Shown here one piece after another: positions 1 to 32,857 of a stretch of DNA of 32,857 bases. Origin of the DNA: Chloroflexaceae bacterium (GTDB lineage: Bacteria > Chloroflexota > Chloroflexia > Chloroflexales > Chloroflexaceae); contig JAAUTZ010000041.1 in NCBI GenBank assembly GCA_012031225.1, positions 1 through 32,857 of the forward strand, read 5' to 3'. A program made the translations under genes and the position numbers. How positions within the stretch are numbered: position 1 is the stretch's first letter; every line of letters begins with the position of its first letter. The notes below the pieces were generated by a model that saw only the letters and a program-made list of their open reading frames with translations, did no database searches and was not told where the DNA came from.

Positions 1-58
1 GTTGCCCATCGCTATCGGGGTAGACAATCTCAGTTGCGATCACATCGGCTTCACTCAT
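1..58 (-). CDS. Partial gene, probable Uma2-family (DUF820) protein, N-terminus only
   Basis: An ATG at 58 (reverse strand) opens a frame that runs off the left edge, giving 19 residues that include EIVYPDSDGQ. A short peptide of the form (I/V)xYPxSDGxP close to the N-terminus is typical of Uma2-family putative endonucleases (PD-(D/E)XK-like fold), which are abundant in Cyanobacteria and Chloroflexota. An AGG-containing ribosome site lies about 8 nt upstream, and an extended -10 box lies at 105-113. Only 19 codons are visible, so the family call is recognition of one short motif. The catalytic residues are outside the window. Confidence 0.45.
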   Translation of the reverse strand, partial: MSEADVIATEIVYPDSDGQ

Positions 59-104
59 CGCTGCACCTGTCTTGCTGGTTGTGAATGAACAGTATCTTAC
101 GGAT

Positions 105-113
105 AGTATACCA
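105..113 (-). promoter_or_regulatory. Extended -10 promoter for the left-edge partial gene
   Basis: On the reverse strand the sequence reads TGG-TATACT, an extended -10 element (TGn plus a hexamer one mismatch from TATAAT), about 47 nt upstream of the ATG at 58. No convincing -35 hexamer is present at 15-18 nt. It lies just past the stop codon of the neighbouring glycosyltransferase gene. Confidence 0.45.
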
Positions 114-128
114 TACTCGCACACATGT

Positions 129-2402
129 TTACCAGAAGGTGTACAAGATGATCCGCATCACCACTGCCTGCCCAAAGAACAACCCAAGCCACAGCCCCGC
201 CCGCCACAGACGCACACGCTGCGTTGCCCCTTGCCAGATGTGCAAGCCAATCAGCACAGCGGCAGGCGCGTAGACAAAGCCCCAGATGCGCTCAACCTCG
301 CGCACAAATAGCCCGCTCAACCACATCCCTAGCAGCAGGCCCAGCAGCGCAAGGGCCAGTGTATCTGTAGCTGTAAGTGGCCCGCGCTGGCGTAAGCGTT
401 GCCCTGCCTGCACCACAATCGGCGTGAGCGCGGCTAAGCCCCACGGCGCGAGATACCACAGGAATGGCACGATGTTCAGCCCCACAAACTGCACGTAATG
501 GTCAAGTGGAGGAAAGCCCATGAGTGTGGGCGGAGCGGCAGACGGATCGGCACTGAGCAGCCGCGCATTGTTGGCTTTGCCCTGCAACACCGCATCAATC
601 ATATTGAAGCCCGTGCCCAGATAGAGCAGCACGTACCATCCAATGAAAACGGCTCCCACTACCGCACCTTGCCGCAGCACAGACCCCACCGCTTGCCCGC
701 GCCAGAGTGCTAATCCTGCTACCACTACCCCAAAAAATACCAGTTGCGTGGTGGCATAGGTGAACATGAACGCAAGGGCAATCAAGCTCCCGGCTAGCAC
801 TCCACGCCACAGTTGGGTTGGGCGTTCGAGAGCCACGAAAAACGCCACCAGTGCGAGTGCATTCAGCCCATTGAACAGCCCATCCATTGCGGTGACACTG
901 TAGATCATATGGCCCGGCATCACTGTCATCAGGGCTGCCGCAAGCAGCGCAAGGCGCAACCCACCCATATGTAGCCCCAGCCACCACGCCGCGAGGACCA
1001 GCGTGCTACTCAGCACAATTGCGGCATAGCTCCCGATGTACGGTCCCGCACCGAATACCTGCGCCACGCCCCACAGCAACAGCACACTGCCCGGTGGGTG
1101 ATTGGCGTTGTGCCACGCCAGCGTCGGCGAGATCGCCACATATTGCCCCAAGAAGCTGATCGGATCGCTAACTCGGGGCACATCAACGATGTAATCGGAG
1201 GGATTATCGCGGAATGTCCAGAACAGCGTATCCCAGCCACGGGTGCCCACCTTGACCAGCACCGGCAGCACTAGCGCCCCAAGCCACACCACGCCCCACC
1301 ACCGCCATGCTCGCGTTGACTGCTGCAAGCCCCGCAGCACTAGCGCAATCCATGCCGCGCCAATCGCCACCGCTAGCCCCAGCCATGGCGTAATCTGCAC
1401 CCACACCTGCGATTTCAGGGGCCACGCACCCCGATGCCCATAGCCGATCTGGAGCAGGCGCACACTGCCCCACAACACCACACTCCACAGCAGCATCAAC
1501 AGGAGATCGTAGACCAGTTGGCGATCATAGCGAGCGATCCATGCGGGCGGCGCGTGGAGCAACCGCTGTCCCCCCCACACGCCAACCGCCCCCGCTAGCA
1601 CCCACAGCAGCAGCAGATTGGTGGTGGGGCCAAGATTGCGCGTGGCTTGCGGGCCGGGCGTGAGCATGCCCGCATACACCCCCGCCCCAATCGCTAACGC
1701 CCCGATCAGCACCATAGCCCACGCCCCCAGCAACGGTAGGCGGAGACCCCGCAAAGCCCAGAAGAGCACCGCCGCCGCAACCAGATTCAGCCCCAACTGG
1801 CGCGGCGTAGGCAGGGTGATGCCAGTTGCTGGCAACAGCACCAACTGCTCAAACGGCACGCCCACCAGTCGTCTATCTGTGCCTGATGCCGCAAGCGCAG
1901 GCGCAACATCGCTCGTGAGAGTGATGCAGAACTGTTCGCCTGTGCGCTTCACACCATCCACAAGGAGCTGGATATGCTCAACTGGCGGGCGCACCCGGGC
2001 CGTTGCCAATGGCTGCCCATCAATCGCAAGCTGCACCTGCTCTACCCCAATCGCATTGGAGCCATCGCCGAGCAACGTTACCCGCACAATCTGGCGCGGC
2101 GCAAAGCCGAGTTGTTCGTAGCAGATCGTGCCCGCCCCAAATGTCCAGCGATAGGTAAACGTGGCGTTCGTCTCAACCCGATCAAAGCCAGTGAATACGC
2201 GCTCTGGGCGGAATGCGGCATCTACCACAATTGGCGAGTGGCTATTTGCACCAAGCAGCGTTGCTAGGGCTACCACCACCAACAGCACCAGATGGAGCGC
2301 ACCTTCGCGGAGCCACCACCCGGCTGTAAGGCGCGAGGTGGGTGCGGCGGCGGCAGGCGCAGTCTGGGCCGGCGGTGGTAGCACTGGGGCGGTCTGGCTC
2401 AT
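129..2402 (-). CDS. Polytopic membrane glycosyltransferase, GT39/ArnT-like
   Basis: The 757-residue product has a short Ala/Pro-rich N-terminus and a first membrane helix at about 30-50. An extracytoplasmic beta-type segment follows (about 55-200), then about a dozen hydrophobic helices to the C-terminus. A loop carrying WHNANHPPG (about residues 430-440), after a GWDTLFWTFRDNPSDY segment, resembles the acidic and HPxG loops of GT-C enzymes that use polyprenyl-phosphate sugars. Such enzymes transfer a sugar to lipid, glycan or protein on the outer face of the membrane. The ATG overlaps the stop of the upstream gene as ATGA, so the pair is probably translationally coupled and shares the promoter near 4806. 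The acceptor and the sugar cannot be told from sequence. The GT-C class is likely and the exact family is uncertain. Confidence 0.7.
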   Translation of the reverse strand: MSQTAPVLPPPAQTAPAAAAPTSRLTAGWWLREGALHLVLLVVVALATLLGANSHSPIVVDAAFRPERVFTGFDRVETNATFTYRWTFGAGTICYEQLGFAPRQIVRVTLLGDGSNAIGVEQVQLAIDGQPLATARVRPPVEHIQLLVDGVKRTGEQFCITLTSDVAPALAASGTDRRLVGVPFEQLVLLPATGITLPTPRQLGLNLVAAAVLFWALRGLRLPLLGAWAMVLIGALAIGAGVYAGMLTPGPQATRNLGPTTNLLLLWVLAGAVGVWGGQRLLHAPPAWIARYDRQLVYDLLLMLLWSVVLWGSVRLLQIGYGHRGAWPLKSQVWVQITPWLGLAVAIGAAWIALVLRGLQQSTRAWRWWGVVWLGALVLPVLVKVGTRGWDTLFWTFRDNPSDYIVDVPRVSDPISFLGQYVAISPTLAWHNANHPPGSVLLLWGVAQVFGAGPYIGSYAAIVLSSTLVLAAWWLGLHMGGLRLALLAAALMTVMPGHMIYSVTAMDGLFNGLNALALVAFFVALERPTQLWRGVLAGSLIALAFMFTYATTQLVFFGVVVAGLALWRGQAVGSVLRQGAVVGAVFIGWYVLLYLGTGFNMIDAVLQGKANNARLLSADPSAAPPTLMGFPPLDHYVQFVGLNIVPFLWYLAPWGLAALTPIVVQAGQRLRQRGPLTATDTLALALLGLLLGMWLSGLFVREVERIWGFVYAPAAVLIGLHIWQGATQRVRLWRAGLWLGLFFGQAVVMRIILYTFW

Positions 2403-4726
2403 GGGCGCAGGCTTGCCTCCCGATCACGCCGCCGAAAGAGGAGGATCTCGCCACCCTCTGGTCCACGCACCGTGAGCAGTTCGTACTCCTGCTGAAAGCG
2501 CGGTAGCTCTTGATAGGGGCCGGAAGTGGAGAAGGGGATATAGTCCGGTTGCTGATTGAGCACATACTCCAGATCGGTCTTTTCGGCTCCGGCAATGCCC
2601 TGCCCCATCGTTTCGATCTCTAGGTGGGCAATGTGGGTATCATTCAAGCCTAGTGTATCTATCGTGTAGCGATCTCCATAGAAGGGCATCGCCCCTGCAA
2701 TCGCTGTCGCCACCACCGTATCGGGCGCGGTGTTGAAGCGGAACCACCAGCCTAGTTCGCGGTTCTTCAGCGTCACCCGATTCTCGCCCCAGATGCGCCC
2801 GCTTGGATCGCGGCTATCGAGGCTCGGCAGCGGCGTAATGTTCACGTAGGCCAGCAGGATCACGGCCAGCGTAGCCCCCGCCAGTGGTGCATAGCCGAGC
2901 CAGCGCACGCGCTGATCCCACTGCGCGGCCACCACCTGCCCTAGCGTATGCGCCTGCACCACCCCGTGCGTGAGCAGCAGCAGCAAGGCCGGCAGCAGCG
3001 GCACGAAGAAGCGTGCGAGCGGGAACTGATCGCCGCCTACAAGGGTCACGTAGGTTACACTAAGCAGCACAAACAGCCACAACAACGGCGCAGGCGATAG
3101 GCGCACGGGGGGATGCCCAGATGGGGTGGCCCGCACGGCTTGCCCCGCCGCCACCAGCATGCCTAACGCACTGAAGCCAAGCAACACCAGCACGCTGCGT
3201 AGCCCTAGCGATGCGAAGAAGGTGTAGCTATAATCCACCCCGCGTAGCACTTGCGCGGTGGTTGCGCCGGTTTTGGCATAGAACGTATTCGGGAGCGGGT
3301 AGCCATAGTAGCTAAACCGCCACAGGTAGTAGGGCGCGTAGATCAGCGCGAAGCCGCCCACCAAGCCGAATAGGATCGGCAGGGCGGGGCGGCGGCTACG
3401 CGGTGCAAGCACCTGTGCCAGTAGGATCAGCCCGCCTGCCAACGGGATCAACGCGCCATCGGGCCGGGTCATCACCACCAGCGCACACATACCTCCCGCA
3501 AGCACACCGCCGCGCCCATCCTGCGCCCGCCAGATCAGCCACAGAGCCGCCGTGCCCAACATCATCACCAGTGCCGTTTCCATGCCGCTGCCGCGTGCGC
3601 TATACAGCAGGAATGCCGGATTGATTGCGAGCAATACAGGCGGCAGCAGCACAAAGGGGCATGGCCCCCACCACGCGACTGCAAAGCGATAGCTCAACAG
3701 CACGGCAGTAATCGCCAGTGCAGAGGTCAGCACTTGGGCCGCCACTACCGGCTCCCAACCTAGCGCAAGCACCCCCGCCATGATCATCGTCCAGAGGAAA
3801 TTGGTGTAGCCCTCAACTCGTTCGCCGCCCGGATTGAAGGTGAAGCCGAACCCCTCGATCAGGTTGCGGGCATAGCGCAGTGAGATAAAGGCATCATCTA
3901 GCACCCACGTCCCCAGCAATTGCGGCAGAGCCAGCAGCCATAGCACCACTGCCCACAGGATCAGGCGGTGCGCCAATGGGCGGGCTAGCACCGTCAGGGC
4001 GATAGCCGCCGCTCCGCCTAGCCCAATCAGCATGGCCCACGTCAAGAGCTGCGGCGCATACAGCCAGCGCGAGAGCAGCGCACTGAACAGCACCACCCCC
4101 GCCCAGAGCAATTGCTGGCGCACGGGGGCAGCCCGCATCAGCCACAGCACAGCCAGCAGCGCACCACTCGCCAGCAGCGCACCGGTGATGCCGTGCGGCT
4201 GCTGCGCGTGTACTGTTACTTGATGGACGAGCGGGCGCAGCGCGGCATCGCTGTGCCATTCAAGGTACAAGGCTTCGGCATACATCGGTGCGGGGGTCGC
4301 CACCGTGAAGGTGTAGGCTTGCCAGTCATCCGTAAGCGCGAGGATGTAGGGGGTTCCGTTCAGGCTGAACTGCACTGGCTCAGCCGGGCCACAGCCGCAC
4401 ATCGTGACTGTGACGAGCAACGGCTGCCCCATCCGAAAAGCATACGGGACCATAAAGCTGGCGGTAGGATCAATGCGCCGCGCCGCCCGCCCCAACTCCG
4501 TACCAACATTGCCCCACCCGAAGAAGTTGTACAGGTGCTCGCCCTGCCCCTGTGGATTGAGTCCCGCTTCCTGCCCCATCGTGATTGTAACAGTTTGATG
4601 CGGTGCAACGGGGCGCATAGCGAGCAACAGCAGCAGCAACAGCATGGGCAGCCCCACAAGGCGCAGCCACACTCGGCGCGTTGCGGAAGCAGGCAGTGCT
4701 GTCGTGGTAGGCGTTACCGATGCCAT
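2399..4726 (-). CDS. Polytopic membrane glycosyltransferase resembling AftB-type arabinofuranosyltransferases
   Basis: The 775-residue product starts with one signal/anchor helix (about 22-42). An extracytoplasmic beta domain of about 130 residues follows, then a long multi-helix region. The first loop of that region reads LDDAFISLRYARNL, then GERVEGYTNFLWT, with RPDG further on. These are the recognisable loop motifs of AftB-like GT-C enzymes, where the paired aspartates are expected to be catalytic. A soluble C-terminal part of about 140 residues follows the last helix. AftB itself adds terminal arabinose in actinobacteria. Here the family relation is good, but the substrate is unknown and need not be arabinose. 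It is the first gene of a two-gene operon, overlapping the next gene by four bases. Confidence 0.7.
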   Translation of the reverse strand: MASVTPTTTALPASATRRVWLRLVGLPMLLLLLLLAMRPVAPHQTVTITMGQEAGLNPQGQGEHLYNFFGWGNVGTELGRAARRIDPTASFMVPYAFRMGQPLLVTVTMCGCGPAEPVQFSLNGTPYILALTDDWQAYTFTVATPAPMYAEALYLEWHSDAALRPLVHQVTVHAQQPHGITGALLASGALLAVLWLMRAAPVRQQLLWAGVVLFSALLSRWLYAPQLLTWAMLIGLGGAAAIALTVLARPLAHRLILWAVVLWLLALPQLLGTWVLDDAFISLRYARNLIEGFGFTFNPGGERVEGYTNFLWTMIMAGVLALGWEPVVAAQVLTSALAITAVLLSYRFAVAWWGPCPFVLLPPVLLAINPAFLLYSARGSGMETALVMMLGTAALWLIWRAQDGRGGVLAGGMCALVVMTRPDGALIPLAGGLILLAQVLAPRSRRPALPILFGLVGGFALIYAPYYLWRFSYYGYPLPNTFYAKTGATTAQVLRGVDYSYTFFASLGLRSVLVLLGFSALGMLVAAGQAVRATPSGHPPVRLSPAPLLWLFVLLSVTYVTLVGGDQFPLARFFVPLLPALLLLLTHGVVQAHTLGQVVAAQWDQRVRWLGYAPLAGATLAVILLAYVNITPLPSLDSRDPSGRIWGENRVTLKNRELGWWFRFNTAPDTVVATAIAGAMPFYGDRYTIDTLGLNDTHIAHLEIETMGQGIAGAEKTDLEYVLNQQPDYIPFSTSGPYQELPRFQQEYELLTVRGPEGGEILLFRRRDREASLRP

Positions 4727-4801
4727 AAGTGATAGCCTCGCGGTTCCCGTCGTGGCAGGATCCGCGCTGTGCTAGCTCTGCCGACTGTGTTCATGGAGAT
4801 T

Positions 4802-4810
4802 ATTATAGCA
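4802..4810 (-). promoter_or_regulatory. Extended -10 promoter for the two-gene glycosyltransferase operon
   Basis: The reverse strand reads TGC-TATAAT, a perfect -10 hexamer with the TGn extension. It would start transcription near 4795 and give a leader of about 70 nt before the ATG at 4726. No good -35 is seen, as is common for extended -10 promoters. It lies in the 156-nt gap between divergent glycosyltransferase genes. Confidence 0.55.
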
Positions 4811-4882
4811 GGCTTTGCGGGGCAGATCATCGGGCTGCCTGTGGCAACTGCATCTCGCGCAGAACGTGGTACACTAGCAACC

Positions 4883-5992
4883 ATGCACGCCGAACAACCC
4901 CACCAACCTATCGCCGCCGATGCCGCAACGCTGCCACAGCCACGAACCCAATGGCTGGCCTTGCCTGCGTGGGTGTTGGCCGTGCTCGTGACGGGCATTG
5001 CCTTTGCCTTCCGTAGTGTGAGCCTCGCCGATTTCTTTACCACGGATGAGAGCTTCCACTGGATTTGGCGCGTGCAGCATTTCGCCGGGGCCGTGCGCCA
5101 AGCCGATTGGGCGGGTACCAATTTGACCGGACATCCGGGAGTCACCACGCTCTGGCTCGGCACGCTTGGGCGGCTGCTCGCCCTTCAGCAAGGCATCCCT
5201 ACGGCGGGCTTAGCCGATGGCAGTAGCCATATCGCCTACCTTGCCGCCCTGCGCCTCCCGATTGTGGTTGTCAATAGTCTCAGTGTGGGCATTGGCTACC
5301 TCCTGTTGCGCCAATGGCTATCTGCTCCGGTTGCCTTGCTTGCCGCGCTGCTGTGGGCCGGCGAGCCGTTCCTGATTGCCCACTCGCGCCTGCTGCATCT
5401 CGATGGCTTGCTCACCTCCATGATGACGTTGACAATCCTAACGCTCCTCGTTGCGCTGGATGCCCCCCGCCGACAGACATGGGTGTGGCTCACATTGGCG
5501 GGCATCTGGGCTGGCTTCGCGCTCCTGACAAAAGGGCCGGCCCTCTTGCTGCTCCCCACCGTTGGGCTGCTGCTGGTGCTGTTCGGACAACCGCCTCGCC
5601 TCCAACGCGGGCCATCGCAGTGGTGGCAGATCGGCTGGCAACGGATTATGGGGAGCATCCCGCCCTACGTGCTCTGGCTGGGCGGAGCAGTCTTGGTATT
5701 CACTAGTCTGTGGCCAGTCATGTGGGTTGACCCACAGACGGGCGTTGCGCGGGTCTGGGCCGAAATCACCGGCAATGGGGGTATCCCGCACGAAAATGGC
5801 AACTACTCTGGGGGCAGCCGGTGGCCGATCCGGGGGGCCTGTTCTATCCGGTGGTCATCCTCTGGCGGAGCAGTGCCGCGTTGCTGCTCGGTGTGCTGCT
5901 TGTGCCGCTCGCGCTGCGCCACAGCACTGGAGCCACCCGCCGCAATCTGCTGGCCTTGCTGCTGTATGTCGGCATCTTCACGCTGGCGTTGA
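4883..5992 (+). CDS. GT39-type membrane glycosyltransferase, N-terminal part (frameshifted)
   Basis: This is the N-terminal half of a GT39/ArnT-like glycosyltransferase. Residues about 35-55 form the first helix, followed by TTDESFHWIW, whose Asp-Glu pair matches the catalytic loop of GT39 enzymes, and then TGHPGVTTLW, the conserved HPG loop. Several more helices follow. The true frame is lost near 5807. After HENGNY the frame turns into a Cys/Arg/Ser-rich tail ending at 5992, which is an artefact of the shift. The genuine continuation lies in the frame opened at 5821. I prefer the ATG at 4883; an in-frame GTG at 4769 would add 38 residues that look non-coding. Repaired, the two parts make about 700 residues, a normal GT39 length. 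Confidence 0.7.
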   Translation: MHAEQPHQPIAADAATLPQPRTQWLALPAWVLAVLVTGIAFAFRSVSLADFFTTDESFHWIWRVQHFAGAVRQADWAGTNLTGHPGVTTLWLGTLGRLLALQQGIPTAGLADGSSHIAYLAALRLPIVVVNSLSVGIGYLLLRQWLSAPVALLAALLWAGEPFLIAHSRLLHLDGLLTSMMTLTILTLLVALDAPRRQTWVWLTLAGIWAGFALLTKGPALLLLPTVGLLLVLFGQPPRLQRGPSQWWQIGWQRIMGSIPPYVLWLGGAVLVFTSLWPVMWVDPQTGVARVWAEITGNGGIPHENGNYSGGSRWPIRGACSIRWSSSGGAVPRCCSVCCLCRSRCATALEPPAAICWPCCCMSASSRWR

Positions 5993-6981
5993 GCCTGCTC
6001 CCCAAGAAGTTTGACCGCTACCTGCTGCCCATCTTCCCAACGCTCGCCATCCTTGCGGCACTTGGGCTACACACCGGCTGGGCCCGGCTGAGTGCGTGGC
6101 TGGCCCACCTCAAGCCAGCCACCGCGCATGTGCTGCCCGCGCTGCTCACGCCACTGGTGGCCCTGTATTTGGGCCTCACTGCGCTTTGGTATCAGCCGTA
6201 CTATCTGGCCTTTTTCAATCCCCTGCTCGGTGGCAGTGCAACTGGTCAGTATGTGTTGCTGGTGGGCTGGGGCGAAGGGATGCCGGAGATTGGGGCATGG
6301 CTGCAACAACGCCCCGATGTTGCCCAAAGCCCCGTCCTTACCGCCGATCCGCGCACGCTCGAAGCCTTTGTGCCCGGCCGCGTGACCTATCTCAACAATG
6401 CGGGCATTGCCCAGCCGGCCAGCTACGCGGTGCGCTACATCCGCAATACGCAACGGCAGGAGGCATGGCCGGCGCAGCAAACCGTCAGCCAAGCCCCGCC
6501 GCTCTTCACCTTCGAGAAATACGGCATCCCCTACGCCACGGTGCATCAGCCGCCGCCGCCCTTCACCACACCCGTAGATGCATCCTTTGGCGATGGCTTG
6601 CACCTACGCGGCTATAGCCTTGCCCCGCTTGAGACAACACTGGTGCTGACCCCCTCGTGGAATGTTCAGACCGATCAGGCGGGCGGGTGGTATCTGTTCG
6701 TGCACCTGCTCGCCCCCGATGGGCAACGAGTCGCGCAGGTAGATGTGCCGCTCGATCAAGGGCTATTCCCTACGTGGCAAGCAGGCCAGCAATTCGGTAG
6801 CCCGTTGCCCATTGGGCTGCCTGCCGATCTGCCGCCCGCTCGCTACCGGATCGTGCTCGGCTTGTACGATCCAGCAAGCGGGGCCCGCATGCCCTTACGG
6901 GAAGGTACGCCCCTCGATCCGGCAATCAACGGAGCCGATGTGCTGGATCTGACCGAGATCACGCTGCCCACTTCAAAGTAA
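5821..6981 (+). CDS. GT39-type membrane glycosyltransferase, C-terminal part (frameshifted)
   Basis: This frame begins formally at a GTG (5821), but its genuine coding content starts a few codons upstream, near 5807. It continues the preceding N-terminal fragment: ...QPVADPGGLFYPVV is typical of this family just after the HENGNY loop. It holds the remaining helices and the conserved KKFDRYLLPIFP segment. A C-terminal extracytoplasmic beta-sandwich of about 140 residues follows (LHLRGYSLAPLE...ARYRIVLGLYDP), a module often attached to chloroflexotal GT39 proteins. It has no good ribosome site of its own, so it is unlikely to be an independent gene. The stop overlaps the convergent SulP gene by 9 nt. 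Confidence 0.65.
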   Translation: MADPGGLFYPVVILWRSSAALLLGVLLVPLALRHSTGATRRNLLALLLYVGIFTLALSLLPKKFDRYLLPIFPTLAILAALGLHTGWARLSAWLAHLKPATAHVLPALLTPLVALYLGLTALWYQPYYLAFFNPLLGGSATGQYVLLVGWGEGMPEIGAWLQQRPDVAQSPVLTADPRTLEAFVPGRVTYLNNAGIAQPASYAVRYIRNTQRQEAWPAQQTVSQAPPLFTFEKYGIPYATVHQPPPPFTTPVDASFGDGLHLRGYSLAPLETTLVLTPSWNVQTDQAGGWYLFVHLLAPDGQRVAQVDVPLDQGLFPTWQAGQQFGSPLPIGLPADLPPARYRIVLGLYDPASGARMPLREGTPLDPAINGADVLDLTEITLPTSK

Positions 6982-8781
6982 TCCGTGTGGTGCCGATTGT
7001 GGTGCCGATTGTGGCCCATCACCCGGCACCACTACTGGCTCAGGGGCGGGTTTGGTATATGCCTGCCACTGGCAACCATGTGCGCCCAAACTATGCGCGT
7101 CGCACATCGCACACACGCGCGGCTGCTCCCACGTATGGCTCGCGACAATTGCATCGGTGGCATCCCAGTAGATCTGCTCCTCACCCACCAACGCCGTCAA
7201 TCCAGCCCGATCAAACGTTACGCGCACCTTCGGCTGCAAGCCGCTGAAGCACACCACCGCCCCGCGCTGCTGCTGCACTTCAACCAATTGATACAGAGCC
7301 TGCACGCCCATCGCATCTACCAGCGGCACACCGCGCATGCTAATAATCAAGGTGTGATAATCATGGGCATCCTCGAAGGCTTCGAGGACGTGGGTGACAC
7401 TGCCGAAGAAGATTGGTCCGCGCAGGTAGTAGACATGCACCGATGGACATGCGGCAGGCAGATCTATGCCACGGGACTGCATGCGTTCAAGATCAACCGC
7501 CGCGCCCTGCACATCCGAACTCTGCGCCGATTGGCGGATGTACAGCACCGCCGAGATCGTCACGCCAATCAGGATCGCTTGGGTCAAGTCGAGCGCAGCC
7601 GTCGCAATCATCGTAATCAGCATCCCCGCTAGGGCGTGGTTGAGTTTGCTGTGCGTGAAGAAGTGGATGGACTCCCACTCATTCATGCGCCACGCCGTAA
7701 CCAGCAACACCCCGCCAAGTGCCGCGAGGGGGATCAAGCCGATCAGCGGGGCGAACAGCAGCGCACTGAGCAGCAGCGCAACAGAGTGAATGATGCTGGT
7801 AAGGCGGGTTGCTGCACCACTCTTGATCGCTACGCTGGTGCGGGCAATTGCAGCGGTGGCCGGAACACCCCCAAAGAAGGGGATGATCATGTTACCTACA
7901 CCTTGCGCCACCAATTCTTGATTGCTGCTATAGGGTTGCCCCGACATGGTGGAGCCGACCGAAGCACACAGCAGGCTCTCGATTGCGCCGAGCGCGGCAA
8001 TCGAAATGGCGGCGGGGATCAAGTCAGTGAGTGTGCCCCACTGGATGACATCGAGCGTGAGCCGATTGTCGAGCAGCAACGTCTGCGGGATGGTGCCGAT
8101 CACGGGCACATCCCACCCGCTGAAGTAAGCCAGTGGCGCAGCAATTGCTAGCCCTACGAGCGAGCCGGGCACGAGCTTGGTGAAGCGCGGCAGAATGATC
8201 ATGGTAGCCATGACGATTGCCGCCAATAGAACGGTGTGCCAATCGGGGGTGATCGGATGGGTGATGTAGTGCCACAGCTTTTCGAGGCTATTCTCGGCGG
8301 GCGGCGTAGTCACCCCGAACACGTTATCCAGCTGCCCAATCGCAATGATCAGGGCAATGCCACTGGTGAAGCCCGTAATGACGGGCGAGGGGATGAAGGC
8401 AATATACCGCCCCATCTGGAACAGGCCCAGCAAGATCAACATGATGCCCGCCATGACTGTAGCTACCCACACCCCAGCCAAGCCATAGGTGGCGGCGAGG
8501 CCAACCAAGATCGCAGACATGGCTCCAGTTGGGCCACTGATCTGGAAACTTGCCCCGCCTAGCCCACCAATAATGATCCCCGCCAGAATTGCCGTGACCA
8601 ACCCAGCGGGTGCATCAGCTCCCGAAGCTACCCCGAATGCAAGCGCAAGGGGCAAGCTAACGGCTCCAACAGTGATGCCCGCCAGCATGTCGCGGCGGGC
8701 ATGATCGAGGGAGTAGTTTTGAAATTCATAGCGTAAGACTCTCAGTAATGGCAAGCGACGTAACACGGTATTGCTCCTCAT
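6973..8781 (-). CDS. SulP-family anion transporter with C-terminal STAS domain
   Basis: The membrane part (about residues 20-410) has the SulP hallmark QISGPTGAMSAILVG, the VITGFTSGIALIIAIGQ segment and 10-14 helices. A linker then leads to a STAS domain (about 430-545) with the VPLVDAMGVQAL strand-helix. SulP proteins carry sulfate, bicarbonate or other anions by proton or sodium symport or by exchange, and STAS tunes activity. No carbonic-anhydrase neighbour is present, so the substrate stays open. After STAS comes an unusual tail with CAMCDAHSLGAHGC and a QSAP repeat. The ATG at 8781 is chosen; an in-frame GTG at 8802 would add seven residues (MQFLGFF). The gene stands alone and is convergent with the split glycosyltransferase. 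Confidence 0.85.
   Translation of the reverse strand: MRSNTVLRRLPLLRVLRYEFQNYSLDHARRDMLAGITVGAVSLPLALAFGVASGADAPAGLVTAILAGIIIGGLGGASFQISGPTGAMSAILVGLAATYGLAGVWVATVMAGIMLILLGLFQMGRYIAFIPSPVITGFTSGIALIIAIGQLDNVFGVTTPPAENSLEKLWHYITHPITPDWHTVLLAAIVMATMIILPRFTKLVPGSLVGLAIAAPLAYFSGWDVPVIGTIPQTLLLDNRLTLDVIQWGTLTDLIPAAISIAALGAIESLLCASVGSTMSGQPYSSNQELVAQGVGNMIIPFFGGVPATAAIARTSVAIKSGAATRLTSIIHSVALLLSALLFAPLIGLIPLAALGGVLLVTAWRMNEWESIHFFTHSKLNHALAGMLITMIATAALDLTQAILIGVTISAVLYIRQSAQSSDVQGAAVDLERMQSRGIDLPAACPSVHVYYLRGPIFFGSVTHVLEAFEDAHDYHTLIISMRGVPLVDAMGVQALYQLVEVQQQRGAVVCFSGLQPKVRVTFDRAGLTALVGEEQIYWDATDAIVASHTWEQPRVCAMCDAHSLGAHGCQWQAYTKPAPEPVVVPGDGPQSAPQSAPHGLL
6987..7014. repeat. Short tandem repeat, 12-bp unit, about 2.3 copies
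   Basis: The unit GTGGTGCCGATT occurs twice in a row followed by GTGG. It lies inside the 3' end of the SulP gene, where it encodes a Pro-Gln-Ser-Ala repeat. It keeps the frame and looks like a local slippage expansion of a dispensable tail. Confidence 0.7.
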
Positions 8782-8802
8782 AAAAAAGCCTAAAAACTGC
8801 AC

Positions 8803-9099
8803 ATGATAATATTACGGCTCCTAGTTCCAAATGAGTTACTCCTTGCCATTTGCACGCTTTGCACGCAAACAACCTCGCTTGCCAGCAAGGGGCGCATGCC
8901 CTACGCTCAGGGTGGGCATTCCGCGTGCAACGATTGATCGGCATTAAACATTACAAGAAGATTACACAGACCCCGCATACGACTGATACTAGCAGGGAAT
9001 TCAGTGATTCTTGGTTGGTATTGTGTAAAAATCTTTGGGCAGAGCGTTGTTCCATGCAAAGAGGTATTCGTATTCTGAGACCGATGGAGCAACACGCAA
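8803..9099. other. Intergenic region without a convincing gene
   Basis: No frame here looks coding. It contains a direct repeat of TTGCACGC near 8850, a short inverted repeat CTTGC/GCAAG near 8880, and an ATGCCC...GGGCAT hairpin around 8897-8920. The left end should hold the SulP promoter (reverse strand, AT-rich TAATATTAT near 8805-8813) and the right end the promoter of the small gene at 9100. Neither is sharp enough to call. Confidence 0.4.
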
Positions 9100-9240
9100 A
9101 TGAATTACGCACTGGCAACCACACTGGCTGCACTGGAACGACGCAAGCGTGACGTGATTGACACCGCAGTGATGCGTGAGGGTAGAAACTACTACATCGT
9201 TGTTGTCTTCAAGGATGGCACGAAAGTCATTCGCCGCTAA
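9100..9240 (+). CDS. Small protein of 46 residues, function unknown
   Basis: The frame runs from an ATG with GGAG ten bases upstream to a TAA. The product starts MNYALATTLAALERRKRDVI and ends YYIVVVFKDGTKVIRR. It looks like a helix rich in charged residues followed by a two-strand hairpin with a DG turn, which is a believable small fold. Codon use matches the neighbours, and a strong 18-bp hairpin follows 50 nt after the stop. I do not recognise a named family. The alternation of hydrophobic and charged residues argues against chance. It was too short to be found by simple ORF length cut-offs. Confidence 0.6.
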   Translation: MNYALATTLAALERRKRDVIDTAVMREGRNYYIVVVFKDGTKVIRR

Positions 9241-9290
9241 CTGCGCTACGCACTCAATATAGATAACACTCCGCTGTTCCGCCCTGTCAC

Positions 9291-9334
9291 CTACGTAGCT
9301 ACGCTACGCAAAATACCGTAGCGTAGCTATGTGG
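9291..9334. terminator. Strong hairpin between convergent genes, likely bidirectional terminator
   Basis: The arms 9291-9308 and 9317-9334 pair over 18 bp with two G-U wobbles, around an 8-nt A-rich loop. The hairpin sits between the small gene (+) and the DUF5996 gene (-), where termination from both sides is expected. There is no clean T-tract on either side, so a processing signal or REP-like element is an alternative. Confidence 0.6.
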
Positions 9335-9357
9335 CATTGCGGCGGATACCGGTAGGC

Positions 9358-10209
9358 TTAAGCCGACTCAACCTGAAGCACGCTGGTCAGGGTGACGTAG
9401 AACTGCATGCAATACTGCTCAACCGCATCCACCGGCTGAGCCTGCGCCGCCAGCGTATCATAGGGCACCACCAAGCCCGTCCAGCCGGCTGTATGCCACG
9501 CCGCCGCAGCTGGGGCGGGGGTTTGCGTGGGGTCAGGTTGGTAGGGGTAGGCATAGCCGTAGAGATACGGGCGCGGGTATTGATCGGGGGTGAAGGGCGC
9601 AAAGCCGAGACTGACGTGGGGTTGGTAATCATCCATCGCTGCGTTACTCCGATGGAACAGCAACGTCGCCATGTCGAAATGTTCAGGCCAGATCACGAGT
9701 GGCGTTTGCAGCCCGCCAATCTGCGCTCGCGCCCGGGACATGCCGGTGAAGACTGCGGCCAACGCATCAGCATAACCGGCGGCAGTTTCCGCGTGGATTG
9801 CAAACGGCTCCGCACTGAGTGGCTCCTCGCTCTCCGCGTGGGCCTGCAATGCCGCCGTGAGGGTTCCTTGCACCGGATTCAGGTGGGCAAAGAGATCATG
9901 GTGGGCAGTGTGCAGCAGGGCTTCGAGCAAGCTGGCTGGGCTATGCGCGGCAAGCTCAAGGCTGGTGCTAGCGCCATGCGCGGGGCTGTAACGCACCTGC
10001 GCCGCCCCGAAATCGAGTTGCAGCGATGTGCCGCTCGGCAGGGGTTGGGTGGCTACCCCATACGGCTGGGGCAATAGCGCAAGGTGCAGGTAGCTGGGCT
10101 GGGCTGGCAGCACAACCCGCTGGATGAGACCGAGAACCTGTGTGGCGCGGTGCAGGTGCAGGCTGGTGCTTGTCCATTCGGGTAGCGGCGCAAGCATTGG
10201 ATTAGGCAT
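9358..10209 (-). CDS. DUF5996 family protein
   Basis: The 283-residue product has the layout of DUF5996. It opens with PLPEW and LHLHRATQVLGLIQRVVLP, followed by a beta-rich half with GVATQPLPSGTSLQLDF. The middle is helical, and a conserved WPEHFDMATLLF block comes before the C-terminal YLYGYAYPYQP segment. The biochemical role of the family is unknown; the His/Asp/Trp block hints at a ligand or metal site. The ATG at 10209 is set by a good AAGGGAGA ribosome site 8 nt upstream; a longer frame to 10254 lacks one. It is soluble, with no signal peptide. Confidence 0.75.
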   Translation of the reverse strand: MPNPMLAPLPEWTSTSLHLHRATQVLGLIQRVVLPAQPSYLHLALLPQPYGVATQPLPSGTSLQLDFGAAQVRYSPAHGASTSLELAAHSPASLLEALLHTAHHDLFAHLNPVQGTLTAALQAHAESEEPLSAEPFAIHAETAAGYADALAAVFTGMSRARAQIGGLQTPLVIWPEHFDMATLLFHRSNAAMDDYQPHVSLGFAPFTPDQYPRPYLYGYAYPYQPDPTQTPAPAAAAWHTAGWTGLVVPYDTLAAQAQPVDAVEQYCMQFYVTLTSVLQVESA

Positions 10210-10294
10210 AATGATGTCTCCCTTCTTACTCATGATTTGTCTGCTTATCAGCATACCCTATCTTACACCCCCGTTCTGTGAGCTAGAGAACAGT

Positions 10295-10324
10295 TTGACA
10301 AGAATCCCCCTACCGATGAATAAT
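10295..10324 (+). promoter_or_regulatory. Sigma-70-type promoter for the membrane protein gene
   Basis: A perfect TTGACA (10295-10300) is followed after 18 bp by AATAAT (10319-10324), one mismatch from TATAAT. The predicted start near 10331 lies just upstream of the possible TTG, GTG and ATG starts at 10337, 10352 and 10364. Confidence 0.6.
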
Positions 10325-10363
10325 AAATAACATTGATTGGATCGCATCGCTGTGAGTAAGCCC

Positions 10364-10966
10364 ATGAGCCAAGAACCATCTGCGCCGCTCGCGGCCCCTG
10401 CCAAACGGATGAACCGCACCCAGTTCCAGCGGTTTGTATTGCTGGCGGTAGGCGGTGCGCCACTGGCGTGGGATATTGGCTTCAATCTTGGGGCATTCCA
10501 GAATATCTCTTACGAGCGCACCTTCTTTGTGATTGCGGCGGCTATCGGCTTGGTGCTAGCCTTGTTAGTGATTGGCGGGCAGGGGCAGGATCTGTTTGAG
10601 TTGCAGCGCCGCGATACCCTGTTGCTGCCTATCCCGCTGATCTGGCTGATTACCACCTTGAGCTTATCGGCTATCGTGGGGCGCGGGCACTGGGCATTGG
10701 TGCTGGTGCAGATTGGGGGAATCCTCATCGTGTTCTTCTTCTGGCTGCCCTATGCGGCCACGATCTTGTTTCGCATTTTGCAGCCGGATGCAAAACGGCT
10801 GAGCGATCTGCAACGCCAGCAACTTGCCGCGATCATTGTTTTCGTGGGGGTATTGGGCTGGCTCGTCGGGCACAATCACTTCTTGTTCTTATCCTGTGAG
10901 GAGTTTAAGGCCAGCGGTTATGATGCGCCCGCGAACTGTGTGCCGCTCGATAGCTTTGGCGATTAA
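10364..10966 (+). CDS. Integral membrane protein of unknown function, five helices
   Basis: The product is about 200 residues. After a polar Pro/Ala N-terminus and a basic RMNRTQFQRF stretch come five hydrophobic segments. They contain APLAWDIGFNLG, FFVIAAAIGLVLALLVI, PIPLIWLITTLSL, VLVQIGGILIVFFFWLPY and AAIIVFVGVLGWLVG. The C-terminus has two cysteines (LSCEEF, NCVPLDS) that may face outward. I do not recognise a family. The start is uncertain: TTG 10337, GTG 10352 and ATG 10364 are all in frame after the promoter and none has a strong ribosome site. I chose the ATG. A perfect 9-bp inverted repeat follows the stop. Confidence 0.6.
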   Translation: MSQEPSAPLAAPAKRMNRTQFQRFVLLAVGGAPLAWDIGFNLGAFQNISYERTFFVIAAAIGLVLALLVIGGQGQDLFELQRRDTLLLPIPLIWLITTLSLSAIVGRGHWALVLVQIGGILIVFFFWLPYAATILFRILQPDAKRLSDLQRQQLAAIIVFVGVLGWLVGHNHFLFLSCEEFKASGYDAPANCVPLDSFGD

Positions 10967-10980
10967 GCCCCAGCATCCCC

Positions 10981-11010
10981 CATCCCGCAATTGCCAAACC
11001 GTGCGGGATG
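10981..11010. terminator. 9-bp inverted repeat downstream of the membrane protein gene
   Basis: CATCCCGCA (10981-10989) pairs perfectly with TGCGGGATG (11002-11010) across a 12-nt loop. It has no T-tract. It may end the upstream transcript. It also overlaps the -35 and spacer of the tRNA promoter, so an operator role is possible. Confidence 0.4.
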
Positions 11011-11019
11011 TGCTAGGAT
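10991..11019 (+). promoter_or_regulatory. Promoter of the tRNA-Gly / T-box / valS unit
   Basis: TTGCCA (10991-10996), a 17-bp spacer and TAGGAT (11014-11019), the latter preceded by TGC as an extended -10. The start would be near 11026, four bases before the tRNA. I found no separate promoter between the tRNA and the T-box leader. Confidence 0.6.
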
Positions 11020-11029
11020 AAAGAGCAGT

Positions 11030-11105
11030 GCGGGTGTAGCTCAGTTGGTAGAGCATCTGCCTTCCAAGCAGAATGTCGCGCGTTCGAGTCGCGTCGCCCG
11101 CTCCA
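11030..11105 (+). tRNA. tRNA-Gly (anticodon TCC)
   Basis: A full cloverleaf is visible. The acceptor GCGGGTG pairs with CGCCCGC, and the D-arm is GCTC/GAGC with AGTTGGTA. The anticodon stem TCTGC/GCAGA holds the loop CTTCCAA, giving anticodon TCC at 11063-11065. The T-arm has TTCGAGT in its loop. The discriminator is T (11102), and the CCA end is encoded (11103-11105). It reads GGA and, by wobble, GGG codons. Confidence 0.97.
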
Positions 11106-11125
11106 TGCACAACATCTATAGCCAA

Positions 11126-11396
11126 GCGTTGAGCAGGAGGAGTACGCATCGTTGCGCCTGCCAGAGAGGGCCGGGCTTAGGCTGCAACCCCGCCCCAGTG
11201 ATCGCCGATGCTGAAGTCGCCTGTGAGCTAACGAGTTGAGCGATCTGTCTTTCACAGATCAGGTAGGCTCGTTCGGGTGCGCCCGTTACCGCGCATATGA
11301 GGGCAGACCTGCCGATATTACGCGGCGGTCTGCTAAACTCAGGGTGGTACCACGAGACACAACGCTCGTCCTTGATCTGCAAGGATGGGTTTTTTT
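11126..11396 (+). promoter_or_regulatory. T-box leader (valine-specific) controlling valS
   Basis: This leader senses uncharged tRNA and controls read-through into valS. The base of stem I is CGTT-AGC (about 11127-11134) against GCTAACG (11227-11233). An AGTA S-turn strand lies at 11141-11144, with its GAA partner at 11213-11215. The specifier GTC (valine) follows directly at 11216-11218. Stem II is GATCTGT/ACAGATC and stem III is GCAGACC/GGTCTGC. The T-box proper, AGGGTGGTACCACGA, is at 11341-11355. Its bulge UGGU would pair with an A73-CCA tRNA end, as expected for tRNA-Val and not for the neighbouring tRNA-Gly (U73). A terminator and seven Ts close the element. Confidence 0.92.
11365..11396 (+). 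terminator. Intrinsic terminator of the valS T-box
   Basis: CTCGTCCTT pairs with AAGGATGGG (two wobble pairs) around a 7-nt loop and runs into seven Ts. It overlaps the 3' strand needed for the antiterminator, so it is the off-state of the riboswitch when tRNA-Val is charged. Confidence 0.85.
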
Positions 11397-11439
11397 GTTT
11401 GGGCCGTAGCACGTACACGATAAGAAAGAGGCACTCGCA

Positions 11440-14196
11440 ATGACTGAGACAACCCATCAGAAACCTGATCTTTTGGCAAGCATTGACTTGACCAAGCCCT
11501 ACGATCCCCAGCCCATCGAGCAGCCGCTCTATGCGTGGTGGGAACAGCAAGGCTACTTCCAGCCGCGTGCCGATGCCCCGCACGAGCCGTTTGTGATCAG
11601 CATTCCGCCGCCCAACATCACCGGCTTGCTGCATCTGGGGCACGCCATGTTTGTCACGCTTGAAGACATCATGATCCGCTATCGGCGCATGCGTGGCCAT
11701 CAGACCTTGTGGGTGCCCGGCTCCGACCATGCGGGCATTGCTACCCAGAGCCAAGTTGAGAAGCTGCTGATCAGTGAAGGCACAAGCCGCCAGCAGGTTG
11801 GGCGTGAGGAGTTCCTGCGGCGCACATGGGAATGGAATGCGAAATATGGCGGCGAGATCAACCGCCAGATGCGCCGCTTGGGGGCTAGCTGTGATTGGAG
11901 CCGCGAACGCTTCACGCTCGATGCTGGCTTGAGCCGCGCCGTGCAGACGGCTTTCAAGCGACTGTATGATGATGGCTTGATCTATCGCGGCACATATCTG
12001 GTCAACTGGTCGCCCAAGCTGGGCACTGCCGTCAGCGATCTCGAAGTCGAATACGAAACCCGCAACGTCTCGATCTACACCATCCGCTACCCGATCCTGC
12101 CCGCCGGAGCCGATGATACCGCCTTCGACGCGCAGGCATGGGGCAGTGGCCAGTGGGCCGTGGGCGCAAGCGACTATATCAGCGTGGCAACCACCCGCCC
12201 CGAAACGCTGATGGGCGATACCGCTGTGGCGGTCAACCCGCACGATGAACGCTACACGCACCTGATCGGACGCTACGCCGTGCTACCGGTGATCGGGCGA
12301 CGCTTGCCGATCATTGCCGATGCATACGTTGACCCCGAATTTGGCACAGGGGCGGTCAAGATCACGCCCGCCCACGATCCCAACGACTACGAAGTGGGCA
12401 AACGTCACGACCTGCCGATGGTCAATATTATGCAGCCCGATGCCACCTTGAACAGCCACGGCGGAGCCTATGCGGGCATGGAACGCTACGCCGCCCGCAA
12501 AGCCGTGCTAGCCGATCTGGAGCGCGAGGGCTTGCTCGTCGAGACCACGCCGCACACCATGAGCGTGGGCATTAGCCAGCGTAGTGGCGAGGTAATTGAG
12601 CCACTGCTCAGCGAGCAATGGTTTGTGCGCGTTGAGCCGATGGCCAAGCTGGCCCTTGCAGCGGTGGTTGAGGGCCGCACGCGCATCATCCCTGAGCATT
12701 TCGAGAAGGTCTACATCCACTGGCTCGAAAACATCCGCGATTGGTGTATCAGCCGTCAGCTCTGGTGGGGGCATCGCATCCCCGTCTGGTATGCGCCCGA
12801 CGGCACGATGATCGTGCCCGACCCCGACGCTCCGCCGCCCGCCGATCTGCCGCAAGACCCCGACGTGCTGGATACATGGTTTAGCAGTGGTCTGTGGCCA
12901 TTCAGCACGCTCGGCTGGCCCAACGACACCGACGACCTGCGCGTCTTCTACCCTACCAGTGTGCTGGAAACCGGCTACGATATTCTCTTCTTCTGGGTGG
13001 CTCGCATGATGATGATGGGCTGCTACCTCACCGGCAAAGAGCCGTTCCACACGATCTACCTGCACGGCTTGGTGCGCGACGAACACGGGCGCAAAATGTC
13101 CAAGACGCTTGGCAACGTGATTGACCCGCTCGAAGTGATGGAGCAGTACGGCACGGATGCGCTGCGCTTCACCCTCGCTACCAGCAGCACCCCGGGCCAA
13201 GATACCAACCTCAACCCGCAACGCATCGAAGCCGCCCGCAACTTCGCCAACAAGCTGTGGAACATCAACCGCTTTGTGCTAGGGCGGCTCGCCCAGCAGC
13301 GTGGTGCCGATGGGCCCGCCACCTACACCCTGCCACCCGCCGATCTGCCCGCCCTCACAGTCGCGGATCGCTGGGTGCTATCGCGCTACACGCGCCTCGT
13401 CGAAGATGTAACCCGCCTACTCGAAAGCTACAATCTCGGTGAAGCCGGACGGCAGGTGCAAGATTTCTTGTGGAGCGATTTTGCCGATTGGTATGTGGAG
13501 CTGGCCAAAGCCCAACTCGATGAGCCAGAGACGGCCGCCCCCACCGCCAGCATCTTGTTCCATGTGCTGGAAGGTAGCCTGCGCCTGCTGCACCCCTACA
13601 TGCCCTACGTGACAGAGGTGGCGTGGCAGTTCCTTGTCGAGGACACGCCCCACGCACCTGCGCCGTCGCTCTCGCTCGCAGACTGGCCTAGCCCCGATCC
13701 AGATTATGTCAATGCCGCCGCCGAGCGCACCTTCGAGACCTTCCGTGAGGCGATCACGGGCATCCGCAACCTCCGCAATGAGTACAAAGTTGAGCCAGCC
13801 AAATGGATCGCGGCAATCATTGTCACCGGCACCGAAGCCCCCCAGATTGCGCGGCTTGCCCCGCTCATCAGCCGTTTGGCGCGGGTGGATGCCGCCCAAC
13901 TCCAGATCGTGCCGACGCTCGAGCCACGCCCGGCCCAAGCCGCAACGCTCGTGATTGGCACGGTGGAGATCTACCTACCGCTCGCAGACTTGGTAGATAT
14001 GGCAGCGGAGCGGGCCCGGCTTGAGCAGGAGCTGGCCGAAGCCGAAGCCGAAGTGCAACGCCGCACGGCCCAGCTAACAAATGAGAAGTTTGTGGCCCGT
14101 GCGCCTGAAGCCGTCGTGCAGCGCGAACGCGACAGCCTCGCCGCGGCCAGTGCCACCGTCGAGCGGCTACAAGCCCGCCTCGCGGCGATGGAATGA
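11440..14196 (+). CDS. valS: Valyl-tRNA synthetase
   Basis: This 918-residue class Ia synthetase attaches valine to tRNA-Val in the cytoplasm. The HIGH signature is present as HLGH (residues 65-68) after PPPNITG. The CP1 editing domain follows (about 180-390, with TTRPETLMGDTAVAV and the late HDPNDYEVG block), then WWGHRIPVW, DVLDTWFSSGLWPF, and the KMSKT loop at 552-556. An anticodon-binding helical domain and a C-terminal coiled coil (about 855-918, AERARLEQELAEAEAE) complete a standard ValRS. The ATG has AAGAGG nine bases upstream. It lies behind the valine T-box and probably shares a transcript with the GT4 gene 42 nt downstream. Confidence 0.97.
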   Translation: MTETTHQKPDLLASIDLTKPYDPQPIEQPLYAWWEQQGYFQPRADAPHEPFVISIPPPNITGLLHLGHAMFVTLEDIMIRYRRMRGHQTLWVPGSDHAGIATQSQVEKLLISEGTSRQQVGREEFLRRTWEWNAKYGGEINRQMRRLGASCDWSRERFTLDAGLSRAVQTAFKRLYDDGLIYRGTYLVNWSPKLGTAVSDLEVEYETRNVSIYTIRYPILPAGADDTAFDAQAWGSGQWAVGASDYISVATTRPETLMGDTAVAVNPHDERYTHLIGRYAVLPVIGRRLPIIADAYVDPEFGTGAVKITPAHDPNDYEVGKRHDLPMVNIMQPDATLNSHGGAYAGMERYAARKAVLADLEREGLLVETTPHTMSVGISQRSGEVIEPLLSEQWFVRVEPMAKLALAAVVEGRTRIIPEHFEKVYIHWLENIRDWCISRQLWWGHRIPVWYAPDGTMIVPDPDAPPPADLPQDPDVLDTWFSSGLWPFSTLGWPNDTDDLRVFYPTSVLETGYDILFFWVARMMMMGCYLTGKEPFHTIYLHGLVRDEHGRKMSKTLGNVIDPLEVMEQYGTDALRFTLATSSTPGQDTNLNPQRIEAARNFANKLWNINRFVLGRLAQQRGADGPATYTLPPADLPALTVADRWVLSRYTRLVEDVTRLLESYNLGEAGRQVQDFLWSDFADWYVELAKAQLDEPETAAPTASILFHVLEGSLRLLHPYMPYVTEVAWQFLVEDTPHAPAPSLSLADWPSPDPDYVNAAAERTFETFREAITGIRNLRNEYKVEPAKWIAAIIVTGTEAPQIARLAPLISRLARVDAAQLQIVPTLEPRPAQAATLVIGTVEIYLPLADLVDMAAERARLEQELAEAEAEVQRRTAQLTNEKFVARAPEAVVQRERDSLAAASATVERLQARLAAME

Positions 14197-14238
14197 TGGA
14201 ATGATGGCACCGCAGCACGCACAACAGGAGCAGGCCCA

Positions 14239-15378
14239 ATGCGGATCGGGCTAGACATCCGCGTGATCTATGACCACTTCCCCGGCATCGGGCGGTATCT
14301 GTACAATCTCGTGGCGGCGATGGGCCCCTTACCGCAGCGTGATCCGGCGCATACGCTGGTGCTGATCAGCAACCCTGATCTGCCCAACACCCGCTACGAT
14401 CTGGCTGCGCTGGCGCAAGCCCCCCAGCTTGAGCTGGTGCAGACCCGCCTGCGCCCGTTTTCGCTGGCCGAGCAGCACGGGCTGCCGCGCCTTGCCCGCC
14501 AGCTCAAGCTCGATCTGCTGCACTCGCCCTACTACGTCAAGCCCTACGTCGGCATCCCGTGCCCTTCCATCGTATCCATCTATGACTTGATCGGGCGACG
14601 CTACCCAGCTACCCTATCGCCGCGTAGTCGCTACCTCTACCGCACCCTGATGGGCTGGGCCGTGCGTTCGGCAGCCCACATCATTACCATCTCGGCCAGT
14701 GCCCGCGACGATCTGCGGGCGTACTATCACCTACGCCCCGAACAGATCACGGTGGTGTATGGCGCAGCCGATGCTCACTTCCAGCCGCAACCCCAGCCTA
14801 TCGTGGATGATCTGCGCCGCCGCTACCAACTGCCGCCGCGCTACGTGCTGTATCTCGGCTCAAACAAGCCCCACAAAAACTTACCCCGCCTTGTGCGGGC
14901 GTGGGAGCGCGTGCTAGCCGAACACCCCACCACCGATGCGGTGCTGGTGCTGGCTGGGCATACCGATCCACGCTACCCCGAAGCCCGCCAAATGGTTGCC
15001 GAGCGCAACCTCAACGAGCGGGTGCAGTTCATCCCCGATGTTGCCGAAGCCGATCTCCCTGCGCTCTACAGTGGGGCGGAAGTGTTTGTCTTCCCGTCAT
15101 TCTACGAGGGCTTCGGGCTGCCGCCGCTTGAGGCGATGGCGTGTGGTGCGCCCGTGCTGTGTGCCTACGCCAGCAGCCTGCCCGAAGTAGTTGGCGATGC
15201 CGCCCTAACATTTGATCCGTATAGCTTCCTCGAAATCGCCGAACACCTGCAACGGGTATTGCACAATCCCAGCCTCCGCCAGCAACTCCGCGCCCGTAGC
15301 CTACAGCACGCCCGCCGCTTTTCGTGGGAGCAGGCGGCAGCGGCAACGTGGGCGGTGTATCTGCGCTATGCACGCTGA
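14239..15378 (+). CDS. Glycosyltransferase family 4 (GT-B fold)
   Basis: The 379-residue product has both GT-B halves. The N-terminal half opens MRIGLDIRVIYDHFPGIGRY. The C-terminal half has YLGSNKPHKNLPRLVRAW, VFVFPSFYEGFGLPPLEAMACG (the donor-binding E-x7-E region) and PEVVGDAALTFDP. Such retaining enzymes transfer sugar from a nucleotide or phospho-sugar, typically mannose or glucose, to glycan or lipid acceptors at the inner membrane face. The AGGAGC ribosome site fits the ATG. It follows valS by 42 nt and ends 4 nt from the convergent hydrolase stop, so it probably depends on the valS promoter, a functional mismatch. The donor and acceptor are unknown. Confidence 0.88.
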   Translation: MRIGLDIRVIYDHFPGIGRYLYNLVAAMGPLPQRDPAHTLVLISNPDLPNTRYDLAALAQAPQLELVQTRLRPFSLAEQHGLPRLARQLKLDLLHSPYYVKPYVGIPCPSIVSIYDLIGRRYPATLSPRSRYLYRTLMGWAVRSAAHIITISASARDDLRAYYHLRPEQITVVYGAADAHFQPQPQPIVDDLRRRYQLPPRYVLYLGSNKPHKNLPRLVRAWERVLAEHPTTDAVLVLAGHTDPRYPEARQMVAERNLNERVQFIPDVAEADLPALYSGAEVFVFPSFYEGFGLPPLEAMACGAPVLCAYASSLPEVVGDAALTFDPYSFLEIAEHLQRVLHNPSLRQQLRARSLQHARRFSWEQAAAATWAVYLRYAR

Positions 15379-15382
15379 CCAC

Positions 15383-16138
15383 TCACACCTCGATCACCTG
15401 CTGCTCGCGCCCAATCTCGGCAATACCCGTGAAGCCCCCCGCCCGCACTTCAGCCAGTGCATCCGCTTCGGGCATCGTCCAGTGGGGGCTGTAATGCACC
15501 AGAATCAGCCGCTTCGCACCCGCCCGCTGCGCCACCTGTCCGGCTTCGCGGGGCGTGGTGTGATACGTCGTTGGTTCGTGTTCGGTGGCCTCGTGGATCA
15601 AGATGCGGCTACCATGCGCCAGATGTTGCACGGGGGCATAGGGCGCAGTATCGGCTGAATAGGTCAAGACATGCGTGCCGGTTACATCGCTGAAGCGCAA
15701 CGCAAAGCAGGGCCGCGTGTGCAGCGTCGGCGCAGTTTTCAGCAACCACCCCGCCCCTAGCGGTAGCTCCTCGTGCGCCGAAACGGGCCGCCACTCCGGT
15801 TGCACCATATATTTCTCTAGCCCAAACGCATCCAGCACCCGCGCTGTGACGCTGATCGTCTCAGGCAGCGCATAGATCGGGATCGGCTCGCCGCGTCCGG
15901 CAAGGCTCATGCTAAACAGCAGCGCAGGCAAGCCATTGATATGATCGGCGTGGCTATGCGTCAAGATGATCGCCGTCAAGGTGCGCGGATCAATGCCCGC
16001 CTGTAGCAGGCGTTGGTAGGTACTCCCGCCTGCATCGATCAACATCGGCCCACCGGGGCCATCCCATACCATATGGGTATGCCCGCGCTGCTCATCCGGC
16101 ACGGCTGTGCCAACCCCCAACAAAATCATTCGCGCCAT
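15383..16138 (-). CDS. MBL-fold metallo-hydrolase, RNase Z-like
   Basis: The 251-residue product has the beta-lactamase-fold motif THSHADH (about residues 60-66), an early LLGVGTAVP and MLIDAGG. Later come LTYSADT, IHEAT and HYSPHW, which together resemble the RNase Z / ElaC group and its phosphodiesterase relatives. The exosite arm of true RNase Z is not obvious, so tRNA 3' processing is possible but unproven. The ATG at 16138 has AAGGA seven bases upstream; the longer frame to 16225 lacks support. It is the last gene of the kinase-regulator operon, 58 nt after the regulator. Confidence 0.8.
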   Translation of the reverse strand: MARMILLGVGTAVPDEQRGHTHMVWDGPGGPMLIDAGGSTYQRLLQAGIDPRTLTAIILTHSHADHINGLPALLFSMSLAGRGEPIPIYALPETISVTARVLDAFGLEKYMVQPEWRPVSAHEELPLGAGWLLKTAPTLHTRPCFALRFSDVTGTHVLTYSADTAPYAPVQHLAHGSRILIHEATEHEPTTYHTTPREAGQVAQRAGAKRLILVHYSPHWTMPEADALAEVRAGGFTGIAEIGREQQVIEV

Positions 16139-16196
16139 GCCACAATCCTTTCCAACATGGGTGTGCGCTGCACGACAAAGGTGTGGCTTGGTGCAG

Positions 16197-16853
16197 TTAG
16201 GGCACAATCCTTTGCCGCAGCGCATATATTGCTGCTTGAGTACGGTCTGCGAGATGCAGTTTACTCAGTATATTACTAACGTGGGTTTTGACCGTCTTTT
16301 CGCTGATAATCAGAATCTCAGCAATTTCTTTGTTGCTCTTGCCTTGGGCAATCAGGCGCAGTACATCTAGCTCACGCTCCGTCAAATGCTCCCCAGATGG
16401 ACTCAGCACCTGCCCCGCGCCAGCCGGCTGCATCTCCTGCATCACCCGTGCCGCCACCGCCGGATGCAGCACACCCTCGCCGCGCTGGGCCGCAAGGATC
16501 GCGTGGGCAAGGCCTTCGGGCGATACATCCTTGAGCAGATACGAGATCGCCCCGGCTTGCATCGCCCGAAAGATAGACTGATCATCCGTGAAGCTGGTCA
16601 GCACAATGACCTGCGTGCGCGGGCTAATCTGGCGGATCTGGCGGGTTGCCGTAATCCCATCCACGCCGGCCATCATCAGGTCCATCAGCACCACATCCGG
16701 CACAAGTTCGCGCACCAGCGCAACACCCTCTGCACCGCCGCCCGCTTCACCCACCACCTCAATCGCCGCGTGGAGTTCGAGAAAGTCGCGCAGCCCTTGC
16801 CGCACCACCCGATGATCGTCAACAATCAGCACTCGGACCAGTTCGTTTTGCAC
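16197..16853 (-). CDS. Response regulator, NarL/FixJ (LiaR/DegU-like) family
   Basis: The 218-residue product has a receiver domain at 1-125, with acidic pair D12/D13, phospho-acceptor D58 (VVLMDLMM), T86/S87 and K108. A LuxR-type helix-turn-helix lies at about 152-215 (LTERELDVLRLIAQGKSNKEIA...SEKTVKTHVSNILSKL). It would bind DNA after phosphorylation by the kinase encoded 6 nt upstream. The start is a GTG, supported by AGGAG nine bases before it. The target genes are not visible; no matching operators were identified. Confidence 0.93.
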   Translation of the reverse strand: MQNELVRVLIVDDHRVVRQGLRDFLELHAAIEVVGEAGGGAEGVALVRELVPDVVLMDLMMAGVDGITATRQIRQISPRTQVIVLTSFTDDQSIFRAMQAGAISYLLKDVSPEGLAHAILAAQRGEGVLHPAVAARVMQEMQPAGAGQVLSPSGEHLTERELDVLRLIAQGKSNKEIAEILIISEKTVKTHVSNILSKLHLADRTQAAIYALRQRIVP

Positions 16854-16859
16854 CCGCTG

Positions 16860-18059
16860 CTACTCCTGTGGGCTACGGGGGATCAGCAGCGTCAAGGACG
16901 TGCCCTGCCCCACCTGTGAATGCAACCGCAAACTGCCGCCGAGTTCACTGGCCCGCTCGTGCATGGTCAGCAATCCGAGCTGACGGAACCCGCTCGGCGG
17001 AGAGGTATGGACAGGGGGGAGGGCCTCTAGCTCAAAGCCCTGTCCATCATCGGCTACCGTCAAGGCGACGTGCTGCGGCTGGCAATCCAGCACAATCTGG
17101 ACACAGCCGGCGTTTGCATGTTTAACGATATTGTTCAAGGCTTCTTGCACAATCCGATACAGAGCCGCCTCAAAGCCCTGTGTCAGCCGCTCGTCGCCGC
17201 TCACCCGCAGATCAATCCGTAAGCCTTCGCGGTGGCTGATCTGCGCCACCAACTGGCGCAGGGCCGTGACCAAGCCTTGCTCGGCGAGGGCTGGCGGGCG
17301 CAGCTGACTAATCAGGGCCCGCATCTCCGTTAGGGCTGCACTGGCTGTCTCTTGCAGCCGCTCTAGCAATGGCTCGACTCGCTGCGGGTTGCGCTCCAGA
17401 TGGGTGCGGGCGGCTTGGGCCGTCAGCGTAATGCTAAAGAGCTGCTGGGTCACACTATCGTGCAGCTCGCGGGCAAGGCGATTGCGCTCGCGCAGCACGG
17501 CTGCTTCTTGGGCCCGTTGGGCAAGCCGCGTCTGCTCAATCATGCCCGCCAGCAGATCAGCCACCGCCGTCAGCAGCGACACATCATTCAGGGCGAAGCA
17601 GGCTCGGTCGGGCGACTCCAGATTCAACACACCGAGCAGCGTGCCCCGCGCACTGATCGGCACGCACAGCTCCGAGCAGGTGCTGGCATAGCCCGCAAGG
17701 TAGGCGGGGGCCTGCTGCACATCATCCACACGCTGCACCTGCCCAGTCCGAATCGCTTGCCCCAGAATGCCATGCTGCACCGACTGGCGATAGCCGCCTG
17801 TCTGCTGCTCCGCGCCCACCACCGCCGCCAAAACCAGTTCGCTACTGATTGGATCAAGGAGAAAGATTTCGATGGTGGTGTAGCCGCCAGTAGTAGCAAG
17901 ACACTGCGCGGCAGCCGTGAGCAGCGCAGCTTCGGCTTGGGGCGTGGCGGCAATATGCGCTAGCTCGGTGAGCATGGCAATCTGGCGGGCTTGCTGCGCC
18001 ACCAGTAGCCGCAGATCGGGCGGGTTGGAATTGGAGTGGGAGAAGGATGTCGCTTGCAT
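16860..18059 (-). CDS. Sensor histidine kinase with GAF domain (HisKA_3 type)
   Basis: The 399-residue cytoplasmic kinase has an N-terminal helix, a GAF domain (about 35-180, with TIEIFLLDP, CSELCVPISARGTLLGVLNLES), a HisKA_3 dimerisation domain with phospho-acceptor H200 (LARELHDSVTQQLF) and a HATPase_c domain (EALNNIVKHA, ADDGQGFE, GLLTMHERA, GTSLTLLIP). There are no membrane helices, so it senses an internal signal or ligand through GAF. The ATG at 18059 is preferred: an in-frame GTG at 18098 would lie upstream of the transcript start predicted from the promoter at 18101-18109. It forms an operon with the regulator that follows. Confidence 0.92.
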   Translation of the reverse strand: MQATSFSHSNSNPPDLRLLVAQQARQIAMLTELAHIAATPQAEAALLTAAAQCLATTGGYTTIEIFLLDPISSELVLAAVVGAEQQTGGYRQSVQHGILGQAIRTGQVQRVDDVQQAPAYLAGYASTCSELCVPISARGTLLGVLNLESPDRACFALNDVSLLTAVADLLAGMIEQTRLAQRAQEAAVLRERNRLARELHDSVTQQLFSITLTAQAARTHLERNPQRVEPLLERLQETASAALTEMRALISQLRPPALAEQGLVTALRQLVAQISHREGLRIDLRVSGDERLTQGFEAALYRIVQEALNNIVKHANAGCVQIVLDCQPQHVALTVADDGQGFELEALPPVHTSPPSGFRQLGLLTMHERASELGGSLRLHSQVGQGTSLTLLIPRSPQE

Positions 18060-18100
18060 TGGCAATGATCCTACATGGTTTCGTCTGCTTTGTTGCACGT

Positions 18101-18109
18101 ATTATACCA
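18101..18109 (-). promoter_or_regulatory. Extended -10 promoter of the kinase-regulator-hydrolase operon
   Basis: The reverse strand has TGG-TATAAT, a perfect hexamer with extension, 42 nt before the kinase ATG. No clear -35 is present. It is divergent from the first nad promoter, whose -35 begins 50 bp away. Confidence 0.6.
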
Positions 18110-18158
18110 GAGAGAGCAGCCAGATTTCAGATCAGTCACGCCCCATCGCCAAACCCTC

Positions 18159-18187
18159 TTGACAGAGCTGCCCAAATCCGGTATACT
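18159..18187 (+). promoter_or_regulatory. First nad promoter (P1)
   Basis: TTGACA (18159-18164), exactly 17 bp, then TATACT (18182-18187): a near-consensus sigma-70 promoter with a start near 18194. The first regulatory box covers that start. The transcript meets an intrinsic terminator at 18282-18302 before nadA. Confidence 0.8.
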
Positions 18188-18188
18188 T

Positions 18189-18229
18189 GGTGTCAGATTT
18201 ACACTTTCCCCTAGTGTTGATATAACACT
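18189..18229. promoter_or_regulatory. Paired operator boxes A and B at P1
   Basis: Box A is GGTGT-N7-ACACT (18189-18205). Box B is AGTGT-N7-ACACT (18213-18229), extended to TAGTGTT/AACACTA arms. Their centres are 24 bp apart. A bound dimer at A would cover the P1 start site, so repression is the natural reading. The regulator is not encoded in the window. NAD-pathway repressor families (NiaR, NrtR, NadQ) are candidates, but I cannot match this box to one with certainty. Confidence 0.7.
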
Positions 18230-18281
18230 AAATCAGGAGAGTTTGGGATCTGCCTGAATTGATCTGATGTGTAGGATGAGG

Positions 18282-18302
18282 ATCACCTCGCGGTGATTTT
18301 TT
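18282..18302 (+). terminator. Intrinsic terminator in the nadA leader
   Basis: ATCACC pairs with GGTGAT around the TCGC loop and runs into six Ts (18297-18302). It lies about 90 nt after the P1 start and just before P2. A competing small stem, GAGG/CCTC at 18278-18289, would break it, so attenuation is possible. Confidence 0.75.
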
Positions 18303-18304
18303 AA

Positions 18305-18333
18305 CTGACTTGGCTTAGTGTTTTTTTTACAAT
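18305..18333 (+). promoter_or_regulatory. Second nad promoter (P2)
   Basis: CTGACT (18305-18310), 17 bp, then TACAAT (18328-18333), one mismatch from TATAAT. It starts after the terminator, so it could drive nadA directly from about 18340. Its -10 lies inside box C and its start lies against box D. Confidence 0.5.
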
Positions 18334-18357
18334 AACAATTAGTGTTCTTATGACACT
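18317..18357. promoter_or_regulatory. Paired operator boxes C and D at P2
   Basis: Box C is AGTGT-N7-ACAAT (18317-18333, one mismatch). Box D is AGTGT-N7-ACACT (18341-18357), extended to TTAGTGT/ACACTAA. The centres are again exactly 24 bp apart, the same arrangement as boxes A and B. Box C overlaps the P2 -10 hexamer and box D follows the predicted start. Confidence 0.7.
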
Positions 18358-18404
18358 AAATAGCAGTGAGGCTCGCCCTTCACTGGCAACACGAGGAAAT
18401 GAAG

Positions 18405-19367
18405 ATGCACCCAACAACCCCCATTCTGCCGAGCGCAGAAATCATTGCAGCGATTGACCGCCTCAAGCGCGAACACAACGCAATCCTGCTCGCGCATACC
18501 TATCAGACTGGCGATATTCAAGATATTGCCGATGTCGTCGGGGATTCGCTCACGCTGGCTCAAGCCGCCGCCCGCACCAATGCTGACGTAATTGTGTTCT
18601 GCGGCGTGCATTTTATGGCGGAGACAGCGGCGATCCTCTGCCCCGACAAAACCGTCCTGCTGCCTGATCTCGAAGCGGGCTGCTCACTTGCCGCCTCGAT
18701 CAATGCCGAGCAGCTCCGGGCGTGGAAAGCCGAACATCCCGGCGCAGTCGTCGTCTCTTATGTCAACACAACGGCGGAAGTCAAAGCCGAAAGTGACTAC
18801 TGCTGTACCTCCAGCAACGCCGAGCGGGTCATTCGGGCGATCCCCGCAGATCGGCAAATCCTGTTCCTGCCCGACATGTATCTCGGCACGTACCTCCGCG
18901 AGACGACGGGGCGGCCCATCGAGATCTGGGCGGGCGAGTGCCATGTGCATGCCCAGATCAAGCCCCAATTTGTGAATGAGTTGCTGCGCGAGTTCCCCGA
19001 TGCGGAACTGCTTGTGCATCCCGAATGCGGCTGCGTCAGCTCCACCATGAGCGCACTGGCCCGCGGGCAGATCAGCCGCGAACGCACGCGCATCCTCTCA
19101 ACCGGCGGCATGATCACCCACGCCCAACAGAGCGACGCGCAGCAGTTCATTGTGGCAACCGAAATCGGTGTACTGCACCCGATGCAAAAGAACAACCCTG
19201 ACAAGCAGTTCATCCCGGTCGATGCGGGCACATCCTGCCGCTACATGAAGCGCATCACCGTGCCCAAGATCCTGCATTCGCTGCAAACCATGACGCACCC
19301 GATCCGCGTGCCCACCGCGCTAGCGGAGCGGGCCCGGACCGCCATTGATCGGATGGTTGCCCTGTAG
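18405..19367 (+). CDS. nadA: Quinolinate synthase
   Basis: NadA condenses iminoaspartate with dihydroxyacetone phosphate to quinolinate, the second step of de novo NAD synthesis, using an oxygen-sensitive [4Fe-4S] cluster. The 320-residue length is normal. Visible features are LLAHTYQ near residue 30, VVGDSLTLA, and the three cluster-cysteine regions: FCGVHFMAE (C66), CCTSSNAE and HPECGC, followed by STGGM. The start at 18405 is fixed by GAGG eight bases upstream; upstream in-frame starts at 18366 and 18399 are poorly placed. It is the first gene of the nadA-nadB-nadC-scaffold operon. Confidence 0.96.
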   Translation: MHPTTPILPSAEIIAAIDRLKREHNAILLAHTYQTGDIQDIADVVGDSLTLAQAAARTNADVIVFCGVHFMAETAAILCPDKTVLLPDLEAGCSLAASINAEQLRAWKAEHPGAVVVSYVNTTAEVKAESDYCCTSSNAERVIRAIPADRQILFLPDMYLGTYLRETTGRPIEIWAGECHVHAQIKPQFVNELLREFPDAELLVHPECGCVSSTMSALARGQISRERTRILSTGGMITHAQQSDAQQFIVATEIGVLHPMQKNNPDKQFIPVDAGTSCRYMKRITVPKILHSLQTMTHPIRVPTALAERARTAIDRMVAL

Positions 19368-19396
19368 AGACCACCCCTGACTAGAAGGAACGGACG

Positions 19397-21124
19397 ATGA
19401 AAACGTTAGGTTATGGAATAGACGTAAGCCGCCTTGCAGTTGCCACCCCGCGCTACGCCACGCCCTTGCCCGCACAGGCTCAGCGGCAGCACACCGATCT
19501 GCTCGTGATTGGGAGCGGTGCGGCAGGCTTGGCGGCAGCCCTCGCCGCCGCAGAACACGCTGACGTGCTGCTGCTCACCCGGGCAACACTGGCCGAGAGC
19601 AATTCGGCGTGGGCACAGGGCGGGATTGCCGCCGCCCTTGAACAGACCGACTCGCCCGCCGCGCACCTGAGCGATACCCTGATTGCCGGGGCCGGCTTGA
19701 CCGATCCGCTCGTGACGGACGTGCTGGTCCATGAGGCTCCCGCGCTGATGCGCCAACTCGCCGCGCTGGGCGTGCCCTTCGAGCGGGCGGATGGCGGACA
19801 GTTCGCGCTAGGGCTAGAGGGCGGGCACTCACATCGGCGCATCCTGCACAGCGGCGACACAACCGGCTGGGCCATCATCAGCACACTTATGCAGCGGGCC
19901 CGCGCCCACCCGCGGATCCGCCTCCTAGAAGGCATGCACGCGATAGACCTGCGCGGCGAACGCGGACGCTGCACGGGCGTGCTTGCCCTCGATCAGCAGG
20001 GGCAGTGGCACACGCTCGTCGCCCGCGCAACGATCCTCGCCACAGGCGGGGCGGGCGCACTCTACGGGCTGACCAGCAACCAGCCGCATGCACTCGGCGA
20101 AGGCATTGCGCTTGCGTATCGGGCGGGCGCAGCCGTTGCCGATCTGGAGTTTGTCCAGTTCCACCCAACCGTCTTTCGCACCAAAACTGGGCACGGCTTC
20201 CTGATTAGCGAAGCCACGCGCGGCGAGGGCGGCATCCTGCGCGACGTGAACGGCTGGCGATTTATGCCTGATTTCGACCCGCGCGCCGAGCTTGCCCCGC
20301 GTGATATTGTCTCACGGGCGATCTTTGCCACCATGCAGCAGCACGGCCGCGATCACGTCCTGCTAGACCTGACCCATCTCGGCGCGGCGTATCTGGAACA
20401 CCGCTTCCCCTCAATTGTCCAACGCTGCCGCACTGAGGGGCTTGATCCCGCAATCAGCCCGATCCCCATTGCACCTGCCGCGCACTACCTGATGGGCGGC
20501 ATCTGCACCGACACACACGGCGCAACAAGCCTCGCCGGGCTGTATGCGGCGGGCGAGTGTGCCTGTACCGGTATTCACGGAGCCAATCGGCTCGCCAGCA
20601 ATTCACTGCTCGAATGCCTTGTGTTTGGGCGGCGGGCAGCGCGGGCCGCCTTAGCCCACGTTGAGACAGGCATCCACACCTATGGCGCACCGCCAGCGCG
20701 CCCTGCCAATACGCCTGTGTCCGATCCGGCAACGCCCCCCGCCGCGTGGCGCGAAGAGCTAGCCCACACGATGGTTCGCCACGTCGGGGTGCAGCGCAAC
20801 GAGCATGGGCTACAGGCCGCACAGGCCCATCTGGCGCAGTTCCCGCTCACGCTCGCCGCCAACGACAGCACCAACCACGACCTGCTGACTGCGATCAATG
20901 CGGGCTTGGTGGCGCGGCTTGTGGCAAACAGTGCCCGCCTGCGGGAGGAGAGTCGCGGGGCCCACCAGCGCACCGACTTCCCGCACACCGATCCGGCGTG
21001 GCAGGTGCATATCGTGCAGGAGCGCGGGCAGCTGCCCCACATCACCACCAGCATCGCCGATGATGTGTTGTATGGTGCAATTGAGCCAGTTGAACTCATC
21101 CGCCGCACCCAACACGCGGCATAA
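19397..21124 (+). CDS. nadB: L-aspartate oxidase
   Basis: This 575-residue FAD enzyme oxidises L-aspartate to iminoaspartate, the substrate of NadA. It has the dinucleotide motif GSGAAGLAAAL (about residues 37-47), SNSAWAQGGIAAAL, HSGDTTGWAI, FVQFHPT, EATRGEGGILRD, HYLMGGICTD and the C-terminal FAD block GECACTGIHGANRLASNSLLE. A helical tail follows, as in the succinate dehydrogenase flavoprotein superfamily. An N-terminal extension of about 30 residues precedes the FAD motif. It starts 29 nt after nadA with an AAGGA ribosome site. Confidence 0.96.
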   Translation: MKTLGYGIDVSRLAVATPRYATPLPAQAQRQHTDLLVIGSGAAGLAAALAAAEHADVLLLTRATLAESNSAWAQGGIAAALEQTDSPAAHLSDTLIAGAGLTDPLVTDVLVHEAPALMRQLAALGVPFERADGGQFALGLEGGHSHRRILHSGDTTGWAIISTLMQRARAHPRIRLLEGMHAIDLRGERGRCTGVLALDQQGQWHTLVARATILATGGAGALYGLTSNQPHALGEGIALAYRAGAAVADLEFVQFHPTVFRTKTGHGFLISEATRGEGGILRDVNGWRFMPDFDPRAELAPRDIVSRAIFATMQQHGRDHVLLDLTHLGAAYLEHRFPSIVQRCRTEGLDPAISPIPIAPAAHYLMGGICTDTHGATSLAGLYAAGECACTGIHGANRLASNSLLECLVFGRRAARAALAHVETGIHTYGAPPARPANTPVSDPATPPAAWREELAHTMVRHVGVQRNEHGLQAAQAHLAQFPLTLAANDSTNHDLLTAINAGLVARLVANSARLREESRGAHQRTDFPHTDPAWQVHIVQERGQLPHITTSIADDVLYGAIEPVELIRRTQHAA

Positions 21125-21194
21125 GGTAGGTCGTCAGGAACGAGGGTGTCAGAACAGACAAACCCCGCTACCTGTCTAGCCAAAGGAGCGCGAG

Positions 21195-22070
21195 ATGAAC
21201 CCATTCGATATTCCCCACGATCTGCTCGCTGAGCTTGTGCGCCGCGCCCTGCGCGAGGACATCGGCGACGGCGACCGCACGGTAATGACGCTGATCCCCG
21301 CGCAGGCCCACGCCCACGCCCGCATCATCACCCGCGAAGCAGCAGTGATCGCCGGTGCGCCAGTTGCGGCAGCAGTCTTTGCAGCCGTAGACCCTACCCT
21401 CACAGTGCAAGTCCTTGTTGCCGAAGGTGACCACGTCGCCGCCAATACCCCGCTGCTAACCCTATCCGGCAATGCCCGCAGCATCCTCATGGGCGAACGG
21501 GTTGCGCTGAACCTGATGCAACGAATGTGTGGCATTGCCACGCACACCGCAGCATTTGTAGCAGCTGTTGCGGGCTTGCCGGCCCGCATCCTTGATACGC
21601 GCAAAACCACGCCCGGCTTGCGCGTGCTAGAGAAATACGCCGTGCGGATGGGCGGCGGCATGAACCACCGCTTCGGGCTGTACGATGCAATCATGATCAA
21701 AGATAACCACCTCGCCCTGTTGCGCGGGCAAGGCTTAAGCCTCAGTGCAATTGTGCAACAGGCGCAAGACCGCACCAGCCCCTTCGTTGTTGTCGAAGTC
21801 GAGGTTGAGAGCGTGGAGCAAGCCCTCGAAGCCGCCGATGCAGGCGCAGATATAATCCTCCTCGACAATATGCCCCCCGACCAGATGCGCGAAGCGGTGG
21901 GCCTACTTGGGGGGCGGGTGCCGTTGGAGGCATCCGGCGGGATCACCCTAGCGACGATCCGCGCCGTTGCCGAGAGCGGTGTAGACTACATCTCGGTGGG
22001 CGGGCTGACCCATTCGGTGCGCTCGATTGACCTGAGCCTTGAACTGGAGGCTGTTCAGGGGATCACATAG
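21195..22070 (+). CDS. nadC: Nicotinate-nucleotide pyrophosphorylase (carboxylating), QPRTase
   Basis: NadC converts quinolinate and PRPP to nicotinate mononucleotide with loss of CO2. The 291-residue product has ALREDIGDGDRT, GERVALNLMQRMCGIAT, the phosphoribosyl-binding region ARILDTRKTTPGLRVLEKYAVRMGGG, NHRFGLYDAIMIKDNHL, the EVEVE strand and the GGI and SVGGLTHS loops of the barrel. All catalytic Arg, Lys, His and Glu regions look intact. The ATG has AAGGAG eight bases upstream. It is third in the nad operon, 70 nt after nadB. Confidence 0.96.
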   Translation: MNPFDIPHDLLAELVRRALREDIGDGDRTVMTLIPAQAHAHARIITREAAVIAGAPVAAAVFAAVDPTLTVQVLVAEGDHVAANTPLLTLSGNARSILMGERVALNLMQRMCGIATHTAAFVAAVAGLPARILDTRKTTPGLRVLEKYAVRMGGGMNHRFGLYDAIMIKDNHLALLRGQGLSLSAIVQQAQDRTSPFVVVEVEVESVEQALEAADAGADIILLDNMPPDQMREAVGLLGGRVPLEASGGITLATIRAVAESGVDYISVGGLTHSVRSIDLSLELEAVQGIT

Positions 22071-22103
22071 CTTGACCACGCAGCCCAAACGAAAGGAGCC
22101 GCT

Positions 22104-22511
22104 ATGCCTACCCTCGCACCAACTGAAACGCTAGATCGCTTTGAGACGATTGAGCTACTCCAAGCCTACTATCAGCACCCGCCGCACTATGGCAGCCTCA
22201 GCGATGCAACGATCAGCCTGTCGGGGCACACGCCCGGCTGTAGCGATCAACTCACGCTCTATATCCGCCTGAGCCACGCCGGGCAACGTATCGCGCAGGT
22301 GCAGTTTGAAGGGGCGGGCTGCACGATCAGCCAAGCCGCCGCCGCGCTCCTGTGTGAACGGGTGGCGGGCATGCTGGTGTCCGATCTGGCGACGCTCGAT
22401 GTGTGGGCGCTGCTGCCAGAGCTGGATCGCGGCGTGCTTGTCAGCCGTATTCGCTGCGCCACGCTCGCGCTTGGGCTGCTGAAGGTGGGGGTGGCGAGCG
22501 CAGCCGCGTGA
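22104..22511 (+). CDS. SufU/IscU-like Fe-S cluster scaffold protein
   Basis: The 135-residue product follows the SufU/IscU plan. A helix with LLQAYYQHPPHYG comes first. The first ligand region is TPGCSDQLTLYI, standing in for the usual NPxCGD. FEGAGCTISQAAAALL supplies the second cysteine and RIRCATLAL the third. Scaffold or zinc-dependent sulfur-transfer proteins of this family build clusters with a cysteine desulfurase. Thirty-three bases separate it from nadC, with a good AAGGAGC ribosome site, so it belongs to the nad operon and may serve NadA maturation. The Gly-to-Ser change beside the first cysteine is unusual. No sufS is nearby. Confidence 0.82.
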   Translation: MPTLAPTETLDRFETIELLQAYYQHPPHYGSLSDATISLSGHTPGCSDQLTLYIRLSHAGQRIAQVQFEGAGCTISQAAAALLCERVAGMLVSDLATLDVWALLPELDRGVLVSRIRCATLALGLLKVGVASAAA

Positions 22512-22610
22512 GCAGGGCTGCGCTTGCCCCAGACCCAAACCGAGCAACCGCTACCGATGGGCCTACACATTGGCAAGAAATCGCTCTGGGATCAGCGTTG
22601 CCGCGCCTGA

Positions 22611-22647
22611 AAACAAAAAGCGGCTGTGGCAGAGCCAACAACCGCTT
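22611..22647 (-). terminator. Intrinsic terminator of ssrA
   Basis: On the reverse strand AAGCGGTTGT pairs with ACAGCCGCTT (one wobble) around a 10-nt loop, followed by five Ts and a further T-rich run. It starts 11 nt after the tmRNA CCA end. Read on the other strand, it may also stop the convergent nad operon. Confidence 0.8.
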
Positions 22648-22657
22648 CGCTCAAATT

Positions 22658-23021
22658 TGGTGGAGATGAGGGGAATCGAACCCCTGTCCAAAAGATTCCG
22701 CCATAGACATGCTACAGGCTTAGTTTATTGTAGTGTGTCGTCTGCGCCCCCACAACAAACAAAGGTGGCAACAGACCATTCTGTTAATCTTAGCCGCGTG
22801 CCCACAGATACAGCACACGGAGCATCCGGCTAGTTGACGCTGTTTTCCCCGTTACCGGACGAACCGAGAAACAGCGCGCCACTTAATTAAGCGGCGAGCG
22901 CCAGCTGAGGCTGAGCGCGAAAAGTGTTGTTGCCAGTTATTGGCTTGTGCCCCTTTAACGAGACTGGGCGGCTCGGCCTGCAATCTACGGTATTCCTCCC
23001 CTGTCGAAACCAAGCATCCCC
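22658..23021 (-). ncRNA. ssrA: Transfer-messenger RNA (tmRNA)
   Basis: tmRNA rescues stalled ribosomes by trans-translation with SmpB. The 364-nt RNA begins GGGGATGCTTGGTTTCGACA, and its 5' GGGGATG pairs with CATCTCC before A-CCA at 22658. The T-arm is GGGGTTCGATTCCCC. The tag frame (22890-22934) reads GNNTFRAQPQLALAA and stops at a TAA (22887-22889). The LALAA end is the usual proteolysis signal and the RAQ core fits chloroflexotal tags as I remember them. The resume codon appears to be GGC (Gly) in place of the common Ala codon. Confidence 0.97.
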
Positions 23022-23057
23022 AAACAGGTGTGAACACACGTATTCCTACACTATGCC

Positions 23058-23086
23058 AGTATACCGCACAAGTCCACGTTTGTCAA
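23058..23086 (-). promoter_or_regulatory. Consensus promoter of ssrA
   Basis: The reverse strand has TTGACA (23081-23086), 17 bp, then TATACT (23058-23063). The start would be near 23051, leaving a 5' leader of about 30 nt for RNase P to remove. The -35 box overlaps the stop codon of the upstream gene. Confidence 0.8.
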
Positions 23087-23676
23087 GGGAAGAAGACCAT
23101 CTGCCCCATCATATTATTATCGAAATTGCTATCGGGCGTGCTGCTATTCACCGATCCGATCAACTGCATTTGGGCATACAGGGGCGGCTCTTCAACCATG
23201 CCCACAATCGTTGTCACCACTTCATCGCCTCTGTACAGCACCGGGATCTGCACTGCAATCTGCTCGCCTTGGATCGCAAACGTACCCCAGCTTGTCTGTG
23301 CGCTCATAATGCTAAAGAATACAGGCAACTCAAGGAAGATCAGCACATTCTCTGCCGGACGTGAGCCGTCAACGTGGCGCGTAATCAGCGTAATCTCTAG
23401 CAGATCGCCCTGCCGGAGCGTTGTTGCACTGAGCAGCTGCACAAACTCCAGATCGGGCGGCGAACTACTCGATGAACCACCACCACTGCGCGGGATCGGG
23501 ATCGCCGTCGGTTCTACCGGAAGCGGGGGCGGGGGATCAGGGGGCAACACCGGCGGGCGCGGGGGCGGGGGATATTCCGCAACCGCCGGATTGGGCTGCA
23601 CCGCACTGGTGGCGAAGATTAGCGCAACCAGTGTGCCTATCATTACAAGAACGAGCGGAATGAATTTGTTATCCAT
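23083..23676 (-). CDS. Secreted or membrane-anchored protein with beta-sandwich (DUF11-like) domain
   Basis: The 197-residue product has an N-terminal hydrophobic segment (about residues 6-28), acting as a signal peptide or anchor. A proline-rich linker (PPPPRPPVLPPDPPPPLPVEP) and a Gly/Ser run follow. The C-terminal domain of about 115 residues has RQGDLLEITLITRHVDGSRPAENVLIFLELP and ends with DSNFDNN. That is the pattern of DUF11/CARDB-like domains found in surface proteins. The ATG at 23676 has AGGAAGG about eight bases upstream. The role is unknown; a cell-surface adhesive or structural function is only a guess. Confidence 0.72.
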   Translation of the reverse strand: MDNKFIPLVLVMIGTLVALIFATSAVQPNPAVAEYPPPPRPPVLPPDPPPPLPVEPTAIPIPRSGGGSSSSSPPDLEFVQLLSATTLRQGDLLEITLITRHVDGSRPAENVLIFLELPVFFSIMSAQTSWGTFAIQGEQIAVQIPVLYRGDEVVTTIVGMVEEPPLYAQMQLIGSVNSSTPDSNFDNNMMGQMVFFP

Positions 23677-23716
23677 TGTATCTTCCTTCCTTACAAGCAC
23701 AGCGCATTACACGTTG

Positions 23717-23745
23717 AGTATAGCAGTTCTCGGACAACTTGCCTA
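23717..23745 (-). promoter_or_regulatory. Promoter of the secreted protein gene
   Basis: The reverse strand reads TAGGCA (23740-23745), 17 bp, then TATACT (23717-23722) preceded by TGC as an extended -10. The start near 23710 leaves a leader of about 34 nt. Confidence 0.6.
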
Positions 23746-23851
23746 GCCGTGTGCCCAAAATTAGGGCAATAGTACCATGTCAATTTCATTCTACTGCACT
23801 TTGGCAAATAATGCACCCCTGCCAATCATATCCGCTGCTTGCGGATGGCTG

Positions 23852-23857
23852 TATAAT
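23852..23857 (+). promoter_or_regulatory. -10 box upstream of the GT2 operon
   Basis: A perfect TATAAT lies 66 nt before the GT2 start. The -35 region (around 23829) is poor, so the promoter may be weak or need an activator. Confidence 0.4.
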
Positions 23858-23923
23858 AGAGCCGGTGAAGATGTTAGCGTGCCATGTTGCAAATGGTACA
23901 AATGGTGCAAAGAGCTGTAGACC

Positions 23924-24691
23924 ATGATAAACCTACCCCAAGTCAGCATCCCGCCCCCGAACCTGACCCCACCTCGCTTGCCGAGTGCCCCTGATTGCGT
24001 CGTCGTCATCCCAACCTACAACGAACACGGCACAATCCTCGACCTGATCGCGCAGGTGCTGGAATACCCGCGCTGCCGCGTACTGGTCGTAGATGATAAT
24101 TCGCCGGATGGCACGGGGCAGCTCGTTGCCGACTATGCCCGCCGCGAAGCCCGCGTTGCCGTGCTGCAACGGCCCCGTAAGCTCGGCTTGGGCACCGCCT
24201 ATCTGGATGGCTTTCGCTGGGCTTTAGCGCACAATGCAAACCTGATCTGCGAGATGGATGCCGATTTTTCCCACGATCCAGCCTACCTGCCCTACCTGAT
24301 TGACAACGCCGATCTATGCTACGATGTTGTGATCGGCTCGCGTTACGTGCGCGGCGGGGCAACCTCCGATTGGGGCATGCTGCGCCAGTTCATCAGTCGC
24401 GGCGGCAACGCCTATGCCAACACCATCCTGCGCCTGCCGATCCACGATAGCACGAGTGGCTTTCGCTGCTATCGGCGCGAAGTGCTCGAACGGATTGACC
24501 TTGCGGCGGTGCGCTCAAATGGCTACGCCTTCCAGATCGAGATGATCTATCGGGCGCGGCGGGCGGGCTTCCACATCGGCGAGATCCCGATCATCTTCCC
24601 AGATCGGCGGGTCGGCAACTCGAAAATGTCGCGCCAGATCGTTATCGAAGCAATGATTAACGTCTGGCGGTTGCGTTTCGGTTTGATCTGA
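23924..24691 (+). CDS. Polyprenyl-phosphate mannosyltransferase-like GT2 (DPM1 type)
   Basis: The 255-residue GT-A enzyme matches dolichol/polyprenol-phosphate mannose synthases. Visible are VVIPTYNEHGTI, VVDDNSPDGTG, RKLGLGTAYLDGF, the metal-binding EMDADFSHDP, VIGSRYVRGG and FPDRRVGNSKMS. There is no C-terminal membrane helix, as in the soluble DPM1 subgroup, so it probably attaches peripherally. It would transfer a sugar, probably mannose, from a GDP-sugar to polyprenyl phosphate. That supplies the lipid-linked donors used by GT39/AftB-like enzymes such as those at 129-6981. The ribosome site is weak. It is the first gene of a three-gene cluster. Confidence 0.88.
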   Translation: MINLPQVSIPPPNLTPPRLPSAPDCVVVIPTYNEHGTILDLIAQVLEYPRCRVLVVDDNSPDGTGQLVADYARREARVAVLQRPRKLGLGTAYLDGFRWALAHNANLICEMDADFSHDPAYLPYLIDNADLCYDVVIGSRYVRGGATSDWGMLRQFISRGGNAYANTILRLPIHDSTSGFRCYRREVLERIDLAAVRSNGYAFQIEMIYRARRAGFHIGEIPIIFPDRRVGNSKMSRQIVIEAMINVWRLRFGLI

Positions 24692-24760
24692 CCTACACTA
24701 TGAGCAGCAAGAACAAATCCGGCAACGGCGTGCGCCCAATGCATGGCGAAGGAGATCAGC

Positions 24761-25834
24761 ATGGCTCAACAGGAACAGCAGAATAAGCTCGCTAGTCTAC
24801 GCGATAGCTACCGCGATGAGCAAGCTCGACTGCAACGCGAGATCAATGAGAATGAAACCCTCGTGCGCCAAAGCACGCAAGAGGTGGAGCGACTGGTGCA
24901 GCGTGAGATGACCGTATCCAACCGGGTGCGCGATCTGGAAGTCAACCTCGAACGCTACAGCAAAGCCGAAATCAAGAACTTCTTTGCCGCCGCGCAAGAA
25001 GTGCAGATGCGCCTGCACATGATGAAAGCCCAGCTGGAACAACTGCAACTGCGCCAGACGATGATGAAAGCCCAACAAAAGAAGATGGCTGAAGTGGTAG
25101 ATGTGCTCGATGATCTGCTCAATCAAGGCGCGGGGCAGAGCGGAGCCGCAAGCAGTGCCGCCAATGCCCAGAGCGACGAACTCGCCGAGATTATTGCCAC
25201 CCACGAAGCCGATCTGCACCGCATCTCGATCCAGCTCCACGATGGGCCCGTGCAGACCCTTGCCAACCTCGTGCTGCGGGCAGAGATTGGGCAGAAGATG
25301 CTGGAGCGCGACCCAGAGCAAGCCCGCACCGAACTCGCCAGCCTGCGCACGTCTATCAATGCTGCGCTGCAAGAAGGCCGCCGGCTGATCTTTGATCTGC
25401 GCCCGATGACGATTGACGATCTAGGTTTGGTGGCTACGCTGCGCCGCTTCGGACAGGAATTTGGCAAAGAAGCCAACCTTGAAATCAGCGTCATCATTCA
25501 AGGGCTAGAGCAGAACAATCGCCTGCCGCGCCACTATGAACTTTCCCTGTTCCGCTTCGTACAAGAAGCCTTGAACAACGTCTCCAAGCATGCCCAAGCA
25601 ACACAGGCCCGCGTCGTCGTTAGCTCCTTTGAGAATATGCTCCAAGTCGTGATCGAGGATAACGGGGTTGGCTTCCCCGTTAATCAGGTGATGGAGAACC
25701 CGCAGGGCGGACGCAAAGGCACCGGGCTAATCAACATGAAGAAGCGCATCGAGGTGATGCTGCACGGTGAGTTTGGGATTGAGAGCAGCATCGGGCAAGG
25801 CACCCGCGTCGCGGCGAGTGTGCCCATGCCGTAG
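24761..25834 (+). CDS. Cytoplasmic sensor histidine kinase, DegS-like
   Basis: The 357-residue product has a long N-terminal coiled coil (about 1-130, rich in Gln/Glu/Arg, with LASLRDSYRDEQARLQREI), which takes the place of a normal sensor domain. A HisKA_3 domain follows with phospho-acceptor H160 (ISIQLHDGPVQTLANL), then LIFDLRPMTIDDLGL and a HATPase domain (EALNNVSKHA, EDNGVGFP, GTGLINMKKRIE). No membrane segment is present. The start at 24761 has AAGGAG six bases upstream; an in-frame ATG at 24743 has none. Its partner regulator is not adjacent; the neighbours are a GT2 gene and an epimerase gene 11 nt downstream. Confidence 0.9.
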   Translation: MAQQEQQNKLASLRDSYRDEQARLQREINENETLVRQSTQEVERLVQREMTVSNRVRDLEVNLERYSKAEIKNFFAAAQEVQMRLHMMKAQLEQLQLRQTMMKAQQKKMAEVVDVLDDLLNQGAGQSGAASSAANAQSDELAEIIATHEADLHRISIQLHDGPVQTLANLVLRAEIGQKMLERDPEQARTELASLRTSINAALQEGRRLIFDLRPMTIDDLGLVATLRRFGQEFGKEANLEISVIIQGLEQNNRLPRHYELSLFRFVQEALNNVSKHAQATQARVVVSSFENMLQVVIEDNGVGFPVNQVMENPQGGRKGTGLINMKKRIEVMLHGEFGIESSIGQGTRVAASVPMP

Positions 25835-25845
25835 AAAGTAGGACG

Positions 25846-26766
25846 ATGAACATACTGGTGACGGGCGGGGCGGGCTTCATCGGTTCGCATCTGGTGCAGT
25901 GGCTGGTGCAGCAGGGGCATGCGGTGCGCGTGTTGGATAACCTGAGCAGTGGGCGCAAGGCATGGCTCGGTGATGCGCTCGCGGCAGTAGATTTCCACAC
26001 GGGCGACATCTGCGACATGGCGGCAGTGCAGGCGGCAATGCAGGAGGTTCACGCCGTCTTCCACCTCGCCGCGCTGGTCTCCGTTGTCGAGTCCGTCGAG
26101 CAGCCGCTCAAAGCCCAAGCACACAATGCGACTGGCACGCTGCATGTGCTCGAAGCCGCCCGCCAAGCGGGTGTGCAGCGGGTGGTGCAGGCTTCGTCGT
26201 GCGCCGTCTACGGCAACAGCGAACGGCTCCCAATCAGCGAGCAGGAGCCACCCCAGCCACTTTCGCCGTATGCTACTACCAAGCTCGCCGCCGAACAGCT
26301 AGGGCAACTCTACACCACCCTGTATAGGCTAGAGACGGTTGCGCTCCGCTTCTTCAATGTGTATGGGCCGCGCCAAGATCCCGCCTCGCCGTATGCTGCG
26401 GTTGTGCCCCGTTTTGTGGCGGCCCTGCGGCACGGCACGCAGCCGGTGATCTTCGGCGATGGGCAACAGTCGCGGGATTTCATCTACGTCGGCGATATTG
26501 TACAGGGGCTATGGACGGCGGCTACCGCGCCCAACTTGGGCGGACAGGTGTTTAATGTCGGCACCGGACAGACGTGGAGCATCCTCGAATTAGCCCACCT
26601 GATCGGTGCGGCCCTCGGCGTAGCGGTGCAGCCGGAGTTCAAGCCCGCCCGCAGCGGCGAAGTGCGCCACTCCTGCGCCGATGTGCAACACTTCGCGCAG
26701 TGGGCCAACTTCCGCGCCACAGTTAGCATCCGCGAGGGCTTGCAACGCACCGTCGCTGGCGCATAA
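25846..26766 (+). CDS. NAD-dependent nucleotide-sugar epimerase/dehydratase (UDP-glucose 4-epimerase-like)
   Basis: The 306-residue extended short-chain dehydrogenase has the Rossmann motif TGGAGFIGSH (residues 6-15), VLDNLSSG, HLAALVSV, and SSCAVYG. The catalytic YATTK (Tyr-x3-Lys) comes next, then RFFNVYGPRQ and RDFIYVGDIV. It most resembles GalE-type UDP-hexose 4-epimerases, though related UDP-glucuronate enzymes share these motifs. It starts 11 nt after the kinase with AGGA close by, so co-transcription with the kinase and GT2 is likely. It would feed sugar nucleotides into envelope glycan synthesis. Confidence 0.88.
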   Translation: MNILVTGGAGFIGSHLVQWLVQQGHAVRVLDNLSSGRKAWLGDALAAVDFHTGDICDMAAVQAAMQEVHAVFHLAALVSVVESVEQPLKAQAHNATGTLHVLEAARQAGVQRVVQASSCAVYGNSERLPISEQEPPQPLSPYATTKLAAEQLGQLYTTLYRLETVALRFFNVYGPRQDPASPYAAVVPRFVAALRHGTQPVIFGDGQQSRDFIYVGDIVQGLWTAATAPNLGGQVFNVGTGQTWSILELAHLIGAALGVAVQPEFKPARSGEVRHSCADVQHFAQWANFRATVSIREGLQRTVAGA

Positions 26767-26827
26767 GAAACCGCAGGGTATGTCGCTGGCCCCCTAGCAC
26801 ACCAATCGCCAACTCGTCAACAACCAC

Positions 26828-26854
26828 AGGCAGAGCGCATAGATCGCCCTGCCT
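26828..26854. terminator. Weak hairpin between convergent epimerase and pyrG genes
   Basis: AGGCAG (26828-26833) pairs with CTGCCT (26849-26854), and three further pairs follow inside after a mismatch. There is no T-tract. Its position in a 187-nt convergent gap suggests a terminator role, but this is tentative. Confidence 0.3.
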
Positions 26855-26953
26855 CTGATTATCTTTGGTCTGACTGTGACCAAGACGCATACTCACGCAC
26901 ATACTTGTGCGACAGTGAGCAACGGAAGCGCAGCCGCCCCGCACTCATGTCCG

Positions 26954-29012
<2,059 letters not shown>

Positions 29013-29690
29013 TCACACGATTTGCCCCCCGCTCGGCTGCACCAGCACAAAGCGCGTCTGCTCCGACTCGGACACCATCGCTGGGTTGATCGTCACTTTG
29101 TCAACTGCGAGGGTATCTTTCAAGCCGACTGCGTGGGTAAATTTTTCAAGGGCTGCGAGGCGGTATTCAGGAGCTAAGCCATCAAGGGCATAATACATGG
29201 GGATCACGATGCTTGGCTCGATCTGGCTGATCACGCTGGCGGCTTCGTCTGGGTTGAGCGTATCCCCACCACCCACTGGCAACAGCAGCACATCCACACG
29301 GCCTATCTCCTCCAGTTGCGTCTGGGGCAGTTCACCACTGAGCTTCCCCACATGACAAAACGCCACATCATCAAGGTGGATCACGTAGACCGTATTGTAC
29401 TGCGGTGCTGTCGGGCGTTCGGGGTGCGGGCGGGTGCGTACCCCCGTAATCAGCACGCCACGTACTTCGTACTCGCCGGGGCCTTGCACCACAAACAGCT
29501 CATCCTCACGCATCGGGCGCACAATCTGGCTGGCACTGTGATGCGGATGGGCATTGCTGATGGTGACAATATGGGCGGTGGGTTTGCCGGGATCAATTCC
29601 AGCACTGCGATCAAACGGATCGCAGAGTACCGTCCCATCCCGCCCGCGCAGGCGAAAACACGCTAATCCTGAATATTGTATATCTGGCAT
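29013..29690 (-). CDS. MBL-fold protein with degenerate metal motif
   Basis: The 225-residue product resembles the small metallo-hydrolases of the Lactamase_B_3/UlaG-YtkL type: IQYSGLACFRLRG at the start, LCDPFD, VTISNAHPHHS, GEYEVRGVLITGV, VDVLLLPVGGGDTL and a C-terminal IPMYYALDG. The usual T-H-x-H-x-D-H metal motif reads S-N-A-H-P-H-H at residues 45-51, so the first His and the Asp are replaced. Activity is therefore uncertain. An extended -10 promoter lies just upstream, and AGAG serves as a modest ribosome site. The function is unknown. Confidence 0.72.
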   Translation of the reverse strand: MPDIQYSGLACFRLRGRDGTVLCDPFDRSAGIDPGKPTAHIVTISNAHPHHSASQIVRPMREDELFVVQGPGEYEVRGVLITGVRTRPHPERPTAPQYNTVYVIHLDDVAFCHVGKLSGELPQTQLEEIGRVDVLLLPVGGGDTLNPDEAASVISQIEPSIVIPMYYALDGLAPEYRLAALEKFTHAVGLKDTLAVDKVTINPAMVSESEQTRFVLVQPSGGQIV

Positions 29691-29711
29691 TGGTTGTTCT
29701 CTTTCTCTCCT

Positions 29712-29720
29712 ATAATAGCA
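29712..29720 (-). promoter_or_regulatory. Extended -10 promoter of the MBL-fold gene
   Basis: The reverse strand reads TGC-TATTAT, giving a start near 29705 and a leader of about 15 nt that contains the ribosome site. No strong -35 is seen. Confidence 0.45.
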
Positions 29721-29775
29721 CAGGTTGGGTTATGCTTGTTCAATCAATCACCATTCATTTCGCCCCCAGTCACGG

Positions 29776-30435
29776 CTATTCGGGGTGGCACTGCTGCCAC
29801 AGTTCGGCTAGCACTGGGCGGATCGTGGCAAATGCAAAGCCCCGCCGTTGCAGATAGCCGCCCAAGCGCCGCTCGAAGGTGGCTTTGTCGGGGGCATTGC
29901 AGTAGCGCGGCAACACATCCAGCGCAAGCTGGCGGGCTTGCCCAGCTTCATCGGGGTAGTCGGCATGCTCCTGCGCTGCCGCTAATGCCGCCTCGATCAC
30001 CTCGCGGTCAAGCCCTTTCTGGCGTAGCTCTACGCGCAGCAACGCCGTGCCACGCGGGTTGTGGTGGTGGCGGTGGGCAATCCATAGGCGGGCAAATTCG
30101 GCATCATCCAGCAAGGCCAGTTCCGTCAGGCGAGCGATCACCGCTTCAATCGTTGCATCGGCGTAGGCGGCGCGGCGCAAGCGTTGGCGCACCTCAGCCG
30201 TGCTGCGCGGGCGGCTCTGCAAAAAGCGAAGGGCCCGTTGGAAAGCCTGAGTCGTTTGCTCTGTGGCTTCCAAGCGTGCCCATGTTGCGGCATCTATCGG
30301 TTTGCCGACGTGTAGCCCTTCGGCCGCGAGGGTATCAAGGCTGATCCCCAGCGCAAAGGTATCGTCAATGAAGACATTCACTCGTTGCGAATCACGCTCC
30401 TGAGCGCGGAGGGCAGTAATCACGCCTTCGGGCAT
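29776..30435 (-). CDS. recX: Regulatory protein RecX
   Basis: The 219-residue product matches RecX, which binds RecA filaments and limits or modulates recombinase activity. Visible are RVNVFIDDTFALGISLDTLAAEGL (the N-terminal extension of the long RecX type) and ALRFLQSRPRSTAEVRQRL. ALLDDAEFARLWIAHR and the NPRGTALLRVELRQKGLD repeat follow. It is encoded 27 nt after recA, a classic arrangement, with GGAG five bases before the ATG. Co-transcription with recA is likely. Confidence 0.93.
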   Translation of the reverse strand: MPEGVITALRAQERDSQRVNVFIDDTFALGISLDTLAAEGLHVGKPIDAATWARLEATEQTTQAFQRALRFLQSRPRSTAEVRQRLRRAAYADATIEAVIARLTELALLDDAEFARLWIAHRHHHNPRGTALLRVELRQKGLDREVIEAALAAAQEHADYPDEAGQARQLALDVLPRYCNAPDKATFERRLGGYLQRRGFAFATIRPVLAELWQQCHPE

Positions 30436-30462
30436 ATCGCTCCAGCTCGGCTCCAGCTTGGG

Positions 30463-31551
30463 CTAGGCTTCCTCATCATCCAGCTGCTCCTCATCCTCCT
30501 CATCCTCCTCAGCATCAGCACGAGCGCGGCTCGCTTTGCTGCTCATCACCGGCGGGGCAGTCAGCGCACGTTCGCGGATCAGGCGTTCGATCTCATCCGC
30601 CACCGCCGGATTGTCGCGCAGGAACGACTTGACATTCTCGCGCCCCTGTGCCAAGCGGTCATCCCCTAGATAATACCACGCCCCGCTCTTGCGGATGATC
30701 TCATACTTGATGCCCACATCAAGCAGATCGCCCACCCGCGAGATGCCCTCGCTCCGCATAATATCAAATTCGACTTGGGCAAACGGCGGCGCGACTTTGT
30801 TCTTCACCACCTTGACCCGCGAACGCTGGCCAAGCGTCTCCTCGCCCTGCCGGATCGTCTCGATGCGGCGGATGTCGAGCCGCACAGAGGCGTAGAACTT
30901 GAGGGCTTGCCCGCCCGTCGTGACTTCGGGCGAACCAAACATCACCCCGATCTTCATCCGCAATTGGTTCAGGAATACGACAGCGGTATGGCTTTTGCTG
31001 ATCGCTCCCGACAATTTACGCAGGGCTTGGCTCATCAGCCGGGCCTGCAAGCCGGGCAGCGAATCGCCCATATCGCCTTCAATCTCGGCCCGTGGCACAA
31101 GCGCGGCCACCGAGTCAATGATGATGACATCTACCGCATTCGAGCGCACGAGCATATCGCAGATTTCGAGGGCTTGCTCGCCCGTGTCCGGCTGCGAGAT
31201 CAGCAGGTCGTCAATCTGCACGCCACACTGCGCGGCATACACTGGATCGAAGGCGTGTTCCGCATCAATGAAGGCGGCAATCCCGCCGATGCGCTGGGTT
31301 TCCGCCACGATGTGTTGGGCGAGCGTGGTTTTGCCGCTACTCTCCGGCCCGTAGATTTCGATCACGCGCCCACGCGGAATGCCGCCGATACCGAGTGCCA
31401 GATCGAGCGCAATTGAGCCGGTGGGGATTGCTTCAATTGCTAGCCGTGAACTCGCCTCACCCATCTTCATAATCGAGCCTTTGCCGTACTTCCGGTCAAT
31501 CTGGCTCATCGCCGCTGCAAGGGCTTTCTCTTTCTCTGCCGATAGTGCCAT
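30463..31551 (-). CDS. recA: Recombinase RecA
   Basis: RecA catalyses ATP-dependent strand exchange and activates the SOS response. The 362-residue product has Walker A GPESSGKT (residues 68-75), the Walker B region [24 protein letters not shown], the loop [22 protein letters not shown], and the C-terminal domain ending in a strongly acidic tail ([17 protein letters not shown]). The start at 31551 matches the family N-terminus ([11 protein letters not shown]) and has AGGAG about ten bases upstream. The frame extends 18 codons further without support. Two candidate promoters lie upstream, and recX follows. Confidence 0.98.
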
Positions 31552-31606
31552 AGTGCTATTGCTCCTGTGTGACTGGTTCCGCGTGGTGGGCGCGGGTACT
31601 TGCATT

Positions 31607-31636
31607 ACTGTAGCGTATCCGTACCAGACCTGTCAA
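31607..31636 (-). promoter_or_regulatory. recA proximal promoter candidate
   Basis: The reverse strand has TTGACA (31631-31636), 18 bp, then TACAGT (31607-31612). It gives a leader of about 50 nt. I saw no Bacillus-type (CGAAC-N4-GTTCG) or E. coli-type LexA box here. Confidence 0.5.
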
Positions 31637-31669
31637 TATGGTGCGGGGATGTTGCCATCTTGACGGCCC

Positions 31670-31698
31670 AGTATAGCACAGATGTTTGTTGGGTGCAA
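31670..31698 (-). promoter_or_regulatory. recA distal promoter candidate
   Basis: The reverse strand has TTGCAC (31693-31698), 17 bp, then TATACT (31670-31675) with a TGC extension. It is about 115 nt upstream of recA and stronger at the -10 than the proximal candidate. Confidence 0.5.
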
Positions 31699-31713
31699 GT
31701 GCCGTGTAGGGGC

Positions 31714-31725
31714 GGGGCTAGCCCC
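31714..31725. repeat. GC-rich palindrome between divergent recA and kinase promoters
   Basis: GGGGCTAGCCCC is a perfect 12-bp palindrome within a G-run then C-run stretch (about 31709-31736). It resembles short REP-like GGGGCGGGGC...GCCCC elements scattered in some Chloroflexota and Cyanobacteria. An operator for the divergent pair is an alternative. Confidence 0.35.
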
Positions 31726-31754
31726 CATCCCTCCCCCTCACTGCCCACACCCTA

Positions 31755-31763
31755 TGGTATACT
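31755..31763 (+). promoter_or_regulatory. Extended -10 promoter of the Ser/Thr kinase gene
   Basis: TGG-TATACT lies about 167 nt before the kinase start, with no good -35. The long leader between contains a small stem, GCAT-CCGC/GCGG-ATGC, near 31801-31820, and no gene. Confidence 0.5.
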
Positions 31764-31929
31764 AGGGGTGTTGTTGGCCACCCACGCATCGGCATTGGTG
31801 CATACCGCTAGGCGGATGCCTGCGCTGGTGCGCGTGCGGTGGTGATGCCCGCTCTACGCAATCCATCGTGCTGCCCTAGCGGGGAGTGCGTGAAAGTTGA
31901 ACGGACCGTCCTAAGAGGAGTACAGCGAG

Positions 31930-32857
31930 ATGACCCAACTACAACCCGGAATGGAGTTAATCGGTCGCTATACGATCCAGCAGGTGATTGGGGCAGGTGG
32001 CTTTGGCACCGTCTACCGTGCTACGGATACCCTCGATGAGCGTGATGTGGCTGTCAAGTCGCTTGCGCTGGATGCCCTGCCAACTGCCAACCACACGCAG
32101 GTGCAGCTGAACTTCAAGCGTGAGGCAAAGCTGCTCTATACTTTATCCCATCCAACCCTGCCCCGCGTGAGCAACTACTTTATCGAAACCAACGATGCCT
32201 ATCTGGTGATGGATTACATCGCCGGTCAGAATCTGGCTGATCTGCTGGACAGCAGCCCCGGTCGCCCCTTCGATGCCGCCACCGCGATTGCGGTGATCCT
32301 GCCGGTGCTGGATGCGCTGGCGTATCTGCACACGCACGACCCACCGATCATTCACCGCGACATCAAGCCGGGCAATATCATTCTGACCCCTCAACAGACG
32401 GTCTATCTGGTGGATTTCGGGCTGGCCAAACTGGATCAGGGGGTGCGCCACACGGTAGCGACCGCAGGCTACGCATCGGCAGGGTTTTCATCGCCAGAGC
32501 TGTATATCCGGCAGGTAGACCCGCGAGCCGACTTGTACAGTGTGGGGGCAACACTGTATGCGCTGCTCACGGGGCAGGTGCCCCCAAGTGCCACCGAGCG
32601 CAATGCCTGCCATTCTATCGGTGTGCCGGAGCCGCTGCTGCCAATCCAGCAGGTCAATCCGGCGGTCAGCGATGAACTGGCGGCGGTGGTGATGCGGCTG
32701 CTGGCACTGCGCCCGGATGACCGCTACCCGACGGCAACCGCCGTGCGTGAAGCCTTGCAGGGACGGCGCAAGGTGGCAGTTGCGACAGAACCAGCCGTGC
32801 CCCCCGCCGCCGAGCAAGCCCGCCAGCGTGAGGCCGAAGCCGCCCGCCAGCGTGCCG
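31930..32857 (+). CDS. Hanks-type serine/threonine protein kinase, N-terminal part (runs off the window)
   Basis: The frame opens at an ATG with AGGAG nine bases upstream and continues past the right edge, giving 309 codons here. The kinase domain is complete: glycine loop GAGGFG (21-26), K43 in VAVK, catalytic HRDIKPGN (H142, D144, K146, N149), DFG at 162-164 and SPE in the activation segment, ending near residue 275 with RPDDRYPTATAVREAL. An Ala/Glu/Arg/Gln-rich stretch then begins (EQARQREAEAARQRA), probably a charged linker or coiled coil. A sensor or membrane part may follow outside the window. Substrates are unknown. Confidence 0.92.
   Translation, partial: MTQLQPGMELIGRYTIQQVIGAGGFGTVYRATDTLDERDVAVKSLALDALPTANHTQVQLNFKREAKLLYTLSHPTLPRVSNYFIETNDAYLVMDYIAGQNLADLLDSSPGRPFDAATAIAVILPVLDALAYLHTHDPPIIHRDIKPGNIILTPQQTVYLVDFGLAKLDQGVRHTVATAGYASAGFSSPELYIRQVDPRADLYSVGATLYALLTGQVPPSATERNACHSIGVPEPLLPIQQVNPAVSDELAAVVMRLLALRPDDRYPTATAVREALQGRRKVAVATEPAVPPAAEQARQREAEAARQRA

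Follow-up and report, generated by a model that had tools for sequence, protein, structure and literature searches.

Organisation of the nadA upstream region

The analysed stretch of Chloroflexaceae DNA, here called the window, comprises 32,857 nucleotides and carries nadA, a nadB-like gene and nadC, followed by a SufU/NifU-like gene (Table 1). NadA is an Fe-S enzyme. Divergently oriented to nadABC, across a common intergenic region, are the genes for a histidine kinase with a GAF domain and for a response regulator of the LuxR type (16197-18098).

Table 1. Positions of promoters, boxes, terminator-like elements and genes of the nadABC region in the window.
Feature	Position	Strand	Remarks
P1 promoter	18159..18187	+	TTGACA-17-TATACT, 11/12 consensus
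Box A, candidate NrtR operator	18189..18205	.	GGTGTCAGATTTACACT; 1 mismatch (GGTGT); covers P1 start site
Box B, candidate NrtR operator	18213..18229	.	AGTGTTGATATAACACT; 0 mismatches
Terminator-like hairpin	18278..18301	+	core stem ATCACC-TCGC-GGTGAT (18282-18297)
T6 tract	18297..18302	+	ends 14 nt upstream of box C
P2 candidate, weak	18305..18333	+	CTGACT-17-TACAAT, 9/12 consensus
Box C, candidate NrtR operator	18317..18333	.	AGTGTTTTTTTTACAAT; 1 mismatch (ACAAT)
T8 tract inside box C	18321-18328	.	ends 12 nt upstream of box D
Box D, candidate NrtR operator	18341..18357	.	AGTGTTCTTATGACACT; 0 mismatches
nadA, quinolinate synthase	18399..19367 (start 18399 or 18405)	+	PF02445, E 1.2e-115
nadB-like L-aspartate oxidase	19397..21124	+	FAD_binding_2 and Succ_DH_flav_C; operon position
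nadC, quinolinate phosphoribosyltransferase	21195..22070	+	PF01729 and PF02749
SufU/NifU-like gene after nadC	22104..22511	+	PF01592; SUF_scaf_2 below its cut-off

Upstream of nadA, four AGTGT-N7-ACACT boxes were verified, with centres at 18197, 18221, 18325 and 18349 and centre-to-centre distances of 24 (A-B), 104 (B-C) and 24 bp (C-D); an earlier sequence-only reading of this DNA had described the boxes, their centres, the half-site/7-bp geometry and the 24-bp pairs in the same way. The window has five matches with up to one mismatch, four of which are grouped within 170 bp in this region, a clustering that is not due to chance. The fifth, a perfect box with a G-rich spacer at 32539-32555, lies within a Ser/Thr-kinase-like open reading frame and is probably a chance occurrence.

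As a genome-wide marker the bare 10-base motif had to be rejected, because at one mismatch it shows no excess over the control (63 matches with up to one mismatch, 60 for the reversed motif). The extended form TAGTGT-N7-ACACTA is found at four sites in the genome, every one upstream of NAD genes: boxes B and D, a perfect box 25 bp before the start of nrtR, and a box before a nicotinate phosphoribosyltransferase-like gene. The sequence-only reading had named a random spread of the motif through the genome as an argument against its proposal; in this respect the bare motif is weak and the extended form is specific. Weak genome sites on C59, C95, C119, C70 and C72 had no NAD gene on inspection by eye.

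The two promoters proposed earlier fared differently. P1, with box A over its start, is kept in nearly all leaders of the family (10-12 of 12 consensus positions), whereas the weak P2 is not conserved across relatives. Internal promoters at the downstream boxes were rejected because in most relatives the score does not exceed that of shuffled sequence (mean 6.8 of 12 at internal nadA boxes, 6.1 for shuffled sequence and about 11 for P1). Box A is conserved in the sister species G001 and in genome G011, while box B has one mismatch in G001 and is missing from G011. The 24-bp pairs are confined to this genus, where the pairs of G001 are spaced at 23 and 24 bp, and to G011, which has the downstream pair only; other genera lack them. 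The idea of two promoters with paired boxes therefore stands for this genus and partly for G011, but not as a conserved design. Helical phasing between boxes was rejected as well, as the box-to-box spacing among relatives is too variable (22-104 bp).

Between boxes B and C, and thus between P1 and nadA, lies an element that the sequence-only reading did not contain, a G+C-rich hairpin directly followed by a T6 tract, as is characteristic of intrinsic terminators. The predicted RNA fold of the hairpin has an energy of -10.6 kcal/mol and a z value of -4.28. It is the only clear hairpin in the leader of this genome; the T8 tract in front of box D has no good hairpin. Boxes C and D are situated about 120-165 bp downstream of the predicted P1 start, a location also expected of operators in roadblock repression.

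Box conservation and identity of the regulator

For this genome and its relatives, 30 nadA and 30 nrtR loci were scanned with a box threshold of at most two mismatches. A box was found upstream of nadA in all 30 loci, upstream of nrtR in 29 of 30, and upstream of the nicotinate phosphoribosyltransferase-like gene in 9 of 10. Other box-bearing genes in the class include another phosphoribosyltransferase gene, nadC, pnuC and isochorismatase-family genes, the last of which probably encode nicotinamidases. Conservation before nadA orthologues and before nadE, pnuC, phosphoribosyltransferase and regulator genes supports the proposal that a repressor of NAD genes uses the boxes as its operators.

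Some further occurrences were observed. In genome G015 a biotin-synthase-like radical SAM gene is preceded by two perfect boxes at a distance of 25 bp from each other (L178:1985-2026), a possible extension of the NrtR regulon. In five genomes of the Chloroflexus genus (g10; L200-L204), a gene without assigned identity has a box upstream, and before this box lies an inverted repeat whose loop contains T5. In genus g23 (L175:1912, L176:930, L177:1934) the start codon of nadC lies within a box, and a hairpin, T5 and a further box are found upstream of it.

The genome contains a single gene with an NrtR_WHD domain, nrtR, which heads the nadE operon. Its product has the Nudix domain PF00293 and the NrtR_WHD domain PF21906, both above cut-off, and it gives a nearly full-length PDB sequence match to Shewanella NrtR (3gz5/3gz6). 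NiaR was rejected as the regulator, since no protein with a 3H domain (PF02829) is encoded in the genome. Because the same box precedes nrtR and NAD genes, nrtR is the sole NrtR_WHD gene and NiaR is absent, boxes A-D are almost certainly bound by NrtR, as judged from these sequence comparisons. Control of NAD synthesis by NrtR is the plain part of the result, as it concerns a known regulator and provides a useful annotation for this lineage; NrtR sites in Chloroflexi may already have been described in the literature.

All 30 NrtR proteins examined from the order (L006:4333-5094 and 29 further nrtR loci) have an intact Nudix signature GX5EX7REUXEEXGU, whereas an impaired signature is described for the NrtR regulators of NAD metabolism (PMC4666351). 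The proteins of this order may still be able to hydrolyse their effector. Genome G005 has kept the nadA leader, yet an NrtR match is absent, perhaps due to a gap in the draft assembly. In this genome nadE (L006:5091-6949) is divided between two overlapping frames, one with its CN_hydrolase part and one with its NAD synthase part, possibly a frameshift or an assembly error.

A fixed distance between T-tracts and internal boxes

Comparison of the leaders showed a common order in the family: P1, box 1, a hairpin with a T-tract, about 12 nt, box 2, often a second hairpin with a T-tract and about 12 nt before a box 3, and then nadA. Among the internal nadA boxes, i.e. those downstream of P1, a T-tract ends 11-14 nt upstream in 44 of 53 cases, with a mode of 12-13 nt, as compared to a mean of 3.7 and a maximum of 9 in the shuffled control. 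None of 81 other boxes has this spacing (0/42 promoter-proximal nadA boxes, 0/29 at nrtR and 0/10 at the phosphoribosyltransferase gene pncB). The definition of a T-tract was widened to CTCTTT forms after inspection of the data; strict runs of T5 or longer give the same result, with 34 of 53 internal boxes against 0. Because the relatives are not independent, occurrences were also counted by genus, and the unit is present in 14 of the 15 f1 genera that have internal boxes.

The distance from T-tract to box is 12-13 nt with a standard deviation of 1, against 22-104 bp from box to box; the internal boxes are spaced relative to the terminator T-tract and not relative to one another. The linker between T-tract and box is kept in length but hardly in sequence, with an identity between genera of 32% as compared to 28% for shuffled linkers. 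On the nadA strand, 21 of 28 leaders contain a hairpin with T-tract, as compared to a single case on the other strand and 1.8 of 28 leaders after shuffling. The hairpins are short (4-6 bp in many cases), and their average stability is only slightly above that of shuffled sequences (mean z -0.5). Symmetric DNA-bending tracts were rejected, as mirror A-tracts downstream of the boxes were found in 0 of 53 cases.

The unit varies among genera. In genus g4 the local hairpin 1 is broken and a long-range stem is present, and in several genera the second terminator is a long stem that joins hairpin regions 1 and 2, with the palindrome of box 2 at its tip and a U-rich tract after it; the T-tract of this second terminator again lies 12-15 nt upstream of box 3. 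The nadA leaders of Chloroflexus and of the small genome G008 lack the hairpin/T-tract/box unit.

Across the class, T5 followed by a box after 10-14 nt was found in 30 of 158 genomes, with two matches for the reversed control. A spacing range three times wider (16-30 nt) gave 4 of 158 genomes and a spacing of 0-9 nt gave 8 of 158. Matches to the pattern in Chloroflexus, at pnuC and within a gene of G054 were judged by eye to have no terminator hairpin. Outside the family the unit recurs at nadA in f3 and f4, the cases at nadA comprising six genomes of f3 together with G065, and it is also found at an HSP70-like gene (G068, G086) and an isochorismatase gene (G086) in families f4 and f5; f5 (G086) is a family of the same class outside the order. 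The nadC gene of genus g23 has a similar unit upstream, in which the gap after T5 is longer, at 15 nt. The hairpin sequences are unrelated between families (for example GCCCC/GGGGC, GGCGA/TCGCC and GGCC/GGCC), so that the arrangement must persist or arise anew as the hairpin sequence changes. Among the named nadA leaders inspected, those of other phyla included, the unit was seen in Chloroflexales only. A gene for an HSP70/actin-like ATPase carries boxes in several genomes of the class (L223:1262, L227:1549, L196:1195), in two of them with a terminator unit.

Proposed mechanism and alternative explanations

RNA polymerase reaches about 14-18 bp ahead of its active site, and a protein on an operator 12-13 nt past a T-tract would therefore be expected to stall the enzyme with its active site on that tract. 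In the proposed mechanism, NrtR that covers the P1 start by binding to box A (and B) would block initiation, whereas NrtR on boxes C and D, each 12-14 nt after a T-tract, would form a roadblock to elongating polymerase. The front of the polymerase would meet NrtR while the active site sits on the U-tract, and the stall would give the weak hairpin additional time to form, leading to release of the transcript. ADP-ribose is the inducer of other NrtR proteins; an inducer that removes NrtR would let polymerase cross the weak terminator so that nadABC is expressed. This combination of NrtR operators, an initiation block at box A (and B) and repressor-gated termination at C and D is, as a whole, a reasonably probable reading. 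For roadblock-coupled termination with its inducer, judged from sequence patterns, we put the likelihood slightly above even. The general formulation, that a repressor bound one polymerase-reach past a weak intrinsic terminator switches the terminator on, by the logic of RNA polymerase I terminators but under control of a metabolite, at several NAD genes throughout the class and with unrelated hairpin sequences, could equally well prove right or wrong.

The boxes might also act by plain NrtR repression, with cooperative dimers on one or two promoters blocking initiation and hairpins that are unrelated or merely stop read-through. Tandem 21-bp sites 3 bp apart, equivalent to a 24-bp spacing, are known for the NrtR-family regulator AraR of Bacteroides (PMC4666351), and the 9/12 P2 candidate in G000 would fit a second promoter. 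Elsewhere, however, the internal boxes have no promoter, the constant distance is that from T-tract to box and not that from box to box, and the hairpins lie where they would cut the transcripts that start at P1, which makes plain repression unlikely. It is even less probable that the leader acts as an RNA attenuator or switch without NrtR and that the boxes are embedded in it by accident. The long stem of several genera, tipped by the palindrome of box 2 and followed by a U-rich tract, has the appearance of such an element, but an Rfam search gave no match to a known riboswitch or leader RNA family, the last box keeps the 12-nt spacing although it lies outside any such RNA fold, and the hairpin sequences are unrelated between families.

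The sequence-only reading had suggested that the boxes bind an undescribed NAD-responsive repressor other than NrtR. The box is indeed unlike published NrtR palindromes such as the mycobacterial GTTTTCGA-N7-TCGAAAAC (PMC6800001); NrtR operators are known to vary widely (PMC4666351). With a box before nrtR in nearly all relatives, a recognition domain that is nearly invariant throughout the lineage and no NiaR, we replace the undescribed regulator by NrtR and regard a different protein as highly improbable.

If repressor-gated termination is correct, two textbook mechanisms, repressor roadblock and intrinsic termination, are combined here in a single regulated device whose spacing rule can be measured. 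Such a rule could help to locate further repressor-gated terminators in genomes and to design tight switches. A simple bacterial system would then also be available for studying how bound protein, T-tract and hairpin cooperate, a matter long debated for RNA polymerase I.

Comparison with known systems

The system resembles known NrtR regulons in its regulator, composed of Nudix and NrtR_WHD domains, and in having palindromes of roughly 21 bp upstream of both the nad genes and nrtR. It differs in a lineage-specific operator and in the presence of several operators inside the nadA leader. AraR, with the same site spacing as A-B and C-D, regulates arabinose genes, and coupling to a terminator is not mentioned in the consulted passages of PMC4666351.

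Elongating polymerase can be halted by repressors that occupy sites past the promoter, as described for the LacI, CcpA, CodY and PurR roadblocks (PMC10310618, PMC4132739). With LacI in E. coli, release of the stalled polymerase depends largely on Mfd (PMC4132739), whereas in the nadA leader a terminator hairpin and T-tract are situated at the predicted stall position. In the open-licence papers searched we found no description of a bacterial equivalent of a repressor-gated terminator. The eukaryotic RNA polymerase I terminators (Reb1/Nsi1/TTF1) consist of the same parts: an RNA hairpin, a T-rich stretch and a bound roadblock about 15 bp downstream cooperate (PMC12366685). NrtR-gated termination is proposed from the anatomy of the leaders, together with known roadblock repression and these terminators. 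RNA polymerase I terminators are constitutive and located at the ends of eukaryotic rRNA genes, whereas the proposed device would operate in a regulated bacterial leader, where the hairpin immediately adjoins the T-tract and backtracking would therefore not be needed.
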